A DNA stretch of 44,019 nucleotides, taken from a virus. Below are positions 1 through 44,019 of this stretch, piece by piece. The position numbers were made by a program, and so were the translations under genes. Position 1 is the stretch's first letter; each line of letters begins with the position of its first letter. The stretch spans positions 1 through 44,019 of IMG/VR virus record IMGVR_UViG_3300005617_000294; one strand, given 5' to 3'. Under the pieces are notes generated by a model that saw only the letters and a program-made list of their open reading frames with translations, made no database searches and had not been told where the DNA came from.

Positions 1-204
1 AACCGCACCGTCAACCGCATCGCGAACCGCACCGTCAACCGCATCGCGAACCGCACCGTCAACCGCATCGCGAACCGCACCGTCAACCGCATCGCGAACC
101 GCACCGTCAACCGCATCGCCAACCGCATCGCGAACCGCACCGCCAACCGCACCGCGAACCGCACCGCGAACCGCACCGCCAACCGCATCGCCAACCGCAC
201 CGCC
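1..204. repeat. 12-bp tandem repeat array (left end), 17 units
   Basis: Seventeen head-to-tail 12-bp units start at base 1, each AACCGC followed by ACCGTC, ATCGCG, ACCGCC, ATCGCC or ACCGCG. Units 1-8 alternate ACCGTC/ATCGCG, making a 24-bp higher-order period. Read on the minus strand each unit encodes a tetrapeptide (DGAV, RDAV, GGAV, GDAV, RGAV). The array keeps frame with the DUF6745-like gene. Bases 25-127 are identical to 43917-44019 at the other end. Confidence 0.95.
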
Positions 205-444
205 TTTATTATCTAAAAGATATCCAGCGGTCGGGGCGGCTAGGGCTAGTACTAACGGACTTTCAACCCAAATTACCCGTTTGGGCTTCACCAGTTCCGC
301 TTTTCCGTAAGCCAATCCAATATTATCCTCAAACATTTTCCGATCTGCACGGCCAGTTCTTAAACCGATATCGGTCCACTTCTTGACCCATTCAGGCATA
401 CGAGCTTTTTGTCCTTCGGTAAGTACATCAATTCGCTTTGCCAT
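1..444 (-). CDS. DUF6745-like repeat protein, N-terminal part (continues at the right end of the window)
   Basis: The frame opens with ATG at 442-444 and stays open to base 1, giving 148 residues with no stop. The first ~75 residues (MAKRIDVLTEGQKARMPEWV onward, with a VIWVESPLVL stretch) resemble the N-terminus of DUF6745 proteins as I remember them. They are followed by tetrapeptides of the form X-[D/G]-A-V encoded by the 12-bp repeats at 1-204. The matching C-terminal half is on the minus strand at 43188-44019, so the intact protein should exceed 420 residues. The start lies 2 bp after the stop of the 108-aa gene upstream, so the two are probably co-translated. The biochemical function of DUF6745 is unknown to me. 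Family assignment is by pattern and memory. Confidence 0.75.
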   Translation of the reverse strand, partial: MAKRIDVLTEGQKARMPEWVKKWTDIGLRTGRADRKMFEDNIGLAYGKAELVKPKRVIWVESPLVLALAAPTAGYLLDNKGGAVGDAVGGAVRGAVRGAVGGAVRDAVGDAVDGAVRDAVDGAVRDAVDGAVRDAVDGAVRDAVDGAV

Positions 445-446
445 GA

Positions 447-773
447 TTAGTCAAACACCCGAGCGATTACTTTGATAATAGGGTTATATTCGGTTTTGTG
501 AACTACTTCATACGAACCCTTCTTCACCGTAAGGGTGTCATGTTTCTGGTCAGTCTTTTTATGAGTAAGCAAACTATCGAGCATTACTTCAACATACATG
601 CGATCCTCAAACTCAACTACTTTGACGTTTTCAGTACTGGTAAGTACGTGGTGATGACCAGTCTCTGAATGGCCTACGATGACCATTTTGCTCTCTTTGA
701 ATTCACCAGCAGGCAGTGCCTTTATAGGGACCAAGACGTTTTCGCCGTGCTGAAGTGGTGTGTTTTTTAACAT
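447..773 (-). CDS. Conserved phage protein of unknown function, upstream partner of the DUF6745-like gene
   Basis: The 108-aa soluble protein has an N-terminal HGENVLVPI strand, a GHSETGHHHVL motif near residues 34-44 and a C-terminal LTVKKGSYEVVHKTEYNP strand pair. This layout (a QxGDVLxxPV-like start, a G-x-x-TGH-x-H motif and a final G-x-Y-x-V-x-x-x-x-E-Y-x-P) matches a small actinobacterial and phage family that I recall lying beside DUF6745 genes. That adjacency is from memory. It begins at ATG 773 after AAGGAGA at good spacing and ends 2 bp before the DUF6745 start. It is the first gene after the promoter at 799-826. Function unknown. Confidence 0.8.
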   Translation of the reverse strand: MLKNTPLQHGENVLVPIKALPAGEFKESKMVIVGHSETGHHHVLTSTENVKVVEFEDRMYVEVMLDSLLTHKKTDQKHDTLTVKKGSYEVVHKTEYNPIIKVIARVFD

Positions 774-798
774 TATATGTATCTCCTTAATATTATTA

Positions 799-826
799 AG
801 TATACACCTTGTGTCTGACAGTGCAA
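799..826 (-). promoter_or_regulatory. Promoter for the 108-aa / DUF6745-like operon
   Basis: On the minus strand TTGCAC (821-826) and TATACT (799-804) are 16 bp apart. They sit about 25 bp before the start codon of the 447-773 gene, which has an AAGGAGA ribosome binding site. This probably drives the whole block through the genome ends. Confidence 0.6.
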
Positions 827-842
827 CCCCAACTTACGACAA

Positions 843-851
843 TGTGCGACA
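843..851 (-). promoter_or_regulatory. GTCGCACA-type repeated site, copy 1
   Basis: The minus strand reads TGTCGCACA followed by TTGT, and lies 16 bp upstream of the -35 at 821-826. The same core recurs at 2931-2938, 2994-3001 and 5767-5774, always between genes. TGT-N3-ACA is a short dyad, so a dimeric regulator is possible. Confidence 0.35.
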
Positions 852-913
852 TAGACTATTTGTAACTTTCGCCCTATGATTCATCCTCTAAGAAACGCTA
901 CAATATACCCACT

Positions 914-1042
914 ATGGCGATAATACGACAGCTACAATGTGAATGGTCTGGCCACACACCCATCCTCGTAATTGGACGGGTGTCGAGTTGCGTTATTTGC
1001 AATAACTGTGGGTACGAACGGAGCCGGTGGAGCCGTGGCTAA
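914..1042 (+). CDS. Small zinc-ribbon-like protein
   Basis: A 42-residue frame begins with ATG at 914 and ends with TAA at 1040-1042. Likely metal ligands are C9 and H14 in a CEWSGH motif, and C26, C29 and C32 in CVICNNCG. This C-x4-H...C-x2-C pattern is typical of very small phage zinc-binding proteins. The last codons overlap the next gene by 8 bp. No classical ribosome binding site is obvious, which lowers confidence. Role unknown; nucleic-acid or protein binding is an inference. Confidence 0.6.
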   Translation: MAIIRQLQCEWSGHTPILVIGRVSSCVICNNCGYERSRWSRG

Positions 1043-1154
1043 CTTTAAACGCAAGCCTCACCTTAAGAGCTGCGGCCTATGTAAGCCGCACAAACGTCAA
1101 GGTAATTCGCGAGACGCGACTAAACCGAAATACCGATGGAAGCTAGACGAGTAA
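1035..1154 (+). CDS. Small basic CxxCxxH protein
   Basis: A 39-residue protein (ANFKRKPHLKSCGLCKPHKR...) starts with GTG at 1035 inside the end of the previous gene, with GGAG about 11 bp upstream. The core CGLCKPHKRQGNS resembles a recurrent small phage family with a C-x2-C-K-P-H-K motif and a following GNS. It is highly basic, consistent with nucleic-acid contact. An upstream TTG start would be in frame but would fully overlap the zinc-ribbon gene, so I prefer GTG. Function unknown. Confidence 0.55.
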   Translation: MANFKRKPHLKSCGLCKPHKRQGNSRDATKPKYRWKLDE

Positions 1155-1276
1155 CGTATGTTAGGCCGGGTCGGAGACTCCCCCTTTGGCACGATCCGCG
1201 ACGGCCAATGTGGTTGCGCGTGCTCGCATTTGTGGGCCATTTACTCCGCCAATGCACGCTCCTACCGAAACGATAG

Positions 1277-1285
1277 TGCTATAAT
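1277..1285 (+). promoter_or_regulatory. Extended -10 promoter for the FtsK-gamma fusion gene
   Basis: TG-C-TATAAT is a perfect extended -10 element; I see no good -35. Transcription would start near 1292, leaving an ~80-nt leader with a strong hairpin (1302-1324) before the ATG at 1371. Confidence 0.6.
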
Positions 1286-1301
1286 AATGGCAATAAAAAG
1301 A

Positions 1302-1324
1302 ACACACGGATTGCGCCCGTGTGT
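1302..1324. terminator. Hairpin: minus-strand terminator or plus-strand leader structure
   Basis: ACACACGG and CCGTGTGT form an 8-bp perfect stem with a 7-nt loop. On the minus strand the stem is followed by TTCTTTTTATT, so it is a plausible intrinsic terminator in that direction. On the plus strand it lies in the leader of the 1371 gene and has no U tract. Confidence 0.5.
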
Positions 1325-1370
1325 CGTACTCACAGTATAGCATTGGGCGCTCCGGTTAAGGAGTTAACAA

Positions 1371-2048
1371 ATGCCCTCGCTAGAAAGATTTGTCTACTTG
1401 GTAAAAGCGGGCGAAAACCATTACAAAGTTGGTATCGCTCAAGACGTAATGGACCGGATTAAGAGTATACAAACGGGAAACCCTATTCGCGTAGAGCTAG
1501 TTACGGCAGTATGGCTAGCCGATGCTCAAGTAGCCGAACGCCGCATACACAAATGGCTCTCCCGCTTTAAGTCCGATGGGGGCCGCGAGTGGTTTGAATT
1601 AACGAGCGACCAAGTAGTGTTTCTAGTTATGAAGATGACGAGCCTCACTATGCCCGATGATGTGTCGCGCTATCTTGTTGTCCGCAACTTACTTGCACGA
1701 CAAGATGCAATCGAAAAACGCCTTGCCATGCTAGAACGTCCAGCCGGTTCTCCGGCATTGAAAATAGTAGACAGCGTTCAACTTCCAAATCCCAAGGAAG
1801 TTAAGGCAATCGAAGAAAAGGAAATGTTCGATGAAGCGGTACAGGCCGTCGTCATTGCTGGACGGGCTTCGGCGTCAATGCTTCAGAGGAGGTTAAGGGT
1901 GGGATACGCGAGAGCCGCAAGACTTCTAGATGAGCTGGAAGAAGCAAAAGCAATAGGGCCAGCAGACGGGGCTCGCCCGCGCGAGGTGCTTATAACCAGC
2001 CCTCTAGATGTAGCAGGTGTACCCCTCTCGTCACGGGGGCGAGATTGA
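1371..2048 (+). CDS. MUG113/T5orf172-like (GIY-YIG superfamily) domain fused to an FtsK gamma domain
   Basis: Of 225 residues, 7-80 match the MUG113/T5orf172 layout: FVYLV with Y9, YKVGIA (K19-G21), R29, LQTGNP-like IQTGNP, E56 with H60, and a REWFEL end. This is the GIY-YIG-type fold, though catalytic competence is unproven. Residues 151-209 are a clear FtsK gamma winged helix: ASASMLQRRLRVGY, ARAARLLDELE and GPADGARPREVLI. In FtsK/SpoIIIE this domain reads chromosome-orienting motifs (KOPS/SRS). The motor domain is absent. At the position of the recognition Asn of E. coli FtsK (GYNRAAR) this protein has Ala, keeps the following Arg, and has Asp where E. coli has Glu (from memory). AAGGAG precedes the ATG by 8 bp. 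A charged linker joins the domains. Confidence 0.85.
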   Translation: MPSLERFVYLVKAGENHYKVGIAQDVMDRIKSIQTGNPIRVELVTAVWLADAQVAERRIHKWLSRFKSDGGREWFELTSDQVVFLVMKMTSLTMPDDVSRYLVVRNLLARQDAIEKRLAMLERPAGSPALKIVDSVQLPNPKEVKAIEEKEMFDEAVQAVVIAGRASASMLQRRLRVGYARAARLLDELEEAKAIGPADGARPREVLITSPLDVAGVPLSSRGRD

Positions 2049-2072
2049 GCGAATCGACCTCTGGGTCGGGGT

Positions 2073-2154
2073 GGGGGAGTGTTCCACGCTCGAATAGAAC
2101 ATCAAATTTTTAGTTTGTCAACACTCATTTCGGCTATTGACAAAGCACTCCCCC
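2073..2154. promoter_or_regulatory. Inverted repeat and promoter upstream of the ParB-like gene
   Basis: GGGGGAGTG (2073-2081) and CACTCCCCC (2146-2154) form a 9-bp inverted repeat with 64 bp between the arms. TTGACA (2137-2142) overlaps the right arm region and, 18 bp on, TAAAGT (2161-2166) could be the -10; TATACT at 2168-2173 is an alternative at poor spacing. The arms could be an operator pair or form a long-range hairpin. No classical ribosome binding site precedes the ATG at 2205. Confidence 0.45.
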
Positions 2155-2204
2155 GTGTTGTAAAGTTATACTTTGTGTGTTAAATCGTATGCTATCCTAA
2201 TCAT

Positions 2205-2810
2205 ATGAAACGCACCAAACGCCTGTCACACCTCAACCCAACCAAAGATAACCCGCGCACCTTGACCAACGATCAGTCCGAAACACTCGACAAACAACTC
2301 GCCGAATTTGGTCCACTCGACGGCATCATTTACAACATCAATCCCGGCGTCGACGAGTTAGTTGGCGGCAACCGCCGCACGGAAAAATTCACCAAATTAC
2401 ATGACGCCGAAATCGTTATTGAGATGCGATACAAGGAACCCACACGAACTGGTACTATCGCCGAAGGGTACGTCAGAGTGGGTGGAGAGCGCTGGAGCTA
2501 TCGTGAAGTAGACTGGCCAATTAATAAGCACCGCGCCGCCGTAGTTTGCGCCAACAATGCCGGCGGCGATAACGACTTAGACGCACTAGCCGAGTATTCT
2601 CTCGACATTGAAGACGCCTTTAAAGAGCTCATGAGCATCGACTTTGACGAACTCCAGCCGGCTCCAAACACAGATCCCGACGTCGAGAGACCCACTAAAA
2701 CAAAGAGGTACACTACTGCCGAACTGCGCGAAACAGCCCTTGGCTTCTATCCCGCACAGGCCGATGCGGTCATGGAGTTCTGTGATTGGCTGGATTCCCG
2801 ACATAGCTAA
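2205..2810 (+). CDS. ParB N-terminal-like nuclease domain protein
   Basis: The 201-aa protein starts with the ParB/Srx-fold pattern: a basic start, LNPTKDNPRTLTNDQ at 10-24, LAEFGPLDGIIYN at 32-44, and GGNRR at 54-58, the usual nucleotide- or DNA-contact motif. A DWPINKHRAAVVCANNAGG segment follows, as in phage ParB-like proteins often found near DNA methyltransferases. The C-terminal third is acidic then basic and has no partition-type HTH that I can see, so plasmid-style segregation is unlikely. A methyltransferase gene lies 2.3 kb downstream. Role could be DNA nicking, CTP/ATP-dependent DNA binding or regulation; unresolved. Confidence 0.8.
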   Translation: MKRTKRLSHLNPTKDNPRTLTNDQSETLDKQLAEFGPLDGIIYNINPGVDELVGGNRRTEKFTKLHDAEIVIEMRYKEPTRTGTIAEGYVRVGGERWSYREVDWPINKHRAAVVCANNAGGDNDLDALAEYSLDIEDAFKELMSIDFDELQPAPNTDPDVERPTKTKRYTTAELRETALGFYPAQADAVMEFCDWLDSRHS

Positions 2811-2929
2811 GACACTCAAAGCCTAAACAGTCAAATATACACTACACTAGTCCAGTAGCTTTATATGCAGCCAAACAGGGGATTGCGAAATGCGGGTATG
2901 AGCGATCATGGTTTTTGCCAATATCGCTA

Positions 2930-3001
2930 CGTCGCACACTCGGGTTTATTTTACAACGATAATTCGTTATATTTCGCTCGAAGACAGGGCTATGTCGCAC
3001 A
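2930..3001 (+). promoter_or_regulatory. Two GTCGCACA-type sites around a weak promoter
   Basis: CGTCGCACA at 2930-2938 and TGTCGCACA at 2993-3001 are the second and third copies of the repeated site. Between them TTTATT (2945-2950) and TATATT (2968-2973) are 17 bp apart and could be a promoter. The gap from 2811 to 3121 holds these, an AT-rich hairpin at 3054-3073 and no convincing gene. Confidence 0.35.
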
Positions 3002-3053
3002 ACGGACAAAATTCTCTAAGAGTGGGAGAACCGCGAAGTAGAAGATTACAATC

Positions 3054-3076
3054 AATAACAAGACTTTGTTATTTTT
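3054..3076 (+). terminator. Weak terminator-like AT-rich hairpin
   Basis: AATAACAA and TTGTTATT pair over a 4-nt loop (GACT) and are followed by TTT. The stem is AT-rich, so termination would be inefficient. It lies 45 bp before the 3122 gene. Confidence 0.35.
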
Positions 3077-3121
3077 CACTTCACCATATCTTTTCCAAAT
3101 AGCAAACGGTAGAATTGGACC

Positions 3122-3388
3122 ATGGGTAAATCGCTTATCGCCATCATCGTCATTCTCGTTGGTCTGGGTTGGGCCATTGCGTCGGGTTTTGTCCAATGGA
3201 AAACCGATCCAGAGAAATGTCTATTTGGTAAATCGTTTCATCATGCCGGCAGTCGACAGACGCTCGTGACCATCGGTCGGCTACATATTTTTTATCAACC
3301 CCTGACATGGGATTGCCCCTACGATGAAAAATATCGGACAGACGAATACCGATTAAAGGACGGGATCTTAGAGCCGATTAAAAAGTAG
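3122..3388 (+). CDS. Small membrane-anchored or exported protein
   Basis: The 88-aa protein has a single N-terminal hydrophobic helix (residues ~4-23, IAIIVILVGLGWAIASG) after a short basic start. A hydrophilic domain follows with C33 and C65 and several aromatics. It could be a signal-anchored protein with an extracytoplasmic domain or a cleaved secreted protein; the two Cys might pair outside the cell. ATG at 3122 has only a weak ribosome binding site. No family recognised. It lies just before the RNA array, and a TATAAT box begins 16 bp after its stop. Confidence 0.55.
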   Translation: MGKSLIAIIVILVGLGWAIASGFVQWKTDPEKCLFGKSFHHAGSRQTLVTIGRLHIFYQPLTWDCPYDEKYRTDEYRLKDGILEPIKK

Positions 3389-3403
3389 AGCATAAGAGTG
3401 TTG

Positions 3404-3409
3404 TATAAT
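3404..3409 (+). promoter_or_regulatory. -10 element for RNA A
   Basis: A consensus TATAAT directly follows the 3122-3388 gene. No good -35 is visible. Predicted start near 3416. Confidence 0.45.
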
Positions 3410-3415
3410 TCACCT

Positions 3416-3668
3416 TGCAGGAGTTGGCGATCCATCAGAGGCTCTTACGTCCTCTTCCGTAAGGATACGACGCGCAAAAGTAATAGACTGAACGCCACGC
3501 AGTCTAACTCTCCAGCACTCCACATGCCCCGTGCTGTGGTTCCACCCCTGAGTCGTATGGTGGTTAAATCGGCGGCTCACTTTAGTGGCATGATATTATG
3601 GTTATAGTCCTTTGTGGCGATAAAAACTCCGTGGCGGAAACCGGCTTGTAAGCGAAGCCGGTTTTTGT
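3416..3668 (+). ncRNA. Structured non-coding RNA A (~250 nt)
   Basis: No credible coding frame is present. A 7-bp helix ATACGAC (3465-3471) with GTCGTAT (3552-3558) encloses two perfect 6-bp hairpins, AGACTG/CAGTCT (3485-3490/3500-3505) and CAGCAC/GTGCTG (3513-3518/3531-3536), forming a multi-way junction. A further hairpin CTTACG/CGTAAG (3444-3449/3458-3463) lies just 5'. It ends at a strong terminator (3640-3666). Not a tRNA: no T-arm consensus or CCA acceptor. The family is not recognised, and the 5' end is inferred from TATAAT at 3404. Confidence 0.6.
3640..3666 (+). terminator. Intrinsic terminator of RNA A
   Basis: ACCGGCTT (3640-3647) and AAGCCGGT (3655-3662) form an 8-bp GC-rich stem with a 7-nt loop. 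The T tract begins within the last stem base and runs to 3666. Confidence 0.85.
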
Positions 3669-3675
3669 GTATAGT
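3646..3675 (+). promoter_or_regulatory. Putative promoter for RNA B inside terminator A
   Basis: TTGTAA (3646-3651) and TATAGT (3670-3675) are 18 bp apart, so the -35 lies in the terminator A stem-loop. Predicted start near 3682. Confidence 0.35.
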
Positions 3676-3681
3676 AGTTAT

Positions 3682-3737
3682 GCATCCACCTCGTTGCAAC
3701 GTACTAAACCCCGTATCACCTCACGGGGTTTAGTTTT
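3682..3737 (+). ncRNA. Short RNA B (~55 nt)
   Basis: Between terminator A and terminator B lies a short stretch with a GTTGCAAC palindrome, with no room for a gene. If the promoter at 3646-3675 is real, the transcript is about 55 nt and ends at the 12-bp hairpin 3703-3734. Alternatively this is only a double terminator. Confidence 0.3.
3703..3737 (+). terminator. Strong intrinsic terminator B
   Basis: ACTAAACCCCGT (3703-3714) pairs perfectly with ACGGGGTTTAGT (3723-3734) over an 8-nt loop, and TTTT runs 3734-3737. One of the strongest hairpins in the window. Confidence 0.85.
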
Positions 3738-3753
3738 GTGCTATACAAGTAAT

Positions 3754-3858
3754 TACCCACTATGGCATAATTAAACTAGATTCTTCACGGAGTCTATAAA
3801 ACTCAAATAAAAACAAATACAAGCAGAGCCGCCAGTAGTATTTATTACGGCGGCTTTC
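3754..3858 (+). ncRNA. Short RNA C
   Basis: Two extended -10-like elements precede it: TG-C-TATACA (3739-3747) and TG-G-CATAAT (3763-3771). The region is A-rich and ends in a hairpin AGCCGCC (3827-3833) / GGCGGCT (3849-3855), which an inner GTA/TAC pair can extend, followed by TTTC. No coding frame. The start is uncertain (near 3754 or 3778). Confidence 0.4.
3827..3858 (+). terminator. Terminator C
   Basis: A 7-bp GC-rich stem AGCCGCC/GGCGGCT with a 15-nt loop ends in a short T run. Confidence 0.6.
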
Positions 3859-3915
3859 GCTGTATGAGCAATATATTAACTTCACTGACATATTGATGGT
3901 GAGATATAAGAAAAA

Positions 3916-3924
3916 TGGTAAAAT
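3916..3924 (+). promoter_or_regulatory. Extended -10 promoter for RNA D
   Basis: TG-G-TAAAAT gives an extended -10. TTGATG at 3893-3898 is 20 bp upstream, longer than usual for a -35. Predicted start near 3931. Confidence 0.45.
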
Positions 3925-3930
3925 CTTTAT

Positions 3931-4347
3931 ATATGAGGTGAATAGTGGAACTCGACTATTTAATGGCTACTTCTCAGATGTACCAGCCTCTTTCGCTTTT
4001 GGTACAATAAAGAAGCCTTCGTGACACGGTTGCGCTCGCGGCATAGAAGTTTGACAGGTTCAGATGGGACTTCGGCGGTAGTGGCATTTGCAGGGTGCAT
4101 CCTGACTTCGTCCATGAGCTGCATACGGGCGGATTGGAATTAAGCCCCGTAAGTTCCTTCCGAGCCTGCCAGACTGCGCGTGCCATCGGTTTCGAGCTTG
4201 CACAACCGTCCGGGGTAAGCGCTGGGCGCTTGGAGTCACCCCGGAACTTGGCGACTTCACCGCTTTAAAGCGGACTGGTCCACAGCTGACGCCAAGCCAC
4301 GGAGAAACAGAATACCCGCTCTCTCAAAAGGAGGCGGGTATTTCTTA
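3931..4347 (+). ncRNA. Large structured RNA D (~415 nt)
   Basis: Perfect local helices run along the segment: AATAGT/ACTATT (3941-3946/3955-3960), GTACCA/TGGTAC (3980-3985/4000-4005), and CCGGGGT/ACCCCGG (4210-4216/4238-4244) enclosing AAGCGC/GCGCTT (4217-4222/4226-4231). CTTGGCG/CGCCAAG (4247-4253/4290-4296) encloses the palindromic hairpin CCGCTTTAAAGCGG (4260-4273). It ends in a 9-bp hairpin AATACCCGC/GCGGGTATT (4311-4319/4334-4342) with a U-rich tail. Antisense frames here have no protein-like composition. Such nested architecture recalls ornate phage RNAs such as GOLLD or ROOL in general style only; I cannot assign a family. Confidence 0.6.
4311..4347 (+). terminator. Terminator-like hairpin at the end of RNA D
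   Basis: AATACCCGC and GCGGGTATT form a 9-bp stem with a 14-nt loop containing an inner CTC/GAG. The tail TTTCTTATT is only partly T-rich, so readthrough into the next structured segment is plausible. Confidence 0.6.
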
Positions 4348-4349
4348 TT

Positions 4350-4473
4350 ACAACTCGTAGGATTGGCCCTGCTGTTTGCCGCAGGCTCGCTAGGTACTCT
4401 CTGAAGTACCGCTTGTTTCCTACCCTGGTTGTCAGGTGATGACGGGTCCATCCGTCTAGGTAGAGTGTATCAC
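4350..4473 (+). ncRNA. Nested-helix RNA segment following RNA D
   Basis: ACAAC (4350-4354) pairs with GTTGT (4428-4432) and GTAGGA (4357-4362) with TCCTAC (4418-4423). Together they enclose two hairpins, CCTGC/GCAGG (4368-4372/4381-4385) and GGTACT/AGTACC (4393-4398/4405-4410): a three-way junction. Next, GTGAT/ATCAC (4436-4440/4469-4473) encloses GACGG/CCGTC (4441-4445/4452-4456). I see no separate promoter, so this may be the 3' part of RNA D. Confidence 0.5.
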
Positions 4474-4515
4474 GACATTGAAAAGATATCCTGTAAAGTT
4501 ACAAGAATAACCGCA

Positions 4516-4545
4516 TTGACTCCACGTATTGTTAGGAGCTATGAT
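4516..4545 (+). promoter_or_regulatory. Promoter for RNA E
   Basis: TTGACT (4516-4521) and TATGAT (4540-4545) are 18 bp apart, the best -35/-10 pair in the array. Predicted start near 4552. Confidence 0.55.
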
Positions 4546-4551
4546 GAGTGC

Positions 4552-4695
4552 CTAGTAGGTTTGCGTAGTTGCTAACAGACTAGAACCCAAGCGAATAGTT
4601 GAGGGCAGTCTGTTGACCAGAATCTGTAAGTGTGTTAAGTTTATCTTAACTACGCAGACAGAACTCTGAAAAACCTCCCTCACCGGAGGTTTTTC
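4552..4695 (+). ncRNA. Structured small RNA E (~143 nt)
   Basis: A 9-bp helix TGCGTAGTT (4562-4570) with AACTACGCA (4648-4656) encloses the hairpin CAGACT/AGTCTG (4576-4581/4607-4612) with a 25-nt loop. GTTAAG/CTTAAC (4634-4639/4645-4650) is a competing hairpin sharing AAC with the long helix, so two folds are possible. The 3' end is a strong terminator at 4669-4694. Promoter, compact fold and terminator together make it a good independent small RNA. A 6S-like or decoy function is only a guess. Confidence 0.6.
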
Positions 4696-4696
4696 T
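4669..4696 (+). terminator. Strong intrinsic terminator of RNA E
   Basis: AAAAACCTCC (4669-4678) pairs with GGAGGTTTTT (4685-4694) over a 6-nt loop. A classic A-tract/stem/T-tract terminator, potentially bidirectional. Confidence 0.9.
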
Positions 4697-4700
4697 TTCG

Positions 4701-4863
4701 GACGGGTCCATCCCTATTCACTAGGTGAGGTCATCGCGGACCTTAAACTAAACGACTGGACATGCCGCCAGTAAACAACCCAAAGCTCCTACAGGCTGCC
4801 TAGTTATGCTAGAAAACAATTGTAGGTCTTACGTGTAGGCTCCCACTCAGTTGGGGGCAGACC
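4701..4863 (+). ncRNA. Further hairpin-rich segment before the C2H2 gene
   Basis: A 13-nt copy of GACGGGTCCATCC (4701-4713) repeats the one at 4441-4453. Hairpins follow: AGGTC/GACCT (4728-4732/4739-4743), ACTGG/CCAGT (4755-4759/4768-4772), CCTACA/TGTAGG (4788-4793/4821-4826), and GGTCT/AGACC (4825-4829/4859-4863) enclosing GCTCCCA/TGGGGGC (4839-4845/4852-4858). No gene or clear terminator is seen. It could be another RNA or the leader of the downstream operon. A purine-rich GAGGGGAGGGGG run follows at 4874-4885. Confidence 0.4.
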
Positions 4864-4941
4864 AGCCAGGTAAGAGGGGAGGGGGCCGGAGGCTTTAATC
4901 ATGCCAGTAGCATAGTACAGTGTAATAATAGGAGAGAAGTT

Positions 4942-5133
4942 ATGAGAATAGCTTGCCCTACGTGTCAAAAACCGTGTAGTAGCCGAGGAAGCTTAACAAT
5001 GCACATGAACGCAATGCACCTTAGCCTCTCGCCCAGTCAGCTTGCTCAAATTGAGGCCTATAAAGGCCGAGTACTTGAAAAAGGTGAGGCAGAACGTGAG
5101 TTTGGCCTAGTCAAGCCATCCGAGGAAAAATGA
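4942..5133 (+). CDS. C2H2 zinc-finger small protein
   Basis: The 63-residue protein has a classical C-x2-C-x12-H-x4-H finger at C5, C8, H21, H26 (CPTC...MHMNAMH) and a helical charged tail. AGGAG precedes the ATG by about 8 bp. Its TGA overlaps the ATG of the methyltransferase gene (ATGA), so the two are translationally coupled. The single finger suggests DNA or protein contact, perhaps with the methyltransferase; that link is inferred from context only. Confidence 0.8.
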   Translation: MRIACPTCQKPCSSRGSLTMHMNAMHLSLSPSQLAQIEAYKGRVLEKGEAEREFGLVKPSEEK

Positions 5134-5756
5134 GAATCTTAAACCTTTACGCCGGCATCGGTGGAAGTCGGCGACACTGGAGCGATAAGCACGAAATTAC
5201 GGCCGTGGAGTTGGACCCGCTCACCGCTAGAGTTTATCAACACTACTTTCCAGATGACACTGTCGTAGTGGGTGATGCTCATCAGTACTTGCTTGATCAT
5301 TTTAACGAGTTCGATTTCATCTGGGCTTCGCCGCCATGCCCCACCCACTCACGGCTTAACACTAGCTTGCATGTTCAAGGCGTCATCCGTTATCCAGACA
5401 TGTCGTTGTACCAAGAGATTATTTTCCTCAAGCAATGGCATAAAGGCAAATGGGCGATTGAAAATGTCATACCTTACTATGCGGTGCTCATTCAGCCACG
5501 AGCAGAGATTGAGCGCCATTTGTTTTGGTCCAACTTCGCTATCCCAGCTACCAAGTTTGCAGATATTGGAATACGTATAGGTGGTAATCTACCTTCCGAA
5601 ACGGCTGATATGGAGGCTAAGCTTGGAATTAAACTACCTGATTTTGTGCCTCCAAGACGTGGCCGGCTTATGCTGCGTGACATTACCCGCCCAGAAATAG
5701 GAGCGCACATCCTCAAAGCCGCAATGAAGACGACTATACAAACGGCTTTGCTGTAA
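5130..5756 (+). CDS. DNA cytosine-5 methyltransferase (short phage type)
   Basis: At 208 residues it is shorter than typical Dcm-type enzymes (about 300-400). It keeps motif I (LNLYAGIGGS, residues 4-13) for AdoMet binding, a motif II-like acidic VELDP, motif IV SPPC with the nucleophile C70, and motif VI ENV (111-113). The C-terminal PEIGAHILKAAM resembles motif X. The target-recognition region between motifs VIII and IX is very short. Expected to methylate phage DNA, for example to escape host restriction, or as an orphan regulator. No restriction enzyme lies beside it. Coupled by ATGA to the C2H2 gene. Confidence 0.85.
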   Translation: MRILNLYAGIGGSRRHWSDKHEITAVELDPLTARVYQHYFPDDTVVVGDAHQYLLDHFNEFDFIWASPPCPTHSRLNTSLHVQGVIRYPDMSLYQEIIFLKQWHKGKWAIENVIPYYAVLIQPRAEIERHLFWSNFAIPATKFADIGIRIGGNLPSETADMEAKLGIKLPDFVPPRRGRLMLRDITRPEIGAHILKAAMKTTIQTALL

Positions 5757-5766
5757 ACCTAGCAAC

Positions 5767-5825
5767 GTCGCACATTGTTACACCACAAGAATCTACTTGA
5801 CATTCACACTACACTTTGCTACTAT
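5767..5825 (+). promoter_or_regulatory. Strong promoter with upstream GTCGCACA site
   Basis: Consensus TTGACA (5797-5802), a 17-bp spacer and TACTAT (5820-5825) preceded by TG-C form an extended -10 promoter. GTCGCACA followed by TTGT (5767-5778) is the fourth copy of the repeated site and lies 22 bp upstream of the -35, comparable to copy 1. Transcription would start near 5832 and serve the genes from 5889 on. Confidence 0.7.
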
Positions 5826-5888
5826 GATTACAGCTTCGCAAGTCACACAATAACTAAAGGACTTCGCGCTAAGCTAGAAAAGATAAAC

Positions 5889-6194
5889 ATGGAACAAACA
5901 GTAGTCAGCTCATATGTCCGCAGGGGGAAAGTTAAACAACCAGAACAGTCCAACGGTGTCGCGTACGTAATCGGTGCAGCCATTGTAATATTATTGGCCA
6001 TTATTTACTGGTACATCACACTCCCACTTGGACTGTCTCTAGGAGCCGCATATGGCGTCAAGACCATCGTAGTGAAGAATATGCCCTCTAGGGTGGTAGA
6101 AGCTCCCACACCGGTCGTAGACAAGCCTAAGCGGCACTATGAGAAGAGAATAGCGGTCCACCACTTTCAAACTAATAAAGTCGTGAGGGTTTAG
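5889..6194 (+). CDS. Small membrane protein with basic C-terminal tail
   Basis: I start it at ATG 5889 because upstream in-frame starts precede the promoter at 5797-5825. That gives 101 residues. A hydrophobic segment (about residues 25-58, VIGAAIVILLAIIYWYITLPLGL and following) forms one or two helices. The tail is Pro- and Lys/Arg-rich (PTPVVDKPKRHYEKR). The ribosome binding site is weak. No family recognised; a membrane-associated early phage protein is likely. Confidence 0.6.
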   Translation: MEQTVVSSYVRRGKVKQPEQSNGVAYVIGAAIVILLAIIYWYITLPLGLSLGAAYGVKTIVVKNMPSRVVEAPTPVVDKPKRHYEKRIAVHHFQTNKVVRV

Positions 6195-6286
6195 TGAGTA
6201 AAGGTGACAAGATCATATATGTTTGGCTATTGATAACCGCGTTAGCTTGCCTAGTATATCTTTACTACGCATCAAAGGATAAATAG
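6194..6286 (+). CDS. 30-aa single-helix membrane peptide
   Basis: GTG at 6194 overlaps the last base of the preceding TAG. The peptide MSKGDKIIYVWLLITALACL... is one transmembrane helix with a short charged tail (YYASKDK). The tight junction and in-phase placement between two genes support it; it is too short for homology. Confidence 0.5.
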   Translation: MSKGDKIIYVWLLITALACLVYLYYASKDK

Positions 6287-6287
6287 C

Positions 6288-6440
6288 ATGTGCTCGGGTA
6301 GGAAGATACGCAAAACCAAAATCATTAAAATAGGTGGCGACCGCTATCATCAGGTTCTTGAATACTGCACCGGTTGCCTGGTTCAAACGTCCGTTCGGTT
6401 GGATGAATTAAAGAAAGGCAATCACCGTGGCAACAACTAA
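6288..6440 (+). CDS. 50-aa Cys-containing protein
   Basis: The ATG follows the previous stop by 1 bp. Residues include C2 and a C27-T-G-C30 pair in YCTGC, after a basic KIRKTKIIKIGG start. It could bind one metal ion by itself or as a dimer. It overlaps the next gene by 14 bp. Confidence 0.5.
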   Translation: MCSGRKIRKTKIIKIGGDRYHQVLEYCTGCLVQTSVRLDELKKGNHRGNN

Positions 6441-6714
6441 TTGTTCGTATTGCTTCAAGCCCCGCACTGATATGGAGGGGTGGCACGACTGCCCCAGAGC
6501 CCAAGATATGAAAGCACGGGTAGAGGGACAGATTGATGCTATTACCCGGATGCAAGATCTGCCGTATGGTCGCCGACTGACAAGCGATGAAATGAAGGTC
6601 AGGGAAGACCGTCGACACGAGATGGCCAATACCCTACTGGCACGCAATAGGTATCTTCCAAAAAGAGACCACATAAAAGTAACTCGGGAATATGGTCAAC
6701 GTCAGTTCAAGTAA
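6427..6714 (+). CDS. 95-aa zinc-binding protein
   Basis: GTG start at 6427 with AAAGG about 8 bp upstream. N-terminal ligands CSYC (C6, C9) and WHDC (H20, C22) fit a small zinc knuckle. The rest is a long charged helix rich in Arg, Glu and Met. It lies in the run leading to the ERF gene. Function unknown. Confidence 0.7.
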   Translation: MATTNCSYCFKPRTDMEGWHDCPRAQDMKARVEGQIDAITRMQDLPYGRRLTSDEMKVREDRRHEMANTLLARNRYLPKRDHIKVTREYGQRQFK

Positions 6715-6740
6715 ATAATTACTAGCGCAGTGAGGAAACA

Positions 6741-7451
6741 ATGCCAGAGCAAGTTAAGCCCAACCTCTACCAGAAGATTCTTCTTATAACTGAGGAGGTG
6801 GGGACGATAGCCAAGACGGGCACCAACTCCAGCCAAGGCTACAAGTTTATAGAACAATCGCTTGTTGTAGCCGAGGTAAGAGTGCAACTCGCTAAGCATG
6901 GAGTAGTGATCATACCGGAAACTGTTGAGCGAAAACTCGATAGATATACCACTATGAAGCCGGGGTACAAGGCTACTGACCCACCTAAAGAGCAGGCCAC
7001 TATCCACGCCAATGTCAAAAGTCGGTACACAATCATCAATGCAGACAACCCCGAAGAACGCATGGTCTGTGAGTGGGACGCCGGCGAAGCACTTGATACG
7101 TCAGATAAAGCTACTAATAAGGCAGTGACTGCGAGCGACAAGTCCTTCTTGATGAAGCTTTTTAAGATTAGCGACAAGGATGATCCTGACGCATCCTCAC
7201 CGAACGTTCCCGCAAAGCCTTCGGAAGTAACCAAAATAATCAACCCCATAGCATCTCCCGAAGAGCCCAGTCGTGACATCAAAGACGAGCCAATTTCAAA
7301 TATAAGTATGCAAAAAGTCCGTGTTGCTCTGGCTGCCACCAAGATGGACGGCGCCGAAATAACCAATTACTGCCAATTCGTGATCAACAAACCAGCTCCT
7401 ACTACTGAGGCTGACGCCGCAACATTACTAAATAGCCTAAAGGATAAATAG
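6741..7451 (+). CDS. erf: ERF-family single-strand annealing protein
   Basis: At 236 residues, the first ~150 carry the ERF pattern: LYQKILLITEEVG at the start, GYKFIEQS (33-40), then GEALDTSDKATNKAVTASDK (115-134) and the ending DDPDA (148-151). ERF proteins anneal complementary single strands in phage recombination and genome circularisation, usually with an exonuclease; no exonuclease gene is evident here. A Pro/Ser-rich linker separates a helical C-terminal region (~185-236) that may bind partners. GAGG precedes the ATG. With no encoded polymerase or helicase, this is the clearest DNA metabolism protein in the genome. Confidence 0.88.
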   Translation: MPEQVKPNLYQKILLITEEVGTIAKTGTNSSQGYKFIEQSLVVAEVRVQLAKHGVVIIPETVERKLDRYTTMKPGYKATDPPKEQATIHANVKSRYTIINADNPEERMVCEWDAGEALDTSDKATNKAVTASDKSFLMKLFKISDKDDPDASSPNVPAKPSEVTKIINPIASPEEPSRDIKDEPISNISMQKVRVALAATKMDGAEITNYCQFVINKPAPTTEADAATLLNSLKDK

Positions 7452-7456
7452 TTTAA

Positions 7457-7657
7457 ATGCTTGAACCTATGGATATCAAAGAACTTCTAAATAAACGTTA
7501 TGGCGATCGGGGAGGCTGGGACGGACTGTTTAGGATATTCTCGGCTGAATTACCCTATGAGCTGAAAATGGAAAATGCTAAAGCCCAATATCGTGTTAGT
7601 ACCTCGACTGTTGTAGACTGGTACTCAAAGTACCGAGCTTATATGGGATATAAGTAA
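7457..7657 (+). CDS. Small HTH-like protein
   Basis: Of 66 residues, the segment NAKAQYRVSTSTVVDWYSKY (about 39-58) has helix-turn-helix spacing, with STSTVVDWY as the recognition helix. Start may be 7457 or the in-frame ATG at 7469 (MDIKELLNKRYG); neither has a good ribosome binding site. The stop overlaps the ATG of the next gene. Likely a DNA-binding protein; target unknown. Confidence 0.6.
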   Translation: MLEPMDIKELLNKRYGDRGGWDGLFRIFSAELPYELKMENAKAQYRVSTSTVVDWYSKYRAYMGYK

Positions 7658-7770
7658 TGCTCGACTGCGACCACGACAACAAGTATATCGGTGACGTTAA
7701 GATTGACGGCGTGTTGTGGAAGTTTTATCGCTGTAGTGAATGTAAGACAGTAAAAAGGGAACTAGTATGA
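7657..7770 (+). CDS. 37-aa zinc-ribbon peptide
   Basis: The ATG overlaps the preceding TAA and its TGA overlaps the RNA ligase ATG (ATGA). Ligands C4, H6 and C26-x2-C29 (CSEC) resemble a miniature zinc ribbon. Tight coupling on both sides supports it. Confidence 0.55.
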   Translation: MLDCDHDNKYIGDVKIDGVLWKFYRCSECKTVKRELV

Positions 7771-8324
7771 AGAAGATCGTTAGCCTATACCAGAGAAACT
7801 ATGAAACCGACCGCCTCGTGCGTGACGAGATAGTACCCGGTGCGGAATGGGTAATCAACGGCGAGGGGGTTGCCACTCGTAAATACGATGGCACTTGTTG
7901 CCTAGTAAAAGACGGACGACTGTTTAAGCGGTATGAGGTCAAGCAAGGCAAGACGCCTCCGTTTGGTTTTGTTCCAGCCAATGATGTAGACCCTATGACT
8001 GGTAAGCAACAGGGGTGGGTAGAAGTGGGTAATGGCAACGAAGACCGTGCTTACCGCGAGGCCGTGGGAGGCAACCTAGACAAAGTGGACTTGCCCAATG
8101 GAACGTATGAGCTCGTTGGCCCGAAGGTTCAGAGCAATCCTGAACACTACGATGAGCATACGCTTGTTGCCCATGACGACGCTGAAGTGCTAGAAGATGC
8201 ACCGCGTAAGTTTGAAGAGATAAAAGCTTATCTAGCGGACAAGGACATTGAAGGTATTGTCTGGCATCATCCCGATGGACGTATGGTGAAGATTAAGAAA
8301 AAGGACTTTGGTTACAAGAGGTGA
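7767..8324 (+). CDS. RNA ligase, DUF5565/RLIG1-like nucleotidyltransferase
   Basis: The 185-aa protein has the covalent nucleotidyltransferase motif I K39-Y-D-G-T in ATRKYDGTCCLVKDG, closely like the KVDGTCC motif I recall for vertebrate C12orf29/RLIG1. A motif Ia-like KRYEV, motif III-like TYELVG (E115), motif IV EGIVWHH (162-168) and motif V MVKIKKKDFG (173-182) follow. The family seals 5'-phosphate to 3'-hydroxyl RNA ends through an AMP-lysine intermediate. It probably repairs phage or host RNA broken by defence nucleases. Coupled by ATGA to the zinc-ribbon peptide upstream and by GTGA to the membrane peptide downstream. Confidence 0.85.
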   Translation: MKKIVSLYQRNYETDRLVRDEIVPGAEWVINGEGVATRKYDGTCCLVKDGRLFKRYEVKQGKTPPFGFVPANDVDPMTGKQQGWVEVGNGNEDRAYREAVGGNLDKVDLPNGTYELVGPKVQSNPEHYDEHTLVAHDDAEVLEDAPRKFEEIKAYLADKDIEGIVWHHPDGRMVKIKKKDFGYKR

Positions 8325-8410
8325 TCCGCATATCTACTGCTATCCTCATAGCTCTAGCTCTCGCATGTCTCGTGTTGATCGTTGAGATTGGGATTAAATG
8401 GACGGCGTGA
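8321..8410 (+). CDS. 29-aa membrane peptide
   Basis: GTG overlaps the TGA of the ligase gene. The peptide MIRISTAILIALALACLVLI... is almost entirely a hydrophobic helix and ends inside the start of the HNH gene. Placement and coupling support it; function unknown. Confidence 0.5.
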   Translation: MIRISTAILIALALACLVLIVEIGIKWTA

Positions 8411-8835
8411 GGAAGCCGATCCCGAAGCCGGTTAAGCAGATCAAGCAACCAAAACCCCTCCAGCGTAAAAAGCCCATGAAGGCGTACGCGGTCGACAAAA
8501 ATGGATTTGCTATTTTCTCACAAGGAAAACCACTAAAGGCGAAGAAGCCGATTAACAAAAGGGGCAAAGTCTACAACCATTGGGTGGCATTTAAGATTCA
8601 GTGGCTCCACGACAACCCACCGGACTATAAAGGCGAGTATAAGTGTGGCATCTGCAAACGCATGGTTCACAAACTCGAAGTTACATTAGACCACAAAATA
8701 CCTCGGTCTCGTGCCCCCGAGTTACGGTTCGATCCCGACAATATTCAGCCGGCTCATTACGAATGCAACAGTTTAAAAGGTTCGCGAATACAACTGGTGG
8801 ATGGGACGTTTAAGACTTTGCCAAAATATCTATAA
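8398..8835 (+). CDS. HNH endonuclease
   Basis: The 145-aa protein has a very basic N-terminal half (KPIPKPVKQIKQPKPL, residues 6-21 and on). The HNH core follows: zinc ligand C83-x2-C86, catalytic D98-H99 in TLDHKIPRSR, N115 in DNIQPAH, and H120...C123-N124. Such phage HNH proteins nick double-stranded DNA and may assist packaging, recombination or homing. It is not inserted in another gene and is not next to the terminase genes. Confidence 0.85.
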   Translation: MDGVRKPIPKPVKQIKQPKPLQRKKPMKAYAVDKNGFAIFSQGKPLKAKKPINKRGKVYNHWVAFKIQWLHDNPPDYKGEYKCGICKRMVHKLEVTLDHKIPRSRAPELRFDPDNIQPAHYECNSLKGSRIQLVDGTFKTLPKYL

Positions 8836-8865
8836 TGCTTATACTTAAATAAAGAGGAGAGAGAT

Positions 8866-9060
8866 GTGGCTGGTACGACGATTGGCGGACGTAAGGCGGC
8901 AATTAAGAATAGACAGTACAATAAAGACTTCTACACAATAATCGGCCGTAAAGGCGGGAAGATTTCTCGGGGAGGAGGATTTTCGGGCAATTCGGAAGCG
9001 GCACGAATAGCCGGACGTAAAGGTGGAGCGATTAGCAAACGGCGCAAAGCCGAAGTGTAA
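8866..9060 (+). CDS. KGG-repeat small basic protein
   Basis: The 64-aa protein has repeated G-R-K-G-G motifs (GRKGGKIS near residue 28 and GRKGGAIS near 50). It matches the KGG/stress-induced motif family, seen in bacterial stress proteins and phages. It starts with GTG at 8866 after GAGGAG; the ATG at 8864 is in another frame. Likely nucleic-acid binding. Confidence 0.75.
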   Translation: MAGTTIGGRKAAIKNRQYNKDFYTIIGRKGGKISRGGGFSGNSEAARIAGRKGGAISKRRKAEV

Positions 9061-9064
9061 AAAC

Positions 9065-9133
9065 TTCTAGTCTTGTGGGGGTGTAACGCAAACAATCTAC
9101 CCTACATGGGGATACCCCGCCACAAGACTAGAA
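9065..9133 (+). promoter_or_regulatory. Long 14-bp stem-loop after the KGG gene
   Basis: TTCTAGTCTTGTGG (9065-9078) pairs perfectly with CCACAAGACTAGAA (9120-9133) around a 41-nt loop that itself contains GGGG-ATA-CCCC (9107-9118). No T tract follows, so it is not a standard terminator. It might be an RNA processing site, a stability element or a DNA cruciform site. Confidence 0.6.
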
Positions 9134-9140
9134 AATCCTT

Positions 9141-9383
9141 ATGCTTCGTGGCATACTAGCCATAATGAACGAGCTAATCGCCTATATCGCTGGCCTGTTT
9201 ACCAAAGCTATAGCGGCCTATTTAGTGGGTAAACTCATGGGCCGGCCGCTAGCGTGGGTAGTCGCCGAACTACAAGAATGGCCCCGGCTTTTACATTACT
9301 TACGAAACCACCAAGGACGCAGCATTGGATGTCATGACTGCGTCCTTGGTACGCCGACAAAGGTGGATTCTCTGTCCGACTAA
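9141..9383 (+). CDS. Small membrane-associated protein at the end of the plus-strand arm
   Basis: ATG at 9141 gives 80 residues; ATG at 9165 (MNELIAYIAGLF) gives 72. Neither has a strong ribosome binding site. Residues ~9-40 are hydrophobic and helical. The C-terminal third (GRSIGCHDCVLG) is encoded by a 13-bp inverted repeat, so part of this frame may be a transcription terminator read as protein. It overlaps the stop of the convergent holin gene by 4 bp. Confidence 0.45.
   Translation: MLRGILAIMNELIAYIAGLFTKAIAAYLVGKLMGRPLAWVVAELQEWPRLLHYLRNHQGRSIGCHDCVLGTPTKVDSLSD
9310..9350. terminator. 13-bp hairpin between the convergent arms
   Basis: ACCAAGGACGCAG (9310-9322) pairs perfectly with CTGCGTCCTTGGT (9338-9350) over a 15-nt loop. 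It lies where the plus-strand arm and the minus-strand virion operon converge. No T tract is present on either strand, so a role in stopping or stabilising both transcripts is inferred from position. Confidence 0.5.
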
Positions 9384-9808
9384 AAATTAGTAGTTTGAGT
9401 ATCGGTATTCACAAACCCGGGGTGCTTAGCCTTCCAGCTGTTGTATTGCACCGTAGCAGCGGCTAGGACGGCCGCAATACCCGATCCTATGACTTCAGGG
9501 TTATGGAAGTCAATGTGAGCCAAATCAAGGGTATTAGCGGCTAGCAAGCCGAGTACCCCCAACACCACAGAATAGCCATACAGTAGCATGGTATTGCCCC
9601 ACCTACCCAGCTTGGGGTTGACGAAGTTGTGAAACTTAGAAGCAAGATAGCCTGGTATTACCAGAAGGCCAAGAACAGACAACTGTTGCAAGACAGTGCC
9701 AAGTTGTGTAACCCACTGGGGAATAACCTCAACTGTTTTAATAAGTACTTCGGGACTCGGAGATGGGCTTGCCGTGACAGCGGGGACTACGGCTAAAAGA
9801 ACACTCAT
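9380..9808 (-). CDS. Holin-like membrane protein
   Basis: The 142-residue protein has three hydrophobic segments (about 41-58, 73-92 and 104-118), the middle ones reading VLGLLVIPGY and VVLGVLGLLA. A Pro/Ser-rich N-terminus and a hydrophilic C-terminal tail flank them. It overlaps the endolysin stop by ATGA, the usual lysis-cassette arrangement, though here the holin is distal. A holin would permeabilise the inner membrane to release the amidase. Assignment rests on topology and position, not on a specific family signature. Confidence 0.7.
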   Translation of the reverse strand: MSVLLAVVPAVTASPSPSPEVLIKTVEVIPQWVTQLGTVLQQLSVLGLLVIPGYLASKFHNFVNPKLGRWGNTMLLYGYSVVLGVLGLLAANTLDLAHIDFHNPEVIGSGIAAVLAAATVQYNSWKAKHPGFVNTDTQTTNF

Positions 9809-10941
9809 GGTTTAATCCTTTTTACGATCTTAGCTAATGCTTGGGCGAACACTTCCCAGAGGAACTGTCGCCAGGTTAATTTAGAAGTTTCGGGGACCAC
9901 GGCGTCTTTTAGCTGTTGGTCGGTAGCGTGTTGTACCTCATCTGGTAGCACGATGGGATCTGGTGCGGGAGTAGCAACGTTGGGATGAGCAATAGGGATG
10001 TCGGCGGTTACTTGACCTGTCGGGGCTTCAAAATAGCTAGCGTCGATACCATTCCATTTATCGTGCGTCTGAGAATAGACCGTTCGAGCGTAGACATGAC
10101 CTTGATAGTCGAAATAACCAGCGATATCAATAACTTGCTCTACGGGAATTGTGGCCACAACATGACCAGTCGTAACATCGATGGCTGTTGCGCCCTCCCG
10201 ACGGATAGGCGCTTTACTCGTTTGAACACGCCAGGTTTTTTCATATTCTGGAACATCACCGCCTTTACCTGGCTCAGGAGCGAGAGGGGATTGTATGGGT
10301 TCTGAAGTGGGTAGCGGTGGGTCAGGAAGTACGGGGTTTGGCTGAGTTGCGGGCGAAGCATATAACGTATCGGGGAAAGAACCACCCTGCAGGTAGCTAA
10401 ACCACTGATTAAAGGATGGGTGACGCCAACCAGGACAACCTGTATTTTGACCAATCACAGCATTATGATAGGTGACTTGGCTGTAATAGTTGAGCGAGGG
10501 CAGGACGTTGTTGGGGGCGATCAAGAAATCAATGATTGCCCGAGTTACCCGAAGTTGGTTAGCTGTTGGCGGATGGTTCTCAAGAAGACCACTAATTTCA
10601 ATGTGAATACGCCCATTATTCTGGCCTAGCGTTCCAGCTCGCCATGTTAGCAAATCACCAACATACTGAGCGTGAGCGCCTGCCGGTAGGCCAAATTGCT
10701 GTTTGCCGGGATAACCATCTTCCGTTACTACGAAATGGACACCGATTCCGCCCCAGCCATTATGGTTCACATGATAATTAGCCATAGTAAAACCATCTTC
10801 AAGGGGTGCTTCAGAGCCCGTACCGTGGATTACAATGGATTTCTTAGCAGCGGCCGGCTCTAAACCCTCCCAACCAAATGAATCCCCGAGAATCGGCTGT
10901 CGAATATCATAGGCTACGCTTTGGGGTATCGAAATTGCCAT
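9805..10941 (-). CDS. N-acetylmuramoyl-L-alanine amidase endolysin with SH3-like domain
   Basis: In this 378-aa protein, residues ~30-185 are an Amidase_2/PGRP domain with zinc ligands H39 (IVIHGTGS), H159 and C169 (YHNAVIGQNTGCPG), and a typical GWGGIGVHFVV strand at 62-72. A Pro-rich linker (~200-230) leads to an SH3-like domain (~232-300, with RREGATAIDV and VYARTVYS). The C-terminus is a basic helix (TWRQFLWEVFAQALAKIVKR). It would cut the amide bond between MurNAc and the stem peptide. No signal peptide is seen, so release probably depends on the adjacent holin. SD-like AAGGAA precedes the ATG. Confidence 0.9.
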   Translation of the reverse strand: MAISIPQSVAYDIRQPILGDSFGWEGLEPAAAKKSIVIHGTGSEAPLEDGFTMANYHVNHNGWGGIGVHFVVTEDGYPGKQQFGLPAGAHAQYVGDLLTWRAGTLGQNNGRIHIEISGLLENHPPTANQLRVTRAIIDFLIAPNNVLPSLNYYSQVTYHNAVIGQNTGCPGWRHPSFNQWFSYLQGGSFPDTLYASPATQPNPVLPDPPLPTSEPIQSPLAPEPGKGGDVPEYEKTWRVQTSKAPIRREGATAIDVTTGHVVATIPVEQVIDIAGYFDYQGHVYARTVYSQTHDKWNGIDASYFEAPTGQVTADIPIAHPNVATPAPDPIVLPDEVQHATDQQLKDAVVPETSKLTWRQFLWEVFAQALAKIVKRIKP

Positions 10942-10953
10942 AATAGTTCCTTA

Positions 10954-10973
10954 TTATGCTTATTCTAGCATAA
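10954..10973 (-). promoter_or_regulatory. Hairpin in the endolysin leader
   Basis: TTATGCT and AGCATAA form a 7-bp stem over a 6-nt loop, about 13 bp upstream of the endolysin start. It could modulate lysis-gene translation or be a weak terminator of the tip-protein transcript. Confidence 0.35.
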
Positions 10974-10985
10974 GTGTTTAGGCTT

Positions 10986-11801
10986 CTACGTACCCATCAC
11001 GAAGTAATAGATCGCAGCGGCGGCGTTACCTCCATTTACCTGGATTAGCTCAGTAGTCATTGCGCTGGCGCTGAGGGCGAGCGTGACCGCATAGATGTAA
11101 TCTGAGTTGCTGGCTGGACCGGTCCAGGACCCCGCTGTCTGAATCGTACTAAAAAAGCTGGTGGGAAATGTGACGACTTTCCCGCCATCATGTTGAAAAC
11201 CAGAACCCGTAACGCTCGTTGAAGCCGTTGAGCCCCACAATAATTTAATGCCACCTAGATTGATGTAATACATTGTGCCGCCAGCTGACCCAGCATTGGC
11301 TTGTGTACTAACAGTAAACCCAAGTTTGGCCAATGTAACCGCCGCGTCTAATATCTTGGCTGTCGTCACGACATTACTCGCTAGAGCTGCCGCATTATCG
11401 ACAGCTCCCGCTTTCATGGTGGCGTCCTGATCGAAGATGTGGGCCAGCAGGCCATCAACGATACGATTCTCACGGGATGAAGTGGGTAGAATGTAGACTC
11501 TAGTGGATGAGCTAGCAGCGTAGTTCTGATCGGTACCGTACATTAACACCGCGCTACCAATAGTCGTAGCACTCGTAACCAATCCACGCCAAACCGTATA
11601 ACTACCCGCCACCCGCTCGGTCACATCACCGACTACCGTCACCCTATCAACAGCAAAGATCACGGCCGTATCAGTGGGCCATAGCCCTGTCGAGTCCACC
11701 GTCCAACTCGCCCCACCAATGGAGTGACCGGGAGAGGCTAGAAATGTGGCATTTCCTGGATCGCCGACCTTAGTAAAGTAGTCATTTATGCCTGCGGACA
11801 C
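10986..11801 (-). CDS. Tail tip / fibre-like protein
   Basis: The 271-aa protein has three parts: an N-terminal beta-rich domain, a short helical trimerisation-like stretch (TTAKILDAAVTLAKLGF, ~143-160) and a C-terminal domain. The last part starts GGIKLLWGST and contains VVTFPTSFF, a layout like the small C-terminal tip domain of gp53-type tail fibres. Low charge and abundant Ala, Thr, Ser and Gly fit a virion appendage. It sits between the nozzle and lysis genes. Receptor binding is inferred. Confidence 0.6.
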   Translation of the reverse strand: MSAGINDYFTKVGDPGNATFLASPGHSIGGASWTVDSTGLWPTDTAVIFAVDRVTVVGDVTERVAGSYTVWRGLVTSATTIGSAVLMYGTDQNYAASSSTRVYILPTSSRENRIVDGLLAHIFDQDATMKAGAVDNAAALASNVVTTAKILDAAVTLAKLGFTVSTQANAGSAGGTMYYINLGGIKLLWGSTASTSVTGSGFQHDGGKVVTFPTSFFSTIQTAGSWTGPASNSDYIYAVTLALSASAMTTELIQVNGGNAAAAIYYFVMGT

Positions 11802-11839
11802 AGTCTCGCTCCAGTCTTATTAAGAACCATAACCATAGT

Positions 11840-13849
11840 CTAACCTATTCCCTTATACACAAGATCAATATTGGCTGTCCCTCGAGTGTTTACGGAGCTA
11901 AGCAGATAGTCGCAATTAGCCGTTTCCGTCACCACCTCCCAGTCCAGCTGGTTTAAAAGTCCTTTAGGGCGAATGTGAAGAACGTCCAAGCTCTTACCAA
12001 CTACCGTCAGCGTCCCCGGGTCATCATCGTAGAGATTGCCGTTATCATAATTCCAAACATCGTACCCACTAAAACTAATGCTAGCGTTAAACGTGTCAGA
12101 TCCTGTATCGGAGGTGGTGCCGCGCTTACTAACCCCATAGGTCGACGCGCGAATTGTACCTTTCGGCTGAAGCAACTTGAAGTACATATTATTGACATTG
12201 CCAAGGGAGATACCGTCTTCATCCCATACCAGCGAGGAGAACGCACAGCGGGATCGCCACGGCACCCCATCGTCCTGAGTTGTCTGCGTGCCAGCACGGG
12301 TAAATTCGAGAATTATATTGTCGACCAACACGCATAAATGGCTTAGTGCATCGGTACTGTTATCTTCGTACAGCCAAATATCCTTAGCCGCAATCGGCCA
12401 GCGTAATACCCAGGCATTATTACGAGCCAGGTCCATGTACCAAATTTCATTATTCTCGGTTGACCCCACCGGAAGGGTAAAATACAACCGGTCTTCGTGC
12501 TCAACTCCAGCGGCTTTGTCTAAACTCCCTAAGCTGATCTGATCAACGTCGGGTACTTGGTTGCGGGTAAGTGAAGCAGTTGTGAGAATGTTCACTATAT
12601 TTTGTGAAGTCCCCGTCGATTTGAACGCTTTGCCTGTCGGATAATATAGCGAATCGCCCGCCTTGATCGTCGCTCTGGGGGCGTAAGTTCCCGACTGCCC
12701 GTTAGCCTCCATGACATTAGGGAAGAAAATGACCTGATCACCAAACGTTACTGAATCAAACGTAACGTGGTTGAGTTGCCCCTTTCCAGCAGCACCTCGA
12801 GACGAGCAGGTAATGACCGGGTCGCCTTTACCCGTCCTGAATCCGTCAACGAAGTTAAGTTGGGTGTCGCCACCTTCGTCGATTGTGGTAAAGCCACCAC
12901 CGTTCAAAGAGCTGAAGTCACCCGTGCCTGGAGCCGCGTAGTACAGTTTGTTATCCGCCGTAACGCCATAAACCTGAGCATTACGCTTATCCACATACAT
13001 CCAGGTAAAGACACCTCCCTGCGTCGAGTTGGAGTCAGGCGCCTCCTTGTAGGGATTGAGGGTGAGCGAGCCATCGTCGGTATATGACAAGGTCGTTAAG
13101 CCGGATAGGGTAATAATTTCATCGAGTCGGTTGGCATCGGTGCCGCCATATAGGGTATAGGACGTAGCCCCTGATACTGCTGACCACGTTACGACAACAC
13201 TATTCGCCGACGTCCAGTTGTCCCGGATCGCGTTAACGTTTACGGCCGATGAGGCAGGCGAAGCGGCACTTTCGCCAACGGCATTGTTAGCCGTCACCTT
13301 GTAGTAATAGTTGTAGGGCTTAGTACCCGAGGTTAAGCCGCCGGCGGCGGCGCCACTGGGCGCTGACGGGGTAGCGAGCGAGACGTACTCCACTGTCGCC
13401 ATGGTAGGCAGGTCGATATACGATAGATTGTCTGTGCTGTTAAAAACATACACTCGATTCTTAGATTGTCGGAACCCCGCCCAGCCAGTACTAACGTAGG
13501 TGTTGACTCCACCAATGAGCGTGAATGAGCCTCCGTCTACTTGGCTGTAAATCTTGCCTACACCCGCCACGTTAAGCATGAACAGGAGTCCGCGAACGCC
13601 GTTGTAGCGATAACTACCTCGACCAATGACGGGATTGTCTGGTTGAGTGCCATATCGCACTAGTGGAGGACGAGGACGAGGGATACCATCCTGCACGAGT
13701 TCCATATTAAGCATGTCAGATAACGAGTCTTCGGGCCGACGCGAATTGTCGATAGTCGAAATGTAGGCTTTGGAAAACTTATTCTGGTGTTTGTTAATCG
13801 GTATCCGATTGCTCTTCCGTCGCTGAACCGTACTGGGAGGAGTTGGCAT
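11840..13849 (-). CDS. Tail nozzle / tubular protein B-like (beta-propeller)
   Basis: The 669-aa protein is beta-rich with a basic N-terminus. It contains a fibronectin-like insertion (~180-260: PYNYYYKVTANNAVGES...SGATSYTLYGG) and repeated propeller-like blades such as GVFTWMYVDKRNAQVYG and RLYFTLPVG. Size, composition and the gene immediately upstream (225-aa adaptor, ATG/TAA junction at 13849) match the gp11-gp12 pair of T7-like and other podoviruses, where this protein forms the distal tail tube. Clear sequence motifs are lacking; the call relies on order and fold-like pattern. Confidence 0.6.
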   Translation of the reverse strand: MPTPPSTVQRRKSNRIPINKHQNKFSKAYISTIDNSRRPEDSLSDMLNMELVQDGIPRPRPPLVRYGTQPDNPVIGRGSYRYNGVRGLLFMLNVAGVGKIYSQVDGGSFTLIGGVNTYVSTGWAGFRQSKNRVYVFNSTDNLSYIDLPTMATVEYVSLATPSAPSGAAAGGLTSGTKPYNYYYKVTANNAVGESAASPASSAVNVNAIRDNWTSANSVVVTWSAVSGATSYTLYGGTDANRLDEIITLSGLTTLSYTDDGSLTLNPYKEAPDSNSTQGGVFTWMYVDKRNAQVYGVTADNKLYYAAPGTGDFSSLNGGGFTTIDEGGDTQLNFVDGFRTGKGDPVITCSSRGAAGKGQLNHVTFDSVTFGDQVIFFPNVMEANGQSGTYAPRATIKAGDSLYYPTGKAFKSTGTSQNIVNILTTASLTRNQVPDVDQISLGSLDKAAGVEHEDRLYFTLPVGSTENNEIWYMDLARNNAWVLRWPIAAKDIWLYEDNSTDALSHLCVLVDNIILEFTRAGTQTTQDDGVPWRSRCAFSSLVWDEDGISLGNVNNMYFKLLQPKGTIRASTYGVSKRGTTSDTGSDTFNASISFSGYDVWNYDNGNLYDDDPGTLTVVGKSLDVLHIRPKGLLNQLDWEVVTETANCDYLLSSVNTRGTANIDLVYKGIG

Positions 13850-14526
13850 TACCGTCTAGCTCCCGGTATCCTCGTAACACTCGTTGGGGACGTGCGCGGA
13901 TTACTGCTGGTTCCTCGACGGTTGTTTGCTTGCATTTGCGCCCATAGGTTATTAGCCTTCGCCACTAAATCAGGAGCCTTTGACTCATAAGTGAGATCAT
14001 TCCCCGCTAGCTCAGCCGCTGTCGCCATCACGAGCCAGTAAGGGTCGTCACACGGAATCACATCATTTGGTCCCGAGAGGGGATCGGGCATGTAGAATCC
14101 ACCCATCGTAATAGCACCGCCGACAATCTGGCTAGTGGAAGAAATGGTATCGACAAACGTTAAAATCTGCGGATCACGACCCGACACATAAACTCTGTTA
14201 TTATGGCGGAAACGATTACGCTCTTGGGGTTTGATAATCGTAAAGTCGACTTCATGACCATCGGTTGTCGTAACAATTACTTCGTCACTGGGGTCGAGAA
14301 AATCATCGTCTAAATCATAGCTTTGGTTGGACGCGGATACTGTACCGACGGGGCGGACTTCAAATAATGATTGGCGAGTCACCTTAGTATCACGGGCATA
14401 TTCGGCAATTTTACGGTTCGCTGTTCCGAGCCACATGGCCCAGTCACCAACATTTTCAACTGGGGCATCGTCGTCGTTGGCGCGGTACGCCCAGTTCGTC
14501 TGCTCCAAAAATTCGCTAACTATCAT
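13849..14526 (-). CDS. Head-tail adaptor (tail tubular protein A-like)
   Basis: The 225-aa protein is helical at both ends with a central beta region (SYDLDDDFLDPSDEVIVTTTDGHEVDF). Helical N-terminus, 'DLP/DD-F...EV' central strand pair and helical C-terminus with a basic disordered tail (RRGTSSNPRTSP) are typical of gp11-like ring proteins that dock on the portal. It overlaps the ejection-protein gene upstream by ATGA and abuts the nozzle gene. Confidence 0.6.
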   Translation of the reverse strand: MIVSEFLEQTNWAYRANDDDAPVENVGDWAMWLGTANRKIAEYARDTKVTRQSLFEVRPVGTVSASNQSYDLDDDFLDPSDEVIVTTTDGHEVDFTIIKPQERNRFRHNNRVYVSGRDPQILTFVDTISSTSQIVGGAITMGGFYMPDPLSGPNDVIPCDDPYWLVMATAAELAGNDLTYESKAPDLVAKANNLWAQMQANNRRGTSSNPRTSPTSVTRIPGARR

Positions 14527-17500
14527 GCGTTGCTTACCTTTGCTTTGGCCACTTTAATGGACTTACGCTTAATTTTGACACGACTCAAGATGGAACGCAA
14601 AGCGGTAGAGTTTGTTTTACCGCTAACTAGTTGCTTGGAGTAATTCAACTTGCCACCCTTGGCGTACTTGGAAGACTTCGGTTTCTTGCCGAGACCATAT
14701 TTATACTTCGGTGTAGTGGTGAATTTTCCTGCGTTGAGCTCGCTATCCAACTTCTTGGCTTGGTCGTATAACTCTTTGGCCTTGGGACGATTACTGGCGA
14801 AATAAGCGTTTTGTTTAGACTTGGATAGGGCATAGAAATCTTGGATTTCTTGAGGATATTTGGAAGTAATAGCTTCTTTGGCGAGTTTGTTTTGAGCGGC
14901 AAAATCCTTAGCGTTAGTAAGCTTACCGGACAACTTATCCTGCTCATACTGTGCTTGGTGAAGCTTCAATTTATTTGCTTCATCAGCGTTGAATTTGTTT
15001 TTACCCTCTGTTGAAAGTGCCGCATATTGTTTAAGAACATTCGCGGAAGATTGGCTAATGCCTTTAGGCAGTTTCTCAGACGCAGTTTTTACGCGAGCAG
15101 CCGAAGCATTCAGTGTCTTGCTACCACTTAATTTGCCCGAACCATTGGCGGCCTGTTGTTTTTTGGTGATAGCTGCATTGGAGTTATCGAGCGCCTGCTG
15201 TTTAAGCTGCCTATAGTAGTCAGCATTTATTGCATCCTCAGTACTAATTTTAGCTGGTGAAACGGCATTTAAGTACGGATGTTGCGCTGGCACATCTTGG
15301 CCGTTGGGGTCTTTTACCGTTGTAGTGTTCTGTCGCAAACCAGGTATTACTTGCATAAGAGCTTCTAATTGTTGCGCTGCAAATGAAGCGTCCTTATTGA
15401 TCTTGCGCTGCTTGTCGTCGGTCATGTTGGCAAGCCAATTGGATAAGGCCCGGAAGGGGATTAACTGTTGCGGATAACCTGATACTAGCTGCGTAAAAGC
15501 TTGTCCGTCACCTTGCACCGCCTTAAGAAAGTTTCCAGCGCTCTTGGTATAGGACTGATCTGACAAGAACTGGCCGTACTTAGCTAAAGCCGTTAGAACA
15601 TTATCTATGCCATTTTGGTTAATCTTGGCGTTCTTTTGGGCGTCGTCTAGTGCGGAGACAAGAGCAAGGTTGAACGACAAAGCCGGTGGGAGTTTTTGGA
15701 AACTCACCCAGTTTTTACCGATCTTAACTGAATATGGCTGAATGCCCGCCGCCTTCCAGGCCTCCAATTGTTTCGGATTGGTAGGTTGCGCCCAGGTCAT
15801 GAGGTCTTTTCCGAGCAGAGCACCGGCCGCACCCACTACGGTTGTTCCAAGAATCATCTTACTAAGTTGCTCAGTTTTATTAGCTGAGCCATGCATCGTC
15901 AAAACGCCGGCGGGGGAGTACTCAAATCCTTGCTTAAAAATGTTCATGGTGGTGCGCACGAAGGGAACGGTGAATTTAGCTGGGTAGGATACAACGGGAT
16001 TCTTGGAGTTGCGAAGTTCCATGAGTTTTTGAGCCGGGATATCGAGAGCCTGCAGGAATGTTCCTTGAGACTTATCGCCGAGTTCCTGGCGGTACAGCCG
16101 GTAAGCCGACTCAGCACTCGCGGTGTTGGCTATATTGGGCGCTGTAATACCCTTGGCTTGACGATGCTCCAAGGCCTTGGTAACGCCGCCTTCGGTCAGA
16201 CCCGTGAAGAACCCATCCATTGCTTCCATAAGGCGCATCGGATAGGAGAGAACGTCATATGCTTTATTTTGCCCATGAGCGTACATGGGTACATGACCCC
16301 TCATATCTAGGTTCTGCGCTTCGGCCTTACCCGACATCGACTCGCTAAACCGGCGCTTGGCTTCACCAAAACTAGAGAAGTAACCCTTGGCATAGGCCGC
16401 CCCTTCGCCAGTAGCAAACTGCCTAGGCTTGCCGGTAAGAGCTGAATGAGCCGCATCCAACATGCCTGTCAGCGTTTTCTCGATAGGAGTGATGACAGCG
16501 GTAGAACCAATGTTCGGGAAGATATTGTTGATCTGCGTTAATGGGCTCGACAACATTGAGTTGTACCGAATCGTATCAAGCCAGTTACTTTTACTTGGTG
16601 GGACAAGTTCGCGGTAGGCTTTGACGACGGCGTTGGAATCATTGAAGTCAACCTTTGCGAACTTCTTGATATAGACTTCAGGGTTCACCCCGTCTTTATC
16701 AAGAAGTTTAAAGACTCGTTGCATGGGCGTGTCAAGCTCATTGGCTAGGATACGCCTGGCCGATAACTGACGAGCAATATCCGTACCCTGTTCAGTGGTA
16801 GTTTTAGCCAATGCTTGGATCTTTTGTAAGAGCTGAGCACGTTCACCGATCTTACCGTCAGCTAGTAATTGATCAGCCTGGTTGGATAATGTGACGACTT
16901 TCTGGCGCAGGTTGTATTGCTCTGCAACCTTCTGGCGAGTCTGATCAATGGTGTGCGATTTAAGGTCTACTCCGGCATTTTTAGCGAGATCCTGTACCTG
17001 TTTATCGCTCATGTGGGTAACTGGATCAGCCTGACTAAGAGCGTTTACCTCGCCCTTGGCGTCTTCGCTAATCTTTAGATTGTTGGTGTTGAGAGACTGT
17101 GGCGCTATTTTTAGCTTTTCAGCGGCGACTTCTTCGGATTTAGTGGGTAGTTTAGATCCCACAATCGGCGCATTAAAGTCAACTGACCCACGCTCATTAC
17201 CCACAGCCTGTTTAAAACTTGTGGATATCTTTTGCGCTATTGTTGGCTTAGGAGCATCAGCGGCAGCCTGTTGCTGTAGTAAAGTCGTCTGACCTTGGGG
17301 TACGCCACTGGGAAATTCTGTCTTAATAGGTCGACTTTGACCACTCGGATCGAGCTGATCAATGTGCTCCAGCCAACCGCCCATTTCTTGTTTTGCTGCT
17401 GCAACTTTAGCATTGGCGTCGGCTACAAACGTTGCGAGAGCTTTGTCCTTCTGAGCTTGCGGGATATTAAGGGTAGCCACATGCTCTTTAGCGTAGTTAA

Positions 17501-18308
17501 TTGAATCTTGAGCCACGGCTATCTGTTGATGGAGTTGTTCAATGGTGTTTTGAGCTTCGCTGACGGCGACTTTGGCCTCAGGAGCAAGGGCAGGATTAAG
17601 GGGTTTATCAATAATAGGTGCGGATACCGAGATAAAACCCTTCTCGCCTAACGCCTTGTTGGCGTTCTGAGCGGCTTTAGCGACGTCTTTGGCCCCCTGT
17701 GCTACAACTTTGGGACCGGCAACTACAGCGGGGAGGGAGAGTGCGTCTCCAGCTATCCCTAGACCTGCGACGGCTTGGCCTAAGAGCTTATTGCCAGCAA
17801 TCGGGGCAGCCTGGCCAATCTCTTGCTGAACAGGCAGATTAGTCCCCGAGAATGATTGCTGAGGTTGCCCCGTTGCGGTTGCCGCAATACGACCGCCGGT
17901 TCGCTCTAACCCGCCAAGCGTCCAGTCGTATCCAGTCTTACCAATACTCTGAGCAAATTGTCCTACTTGTTGGGGTAGGCTTTGCTGTTGAAACTGAGGA
18001 CTAGCTGCTCTCTGGCCAAACTTATACGCTTCCCCCAAGAGGGGCGTATTGCTAATAGCAGTGTTGGCTGCTCCTGGTAGTTGAGCTCCAATCTCGTTTA
18101 GACTAACGCCTAGACTTGGTATCCGCGTACTCGCAACGTTTCTAGCCGTACTGGCGATGGCGTTGCCGGCTTGCTGAATAAGATTGGGTTGGGCCGTGCT
18201 GGCGGGGCGAGATTTAGTAGGTTGATGCCAGCTAGACTGATCGCCTGGGATAATTGCATCTGCCACCGTACCAGCACCACGAAGTAAATCCTTTAAAGAG
18301 AAGGCCAA
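14523..18308 (-). CDS. Large internal virion / ejection protein (1261 aa)
   Basis: The N-terminal ~200 residues are Ala/Gly/Gln-rich. A coiled coil covers ~230-310 (VSEAQNTIEQLHQQIAVAQ). A central helical domain follows (~520-800, with NSMLSSPLTQINNIFPN). A segment around residues 830-960 (MILGTTVVGAAGALLG, then WKAAGIQPYSVKIGKNWVSF) resembles the LPD38-type large polyvalent protein domain of phage injected proteins. The C-terminus is very Lys-rich (KSSKYAKGGKLNYSK; KRKSIKVAKAK). Such proteins are packaged inside podoviral capsids and ejected into the host, sometimes forming a trans-envelope channel. No lytic transglycosylase motif is apparent. Confidence 0.65.
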   Translation of the reverse strand: MAFSLKDLLRGAGTVADAIIPGDQSSWHQPTKSRPASTAQPNLIQQAGNAIASTARNVASTRIPSLGVSLNEIGAQLPGAANTAISNTPLLGEAYKFGQRAASPQFQQQSLPQQVGQFAQSIGKTGYDWTLGGLERTGGRIAATATGQPQQSFSGTNLPVQQEIGQAAPIAGNKLLGQAVAGLGIAGDALSLPAVVAGPKVVAQGAKDVAKAAQNANKALGEKGFISVSAPIIDKPLNPALAPEAKVAVSEAQNTIEQLHQQIAVAQDSINYAKEHVATLNIPQAQKDKALATFVADANAKVAAAKQEMGGWLEHIDQLDPSGQSRPIKTEFPSGVPQGQTTLLQQQAAADAPKPTIAQKISTSFKQAVGNERGSVDFNAPIVGSKLPTKSEEVAAEKLKIAPQSLNTNNLKISEDAKGEVNALSQADPVTHMSDKQVQDLAKNAGVDLKSHTIDQTRQKVAEQYNLRQKVVTLSNQADQLLADGKIGERAQLLQKIQALAKTTTEQGTDIARQLSARRILANELDTPMQRVFKLLDKDGVNPEVYIKKFAKVDFNDSNAVVKAYRELVPPSKSNWLDTIRYNSMLSSPLTQINNIFPNIGSTAVITPIEKTLTGMLDAAHSALTGKPRQFATGEGAAYAKGYFSSFGEAKRRFSESMSGKAEAQNLDMRGHVPMYAHGQNKAYDVLSYPMRLMEAMDGFFTGLTEGGVTKALEHRQAKGITAPNIANTASAESAYRLYRQELGDKSQGTFLQALDIPAQKLMELRNSKNPVVSYPAKFTVPFVRTTMNIFKQGFEYSPAGVLTMHGSANKTEQLSKMILGTTVVGAAGALLGKDLMTWAQPTNPKQLEAWKAAGIQPYSVKIGKNWVSFQKLPPALSFNLALVSALDDAQKNAKINQNGIDNVLTALAKYGQFLSDQSYTKSAGNFLKAVQGDGQAFTQLVSGYPQQLIPFRALSNWLANMTDDKQRKINKDASFAAQQLEALMQVIPGLRQNTTTVKDPNGQDVPAQHPYLNAVSPAKISTEDAINADYYRQLKQQALDNSNAAITKKQQAANGSGKLSGSKTLNASAARVKTASEKLPKGISQSSANVLKQYAALSTEGKNKFNADEANKLKLHQAQYEQDKLSGKLTNAKDFAAQNKLAKEAITSKYPQEIQDFYALSKSKQNAYFASNRPKAKELYDQAKKLDSELNAGKFTTTPKYKYGLGKKPKSSKYAKGGKLNYSKQLVSGKTNSTALRSILSRVKIKRKSIKVAKAKVSNA

Positions 18309-18320
18309 CTAAGCAGCCTC

Positions 18321-19343
18321 CTAAGCTGCACCCTGTAATTTTTTCCGAAGTAACGAGGTATATGGATTAGTGCTATCCACCCCTTGATCCCGAGCATTAA
18401 TCGTTGTTCGATCTGTGTTATAAGCGGACAGGTCGGGAGTGGTTGCCACAGCCTGTTTTGGCGTGTAGGGGGTGCGGAACTGATTAAAAAAACCTTCTAC
18501 CGCGTTACGTGACTGGTCGATAGCGCTCTGGAAGGGAGCTTGCGCGGCTTTGACTGCAGCGTAACCACCACCTCTAGCCTGCGCGGCTTGGGCGGCATTG
18601 GTCGCAAGTTGTCCTTGTATACCTTGACGCTGACCTTCAATACCGCTTCTCAGTGCTTCTTCATTGTCTTTTTTCTGCTTGGCAAGATCAGCTAGGACGT
18701 TGGCGAAACTGATGTCGTATTGACCTTGAGACTTATCAATGCCCTGTAAGTTACGGCCGTAGGTGTCGGTGGCCGCTTGGCGTTTGCTGGAGGTGTCCTT
18801 ACCAATAACGTTAGGGAGCAGGTCACGGAAGGCCGACGAGCCCGTACCAGAAGCTCGTCCGATGATTTGCGCTAGGCTACGGTAACCGTTGTTCGCATTC
18901 TTGTTAATCGTGTCGTAAGCTGAGAGTTTACCTTGATTCTGCGCTACGCGTTGGTCATTAAAGGCCGCGTATTGCTGGTCTTTACCGGCGTTAGCGCTGC
19001 CGACTTGCTCGTTGTACTGATCTTCGTTGCGAGTTAGACCTTGGTTGAGCCCGGTGTCGGTACGTCCAAGTAAGGCACGAAGTTGCGCTGCTTGATCGGC
19101 CAGAAAAGCTAAGTCGTCGGCCGAGCCGTTGGCAGAACCGCTTGGTAATGCTGGAGCTTGCTGCAATCGAAAGGTTGAGTCGCCCTGAACATTGCCACTA
19201 TCTGTGCCACTCGGAGTCTTACCGCTATATCCGAGTAAGTTCATTAAACTGGATTGGTCGCCCGCACCCAGAGTTGTAGCATTATAGTAAGGGTTGCCGT
19301 ACCCAGCGACAGTACCGCTAGGCGTTAGATAATTACCAGGCAT
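18321..19343 (-). CDS. Internal virion protein, coiled-coil type (340 aa)
   Basis: Gln/Ala/Asp-rich and mostly helical between residues ~75 and 290 (DDLAFLADQAAQLRALLG; NVLADLAKQKKDNEEALRSG), with disordered ends. It lies directly upstream of the 1261-aa gene, where podoviruses often carry a smaller partner ejection protein. No family signature beyond composition and position. Confidence 0.55.
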   Translation of the reverse strand: MPGNYLTPSGTVAGYGNPYYNATTLGAGDQSSLMNLLGYSGKTPSGTDSGNVQGDSTFRLQQAPALPSGSANGSADDLAFLADQAAQLRALLGRTDTGLNQGLTRNEDQYNEQVGSANAGKDQQYAAFNDQRVAQNQGKLSAYDTINKNANNGYRSLAQIIGRASGTGSSAFRDLLPNVIGKDTSSKRQAATDTYGRNLQGIDKSQGQYDISFANVLADLAKQKKDNEEALRSGIEGQRQGIQGQLATNAAQAAQARGGGYAAVKAAQAPFQSAIDQSRNAVEGFFNQFRTPYTPKQAVATTPDLSAYNTDRTTINARDQGVDSTNPYTSLLRKKLQGAA

Positions 19344-19387
19344 AGACCATCCTTTAAAGAGTTGCTCCTATCATGCCACAAATAATG

Positions 19388-19417
19388 GAGGAAGCCTAGC
19401 GGATTGCTGGCTTCCTC
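19388..19417 (-). terminator. Hairpin after the 19472-19795 gene
   Basis: GAGGAAGCC (19388-19396) and GGCTTCCTC (19409-19417) form a perfect 9-bp stem over a 12-nt loop. On the minus strand a weak CATTATTTG follows. It may partly terminate the fibre transcript before the ejection-protein genes. Confidence 0.55.
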
Positions 19418-19471
19418 TCTGATTGTTTCCACTGAATCTGAGATAGGTCAGCTTTCCAGGGATAGTCTGGA

Positions 19472-19795
19472 TTAGAATTCCGTCTCTGGACTCTCCACCG
19501 ACACGTCCACATGCACTGAGCCGGCGGCAGCGGTGGCTGCTTCCACCACTCCCGTAGCCACTTCATAGTCGCTTTTGGAGTCTTCCAAGGCCACCTTAGC
19601 CTCATCCCGCCTCTTAGCGACGGCTAGCAATGCTTCAGCATCGGTCGGCGTATCGACGAGTTCACTGACAACCTGATCATACTCAGCCTGCTTAGCATTA
19701 ACCTCCGCCTGAACCTGATCCAGTTCAATCTTCTCGTGACTCTTGACGACTTTAAATAGCTCGCCATCTGTTACTACGTACTCACTGGTAGCCAT
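19472..19795 (-). CDS. Small coiled-coil protein
   Basis: Start chosen at ATG 19795 (MATSEYVVTDG) because GGAG lies 10 bp upstream; the in-frame ATG at 19813 lacks this. The 107-aa acidic product has a heptad-rich helix (HEKIELDQVQAEVNAKQAEYDQ... ~residues 21-80) ending in Val/Ser-rich sequence. Possibly a chaperone or virion component. No family recognised. Confidence 0.6.
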   Translation of the reverse strand: MATSEYVVTDGELFKVVKSHEKIELDQVQAEVNAKQAEYDQVVSELVDTPTDAEALLAVAKRRDEAKVALEDSKSDYEVATGVVEAATAAAGSVHVDVSVESPETEF

Positions 19796-19849
19796 AAAAT
19801 CGGCACTCCACATTAATATAACTATTATGCTGTAAGTTGTTATGGTTCG

Positions 19850-20239
19850 TCAAACCACGGTTTCTTTAGTCTCTTCGTCAGGAACGTCAGGTTCTTGACC
19901 CGATAAGAACTCTTTGAGCCGAATGTAGTAAAGCGGGTCTAGCGCAAAAGATACTTTAGCCTTTTCGAGAATAAAGTCACATTCTTTGTGGTCAAGATCA
20001 ACTTCCCAACGTTTCCAGATCTTTAGGCCCAATAATCCGATACGCTCGACTTCTTCAGGATTAGGTTTTGTAGTTTCGTCTTTACGATAGATAGCTGCGT
20101 GTAAGACTGCCCTAAAGTTTATAACCTCTGTTTTGAGCGTTTGACCAGGCTGAAGTTTTTGGCCTGGTCTTATAGCTTCCAGCTCCACTAACGGACGACC
20201 TTGAAAGTCAAGGATTGGTTGACGTAAGTCAAATTTCAC
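19850..20239 (-). CDS. Conserved phage hypothetical protein, possible tail-assembly type
   Basis: A 129-aa acidic protein. It begins FDLRQPILDFQGRPL, then LKTEVINFRAVLHAAIY and an alpha-helical C-terminus (LDPLYYIRLKEFLSG). This 'bring a short beta start, helix, EER-x-x-LGLKIW, helix' plan is common in small phage proteins near tail genes whose role is unknown. It sits just after the large spike gene. Confidence 0.6.
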   Translation of the reverse strand: MKFDLRQPILDFQGRPLVELEAIRPGQKLQPGQTLKTEVINFRAVLHAAIYRKDETTKPNPEEVERIGLLGLKIWKRWEVDLDHKECDFILEKAKVSFALDPLYYIRLKEFLSGQEPDVPDEETKETVV

Positions 20240-20280
20240 TATTTGATCTCTTTAATTAATTATATTATGTCATAAAAGCA

Positions 20281-23200
20281 CTATTCTGTAACGAAAATTG
20301 TGCCCGTAAGACGAATCGTACCGGTGTGAGTAACCCAAGCTGGCGTTACCATTTTAATCTGGAAATAATCACCGGCCGATACAGCAACACTCAGCCCCGT
20401 ATTCGAAATAAGATTGGTGGAACTAAAATCACCCGTTGTTGTAATACTGGTGTCACTGCTATTTACTCGTAGAGATATGGCGACATTCTCGTTGGTGTAA
20501 GTGTTAGTTATGACGTGCACCCAAAGATAAACAGCGGTGACATGCCCCCCGGTAGGTATGTAAATACGTGCGTTGCCGTCGGTTGTGGTTGGCTGAGCGC
20601 TGTGGAAATTCCCAAAATAATAAGTCTGACTATTGGCGAAAACTAACGAAGCGCCGGTGGTTGTAGCATTAGCCCCAAACTGCATTGAGTAACCCGTGCT
20701 AACGCCCGTTAAGGTTTGCCAGGTAGCGTGCGTTGAGTCTGTCGCCTTTAAGACCTGTCCAGCAGTGGGCGCTGTTGCCGAAGATACGTTTACTATTGTT
20801 GTAGCAGAGTTGAGAGCATCCGTTTTAGCGCTCTTGCCGGTGGTGTCCTGATTCAAGGTCGGTACATCCGCCGCCGCTAATGTGCCCCACGACGGGACGG
20901 CCGAGATCGAACCATTACCCGTCTGAGTTAAGAATTTTTTCGTGGTCGTAGTGTTGCCGGCAAGTCTCGTTGCTGCAGGAGTGCTGTCCTCATACATCAA
21001 ATCACCGAGCGTCGTCATCGGATTAGAGAATCCACCCAAAGTTGTTAATTGACTGGTATTGTACAGGCCACCCGTAATTTGCCAGTTTGAGCCATCAGAG
21101 TAAATCTGCGCGACACCGTTGTTGATATTGATCACTTTTGTGGACGAGCCATCAATCGTTTGTGCGGGAGATGCCACCGTGATGGTTCCTGAACCAGTCG
21201 TGGTTATGTCGATAGCGGTACCGGCCAGAGCATTAGCCTGTGTGGTAGCCAACTTAATGTCATACGGAATTGTGTAATAAATCGTGATCCTAATGTTATC
21301 GATATTGGCGACGCCCAACACTGACTTTACTTGGAAGATAAAACCAAAGGTCGAGCCATTAACATCAGTCGGCGACAAAGTCGCGCCCCACAAATCATCA
21401 GTTGCACCGTAGGTCTTAGTGGTGTCGGAACCAGTGAAAGCTGTAATGGCCGCCTTGTCATCACCAGTTAGTACACCCGCCTTTAGTAGTTGCGCCTTAA
21501 TGTCGTAAACTTTGACAGCCTCCGAGGTTGTACTAGTGCTCTTCCCCTCGACCTCAACCTTAATACCCTCGACATTAGCGGCGGACGGTATAGCGAAGCC
21601 GAAGTTCGTCACTTTTAGATATTCGCTCTCAACATAATCACCGCTAGCGAAAGCCGACGTTACTCCACTAACGGTAGTACCGGCAGCGGCCGTCAATTCC
21701 ACTTCCACATCGGAGGTGAAACTCGAAATTGTCGTAATAAGATCAGCGCCAGCCGCTCCTGCACCGGGAATACGGACGTTCTTGCCTGCATCGGCGATTG
21801 TAAACACTGAGGAGGAAGCCGTTAATGTTTTATCACTAGCCGTAATTGAGCCAGCGAATGTCTGAGCATCACCCCTCGGATCGCTCGGGTTAATATTGCC
21901 GTCAGAAGCCCATGTAGCATACGAGTTATCGCTACCAGCCGCGTTAGATGGATTACTCCAAGCTACATAACCGGCTGTACTATCATTTGCAAGCGTGCCC
22001 GCATTAGCAGCAGAGTTGTTTAATACAAGAGTATTGCGCGTCACATAGTAAGTTGTAGAGGCAGTGACGCCACCTGGCATTGTGCCGGGAGTCGTCATAC
22101 TTATAGCAGTCCCGGTTTCTAGTAGCGTTGAAAGCCGAATAAGATTGTTGGTAACATCCACATCAGCATCAGTAAATGTAGTACCCGAGAACGCGTAGGG
22201 AGTGAGGGTGAGATTATAGGTGGCAGCCGATCCAGTTTCGTCTTTGATGATATAGGTGCGGCCGATCCCGCCGGCCGCTGTGGGCAAGTTTACGGTCCGA
22301 GCGGCTGTAAGGGACGTGTAAGCGATGATATGGTCCGATTTGACAACAGTAGCCAAAGCGTCAGCTATTGCCCTGCGTTTGAAAAGTATACCGGCGTTAT
22401 ATCCCACCCAGGCTCCAGTGGCGTCAGGTCGGCCCTGAATATACAAAGGCGCAGCCGCCGCCGTGGAAGCGGTAAGAGCGCCGGCCGAGAGAACGTTAAA
22501 AGCCAATAATGAGCTTGTGGCTGGATCGGTGCGAGTCGCACTAACGCCACCTACTTTCTTGGTTTCATCACCTGCAGAAAAACGAAGTATAGGTGATGTA
22601 CCCGTACCAGACGCCGGGGAGTGCACATTTAACCCACCGGTACCCCGAACCTGCATTTCCCCACTGCCTTGCAAGTTGACCTGAAAGTCAATGTTCGTGT
22701 CTGGACCATTTACGTTTAATCCTACTGGACTTCCTGCCTCAACAGGAGAACTAAAGTCAATCCGGTTACGAGTCACACGCATACCGTTAGAGTTGTTCTT
22801 GCCAAGAGAAATGGTTGAACTTACAACTGGATAAATGTCAACGTTGGTAAAGGGCACCGCCCGAGTATCAATAATATTGTTGCCATCAATCCATACATTT
22901 GTTGAGTCGTGATAGCGCAAAATACCGACGTTTGTACTTCGGTCAGAAGATAGAATCGGCGTTGTACCGTTGGCCTTGTACTGAGTTCCGGCATCAATAA
23001 TTTGGTTACCTACGATAGAGAGTTGGTCAACCCAGCCATAAGAAATACCATTGCGAGACGCATTCTTAATGATATTGCTAGACACTAAAATATTTGTGGC
23101 ACGATCTGAAAGGCTACCGCCCCGTATCTGGATGCCATCAACATCGCTATCACTAGCTCGGTTATGCTCTTGGTCGAGTACGTTACCTACAACAGCTAAG

Positions 23201-24402
23201 TTATTGGGCGCGTTAATAATGGCTACACTGGAACGACCGCTACCCTTGACTACGTTGGCATTTATGACCATGTAGCCCGGACCAGCTTGGTTATTGTAGC
23301 CACTTGCCCAAATACCCCAAAATGAAGCATTTTCCACAGTGTTGCTAGCACAAACAACCTTCGTATTACCGCGACTGATAGAGAAGCCATTATCTCGGCT
23401 GTCAATCGAATGATTGCCCATAAAGATAAGTTCTTCATTAAAACCAAACCCAGCATCGGCATTGTGATTAAAGTCACAGTTCAACACGCTAAGTTTGCCA
23501 GACGTTCCAAAGATACGAACGGGTAATGAGGCGCAATCATGAATCTTAACGTTATGCATATAAACGTCAGATAGTACGGGAGCGGTAGGATTGTCTAAGT
23601 CATTGCTGCCCGTTAAGTAGACGCCGCAGGTGGTTGAGCTCGTCGTGGTGTCACCAACAATAGTCAGGTCAGCCAGGCCGAAATTGGTAAATTCATTGAC
23701 ACCATCGTCGCGAAAAGCGCTATGGAGCCCAATGCCCGTGTAACCGTTATCGGTACCGTCATGAATAATAGCCGCGAATCCACGCACGATAACGTTAGAC
23801 TTAGGAACAACTGGAGCTGAGTAACTAAGCAAAACACCGGGCTGCACCTCTACGACCGCAATGCCGGCAACAACCGAAGCAGAAGCGTCATCAACCGCGG
23901 CTTGAACTTGAACGTTGTCAGCGACACCGTCGGTGATGTACCCGCTGTCGCCGGTAGGGCCAACAATAATAGACGCTTTAGATGAAGCCGCCAAAGTCAA
24001 CCGTGCGGACGTAGCCGTAGCATCAGCAATTAAATCACGAGCAAAACTCGAGAGAGCTGTAGTCGCCGCTGTATCAGTGCCCGTAAAGTACGGCACGAGA
24101 TCAGGACCAGTTGCGACTCCTCCCAACGCCGTCAAGGTAGGGTCTAGCGTTGAAGCAGCCGTGATGGACGCTTCAACCCAGTCTGCATCACTCCCCAACC
24201 AGGGCGAAGCTCCGAGCAGCCAGTACTTGTTGTCGTTGGCCGTGTAGGCAATCATGCCTTCGCGGCGACGTTCGTCTGGAATAGCATTCCGCTCAGTGTG
24301 ATCCGCCACCTCCCGCAAACCGCCCAATCCTAGCAGTGCGTCATGGGTTGGATAGACATCAGTAACATCAGTGGTAGTAAGCGGACCGGTAACTCGTGGC
24401 AT
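20281..24402 (-). CDS. Large tailspike/tail fibre with parallel beta-helix (1373 aa)
   Basis: The N-terminal ~130 residues look like a particle-binding region with an LTALGGVATGPDLVPYFTG repeat-like motif. A right-handed beta-helix follows (~140-550), with recurring N-x-I/V turns such as SNVIVRGF, NILVSSNIIKNASRNGIS and QLSIVGNQIIDAG, typical of pectate-lyase-like tailspikes. The C-terminal ~700 residues are beta-rich, ending in a jelly-roll-like domain (QTYYFGNFHSAQPT, RVNSSDTSITTTG). It probably recognises or cleaves a surface polysaccharide. The start codon shares a base with the TAA of the preceding fibre gene. Confidence 0.8.
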   Translation of the reverse strand: MPRVTGPLTTTDVTDVYPTHDALLGLGGLREVADHTERNAIPDERRREGMIAYTANDNKYWLLGASPWLGSDADWVEASITAASTLDPTLTALGGVATGPDLVPYFTGTDTAATTALSSFARDLIADATATSARLTLAASSKASIIVGPTGDSGYITDGVADNVQVQAAVDDASASVVAGIAVVEVQPGVLLSYSAPVVPKSNVIVRGFAAIIHDGTDNGYTGIGLHSAFRDDGVNEFTNFGLADLTIVGDTTTSSTTCGVYLTGSNDLDNPTAPVLSDVYMHNVKIHDCASLPVRIFGTSGKLSVLNCDFNHNADAGFGFNEELIFMGNHSIDSRDNGFSISRGNTKVVCASNTVENASFWGIWASGYNNQAGPGYMVINANVVKGSGRSSVAIINAPNNLAVVGNVLDQEHNRASDSDVDGIQIRGGSLSDRATNILVSSNIIKNASRNGISYGWVDQLSIVGNQIIDAGTQYKANGTTPILSSDRSTNVGILRYHDSTNVWIDGNNIIDTRAVPFTNVDIYPVVSSTISLGKNNSNGMRVTRNRIDFSSPVEAGSPVGLNVNGPDTNIDFQVNLQGSGEMQVRGTGGLNVHSPASGTGTSPILRFSAGDETKKVGGVSATRTDPATSSLLAFNVLSAGALTASTAAAAPLYIQGRPDATGAWVGYNAGILFKRRAIADALATVVKSDHIIAYTSLTAARTVNLPTAAGGIGRTYIIKDETGSAATYNLTLTPYAFSGTTFTDADVDVTNNLIRLSTLLETGTAISMTTPGTMPGGVTASTTYYVTRNTLVLNNSAANAGTLANDSTAGYVAWSNPSNAAGSDNSYATWASDGNINPSDPRGDAQTFAGSITASDKTLTASSSVFTIADAGKNVRIPGAGAAGADLITTISSFTSDVEVELTAAAGTTVSGVTSAFASGDYVESEYLKVTNFGFAIPSAANVEGIKVEVEGKSTSTTSEAVKVYDIKAQLLKAGVLTGDDKAAITAFTGSDTTKTYGATDDLWGATLSPTDVNGSTFGFIFQVKSVLGVANIDNIRITIYYTIPYDIKLATTQANALAGTAIDITTTGSGTITVASPAQTIDGSSTKVININNGVAQIYSDGSNWQITGGLYNTSQLTTLGGFSNPMTTLGDLMYEDSTPAATRLAGNTTTTKKFLTQTGNGSISAVPSWGTLAAADVPTLNQDTTGKSAKTDALNSATTIVNVSSATAPTAGQVLKATDSTHATWQTLTGVSTGYSMQFGANATTTGASLVFANSQTYYFGNFHSAQPTTTDGNARIYIPTGGHVTAVYLWVHVITNTYTNENVAISLRVNSSDTSITTTGDFSSTNLISNTGLSVAVSAGDYFQIKMVTPAWVTHTGTIRLTGTIFVTE

Positions 24403-26171
24403 TATGCAACCTCTATGTTAATTGAACCGCCGAGGATGTATCTCGTTCGATAAACTCGGTAGTCAGTAACTTCACCCAGTGAGTTTGTCACCGAAACAAT
24501 GGCATAGCTCAACCCGTTCGCGGTATTGGAAAAATCGGCATGGTCAGCAACCGTCGCCATGGTCACGTCGAAGTTGGTCGAAGTGTCAGTAAATGACGAA
24601 GCCGCTGTCATGCTCGTAGGGTAACAAAAGTACTTATATCCTCCGGCGGCAAGAGCGTAGGTACCAAAGCCAGTCGAAGCTAGGCTGTTCCCAGCCAGCG
24701 CTTCAATTTGAGCTTCAGTTAACGTTGTATTAGTGGATGTGCCAACAAATACTCGCCACAACCATGTCACGGTGAAGTTGCGAGTAAAGCTGTCGGACTG
24801 GGTATTCTCGCCGGTAATTGTCCAGACATGAGTTCCCGGAGTGATGCGCGTCACTGTCCCGACATCGGCGACTGTCGTACCAGACGAAGCCAAACCCGTA
24901 TCGAGAACTGTCACGCCATCGGTAATCTCAACGCTTGCGGCTGTAACGTTGCTGCTGTTGGTAGTGGCCCAGCTAAATGTCTGATCACCAGTAATATCTT
25001 CACCAACTTCGACTGTAGTGGCCTGACCAGTAATAAGAAATGACGAGAACGCTGGAACCTGATAGGGATACAATAATTGCTCGAACATATCAATGGCCGA
25101 CTCAGCGCTAAAGGTCGAACCAGCGGCAATACCACCAACGGTTACAGGGGTGGGCGCGGCGTTGGTAAAGGTAACGGAATCAAACGTCGCCGCACCTCCC
25201 GAAGCTCCTAGGGTGGCCTTACCCTTGACCAGCGTCGTAGCATCGGGCACAGTATTCGTCGAGAATTGCGCAAACACAATATCGGTTGTACCCAACGTGA
25301 ATGGTCCAGGACCACTCACCACCCAGCCACTACTAGCATTGACGGTTCCAGTTGAGACGAGGGTAAACGCTCCCCTAATCTCGCTCGAGCTATCCATATC
25401 AGTTGCCCGGGTCAACACAAACGGAGTACTTACCCCGCCGGTGTCGGTTACAACATAAATACCATTGTTCTTAAGAGTGGCCTCATCCTTTACGAGGATA
25501 CGGTCATCTGTCGATACGGTGATACCATCAACCACTAATGCGCCATTGCCACTAGCTGTCAGCACCCCAGCCAAATATGTGTTAGTCGACAAGGCAGCAG
25601 CGGTGGCAGCAACGACGGAGGTTTTTACGCTTAATCCTTGCGCTAAAGCATCGGCGTAGGCTTTATTAACGGCGTCCTGTGAGCTAACCGGGCTAGCTAG
25701 ATTCGTTATTCGTTGCGACGCCATGTTAACGGAAGCCGACGGAGTCGCCATTTCGTTAAGACGATTCGTCCGTACCGCCGTGTTGAAATTGGCGAATGTT
25801 TTATCACCCCTCAGATAGTCAACCGAGGTAGTCGGAGCCAGTAAGGGCTCGACATCTGTGCCGATTTCAACACCTAGGTTAGCTCTGGCGGTCGTGGTAT
25901 TGGACAGATCGGAGAGGTTGGAGGTTTTGGTCAGTTTGGTATTTAATGCTGTCTGAAGGTCAGTTTGGTTGCCAATGGTGCCAGTAATACCCCCCCACAC
26001 ACCAGTACCATCCCCACCGCCACTGTCGATGCCGTCGGCACCAGGAGGCCCCTGAGGACCAGTTGCTGCTACGGTACCCACAGCTGTAATTTGCTGAGGG
26101 CCAGCTATACCATTAACGACAATAGTGCCATCAGCGGCTACTCCAACAACACGGATCGTCGTACTAGGCAC
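24402..26171 (-). CDS. Tail fibre with collagen-like motif (589 aa)
   Basis: A beta-rich N-terminus is followed by a short collagen-like GPQGPPGADG (38-47) and fibre-type repeats (LQTALNTKLTKTSNLSDL; TARANLGVEIGTD). A conserved block, VNKAYADALAQGLSVKTSV... to ...NNGIYVV, is seen in many phage tail proteins. The C-terminal region has Ig-like beta strands (ASVEITDGVTVLDTGLASSG) and a globular tip. Likely a trimeric fibre or an adaptor for the spike encoded downstream. Confidence 0.8.
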   Translation of the reverse strand: MPSTTIRVVGVAADGTIVVNGIAGPQQITAVGTVAATGPQGPPGADGIDSGGGDGTGVWGGITGTIGNQTDLQTALNTKLTKTSNLSDLSNTTTARANLGVEIGTDVEPLLAPTTSVDYLRGDKTFANFNTAVRTNRLNEMATPSASVNMASQRITNLASPVSSQDAVNKAYADALAQGLSVKTSVVAATAAALSTNTYLAGVLTASGNGALVVDGITVSTDDRILVKDEATLKNNGIYVVTDTGGVSTPFVLTRATDMDSSSEIRGAFTLVSTGTVNASSGWVVSGPGPFTLGTTDIVFAQFSTNTVPDATTLVKGKATLGASGGAATFDSVTFTNAAPTPVTVGGIAAGSTFSAESAIDMFEQLLYPYQVPAFSSFLITGQATTVEVGEDITGDQTFSWATTNSSNVTAASVEITDGVTVLDTGLASSGTTVADVGTVTRITPGTHVWTITGENTQSDSFTRNFTVTWLWRVFVGTSTNTTLTEAQIEALAGNSLASTGFGTYALAAGGYKYFCYPTSMTAASSFTDTSTNFDVTMATVADHADFSNTANGLSYAIVSVTNSLGEVTDYRVYRTRYILGGSINIEVA

Positions 26172-26543
26172 TTATTCGTTTCCTACCTGGCGATTAGACG
26201 GGTGGCCTTTGACGACAAACTCGCCGTACACGCTCGGTGGCTCGGCTAAACCATCCGCTGTTTCAATGATGAAGTCGTAGTGATACTTGCCCGGATCGAT
26301 GTAGGTATCGGCGTCATCTAGGGTAAACCCACTAATTCCCCCAGCAGCATCAGTGTGATCGACCGGTAGTACAGTTTTTTTGATTACTGCAGAGGTATCG
26401 GTGGCATTGGAGTCATAAACCGGCTGTTTAACCGTGAAGTACAGCGTTTTACCTGTCAAAGCTACAGCTGCACCAGTACTGTCGACGTGATTGTAGACTA
26501 CTGGGTAAGTGGTGCCTCGGAAGATTTCAATTTTGTTAGCCAT
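26172..26543 (-). CDS. Small beta-sandwich virion protein
   Basis: The 123-aa protein opens with IEIFRGTTYPVVYNHVDSTGAAVALTG and ends with FIIETADGLAEPPSVYGEFVVKG. This is the pattern of BppU-N-like or Ig-like phage baseplate/fibre proteins (x-R-G-x-T, then LTGKTLYFTVK). It directly precedes the fibre gene, with adjacent stop and start. Probably a fibre-attachment or decoration protein. Confidence 0.65.
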   Translation of the reverse strand: MANKIEIFRGTTYPVVYNHVDSTGAAVALTGKTLYFTVKQPVYDSNATDTSAVIKKTVLPVDHTDAAGGISGFTLDDADTYIDPGKYHYDFIIETADGLAEPPSVYGEFVVKGHPSNRQVGNE

Positions 26544-26599
26544 TTGTTGATTCCTTTGCGGTGAAGGTTAGTCCACTACGCGCCAGATACTCCTGTTGG

Positions 26600-27772
26600 T
26601 TATGCTGGTATTACGCGCGCGCCTTCTGTAATGCTAATATAGTCAGCTATGTAATGAATTTTACCAGTGTCAATGCTATGAGTAGCAGTGGTAGCGAAGA
26701 TGGCCTGACCATCGAAGTAAGGTTTTATCGGCGTCTTGGCGAGAGCCGTTCCCCGAGCTACATAACCCGTGCTATCAATCCCGCCACCAGCGGTGAGGGC
26801 TGTGCCAGTCAGGATCGTTATCAGATCATTGGTTGAGCCCGTCTTACCATGCACCAGGGTTCCGCCCGTACCGGTGGGAGTAGTTTCGACAATTCCCCGC
26901 AAGCTGACTAAGCAAGCCCCTGAGACGGTAAACAGGGGAACCTTACCATCAGATCCACCGGTTAAGGGAGTGGCTGCCATGGCCGTTACAAGATCACTAC
27001 CATCATTACCCGAGAAGTCAGTAATATCTACCAGGGCTGCCGCCGCGGTATCGGCTTCAATGGCCGTCTTAACATCGCTAGCAATTGACTCAATCGCGCC
27101 AGCATCGACACCACGGATCAGCGTACCGCTGCCATTAACCGTAATATGGGTAGCATTCTCGCTAAACAAGATGGCATTACCAGCAGCGCCGGCCGTCTTC
27201 GCCTCAAACAACTGCGTAGTGTTGGTATTGGTCGTGGCGTCAACAGTAGCGTTAGCAACAGTACCCGTGCCATAGGCGGTACCAGCTCCAGCGGTCGCGT
27301 TAACCGCTGACTTGACGTTATCGAGAGTAGTGGCTGCATCTGCCCCAATCTTCACCTCATTGGCCGCTGGCGTCAGAGTCGACTTAAGTGTGTACGTCGT
27401 TGCTCCAACCACAAACGTGCCACCATCCGCCGGATTAGTGGCATCGCTGGTCATCGTCCCCTGAGCCTTGTCGGCCGTTCCGGTCGTGCCTAAATCGACA
27501 ATAATGGCATTACCGTTGGTATGGACGCCAATCGTCCGTCCAGCTTCCCCAGGATCGCGATACTGTACGGTAATAAGGTTACCAGCCGTCCCCGCTGTAT
27601 CGGCGGTGAACGTCATGTCGTTGTTGGCCCCACCGAGCGTAGTGGTCATGGCAGCTTTGGTGGACAACTTACCACTGGTGATGCCACCGTCAAAGGTTAT
27701 GGTCTTCACCACTCCGGCAGGGCGAACACCAGCTTGGATTTCTTCTAGTTCAACGCGGGAAAAGTAGGTCAT
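26600..27772 (-). CDS. Virion decoration/head-fibre-like protein (390 aa)
   Basis: Start chosen at ATG 27772 (MTYFSRVELEEIQAG), overlapping the preceding stop and 8 bp from AAGGG; ATG at 27778 is an alternative but too close to it. The protein is Thr/Ala/Gly-rich. It has a motif GGANNDMTFTADTAGTAGNL near 48-67, and a block ADGGTFVVGATTYTLKS followed by helix TTLDNVKSAVNA that recurs in phage structural proteins. A C-terminal beta domain ends HYIADYISITEGARVIPA. Probably a capsid fibre or decoration protein. Confidence 0.65.
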   Translation of the reverse strand: MTYFSRVELEEIQAGVRPAGVVKTITFDGGITSGKLSTKAAMTTTLGGANNDMTFTADTAGTAGNLITVQYRDPGEAGRTIGVHTNGNAIIVDLGTTGTADKAQGTMTSDATNPADGGTFVVGATTYTLKSTLTPAANEVKIGADAATTLDNVKSAVNATAGAGTAYGTGTVANATVDATTNTNTTQLFEAKTAGAAGNAILFSENATHITVNGSGTLIRGVDAGAIESIASDVKTAIEADTAAAALVDITDFSGNDGSDLVTAMAATPLTGGSDGKVPLFTVSGACLVSLRGIVETTPTGTGGTLVHGKTGSTNDLITILTGTALTAGGGIDSTGYVARGTALAKTPIKPYFDGQAIFATTATHSIDTGKIHYIADYISITEGARVIPA

Positions 27773-27942
27773 TAACATTTCCCTTTCATCTTGTGGGCAG
27801 TCTTAGAATGAGTTTTACCGGATCCTGGCATTCCAGACTGGGGAAGGTTGGGCATAGGCATACCGGCCATCGGGACCATCTGAGTACGCTTGCTAGCTTG
27901 TTTATTCTTCATGTAGGCGGCGAGCCCTGGATTCATCGACAT
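27772..27942 (-). CDS. 56-aa Met/Gly/Lys-rich protein
   Basis: ATG at 27942 follows AAGGA at good spacing. The product begins MSMNPGLAAYMKNKQ, continues with Met-Pro-Gly rich sequence (MVPMAGMPMPNLPQSGMPG) and ends basic (KTHSKTAHKMKGKC). Its TAA overlaps the start of the decoration gene. Composition is unusual: eleven Met in 56 residues. Likely disordered; function unknown. Confidence 0.65.
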   Translation of the reverse strand: MSMNPGLAAYMKNKQASKRTQMVPMAGMPMPNLPQSGMPGSGKTHSKTAHKMKGKC

Positions 27943-27958
27943 AATTGTTCCTTAATAA

Positions 27959-28007
27959 CGCCTTTTAGCCAGTCCAGGCAACACATCTGGATAGCTGGCT
28001 AAAGGCG
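27959..28007 (-). terminator. Long hairpin downstream of the capsid decoration gene
   Basis: CGCCTTTTAGCCAG (27959-27972) pairs with CTGGCTAAAGGCG (27995-28007) with one bulge, and TCCAG/CTGGA (27973-27977/27987-27991) extends the stem inward. On the minus strand it lies between two virion genes; only a weak T tail follows. It may set relative expression of capsid versus fibre genes. Confidence 0.5.
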
Positions 28008-28014
28008 CTGTTAG

Positions 28015-28374
28015 TTAAGCGGCCAGAGCGGCGGTGCCACAGATGGCGTCTACGACCCATCCACCAGTCCCTGAGGTAAGCTTCACCCAGCTGCCGGCTG
28101 GTTGGTTGGTGAAGACCAACGCCTTGTTAGCGGTGGTAGCCGTTGAACCGTTGCCAATGATGTAATCACTGGCGTTCGGAGCAATGGTGAGAGTGATACC
28201 GTACGCACCCACCCGAATGGTGTAGCTACGCAAGGCAGCCGTAGCTGGAAGGGTCACCGTTAGGGTTGCCGTAGCGTTTTGAACCACGCCACAATCACCA
28301 GCATCCAGAGTCTTCGCTGTCGTCACCGCCTCATATTCGCGGTGGCCCATACCCTCTAAGTTAATGGTAGCCAT
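28015..28374 (-). CDS. Capsid decoration-like small beta protein
   Basis: A 119-aa protein of beta strands: MGHREYEAVTTAKTLDAGDC, then LTVTLPATAALRSYTIRVG and GSWVKLTSGTGGWVVDAI. Ala/Thr/Gly-rich with few charges, as in phage head decoration or fibre knob domains. It follows the capsid gene closely and overlaps the preceding small gene. Confidence 0.55.
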   Translation of the reverse strand: MATINLEGMGHREYEAVTTAKTLDAGDCGVVQNATATLTVTLPATAALRSYTIRVGAYGITLTIAPNASDYIIGNGSTATTANKALVFTNQPAGSWVKLTSGTGGWVVDAICGTAALAA

Positions 28375-28619
28375 TATTCGTTACCCTTTCCGGCGCGAGG
28401 CATGCCCAGCGTCTTTTTACCTTGGGCCAAGATCTCCGCCGGGGTGATACCACGGGCCTTCGCAGCTTCGAAGTCTTGACGTTCTTTCTGAGTCTGGAGG
28501 TGCTGGATGGCCGCGCGAGCCGCGTCAACCTTTACTTCCTTGAGCCATGAGGTACCCTTCGGCTTCGGAACGCCGTGGACCTCTAATTTTCGTTCTGTAT
28601 CTGGCGTAGAAACAGCCAT
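28374..28619 (-). CDS. 81-aa basic helical protein
   Basis: ATG after AGGAGA. The central segment VDAARAAIQHLQTQKERQDF is a strong helix, and a second helix AAKARGITPAEILAQGKKTLG follows. It lies between the major capsid and decoration genes. Possibly a capsid-associated or assembly protein; no family recognised. Confidence 0.65.
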   Translation of the reverse strand: MAVSTPDTERKLEVHGVPKPKGTSWLKEVKVDAARAAIQHLQTQKERQDFEAAKARGITPAEILAQGKKTLGMPRAGKGNE

Positions 28620-28636
28620 AATAGTTCTCCTGTTAA

Positions 28637-29482
28637 TTACGCGACAGCGTGGATGCCGATCGAGTAGATGCGGTTGATGTCAGTGAAGCAGTCGTAGCGG
28701 TGGCGGTACTCAAGCAAATCACCAGAGATACCAGGCGGGTTCGAGTGCAAGGTGTAGTCAATCAGCTTCTCAGGGGCAGTCGTCGCCGACGGGTGAGAGA
28801 TAAGCAGGTCAACCGCACCAGAAGTGGTGGGCATACGACTAGACGGGACAACCACGATCTTGTTGTTGTCGACCGTCCCCAGGTCACCTGAGTGGCGGAT
28901 GGCTTGACCCATGTCGGATGCTAGCACCATGCCGGATTGCTTAAGGTAGTTGTAATACCCGGCAGTCATGGCAGCAACACGTCCCTCTTCCGGCGCTTCG
29001 TTGTCGGTGATGTCAGCGCCAATAGCAGTCAGGTTGGTCCAGGCATTAGACGCGGATGTCGCAGCGTCGGCGACGATGTCGTCACGGTTGTAGACAGCGG
29101 CGGTGGTTGCAATGGACTGGAAGATGTAGGTGTCAATTTCCGGCACGAGCACGTTCTTGGTCGCTTGGGCAAGGTAAGAACCCGGCTTACGCAACATCTT
29201 GGCGTCTTGCTGGTTCTTTTTGTCCATCGTCTTGGTCCACGAACGGTCACGGGTTAGCGTCCAGGTTTGCTGAGTGTCTTCCACTTCACTGGCGTTGCCA
29301 TAACGGTTGGCAGCCGCATTAGGATCGTAGTTACCGATGGTCGGGTCAGAGAGGGTACTAACGATAATTGCGTTATTGCCGTCCCACGACCAATCCTGGT
29401 TGGTAAATTCTTTACTTTTGCGTTTGGCCTTAACAAGATCAGATGTCTTGCTTTGGAACTCGGTAGCAAGGTTAATAGCCAC
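28637..29482 (-). CDS. Major capsid protein (HK97 fold)
   Basis: The 281-aa protein starts with GTG at 29482 (AINLATEFQSKTSDLVK). Features fit phage major capsid proteins: an N-arm, E-loop-like segment ending TWTLTRDRSWTKTMDKKNQQDA, spine-helix region YLAQATKNVLVPEIDTYIFQ, and a P-domain/A-domain end with NNKIVVVPSSRMP, LISHPSATTAP and LLEYRHRYDCFTDINRIYSIGIHAV. The scaffold gene directly upstream supports it. HK97-type proteins build the icosahedral shell. Confidence 0.85.
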   Translation of the reverse strand: MAINLATEFQSKTSDLVKAKRKSKEFTNQDWSWDGNNAIIVSTLSDPTIGNYDPNAAANRYGNASEVEDTQQTWTLTRDRSWTKTMDKKNQQDAKMLRKPGSYLAQATKNVLVPEIDTYIFQSIATTAAVYNRDDIVADAATSASNAWTNLTAIGADITDNEAPEEGRVAAMTAGYYNYLKQSGMVLASDMGQAIRHSGDLGTVDNNKIVVVPSSRMPTTSGAVDLLISHPSATTAPEKLIDYTLHSNPPGISGDLLEYRHRYDCFTDINRIYSIGIHAVA

Positions 29483-29501
29483 TTAATTGTTCTTTCCGAC
29501 T

Positions 29502-30314
29502 CTAGCGCGCAGCTTCCTCGTCGAATCCCTCCATCATTTGAGCAATGGCGGTCTTCTTGGCTTCTTTCGGAGCACGATTAGGCGGAGTAAGGGTTTTGGA
29601 TTTCTCCTTCTCCTTACTGGTCGTCTGCTTGCGTGCGCCGATGCTCATAAGCTCGGCAATAGAGTCTGCTTCAGTTTGTAAATGTGAGTACAAATCTCCG
29701 CGTACATCCACCGGTTCGCCGTACTTGTCCACTGTGACCGAAGCAGCCTGGAATAAATCAAGGGCTCGGTTGACCTTAGCCTGAATAGCTGGATCGGGAT
29801 TGTTCAGGATATCGAAATCCTTTAAAGCCCGTTGGTAGGCACTGGTCAAAGTGTTTTGATTAGCGGTGACTTTGTTGGTGTAAGCATCAACTTGTAATTG
29901 TCGGACGGCTAGGTCTTTGGGATCGTCTGGATCAGCGGCGGCGATGTAGTCGTCCTGGTCCTTCTTCCGTGAAAGTTCCTTAGCTTGCTTCTCTTGGAGT
30001 CGTTTCTCAGCCTGCTCTCTATTGAAGGCTTTGGTCTTCTCCTCATCCGACTTGGCGTCTTTAGCTGCCGGCTTTTCAACTTTGGTCTTTTCGACCCCAG
30101 TCTCCTTGTCGTCATCTTCAGACTTAGCCTCTTCGTCGTTCGTTTCTTCCTCAGATGCCTCTTCGGGTTCATCGTCTGACTTATGCTCGAATGATATCTC
30201 TGTGTCCTCTAGAGCAGACTCAGCACCATCATCATCAGATTCGGCTTCTAGCTCTTCCGCTTTGGGTAGCTCCTCATAAAAATTCATGTACTTAGAGCCG
30301 TGCGGATATGCCAT
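29502..30314 (-). CDS. Scaffold protein
   Basis: A 270-aa, extremely acidic N-terminal third (runs of Asp/Glu with Ser, residues 15-75) leads to a Lys/Glu-rich coiled coil (REQAEKRLQEKQAKELSRKK). A helical middle and a basic C-terminal region (KEKEKSKTLTPPNRAPKEAKK) ending IAQMMEGFDEEAAR complete it. This charge pattern and the slot between portal and capsid genes are typical of procapsid scaffolds. AAGGAGA precedes the ATG. It is the first gene after the promoter at 30402-30431. Confidence 0.8.
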   Translation of the reverse strand: MAYPHGSKYMNFYEELPKAEELEAESDDDGAESALEDTEISFEHKSDDEPEEASEEETNDEEAKSEDDDKETGVEKTKVEKPAAKDAKSDEEKTKAFNREQAEKRLQEKQAKELSRKKDQDDYIAAADPDDPKDLAVRQLQVDAYTNKVTANQNTLTSAYQRALKDFDILNNPDPAIQAKVNRALDLFQAASVTVDKYGEPVDVRGDLYSHLQTEADSIAELMSIGARKQTTSKEKEKSKTLTPPNRAPKEAKKTAIAQMMEGFDEEAAR

Positions 30315-30401
30315 TGTTTCTCCTTAGTTGTCTACCCATTAAGTGGGCGAGTCTCTGCTCGTAAGGTAAGCGACACCGCGATAAAGGGATATCTTAGACG
30401 T

Positions 30402-30431
30402 AGCATAACAACTAAACCATCAAGAGCACAA
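30402..30431 (-). promoter_or_regulatory. Internal promoter for scaffold and capsid genes
   Basis: On the minus strand TTGTGC (30426-30431), an 18-bp spacer and TATGCT (30402-30407) preceded by TG-T give an extended -10 promoter. It would boost scaffold and capsid expression independently of the upstream packaging genes. Confidence 0.6.
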
Positions 30432-30435
30432 GCTT

Positions 30436-30642
30436 TTAATGGAGAAAATGACGATGACTAGGGTGCCCAGCACCCTCGCATGACAGCACGATACCACGCT
30501 TGACAAAGTGATGTTTTACCTTGGGTAGATTGTCTAAGTCCAGCGTGAACTCCGCCTCACGCTCTAGCTTGTCGCGTATCTCATCCTTCGTTAAACTGGA
30601 TTGCTCAGCCTCTATCTCTGCTCGTCGTTCGGCGTGGCCCAC
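30436..30642 (-). CDS. 68-aa hypothetical protein
   Basis: N-terminal helix rich in Glu/Arg (AERRAEIEAEQSSLTKDEIR), then a short beta-like region with C55 and several His (HHFVKRG; HPSHRHFLH). It overlaps the preceding gene by 31 bp in another frame. No family recognised; located between portal and scaffold. Confidence 0.5.
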   Translation of the reverse strand: MGHAERRAEIEAEQSSLTKDEIRDKLEREAEFTLDLDNLPKVKHHFVKRGIVLSCEGAGHPSHRHFLH

Positions 30643-30947
30643 GTTTCCTCCGATTTGCTGTGATCCCGCAATATATTGCTCAGCTCAATTTGCACTTCAA
30701 TGAGACTAGCGACGGCTAGCTTGCGAGCTCTACGCTCTACCCGAAATTGCACGTCGCTCATCTTCTCTTCATCAACATACGGACCATACATCAGCTTAGT
30801 CACCTGCTTTTGAATGGTGTCGCGCACAATCTCACCCGCTGGCAATAGTTGCTCACGCTTTTGCTTCTTTTCTTCGGCGACCGCCTTCTTCTTAGCAAAG
30901 CTGGCACTTGAAGCGGCCGTGTATAAAAGACTGTCATTGCGGGTCAT
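30612..30947 (-). CDS. 111-aa helical protein after the portal gene
   Basis: Start overlaps the portal stop (ATGA at 30944-30947). It is almost entirely helical and highly charged (AKKKAVAEEKKQKREQL; VERRARKLAVASLIEV). It could be a small assembly or portal-associated protein; no signature. Confidence 0.65.
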   Translation of the reverse strand: MTRNDSLLYTAASSASFAKKKAVAEEKKQKREQLLPAGEIVRDTIQKQVTKLMYGPYVDEEKMSDVQFRVERRARKLAVASLIEVQIELSNILRDHSKSEETWATPNDEQR

Positions 30948-32974
30948 GCCGCCACCTTCGGTTTCTGCTTAGCTTTTAGTTTCTCCATCTCCATGGGATC
31001 GGGGGTATTATGTTCGCGTACGATATCCATGCTTTGCGCATGTTGAGCGGTTGCCTCAGCCTGTGCCTGTTGCTGAGCCTTAATAACAGCATCTTCCTGA
31101 ACGGGTGACAGCATGATGGATGGGGTATAGCCGGCACGCTGCTCTTTCTGACGTTTGATATCTTCTGGAGCGTCCTTATAGGGCACTTGCTGTTCTTCGG
31201 TCAGCTTATCTTTAAGGTCTTGATTTTCTTTCTGCAAATCTTGCATAGCCTGGGCCTGTTCCTGCATTTGTTGGGCTTGAACTTGCGCCTGGTCAATTGG
31301 CTGACCGTCAGGACCAAGTTCATCGGGAGTCGCATCAGTGATAATCTTGTCGTTATCAGTGGTGAGGCTAACGATTTCCGCCATGAGCTCACCGGTATCT
31401 AGTTGTTTCTTGCCAAGCATGATAGGCTTGCCACTTTGCAAGAGAGGGGCAGTATTGGGGTTAGAAATAAACTCAGCCACCTTGGTTAGACCTTCTAGCT
31501 TCTGTTCATCAGCGGTCTTTTGGTCCTTCTCCGGGTCGACTTCAAAATCAAACTTACCACGAACCGTATCCCAAACAATTTCAAGCTCGTTAGTGTCTTC
31601 AGGGAACTGCAAGCCGCCCTTAACAAGGAGTTCTTTCTCATCATCAGTTAGTTTGAGTAGGTCAGAACCTTCCATGTTGGCGAAGTGGGTGTTAATCATC
31701 GACTTAGCGACGGCCGCGTACGTGATATACAGGTTGTCCTTGAAGTCTTCGTCATCAATCGACAAGTCGGCCGCTTGAAACTTGACCCCCACCGGCGTTT
31801 TGGAGTAGTTGGGATCGCCTGATCCAGCCTGAATAGACGTATCACCAGTGGGGATAAGCTGGTTAAGCGATGTCTTATACATGCTCATACGCTCAGGAAG
31901 ACCCCGGTACGTCTCAGTATTGACCTGAACTGGCTCAACCGTCGCATTACCGGTAAACCACTGGGCACGTTGGGCAAAGACTAATGAATCAAGGTCTACA
32001 CTATCAGCATTGCCGTTGATGTTGAGTGGCGGCTGGAGTCCTAATTGTGTGGCGAGTACGTCAGCCTGGCGCATGTAGTCAAGAACGTTCTGTGTCCCTC
32101 CAGCCAGCTTAACAATGCCGATGCCATAGGGATTAATGAGATTCTGGTAGCAATAGAGGAAATGAATGCAGGAGTCGCCGCTCGGATCGGGGTTAGACCA
32201 CTCACGCACGGTCTTATCGGTCTTGGAATAGTACATGTAAAAGGGTGATTCAACACCGCGTTGAACGGCGATACAGAATTTATACCCTTGAGGCTTCTGT
32301 TTGCCCTGTTGCTGAAGAGGCGTATCCTGACCATCACGCTCCTCGGTCTGTTTAGCGGCGAGGATAGCCTCTAACGCCGGAATATCCCACTTGTTATAAC
32401 CATCGCCCTCACCGTCACTACTCTTCTCTTCCTTGGCCTGCTCAATCATGTTCTCGAGCTGTAGTTTTGAATAAAATACATCCCAAAACATGACGTCCGA
32501 GTCGTAGTCACTAACCTTACCCGGCTCAAGCGTCACGTCTTGGGGTTGAGCCACGATAAAGTCAGCATGCCTTCGGCCATCTTTTTCGACAAAGAGCGTG
32601 ATAATTGGCACTGATCCATAGATTGCGGCCTTACGCACTGCATCCTTCCATTTACGCGTGAAGGGTGCCTGAGTATTGGCAAAGGGGATGATGTGCTTAC
32701 GCCACACAATGCTGGCCAAGTCTCCCACCCATGCCTGATCACTATCGGAGGTGACCGTACCACTGAGTTTGCTCGAGACGATACGCTTAGGAAGCTTGAA
32801 CAGTGCGGCCGCCAGTGATCCATCGTTGACTTCGGGCAGGTTCTCGTCCATACCCTCCATGAGATCATTGTCGGCGAGGCGCTCGAAAGCGGGGTAGTTC
32901 TCTCTCCAAACGTGACCCTCGGTCTTTGAATCGGTGTATAGCTGTTTGAGATCGTCTTTACCGATAAAAGCCAC
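30944..32974 (-). CDS. Portal protein
   Basis: 676 residues starting with GTG at 32974 after AAGGA. It has a portal-type N-terminal region (LKLPKRIVSSKLSG-like AALFKLPKRIVSSKL at ~57-71), the central wing (WKDAVRKAAIYGSVPI at ~109-124) and the conserved FDSLVFAQRAQWFTGN-like stem region. A long Gln/Glu-rich crown/barrel (QAQVQAQQMQEQAQAMQDLQ) and a basic end follow. Size and position just after TerL suit a podoviral portal, the dodecameric ring that anchors the packaging motor and tail. Confidence 0.85.
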   Translation of the reverse strand: MAFIGKDDLKQLYTDSKTEGHVWRENYPAFERLADNDLMEGMDENLPEVNDGSLAAALFKLPKRIVSSKLSGTVTSDSDQAWVGDLASIVWRKHIIPFANTQAPFTRKWKDAVRKAAIYGSVPIITLFVEKDGRRHADFIVAQPQDVTLEPGKVSDYDSDVMFWDVFYSKLQLENMIEQAKEEKSSDGEGDGYNKWDIPALEAILAAKQTEERDGQDTPLQQQGKQKPQGYKFCIAVQRGVESPFYMYYSKTDKTVREWSNPDPSGDSCIHFLYCYQNLINPYGIGIVKLAGGTQNVLDYMRQADVLATQLGLQPPLNINGNADSVDLDSLVFAQRAQWFTGNATVEPVQVNTETYRGLPERMSMYKTSLNQLIPTGDTSIQAGSGDPNYSKTPVGVKFQAADLSIDDEDFKDNLYITYAAVAKSMINTHFANMEGSDLLKLTDDEKELLVKGGLQFPEDTNELEIVWDTVRGKFDFEVDPEKDQKTADEQKLEGLTKVAEFISNPNTAPLLQSGKPIMLGKKQLDTGELMAEIVSLTTDNDKIITDATPDELGPDGQPIDQAQVQAQQMQEQAQAMQDLQKENQDLKDKLTEEQQVPYKDAPEDIKRQKEQRAGYTPSIMLSPVQEDAVIKAQQQAQAEATAQHAQSMDIVREHNTPDPMEMEKLKAKQKPKVAA

Positions 32975-32998
32975 GTGAAGTCCTTGGGTATATTAGTG

Positions 32999-33331
32999 CT
33001 ACTGTAACATCTCTATAATGCTTTCGCTATCGTCCTCGCCATCGGGCGGGAAGTTCTCGGGGTCTTTTACGACAATGTCCATGATGTTTAGCGGGGTCTG
33101 GTATAGCCGGTCCTTGGACTTATAGGCTGGCATCATCTCGGGGTTTGGATCCTGATCCATGTACTGTTCAGCCGTCATAATGAGCACGTTCGGCAATGGC
33201 GACATGATGATACCCTGGGTGTCTTTGACGGCGTTGAAGATAGCTTGCTTGAGCTCTTCGCCACGTTCACGTAGGTCTGATACGTCGAGTTCGTTACGAC
33301 CACTAAATGATGCGTAGTTAGTTTTAGACAT
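32999..33331 (-). CDS. 110-aa hypothetical protein between terminase and portal
   Basis: Soluble alpha/beta protein (SDLRERGEELKQAIFNAVKD; GIIMSPLPNVLIMTAEQYM) with a very acidic C-terminus (PPDGEDDSESIIEML). It overlaps the terminase nuclease gene by 8 bp. Conserved location suggests packaging or assembly; no family recognised. Confidence 0.65.
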   Translation of the reverse strand: MSKTNYASFSGRNELDVSDLRERGEELKQAIFNAVKDTQGIIMSPLPNVLIMTAEQYMDQDPNPEMMPAYKSKDRLYQTPLNIMDIVVKDPENFPPDGEDDSESIIEMLQ

Positions 33332-33956
33332 GGAGTTTTAACCTTTCTTGCGTGTTATTACGATGCGTTCGCTTAATTGGTGGATGCTCTGTTTGATACA
33401 TCTGCCATACTCCGGCACAAGCCATCACAGCATCGTCATGCGTGTTGGGCGCCGCTTCGGGCTTACCACTCTTGTTAACGATAAATGTCTGATGGTGATC
33501 TAGTGTTTCCTTATCGTATATCACCACTTGCTTGGCGTTAAAAGCCGTCAGCCAATCGCCAAGCATTCCCGGACGAGTCGATGCGTTTGTATCCCATCCC
33601 AGCCGATCCGTTCGTTCCTCACCATCTAACGTACCACTAGATTTTGCGACATAGAGATTATAATCTCCAGACAGGTTAGAGGTCATTAAGTCATGCATAG
33701 CACTAATACCGCCGTTTTGTCGCTCAAGTGCGACCATCGGGGGGACCCCGGTGAGCTTCTTAATCCACCGTAATGCTTGAACTAAATGAGGTGTCATCTC
33801 GGCCGCTACGCCATGCATAGACAACACTAAGGGGATATCAAGATTACGAGTGGAGAGGAATTGTACAAAGTTCTTGTCATCACCACCTTGAGCTGTATCA
33901 CCAAACACGACGAAGAACTCACCTTGTTGTATCTTGCGGTAAAGCCTGAAGCTCAT
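33324..33956 (-). CDS. Terminase large subunit, separate nuclease protein
   Basis: 210 residues with the RNase H-like TerL nuclease triad: D20 in FVVFGDTAQGGDD (15-27), E78 in PPMVALERQNGG (72-83) and D174/D175 in NTHDDAVMA (171-179). Starts at ATG 33956, which overlaps the ATPase stop (ATGA) and has GGAGGT 7 bp upstream, so independent translation is well supported. It would cut the concatemer at packaging start and end. It must assemble with the ATPase protein encoded just upstream. Together the two total 549 residues, a normal TerL length. Confidence 0.88.
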   Translation of the reverse strand: MSFRLYRKIQQGEFFVVFGDTAQGGDDKNFVQFLSTRNLDIPLVLSMHGVAAEMTPHLVQALRWIKKLTGVPPMVALERQNGGISAMHDLMTSNLSGDYNLYVAKSSGTLDGEERTDRLGWDTNASTRPGMLGDWLTAFNAKQVVIYDKETLDHHQTFIVNKSGKPEAAPNTHDDAVMACAGVWQMYQTEHPPIKRTHRNNTQERLKLHV

Positions 33957-34972
33957 GCCGGCACCTCCAGGGCTGATAAATACACCGCTTCACTCAATGG
34001 CTTCCTAATATGGGTATTGTGGTATATCAGAGCGTCAGCATCAAAGAAGGGCCTGCCGCCGTATAAGAATGCCTCGTAATCGTATGTCGGATACTCACGT
34101 AGTTCTTCCTTATCCTCAAGCCCCTTGGTCTGCATGTAATGCCAATAGCATTGATCCGCTGTTGCAAGTCCCGCTTGATACAACTGCTGGTAATAGGTTG
34201 GTACTTGCCAGTCTTTAGGGGCTTTCTGGTGATATTGTTTAAACGTATACCAGGCCATGAAACGACTCTTAAACAGAGATAAGCCATCTTTACCTGATTG
34301 ATACTCCTCGGCAAAGTAATCCCCGGCTAGATTGCCAGTAGACTCGCGGAATATCTTCCCGTAGTTTTGAGGCACCTGCTTCTCGGCTCCCACCACAAGC
34401 TTCTTAGCGTTCATAATCTCGGTGTTGGGGTAGAAGGCAATCTCTGACCAGTGAATATTCTGTTTCGTACCACCACGGCCTGACACCTTAGCGCTAGCCG
34501 TCTGAGCATGATACTGGGCGCCACGCTTACGGCCAATCAGCTCTCCCCCGTTGTCCACTTTGAGGAAGGCCTTACGTAGCTTCAGCACGTCACTCGGGTT
34601 ATCCTCCATGTCACGGATTGTCCCACCCTGGGACTTGATCAGCCACGAGTCGAGGAATAGGTTAAACCGGGCAATATGGGCATCAGTCTCAGAGTCTTTG
34701 TGTGAGTAGATGTCGGAGTCAATAATGGGGATTTCACCTAGCTCCGACATGATGAAGTCAGCGGTAAATAGTCCCTCTATCACACTAGATATGCCGAACT
34801 GGCGGCCCTTTAGAATGTTCTCGCGTATACCCTGCATCTCGGGGTAGTCAGTCTCTAGCGTCTTATAATAATCATCCTGAACATCATTGAACTTAAACGG
34901 TACGAGCTCGCCATACTTATTTTTAATGGCAAAACAATCTTCAATGAATGGCTTGTAATCAAGAACAATCAC
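33953..34972 (-). CDS. Terminase large subunit, separate ATPase protein
   Basis: 339 residues starting with GTG at 34972 (GTGA overlap with TerS). The N-terminal region has the Walker A variant KGRQFGISS (55-63), and the Walker B/catalytic segment is IHWSEIAFYP (173-182) with E177. An ARFNLFLDSW / KVDNGGELIGRKRG core lies between. The frame ends after LSALEVPA just before the nuclease domain that is usually fused. No slippery heptamer is seen before the stop, so a programmed frameshift fusion is unlikely. It powers DNA translocation through the portal. Confidence 0.85.
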   Translation of the reverse strand: MIVLDYKPFIEDCFAIKNKYGELVPFKFNDVQDDYYKTLETDYPEMQGIRENILKGRQFGISSVIEGLFTADFIMSELGEIPIIDSDIYSHKDSETDAHIARFNLFLDSWLIKSQGGTIRDMEDNPSDVLKLRKAFLKVDNGGELIGRKRGAQYHAQTASAKVSGRGGTKQNIHWSEIAFYPNTEIMNAKKLVVGAEKQVPQNYGKIFRESTGNLAGDYFAEEYQSGKDGLSLFKSRFMAWYTFKQYHQKAPKDWQVPTYYQQLYQAGLATADQCYWHYMQTKGLEDKEELREYPTYDYEAFLYGGRPFFDADALIYHNTHIRKPLSEAVYLSALEVPA

Positions 34973-35412
34973 TCTTTGCCTTTAACATAATTTTGGGTAC
35001 CAAAGTTAAAGTTGACAACTGAACCCTTGCCCTCATCATTGTTGGCGGTAGCACCCATAAGGGTGAGTGCCTTCCATGAAGCGTTAAGACGTACCGAGTG
35101 ATCCGGTAGTGCCTTCATTTCGCCCTTGATCTCTTGCAGCTTCATAGCCTTCATTCCATCGGCTATGGGTTTTGTGATCAAGTCAATCGTCAAGCCATGC
35201 TCCTCAAGAGCCTTTTGCACCGCTTCTTTTATTGAAGGTTTTTGTAAGTTCTCTGTGGCTATCGCATGTGCCGTTGCCAAATTGTTAGCATCATAAGCTG
35301 CCATAGCCGCATGACTACCATTGCCATCAGTCTTGATGTACTCGTCAACAAACTTCGTTTGCTTAATAGTAAGTGGACGCTTCTTCTTTAACTTAGGGTC
35401 TGCAATAGGCAT
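34969..35412 (-). CDS. Terminase small subunit
   Basis: 147 residues with the Terminase_2-type HTH N-terminus: LTIKQTKFVDEYI (14-26), then GSHAAMAAYDANN and IATENLQKPSI. A helical oligomerisation region and a C-terminal tail ending NFNFGTQNYVKGKE follow; the latter probably contacts TerL. It recognises the packaging site and starts DNA cleavage by TerL. GTGA overlap with the TerL ATPase gene. Confidence 0.85.
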   Translation of the reverse strand: MPIADPKLKKKRPLTIKQTKFVDEYIKTDGNGSHAAMAAYDANNLATAHAIATENLQKPSIKEAVQKALEEHGLTIDLITKPIADGMKAMKLQEIKGEMKALPDHSVRLNASWKALTLMGATANNDEGKGSVVNFNFGTQNYVKGKE

Positions 35413-35441
35413 AAGTTATCCCCTATGCAATCTGAGTTCTA

Positions 35442-35789
35442 TCATTCCACTATCTTTGTAGTTTGTCTAGAGATAACCACTCCACTTAGCAGAGCGCGGC
35501 CCTTGTCAGTTATTTCATAGTCTCCCCGACAACCACAAGAACAACCCGTAATTAACCCTTGCTTATCCAAGCTACGCATCTTTGATAATCGCAACTTTTT
35601 AGGTATATCCGGCATGAAGGCATTGTCCATAGCCGAGGGGCCACCCTCCTCAAACCACATACACCAGTGGCCCCTAGCGCACGCTTCAGGAAAATGAGCC
35701 CACAATCCACAGTAACTATACTCGTGCGGCGAATTAAACTCGTTCAAGTGGGCAAGTATTGGCATAGTGGGAACATCGATTGTCTTCAT
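35442..35789 (-). CDS. 115-aa Cys-rich protein with winged-helix-like end
   Basis: N-terminal half has C27, C37 and C43 with several His (YSYCGLWAHFPEACARGHWC). The C-terminal half reads KMRSLDKQGLITGCSCGCRGDYEITDKGRALL, a winged-helix pattern with a Cys-rich wing (C83, C85, C87). Possibly a zinc-stabilised DNA-binding protein. ATGA overlap with the preceding gene; upstream of TerS. Confidence 0.6.
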   Translation of the reverse strand: MKTIDVPTMPILAHLNEFNSPHEYSYCGLWAHFPEACARGHWCMWFEEGGPSAMDNAFMPDIPKKLRLSKMRSLDKQGLITGCSCGCRGDYEITDKGRALLSGVVISRQTTKIVE

Positions 35790-36070
35790 TCACTCACCCC
35801 CTCCTTACCCTTAATAGCCTTGTAAACCTGCTTCACGTCAATCACTTCCTTAACGAACTGGAAGTTTCCGTTATCTGCTAGTATCACATATTCCTTAAGC
35901 TGTTGAAACTTACGGTTAGCACTGGGGTCTCGTGGGTCGGGTAGTCCATTCATGCGCGTAATACCAGCTACCTCCATATCGTAGAGTTTGCCGTCTATGC
36001 TTAGTTTAATAATACTCTCACGGGGTAAACCGTCGAGGACTGCTTTGAGGAGACCGACTGAAGTGTTCAT
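35786..36070 (-). CDS. 94-aa hypothetical protein
   Basis: Alpha/beta layout: LLKAVLDGLPRESIIKLSID, then YVILADNGNFQFVKEVIDV. The 'helix, DG-LP-x-x-S-x-I-K, strand' start is common in small phage proteins of unknown role. Overlaps both neighbours by 4 bp. Confidence 0.65.
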   Translation of the reverse strand: MNTSVGLLKAVLDGLPRESIIKLSIDGKLYDMEVAGITRMNGLPDPRDPSANRKFQQLKEYVILADNGNFQFVKEVIDVKQVYKAIKGKEGVSE

Positions 36071-36357
36071 ATATTATCCTCCAAATACTTAATCGGATCA
36101 TCAGCTATGACCATTTGCTGAAGATGGTATTGCCAAGCTGGGAATTTCTCTTTATACCGCTCAATATGCTCGTGACCATCATCGTCAACTTCACTAGTTT
36201 CAATCTCGCGTTCTTCTTCATAATTCCACAACGCCTTAGCGTCTGGTGACTGAACCCAATAATCAATATCTTCCCCCCACCCATTAATCTTAGCTTTCTC
36301 TATAGCCTTAGTAAGAATAGCTTTGGGAGTCATCGGGTCAGCCATGCCAGGAACCAT
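36067..36357 (-). CDS. 96-aa hypothetical protein
   Basis: Starts with KAILTKAIEKAKINGW, a pattern seen in small phage proteins, with an acidic middle (EREIETSEVDDDGHEH) and a helical end. Start may be 36357 or the in-frame ATGs at 36345 and 36333. Overlaps the 39-aa frame upstream by 28 bp. Confidence 0.65.
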   Translation of the reverse strand: MVPGMADPMTPKAILTKAIEKAKINGWGEDIDYWVQSPDAKALWNYEEEREIETSEVDDDGHEHIERYKEKFPAWQYHLQQMVIADDPIKYLEDNI

Positions 36358-36449
36358 CCAAGCAATGTTGGACGATAAGTGCTTCTAGTAATCTTGATCG
36401 TCGCAACTGGCTGATCATAGACGTCATAGATTTTACGCCAGTCATTCAT
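36330..36449 (-). CDS. 39-aa peptide coupled to the upstream gene
   Basis: ATG at 36449 overlaps the TGA of the preceding gene (ATGA). The sequence MNDWRKIYDVYDQPVATIKI looks protein-like with a beta hairpin; the end runs into the next gene's start in another frame. Supported mainly by the coupled junction. Confidence 0.4.
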   Translation of the reverse strand: MNDWRKIYDVYDQPVATIKITRSTYRPTLLGWFLAWLTR

Positions 36450-36751
36450 AGTCCCAGCCTCTTTACGTTCGCTTCTAGTTCATCAATAAAATCGTTATAT
36501 GGGTCAGCATAGTGGCCATTGTAGTGGGTGGTTTCGCCGTCGTCGGGATATTCTTCTTGCCGTTCCGGGGTTGCTTCTTTAATTACATCACGGATGAGCT
36601 GTTTAACCTCTGGAATATGGTCCTTAATAGACTTCTTATTTTCCTCCATATAGCTCTCAGGATACTCATGCATGGGGAAATAGTTCTCACCCTGACTCTC
36701 TAGTATCTCTTCTATTCGTTTATTGATGTCTATATTCATTGGGGTACTCAC
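36446..36751 (-). CDS. 101-aa acidic hypothetical protein
   Basis: Helical N-terminus (INKRIEEILESQGENYFP) and Glu/Tyr-rich middle (MHEYPESYMEENKKSIK; HYNGHYADPYNDFID). ATG overlaps the preceding stop. No family recognised. Confidence 0.6.
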   Translation of the reverse strand: MSTPMNIDINKRIEEILESQGENYFPMHEYPESYMEENKKSIKDHIPEVKQLIRDVIKEATPERQEEYPDDGETTHYNGHYADPYNDFIDELEANVKRLGL

Positions 36752-36939
36752 TGGCTCCTCAACTTACTCATAATCGCATATTCACGCTTCGTGGGGGCAG
36801 ATTCCCCTAAGCGTACCGGCACCAGGACTACACCAGTTCCACGACACTCTTCGCACCTAACAGGTCGCTGACACTGAGGACAAGGCTGATTAAACTCGCC
36901 TAGTATACCGCAGCCGGTACAGTTACTATCTAGGCTCAC
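36748..36939 (-). CDS. 63-aa double zinc-ribbon protein
   Basis: Three Cys pairs: C-x2-C in CTGC, CPQC and CEEC, the last in a DnaJ-like CEECRGTGVV motif. Starts with GTG at 36939 in a GTGA overlap with the 24-aa peptide. Likely binds two zinc ions; partner unknown. Confidence 0.65.
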   Translation of the reverse strand: MSLDSNCTGCGILGEFNQPCPQCQRPVRCEECRGTGVVLVPVRLGESAPTKREYAIMSKLRSQ

Positions 36940-37010
36940 TTCTTCCCCTTTGGCATAGACTTGCCTACGCCAAACTTAGCTTGTGGCTTCATCTCAACTT
37001 TGTGGATCAC
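36936..37010 (-). CDS. 24-aa basic peptide in a coupled gene chain
   Basis: GTG at 37010 overlaps the TGA of the ribbon-helix-helix gene, and its own TGA overlaps the next GTG. Sequence ends MKPQAKFGVGKSMPKGKK. Both junctions being GTGA is the main support; it may instead act only to relay ribosomes. Confidence 0.35.
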   Translation of the reverse strand: MIHKVEMKPQAKFGVGKSMPKGKK

Positions 37011-37249
37011 TCAGAAGGATCGGCGACTGGAACTTTAACATCTCGCCAGCTCTCCGGCACATCCTCTGGTTTCATGTTAGCCATCTTATCGGCAACGCTG
37101 GGTTCATCAAAATAACCCACAGATACTGGTTGATGCACTACTTCTTTTAAGAGAAGCTCGTCCAATTGATTCGTCAAAGGTCGGTTCCCCGCTACAGCGA
37201 GCTCCTTCAACCGCTCCAATGCTTTGTCTGATATTCGTACCATTGCCAT
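37007..37249 (-). CDS. Ribbon-helix-helix-like regulator
   Basis: 80 residues. MVRISDKALERLKELA then GNRPLTNQLDELLLKEV (about 3-37) fits an RHH fold: short basic strand then two helices with a turn. The C-terminal half is acidic and Pro-rich. It is the first gene after the promoter at 37256-37283, whose predicted start site is at or beside the ATG, so the mRNA may be leaderless. Probably controls the divergent promoters. Confidence 0.65.
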   Translation of the reverse strand: MAMVRISDKALERLKELAVAGNRPLTNQLDELLLKEVVHQPVSVGYFDEPSVADKMANMKPEDVPESWRDVKVPVADPSE

Positions 37250-37255
37250 GCACTA

Positions 37256-37329
37256 ATGATAACAAATGCTAACCATAATGCAACAGTGAAATATTAGTGT
37301 TGACAGTTGTTTACAGTTGGGTGTATAGT
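37256..37329. promoter_or_regulatory. Divergent promoter pair with dyad operator
   Basis: Plus strand: TTGACA (37300-37305), 18 bp, TATAGT (37324-37329). Minus strand: TTGCAT (37278-37283), 16 bp, TATCAT (37256-37261), preceded by TG-T. Between and across them CAACA (37281-37285) and TGTTG (37298-37302) form a dyad spanning 22 bp, and ACAGTTG is repeated 10 bp apart (37303-37309, 37313-37319). These are good candidates for the RHH protein's operator. Confidence 0.6.
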
Positions 37330-37354
37330 CCTAGATATTAACAAGGATATGAAG

Positions 37355-37621
37355 ATGAAATACGAAGATCTACGAGAAGGCGACGTATTCGCCATCGAGG
37401 ACATAAAAAGCTACCCCAAGATTAAAACGCATGGAACGGGTTACCTAGATATGCGAGATGAGATTAGGGGGACAGACACAACCGTATCAGGGCGAAACGT
37501 AGAGCTACTGTCAGCCAAGCAAATAGCAGATAACTCAACCTGGGGACCCGAAACAGAGCAATCCGTCACAGACTGGATAAACGATATCAAAAAGCGCTGC
37601 TTTATTACCTCGCGTAATTAG
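37355..37621 (+). CDS. 88-aa protein, lone plus-strand gene opposite the RHH gene
   Basis: ATG at 37355 is 7 bp after AAGGA and downstream of the promoter, so I prefer it to the upstream in-frame TTG that precedes the -10. Product: KYEDLREGDVFAIEDIKSYP, then GTGYLDMRDEIRG and a helical C-terminus. Soluble, mixed alpha/beta. Its opposite direction within a minus-strand region suggests a separately controlled function, perhaps regulatory. The 143 bp after it hold an imperfect hairpin (around 37635 and 37712) and no gene. Confidence 0.65.
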   Translation: MKYEDLREGDVFAIEDIKSYPKIKTHGTGYLDMRDEIRGTDTTVSGRNVELLSAKQIADNSTWGPETEQSVTDWINDIKKRCFITSRN

Positions 37622-37764
37622 GGGCGTACCGCCTCCTAGCTGACCCTCAAAAACCGGGTGCAACGCGAATGCGACGTAATGCGGTGAACCACCACCATGA
37701 GAGTTAGCTAAGAGGTTGTCCACATCTTAAACAGCGCTTCTTGAAGTTTGCTACGTGCTTGTGC

Positions 37765-37932
37765 CTAGCCAACATGTACGCCCAAAAGTTTAAGCACCAC
37801 AGCCAACACATAAATGCCGGCGGCGAACAGACGGATCAGTGATCCCACTTCCCCACTAAATTTCCTCTCAATTAAATATCCGATAAGATATGCGGCCAGA
37901 CAAATACTCAAGATATTCGATACTAAAATCAT
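37765..37932 (-). CDS. 55-aa two-helix membrane protein
   Basis: ATG at 37932 directly follows the TAG of the preceding gene. Two hydrophobic segments (LVSNILSICLAAYLIGYLI and IRLFAAGIYVLAVVLKLLG) are separated by a charged ERKFSGEVG loop. Small phage membrane protein; it ends the minus-strand accessory block. Confidence 0.6.
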   Translation of the reverse strand: MILVSNILSICLAAYLIGYLIERKFSGEVGSLIRLFAAGIYVLAVVLKLLGVHVG

Positions 37933-38130
37933 CTAATTTCTCCCGATTAAATTACTAAACTTGAACGGTTGTTTCTCTGGCTCCTCATGATAGCCATTCT
38001 TAACTAGTAGTCCTTCTAAAAGTCCTGAGATATAGGCAATATCAATCTGGTCAAAGGTATCCTTCTCTTTAGCCTGTACGCGAATGTACTCGTAAAGCTT
38101 TTTAGCTAGGACGTAATTCTCATCGTTCAT
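37933..38130 (-). CDS. 65-aa hypothetical protein
   Basis: Helical: MNDENYVLAKKLYEYIRVQA, then DIAYISGLLEGLLVKNGY, and a basic tail (FKFSNLIGRN). No family recognised. Confidence 0.6.
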   Translation of the reverse strand: MNDENYVLAKKLYEYIRVQAKEKDTFDQIDIAYISGLLEGLLVKNGYHEEPEKQPFKFSNLIGRN

Positions 38131-38145
38131 AGTGCTTATACTCTA

Positions 38146-38385
38146 TCAGTTATTGTCTTCTATCCCCAGCCCCTCACGGATACGCTGCTTCTCCTCGTTG
38201 ACACCGACGTAGTGCCTGCTCACGGCTGGTGCATCTTCACCCACCACCTTGGCTAAGGCATAGTGAATAGCAACAAACGCCTTATTTAAATAGTAACTTC
38301 GCATTTCAAATTCTATTTGGTTAACAGGGGCAAGTCGTGTCACTGACTCTAGTATCTGCTCTAATTCTTTATCAAATTCAGTCAT
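38146..38385 (-). CDS. 79-aa hypothetical protein
   Basis: N-terminal acidic helix (FDKELEQILESVTRL) and a longer helix (MRSYYLNKAFVAIHYALAKV). Starts 2 bp after the preceding stop. Unknown function. Confidence 0.6.
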   Translation of the reverse strand: MTEFDKELEQILESVTRLAPVNQIEFEMRSYYLNKAFVAIHYALAKVVGEDAPAVSRHYVGVNEEKQRIREGLGIEDNN

Positions 38386-38387
38386 GA

Positions 38388-38606
38388 CTAAAGCCCCAAC
38401 TTTTTATGAAGATTGGTGAGCGCTTCCACAATCGTGTTACCCATAGCCGACAGTGTGCCCATACCTCGCGTTTCATAATCTTCGTTCTTGTACTCAGCAA
38501 CCCAGCATTGCTCAAAAGGGTCAATTTCTAGGGTCAAATAGATCATCTCGCCGTCTAGGCGTTTGATCTTAGGTATTGCTGCCTCTAATTCGTTTATGTC
38601 CATCAC
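38388..38606 (-). CDS. 72-aa hypothetical protein
   Basis: Starts with GTG at 38606 in a GTGA overlap, or ATG at 38603. Short beta-rich fold (MIYLTLEIDPFEQCWVAEY) and a C-terminal helix (NTIVEALTNLHKKLGL), like HicB-type or small DUF proteins, but without a decisive motif. Confidence 0.6.
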   Translation of the reverse strand: MMDINELEAAIPKIKRLDGEMIYLTLEIDPFEQCWVAEYKNEDYETRGMGTLSAMGNTIVEALTNLHKKLGL

Positions 38607-38779
38607 TCCTCAGCTTTCTTGGTTGGTTTAAGAACGGATCCATGTAACGGACAATCTCCACTCATCCAGAACATAGGACCATTCGGACTAGGCACACCAG
38701 CCCCATAATGGTTATCTATTACCGGGCATGTACAACCTTGATCTTGAGCTTCTTTGGTTCCTGGGTTTGGTTTACTCAT
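38603..38779 (-). CDS. 58-aa Cys/Pro-rich phage protein
   Basis: Start at ATG 38779 after GGAGG, overlapping the previous gene by 8 bp. The motif NPGTKEAQDQGCTCPVIDNH and the ending FWMSGDCPLHG match a widespread small phage family with a CxCP...CPLHG pattern. Metal binding likely; function unknown. Confidence 0.7.
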   Translation of the reverse strand: MSKPNPGTKEAQDQGCTCPVIDNHYGAGVPSPNGPMFWMSGDCPLHGSVLKPTKKAEE

Positions 38780-38930
38780 CCTCCCCCTCCGTTTCGGGCT
38801 TGGCGGGTGGAAAGCATGACGGAGGTTTGTCCGTAAAATAACTATCGCTATTTTCCAGGAGGAATCCGCAACGTTCACAGTAGGTCCTTTTGAAGAACCA
38901 GCCTTTCGTAACGAATTTATGTGGGTACAT
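38772..38930 (-). CDS. 52-aa zinc-knuckle protein
   Basis: ATG at 38930 (MYPHKFVTKGWFFKRTYCER) is preceded by GGGGAAG; a GTG at 38936 is an alternative. CERC (C18, C21) with C39 gives a possible metal site. Coupled to neighbours by overlaps. Confidence 0.55.
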   Translation of the reverse strand: MYPHKFVTKGWFFKRTYCERCGFLLENSDSYFTDKPPSCFPPAKPETEGEDE

Positions 38931-38932
38931 GC

Positions 38933-39175
38933 TCACTTCCCCACCTCCCCATCCAGCAGGGCGCGATATGGCCGGAGCGCAGCGTCCAAATCTGTTTCGG
39001 GTATCCATCGAACGCTACGGTTAACATCACCATAGGCGCCATGCTGCCGCAGTCCTTCCGCGAAATCCACCACCAAGCGGGCGGCGGCGCGGGAGATAGC
39101 AATATAATCATCATTGTTAAGCGGCTGGCTAAGTTTTCCAGCAAGCGCCTGTTTCATTGGGTCGGTTGGCTTCAT
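38933..39175 (-). CDS. 80-aa hypothetical protein
   Basis: Helical protein (NDDYIAISRAAARLVVDFAEGLRQ) starting by ATGA overlap with the upstream gene. No recognised family. Confidence 0.6.
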   Translation of the reverse strand: MKPTDPMKQALAGKLSQPLNNDDYIAISRAAARLVVDFAEGLRQHGAYGDVNRSVRWIPETDLDAALRPYRALLDGEVGK

Positions 39176-39498
39176 TTCAATATCCCTTGTTTATAGAGCT
39201 CGATGGCGAGCTTGGCTGCCGCGTCCTCGGGGGTACCTTCGGAGTATCGATAAGGAGAACCGACTGTAGCAAAAAACTGGTTGCCCCAAGTATTGAGGCC
39301 GATAATCGCTCCCTTTGGTAACTTACGCAGAAGATATCCGAGGTCGTAGGCGGGTCCAGCTTTGCCAGACATATCATGTCTCACTAGCTCCCATTCGGCT
39401 AAGTCGGGGGTGTGAATCCTCGTAAAACCAATACTTTTCGGTATCCACCCGCTTAGCTCATACAACTCTGCACACAATTCTCTCGATGCTACATTCAC
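39172..39498 (-). CDS. 108-aa hypothetical protein
   Basis: Starts with GTG at 39498 (GTGA overlap). Contains ELCAELYELSGW near the start, then PAYDLGYLLRKLPKG and a helix EDAAAKLAIELYKQGIL. This order resembles small phage proteins from environmental genomes that I cannot name. Soluble. Confidence 0.65.
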   Translation of the reverse strand: MNVASRELCAELYELSGWIPKSIGFTRIHTPDLAEWELVRHDMSGKAGPAYDLGYLLRKLPKGAIIGLNTWGNQFFATVGSPYRYSEGTPEDAAAKLAIELYKQGILK

Positions 39499-39881
39499 TT
39501 CTCCTCACCTCTGGTTGCTGTGGGTGTGGTAAAGAGGCGGTTGTATTCCTCGTCGATACGACGGCCCCAAAAGCCGGGCACGTAGCGATTCTGGTCCAGC
39601 TCATTGATAAAGTCTCGGTGCTCCTGACGCGCTTCTGCGGTGGCTTGGGCAAAGAGAGCTTCATCATGTTCCGCTAGCCAACGTTTAGCATATTCAAACA
39701 TCTCGCGGTTTTGCTTTGCGATATCTTCGTCTTGCTGAGGTGTAAGGTCGGCCAATTCAATATTCGTAAATTCCGCTTCCCGTGTGTCACCGAATCGAAT
39801 CATTAGAACTGTTAGCATGTGCTCGAATGTCTCCCGCAGCTCCTCGCTCCCACCCGTAGTACTGGTTGTATGGTTGGTCAT
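39495..39881 (-). CDS. 128-aa acidic helical protein
   Basis: ATG at 39881 overlaps the preceding TGA (ATGA), preferred over an upstream in-frame start at 39944. Long Glu/Asp-rich helices (SEELRETFEHMLTVLMIRFG; EALFAQATAEARQEHRDFIN). Unknown function. Confidence 0.6.
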   Translation of the reverse strand: MTNHTTSTTGGSEELRETFEHMLTVLMIRFGDTREAEFTNIELADLTPQQDEDIAKQNREMFEYAKRWLAEHDEALFAQATAEARQEHRDFINELDQNRYVPGFWGRRIDEEYNRLFTTPTATRGEEK

Positions 39882-40285
39882 TGGTTGGCGTCCTTGGCTA
39901 ATATCATGTTCTTCTCCGTCAATGGGTCGCCGCACATGCGACATTTAAAGCCCCTAAAGGCACACATGCCGCAGAAGCGAGGAATTGCAGTATTGTGCCA
40001 GCTTCCACGACCTCCACAATCTCCGCATTGGTAGTCTGTAAATGCCTGGCCGGCCATTGTGTCAAGATGCTTGATGCACTCAAGGCGCATTTTTGAAGCT
40101 TCTTTTAGGAGCTCAAACTTGGGTCGAGCAAGCGCCGCTTTTACTGCGTCGTCAATTTCCCATTGCTTATATTGCATAAGCGAGCCCCAGCTATCCTTAG
40201 AAAAACGGTATGCTGCCTTGTGCCGAGATTTTCCGACCATGTTATAGCTATTTACGTAAAACCCGAATGGCTGTCTGCTCATCAT
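39878..40285 (-). CDS. 135-aa zinc-ribbon protein
   Basis: ATG overlaps the preceding TGA and AAGGAGG lies just upstream; ATG 40282 is an equally good start. An N-terminal aromatic/basic part and helical middle lead to a C-terminal double ribbon: CGDC (89 region), CGMC and CRMC with nearby His. The pattern is rubredoxin- or DnaJ-like. Nucleic-acid or protein binding is inferred. Confidence 0.65.
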   Translation of the reverse strand: MMSRQPFGFYVNSYNMVGKSRHKAAYRFSKDSWGSLMQYKQWEIDDAVKAALARPKFELLKEASKMRLECIKHLDTMAGQAFTDYQCGDCGGRGSWHNTAIPRFCGMCAFRGFKCRMCGDPLTEKNMILAKDANQ

Positions 40286-41211
40286 TCCTCCTTTCTGGCA
40301 TCTATGGTGGGGAGAGCGGCAAGAGTATTCGCCACAACCTCATCCATATCGGCGTTAACAGCTTCTCGTATTCCATATGGATCACGTTGGTCTCGTGGAT
40401 ATCGTGCCTTCAGCGCTTCTCCTGTCCGCCGTATCGCTTCCCTCACCGCCTCATCCTTCATTGTCTGGGCTGCTTGGCGGATGGCAGAGACCATAGCCAT
40501 TCGATACTCGTCACGCATTTTGACTGTTGGATATGGTAGTCCTTCATAAGTACCAGTAAGCAGTTCATTTACCGCCTCATCAAACTTGCTCATGGGGTCG
40601 GTGGCGCTAGGCTGCTCTGTAGATATCGCTTCTCCTTGGTATTGGTTTATATAGCCCGGATGCGCCTTTATTGCTAAAGCAGTCTCCCGCCAGTGGTCGC
40701 TGGCGCTAGGCTGGTCAGGAACGATGCACCATCCTAGGGTGTTATGACGGCCGGTGCAGTTTGGGGCGTGCTCGCTGGTGCTAGGCCGCTCGACATTCAC
40801 TGGGTCGCAGTCGTCACCTTTGAAATGGGTAACACCTTTGTCGATGTGCTTGCCCCATTCTTCTGGTTCTGGTTGTAGTGGGTGCAATGCTTGAGAACGG
40901 CCGCAGAGATCGCATTTATTGCCAGAGCCTGCCTGAAACGGATGCGAGATAGTGTTGGTGTCTGGCTCCTGGTGGGGAGTGGGGACGCTGCCCGAAACAG
41001 ACTCGAAGTGCCCATGACAGAATGTGCTACCGGCTTTTACCGGGTAATGACAGCCTTCCGCTGCACAAAACGGCACTAGACGACAACCGCATAAATTGCG
41101 ATTCCCGATGCATTTGGAGTCTATGCCGTTAAAAGCATGTGCTGACCAAGCGTGGTTGCAGTCCGGGCATGTCTCTCCCCCTTGTGCTGGGGTGGTGGGA
41201 TTATTTGGCAT
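40282..41211 (-). CDS. 309-aa modular Cys-rich protein
   Basis: Start at ATG 41211 with GAGG upstream. The first ~150 residues hold several metal-binding clusters (TCPDCNHAW, CAAEGCHYPV...CHGHF, CDLCGRSQALHP). Three short linkers of the form [Q/R]-P-S-[A/T]-[S/T]-[D/E] separate segments (PSTSEHA, PSASDHW, PSATDPM), encoded by near-identical DNA at about 40602, 40700 and 40774. The C-terminal 110 residues are helical and charged. Looks assembled from small modules; no overall family recognised. Confidence 0.65.
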   Translation of the reverse strand: MPNNPTTPAQGGETCPDCNHAWSAHAFNGIDSKCIGNRNLCGCRLVPFCAAEGCHYPVKAGSTFCHGHFESVSGSVPTPHQEPDTNTISHPFQAGSGNKCDLCGRSQALHPLQPEPEEWGKHIDKGVTHFKGDDCDPVNVERPSTSEHAPNCTGRHNTLGWCIVPDQPSASDHWRETALAIKAHPGYINQYQGEAISTEQPSATDPMSKFDEAVNELLTGTYEGLPYPTVKMRDEYRMAMVSAIRQAAQTMKDEAVREAIRRTGEALKARYPRDQRDPYGIREAVNADMDEVVANTLAALPTIDARKEE

Positions 41212-41575
41212 CGGGAGCCTCTGCACTTCGAGCCTTATTACGTTCGAGCATGCCTCTCACCCGCTTGTGCAAAGACCTGTAGTAGAACCACCTGCGGACA
41301 CCGAACCATTCGTGCACAGCCCATTGCCACAAATACCAACGAATCATTCGGTCCCATGTTTTACGGTCGTAGTGGGCCAACCAGTGATTGGGATAGCCCA
41401 GCCAAATTTCAAATGCATCATTATTGAAGGCTATGACGTATTGATCGTCATCCGTTGCTCCTGGAGACATCGGTATCCATAAACTTTCCTGATCTAGGGG
41501 CACTTTTCCTTGTCCATACATACCGCGCCATTGACCCCAAACGTGGTTATATAAATAGTTTGAAATCTTGCTCAT
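41201..41575 (-). CDS. 124-aa Trp-rich protein
   Basis: Fourteen Trp in 124 residues, clustered in WDRMIRWYLWQWAVHEWFGV and RRWFYYRS. Could be membrane-interfacial or a compact all-helical fold. The C-terminus ARSAEAPDAK echoes the RSAEASDAPK linker in the 41827-42312 product. Unknown function. Confidence 0.6.
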   Translation of the reverse strand: MSKISNYLYNHVWGQWRGMYGQGKVPLDQESLWIPMSPGATDDDQYVIAFNNDAFEIWLGYPNHWLAHYDRKTWDRMIRWYLWQWAVHEWFGVRRWFYYRSLHKRVRGMLERNKARSAEAPDAK

Positions 41576-41830
41576 CTACTTCGTTTCCTCATTAACATTA
41601 TCTGGTAAAGCATCGGCAGCTTTTGCAAGTTTGGGCCGACGCTTCGTTGTCGACATTACCTCCACTAAATCAGGGAAATATCGAATGTTATCGCCCTCTC
41701 CCTCAGTTTGGCAATTATCGTAATCGAGCTTGTATTGCACACCGTTAAAGATGCATCCGCCGTAGTGACGAGCTACTGATAGCTGACTGTTTGCCCAAGT
41801 GTGGTATGGTATACGCTTTGGCTCTCTCAT
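41576..41830 (-). CDS. 84-aa hypothetical protein
   Basis: Basic N-terminus and mixed alpha/beta middle (FNGVQYKLDYDN), then TTKRRPKLAKAADALPDN. ATGA overlap with the zinc-finger gene upstream. No family. Confidence 0.6.
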   Translation of the reverse strand: MREPKRIPYHTWANSQLSVARHYGGCIFNGVQYKLDYDNCQTEGEGDNIRYFPDLVEVMSTTKRRPKLAKAADALPDNVNEETK

Positions 41831-42312
41831 ACCCCCGTCTCCTTTGATTCGGCTAGAGTGGCAGTCTCGCGGGCAATAAAGCGGTAAATGGTGTCCGCTA
41901 GCTCCTTCACGCCCTCAGCGTGTCCAACGGCTCGCCAGTATTCATCGCCGGTCTTGCCGCCTGTTCCGGCTATCATTGATTCGTCTGGGATGTATAAGCT
42001 TAGTTTGTTGAGTAGGTTTCGCTCTCTGGTGGTTAATAGGGCCTGGATTAAGGATGCGGCGCTGAGAGTGGTGTTCATCTGAATAATCACAGCAATACGT
42101 TCTAATTCCGTTAGCTCTTCGTTGCTTCCTGGCTGAGAGGGAGAGCCTTTTACGGCAGAGCAGCTAGCACAATGAGTCAGATGCTCATAGTTGACGTTCT
42201 TGCAGAGGCTGCATGTCCAGGTCTTAGGGGCATCGCTAGCTTCTGCACTCCGAGGCTGAGAGTCGGCGAAATCTCCTCCAATGCTCATGTCTGGTAATTC
42301 TGGGTCAAGCAT
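41827..42312 (-). CDS. 161-aa protein with RanBP2-type zinc finger
   Basis: Start at ATG 42312, after GGGAG, overlapping the previous gene by 8 bp. Residues 32-51 fit the RanBP2/NZF consensus W-x-C-x2-C-x3-N-x6-C-x2-C (W32, C34, C37, N41, C48, C51). An acidic linker with RSAEASDAPK precedes it and a helical C-terminal domain (ELERIAVIIQMNTTLSAASL...) follows. RanBP2-type fingers bind ssRNA or ubiquitin in eukaryotes; in bacteria and phages their partners are little known. Confidence 0.65.
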   Translation of the reverse strand: MLDPELPDMSIGGDFADSQPRSAEASDAPKTWTCSLCKNVNYEHLTHCASCSAVKGSPSQPGSNEELTELERIAVIIQMNTTLSAASLIQALLTTRERNLLNKLSLYIPDESMIAGTGGKTGDEYWRAVGHAEGVKELADTIYRFIARETATLAESKETGV

Positions 42313-42619
42313 TGGTTTCTCCCAGCTCTGCCAGGATTTGATGGCGAAGGGCATTCTTAGCCAGTGTCTCCGGGTCATCAATCTTGTGTACCTTGCCGCC
42401 TTCCCAGATTTTCTGCCAACTAGCGTCCTCCTCCTGCATAGCTGGTAAGCCTTTGATGACGGCTAGGATGGTGCGCTTGGATTCGACAACATCATCCGGA
42501 TGGGCGTCATATACTGCATCAGAGTTAGTGGTTTCTCTTGGCATACCGAATAACGCCAGGGACCAAATATCGCGTAATGCTTCATCTAGTTGCTCGTGTG
42601 GTGTCTGCTTGGGGGTCAT
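42305..42619 (-). CDS. 104-aa hypothetical protein
   Basis: ATGA overlap with the upstream gene. Helical start (HEQLDEALRDIWSLALFG), then SKRTILAVIKGLPAMQE and a C-terminal helix. No recognised family. Confidence 0.6.
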   Translation of the reverse strand: MTPKQTPHEQLDEALRDIWSLALFGMPRETTNSDAVYDAHPDDVVESKRTILAVIKGLPAMQEEDASWQKIWEGGKVHKIDDPETLAKNALRHQILAELGETNA

Positions 42620-42804
42620 AGGTCTTCATACTCCACTCCGCCGATCCGCCGCGTTGCTTTACCGTCAGTCTTGATTTGAACATTTTCTGAAGTAACAATT
42701 TTAAATGCGAGCTTAAGCCTATTAAGAAGACTGAAATTGTCATGCTCGAAGTACCATATTTGTTTCCCCTCGTGCTCGAAATCTAGTTTAAATTTTCTAC
42801 CCAT
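42616..42804 (-). CDS. 62-aa hypothetical protein
   Basis: Beta-rich small domain (FKLDFEHEGKQIWYFEHDN) then a basic helix and strand. AAGGGAG upstream. The 92 bp between it and the membrane peptide hold no clear feature. Confidence 0.6.
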   Translation of the reverse strand: MGRKFKLDFEHEGKQIWYFEHDNFSLLNRLKLAFKIVTSENVQIKTDGKATRRIGGVEYEDL

Positions 42805-42896
42805 TATTTGCTTATTCTCCCTTTGTTAGTTGATGGGGTGGCATCGAGGGTTTCTTCGTTGTTAGTGCCGGTAATGTGGTCGATTCTCACTCTTGC

Positions 42897-43004
42897 TCAT
42901 ACCTGGTTCCCCTCCACCACCAACCAGATGATGCCCACTGCAATCATGATAAAAATGGCAACAGTGTAGAAAAGCACCAGACCATGATATATTTTGCTAA
43001 TCAC
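42897..43004 (-). CDS. 35-aa membrane peptide
   Basis: GTG at 43004 overlaps the end of the RHH gene. One hydrophobic helix (LVLFYTVAIFIMIAVGIIWL) with short polar ends. Similar in style to the tiny membrane peptides at 6194 and 8321. Confidence 0.5.
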   Translation of the reverse strand: MISKIYHGLVLFYTVAIFIMIAVGIIWLVVEGNQV

Positions 43005-43191
43005 GACTTCCCCTCTCATCAATGTGGTCGATCGTTATATCTCTTAATTCGGGATGGGCTTTCTCGAGCGCTTTTCTTGTAAGGTAAGAACGATCCCGCT
43101 CCATAGGGACGGCGATCTTAGCCAAGGCATTATTCCACCCCCTGGGAACGCGCACTGTCAACCGTTCAGTCTTATCTATCTTACCTTTCAT
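42997..43191 (-). CDS. CopG-like ribbon-helix-helix protein
   Basis: 64 residues: basic start, TERLTVRVPRGWNNALAKIA, then RDRSYLTRKALEKAHPEL, the strand-helix-helix plan of RHH repressors (about residues 7-48). ATG overlaps the DUF6745-like stop (ATGA). Likely a DNA-binding regulator, possibly of its own operon promoter at 799-826. Confidence 0.7.
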   Translation of the reverse strand: MKGKIDKTERLTVRVPRGWNNALAKIAVPMERDRSYLTRKALEKAHPELRDITIDHIDERGSRD

Positions 43192-44019
43192 GCCTCGTCT
43201 CCTGGCGCAATACTTAGATACTGCTCTTTGCTTATCCCAAAGGCAGATGCCTGGGCGAGGTCAGCATCGTGTTGACGACCAATCTCCGGCGGTACCCACT
43301 CCAAGAACGGCCGGCCAGTACTTGGACAGAACATAGTCATGGCAAACTCGGTCTCGCCAGTGTCCATAAAATTAGGTACCTCATACAACTTTGTTGGCTC
43401 TTTGGCGCGGGTGGGCTTAACACCAGCGCTGACGAGCTTCGCATTGGCTTGCTCCAGAAACTTTTGCGGGTTGGCCATTACAAGGGCCACTGACCGCTGA
43501 TCGGCATTAGGGATGTTTTGGAGGATATCATCGATAGTTATCTCTTGGTTAACGACTTTCCAATAAAGATCCTTTTCGAAACGAACCCCGTGAAGGAAAA
43601 ATAGCTCGTAACCCTCCCAAGCAATTGCGGGACCGTGGTCATAGTGAAGCCGACCATCAAAGCGATGTATTTCTTTAGGACGCTCGCAAACCATAACAAA
43701 ATCTTTGTGTGGCCAAATCCAGCATGCACTCTCGCATAGCGCGCTATAAATTCGTGCTCTTTCCGCCATATCTTCGCTCAATTTCAATTCGCATACGTCA
43801 GTTAAAAACGAGACGTAACTCGGTGAACCCCACCAACCACCTACCCAAAATTGCCCCCCAAGACGGCGATACCAATTGTTCCTTACGTAGTCAACCGCAC
43901 CGCCAACCGCACCGCCAACCGCACCGTCAACCGCATCGCGAACCGCACCGTCAACCGCATCGCGAACCGCACCGTCAACCGCATCGCGAACCGCACCGTC
44001 AACCGCATCGCCAACCGCA
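43188..44019 (-). CDS. DUF6745-like repeat protein, C-terminal part
   Basis: The frame is open from the right end to TGA at 43188 (276 residues, plus one partial codon at 44019). It opens with X-[D/G]-A-V repeats and continues DYVRNNWYRRLGGQFW. It then has the recognisable core: YSALCESACWIWPHKDFVMV, CERPKEIHRFDGRLHYDHGP and AIAWEGYELFFLHGV, as in DUF6745. The internal ATG at 43787 would remove conserved sequence, so I do not treat it as the start; the real start is at 444 on the other side of the ends. Function unknown. Confidence 0.8.
   Translation of the reverse strand, partial: AVGDAVDGAVRDAVDGAVRDAVDGAVRDAVDGAVGGAVGGAVDYVRNNWYRRLGGQFWVGGWWGSPSYVSFLTDVCELKLSEDMAERARIYSALCESACWIWPHKDFVMVCERPKEIHRFDGRLHYDHGPAIAWEGYELFFLHGVRFEKDLYWKVVNQEITIDDILQNIPNADQRSVALVMANPQKFLEQANAKLVSAGVKPTRAKEPTKLYEVPNFMDTGETEFAMTMFCPSTGRPFLEWVPPEIGRQHDADLAQASAFGISKEQYLSIAPGDEA
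43893..44019. repeat. 12-bp tandem repeat array (right end)
   Basis: Ten full 12-bp units and a 7-base remainder. The last 103 bases (43917-44019) are identical to bases 25-127. The preceding two units (ACCGCC, ACCGCC) differ from the corresponding left-end units, so the two ends are not a simple exact terminal overlap. Confidence 0.95.

Follow-up and report, generated by a model that had tools for sequence, protein, structure and literature searches.

What might a phage keep in 1.5 kb of DNA that holds no convincing gene? The question is raised by positions 3389-4941 of the stretch analysed here (the window), a complete IMG/VR virus record of 44,019 bases. An earlier reading of the letters, the first-pass annotation, had described this interval as an array of structured non-coding RNAs. 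From three features of the sequence itself, namely the absence of genes, the clustering of terminators and a complementarity to the host gene dnaN, our preferred answer, to which we give a probability of roughly 40%, is that the plus strand bears an array of three or four small RNA genes, each with its own terminator, and that the first of them (unit 1) is antisense to dnaN.

The interval and its phage

The window virus is a tailed phage. Its minus strand encodes a major head protein, terminase, a portal-like protein, tail proteins and an endolysin, and the early arm, on the plus strand, encodes a ParB-like protein, a C5 DNA methylase, an Erf-type annealing protein and an RNA ligase. We take a 676-aa protein for the portal. 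Its relatives are encoded by 61 viral contigs, several of them near-identical to the window phage, and none of those checked covers the early arm. When an alignment of this protein was searched against a genome collection, it found a match in one MAG, whose phylum (380 genomes) has small genomes, mostly of ~1 Mb. For this reason, we infer a Patescibacteria-type host, an attribution that follows genome size in the phylum and carries no named assignment. The window phage probably infects very small parasitic bacteria.

Two observations on the genome may be recorded here. The same AACCGCACCGTCAACCGCATCGC-type tandem repeat is present at both ends of the record (1-215 and about 43880-44019), which makes a circular or circularly permuted genome, cut within this repeat, probable. 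In addition, a single 225-aa protein (1371-2048, plus strand), for which no relative was found among the viral contigs, combines a GIY-YIG/T5orf172 domain with an FtsK gamma (DNA-orienting) domain.

Downstream of the interval lies a cluster of DNA-methylase and recombination genes. Trained on the genes of the phage itself, a codon score was about zero or negative for the ORFs within the interval, the single exception being a 42-aa ORF (MVRYKKNGKIFIYEVNSGTRLFNGYFSDVPASFAFGTIKKPS) that scores 10.8, and a Pfam scan of six ORFs from the interval returned zero matches. A coding explanation of the interval was rejected on these two results. The statement that no protein-like frame exists is accordingly sound insofar as there is no convincing gene, and needs a reservation for this one possible short ORF. 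The Rfam and protein-family checks that had been proposed thus both came back empty for the interval; for the whole window, Rfam gave 0 matches at gathering thresholds and nothing meaningful at permissive ones. No origin-type repeat array was found in the interval. It does contain two exact copies of a 13-nt repeat, each followed after 2 or 7 bases by CTAGGT; the repeat was not found in the relatives and, among the viral contigs, occurs in two unrelated high-GC phages. The nearby RNA ligase, to which some interest had been attached, is a real gene (7767-8324, plus strand; phrog_14301, about 50-53% identical to mycobacteriophage and Burkholderia phage proteins), but no link between it and the array was found.

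Table 1. Features of the interval in the window, and loci of RNA X in related or RNA X-bearing phages
Feature	Position	Strand	Remarks
Non-coding interval	3389-4941	+	Between ORF 3122-3388 and zinc-finger ORF 4942-5133; from ORF list, codon score, no Rfam, no Pfam
-10-like hexamer TATAAT	3404-3409	+	Perfect hexamer, weak -35; possible unit 1 promoter, weak and absent from promoter scan list
Putative RNA unit 1	3416-3665	+	dnaN-antisense segment, terminator at end; body no more folded than shuffled DNA
Segment complementary to 3' end of host dnaN mRNA	3567-3612	+	Core 3580-3610; inside unit 1, just before terminator
Intrinsic terminator 1	3638-3664	+	10 bp, T tract
Intrinsic terminator 2	3703-3734	+	12 bp, T tract
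Promoter-like site	3742-3771	+	TATACA-18-CATAAT with TG; 9/12
Stable long hairpin	3817-3865	+	No T tract; z -6.5 for 3805-3872; terminator role not confirmed
Possible 42-aa ORF	3896-4024	+	Gene-like codon score; no Shine-Dalgarno, no Pfam; overlaps unit 3
Putative RNA unit 3 body	4015-4303	+	Predicted closing helix, long rod 4026-4208, two more arms; z -2.4 without terminator
Bidirectional terminator hairpin	4311-4342		13 bp
13-nt repeat GACGGGTCCATCC, copy 1	4441-4453	+	Exact
Promoter-like site	4516-4545	+	TTGACT-18-TATGAT; 10/12; best inside interval
Putative RNA unit 4	4552-4697	+	~146 nt between promoter-like site and terminator; two near-equal folds
Terminator of unit 4	4668-4695	+	11 bp, T tract
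13-nt repeat GACGGGTCCATCC, copy 2	4701-4713	+	Exact
Promoter-like site	4901-4929	+	Of downstream zinc-finger/DNA-methylase genes; 9/12
RNA X	L219:4328-4512	-	Portal relative G022
RNA X	L221:6764-6947	-	Portal relative G010
RNA X	L218:967-1153	-	
RNA X	L220:8569-8753	-	
RNA X	L264:6300-6480	+	
RNA X	L266:4257-4443	-	

Terminators, promoter-like sites and folding

The strongest regularity in the interval is its terminators. Four strong ones lie on the plus strand within 1.1 kb; at a rate of about 16 such terminators per 88 kb of strand, 0.28 would be expected in 1.55 kb, and the Poisson probability of at least four in the interval is 2e-4. Five terminator-like hairpins had been claimed, of which those at 3640, 3703, 4311 and 4669 are indeed strong, and the one at 3827 is a stable hairpin that lacks a T run. 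The promoter-like sites said to alternate with them are only mildly enriched (20 against 12 +/- 4 in 10 kb), but the site at 4516-4545 scores well and, with the terminator downstream of it, frames unit 4. For unit 1 as a discrete transcript, the terminator is present and the promoter is only weak.

Such a layout could also belong to one long 5' UTR leader of the methylase operon, in which attenuator-type terminators control the early genes. Every terminator does point towards the downstream genes, and unit 4 has alternative predicted folds of similar energy, including one with a long-range helix that lies 4 kcal/mol above the best. Nevertheless, a leader of 1.5 kb with four full terminators would be unusual, a fresh promoter-like site stands just before the first gene of the operon, and an alternative antiterminator fold was shown for none of terminators 1 to 3. 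We regard this reading as quite improbable.

Folding was measured in sliding segments of 150 nt, for which the background z has a mean of -0.13 and a standard deviation of 1.02. Values of -3 to -6 were obtained at 3600-3830, 4200-4340 and 4560-4700. With the terminators included, z is -4.9 for 4546-4700 and -4.2 for 4015-4340; with the terminator hairpins removed, it is -2.6 for 4552-4666, -2.4 for 4015-4303 and -0.2 for 3416-3636. The bulk of the folding excess is therefore that of terminator hairpins; units 3 and 4 keep a modest excess and unit 1 keeps none. Folding of the stretches 4345-4480 and 4700-4941 does not exceed that of shuffled DNA. What survives of the densely structured array is an excess at the terminators and a modest one in two of the bodies, and it does not extend to the body of unit 1. 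The multi-way junctions are not confirmed; they are predictions from a single sequence that covariation does not back.

Searches for homologues of the interval in viral contigs and in the relatives' whole records found none; blastn against the phage collection gave a match to a flanking gene only. The same was true of 380 + 394 genomes (~770) from the likely host phylum and family, in which matches other than that to dnaN were terminator-like, AT-rich or at chance level. Single-sequence covariance models, R2 and R3, found nothing in 1.2 Mb of relatives plus 295 genomes each, such models being weak, and a positive control was lacking for some of the homologue searches. The early-arm genes were also tried as queries for relatives: the phages found with the methylase and RNA ligase do not share the interval, the zinc-finger query gave short partial matches only, and the GIY-YIG/FtsK gamma protein found no relative. 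The view that the interval comprises several RNA units, not one UTR, is partly supported by the four same-strand terminators and by the two bodies that fold modestly above chance.

These results bear on a second alternative, that of a gene graveyard carrying terminators in tandem: the dnaN piece would be a fragment captured from a host, the folds would be by-products and no RNA would act alone. A fold excess that is modest or absent once the terminators are removed, the unstructured non-terminator parts named above and the lack of any conservation found would all suit such an origin. It accounts poorly for four strong terminators on one strand in 1.1 kb, for an isolated promoter-terminator pair around unit 4 and for a dnaN similarity limited to 31-45 nt of the gene's 3' end. 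We consider it improbable.

Large ornamented phage RNAs such as GOLLD and ROOL are often, though not as a strictly defining property, encoded near tRNA islands (PMC12286853). The array resembles them as a phage-encoded non-coding RNA region, but it would consist of several short terminated units in place of one ornate RNA. The GOLLD and ROOL models of Rfam had no match in the window at gathering or permissive thresholds, and no tRNA or tmRNA genes are present in it.

Complementarity to the end of the host clamp gene

The most informative feature for the function of the array escaped the first-pass annotation. The segment 3567-3612 is the reverse complement of the 3' end of dnaN, the sliding clamp gene, of small-genome bacteria. 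An unguided search with the interval against the 380 genomes of the phylum of the portal-matching MAG had its top match (E 1.7e-7) in one genome, G379, where 39/45 nt are identical at the very end of dnaN, the match crossing the stop codon and running ~9 nt beyond. G597, another genome of the family to which G379 belongs, has a dnaN end that matches there as well (26/29). On the minus strand the segment reads KDYNHNIMPLK-stop, where host clamps end DYKHIIMPLKS or NYNHIIMPLKS; relative to the hosts seen, the segment lacks the last serine codon and carries an isoleucine-to-asparagine change.

Built from 28 other dnaN ends, without either discovery genome, a nucleotide profile has a single significant match in the window, at 3580-3610 (E 5.8e-4). 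When the discovery genomes are included, no other phage DNA fetched (2.8 Mb) matches the profile as well as the window, and none of those phages shows the segment. Most of the 3' ends at the 31 dnaN loci read (one via a wrong ORF) align better than shuffled sequence. Similarity to the DnaN protein does not reach upstream past the last codons and is confined to 31-45 nt of the gene's 3' end. Complementarity to dnaN was thus found for the inferred host family, and the exact host may match to a different degree. Two other dnaN-like matches were set aside: a supposed second piece, L227, sits in an endonuclease IV-like gene and is due to chance, and a match in phage G023, with a chance-level score, lies inside its integrase ORF.

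The main rival to the antisense reading takes the segment for an attP. The phage or an ancestor would integrate at the 3' end of dnaN, and the surrounding hairpins would be ordinary terminators that isolate the site. The 3' ends of conserved genes are commonly used by temperate phages, and a short identity with a host gene end that crosses the stop codon and continues past it, as in G379, is what such a site would look like. Furthermore, tyrosine integrases are encoded in 2/18 other related or RNA X-bearing phage records. However, no dnaN-end segment was found in the integrase-carrying relatives, and the window phage itself has neither a tyrosine integrase (PF00589) nor any other recombinase among its Pfam-scanned proteins. 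The C-terminal codons are altered as well: with the serine codon lost and an asparagine in place of isoleucine, integration into the hosts seen would not restore the protein. On balance, an attachment site is unlikely.

The antisense reading starts from the position of the segment. It ends ~25 bases ahead of terminator 1, so that a plus-strand RNA would carry antisense to dnaN. The predicted duplex with dnaN of G379 has an energy of -75.6 kcal/mol, against -44 for shuffled sequence. Over 30 dnaN genes, the predicted pairing averages -47 at the 3' end against -41 elsewhere in the gene, and the 3' end is the best stretch in 9 of them. The antisense stretch is itself partly paired in the predicted fold of unit 1. 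We infer that the array is transcribed and that the pairing occurs in the cell with an effect on dnaN. Unit 1 would then most likely be a trans-acting antisense RNA, its 31-45-nt segment upstream of the terminator base-pairing to the conserved final codons of dnaN in the host mRNA. Such pairing might alter the output of the sliding clamp, or of a cotranscribed downstream gene, during infection. Unit 4, and unit 3 with its end at 4342, would represent additional RNAs of the phage.

A phage RNA aimed at dnaN has a precedent in PreS (LPR1), an sRNA of phage lambda that targets host dnaN mRNA, and other phage sRNAs are known (PMC12197685). Both PreS and the putative unit 1 are phage-encoded small RNAs with host dnaN mRNA as their partner, predicted in the case of unit 1. 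No sequence relation between them is claimed, the complementarity of unit 1 involves the extreme 3' end of dnaN, and the probable host of its phage is a distant, small-genome bacterium. A wider proposal can be built on the likeness, namely an sRNA cassette in a phage of ultra-small bacteria, one RNA of which reprograms the clamp gene via the end of its mRNA as an independent counterpart of PreS, with related phages carrying a different, pseudoknotted RNA with covariation support in a comparable early region. In this full form the proposal is doubtful. If unit 1 is antisense to dnaN, RNA would have been turned against one and the same replication gene by two phages that are unrelated and whose hosts are very distant. 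This would suggest that the clamp is a general control point in phage takeover, and unit 1 would be a regulator open to testing, a rarity among phages of bacteria with small genomes that are hard to culture.

A different RNA in related phages

A short stretch common to the non-coding regions of two verified portal relatives, G022 and G010, led to the RNA that we call RNA X (Table 1). A pattern made from this stretch recovered two further phages, and a looser pattern together with a covariance model, R1, two more, which brings the number to six. RNA X is about 185 nt long, with 38 pairs in 7 helices in the model. In 95.6% of cells the bases are paired, against 84.3% in shuffles; both sides have changed in 14 pairs, and the covariation score is 0.433 against 0.211, counts that lean towards the modelled structure as the model was built from four of the six sequences. 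Helix 7 is likely to be spurious, as its bases form a pseudoknot instead, made by pairing of the loop GCCCCCT with the tail AGGGGGC. This pairing, read by eye, is maintained in variant form as GACCCCT/AGGGGTC in L220, AGCCCCT/AGGGGCT in L264 and ACCGCCT/AGGCGGT in L266.

RNA X is a candidate for a new class of structured RNA with good covariation. The one locus scanned had no Rfam match. Two matches among the genomes searched were judged to be chance; they are the same stretch in two related genomes, antisense to an apparent coding frame. Model R1 did not match the window with default filters, and its best score with the filters off, 8 bits, was also judged to be chance. RNA X has no homology to any part of the window, and its likeness to the array is one of place: it too is situated, as a structured RNA, between clusters of early genes, and its transcription runs against the structural genes in those relatives for which both orientations are known (G022 and G010). 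In these two phages, RNA X lies roughly 5.5-7 kb from the same tail-end gene as the array does in the window. We count these six phages, with a covariation-supported RNA between early gene clusters, in favour of the array of small RNA genes. In several of them, RNA X is adjoined by Erf/RecT-type recombination genes.
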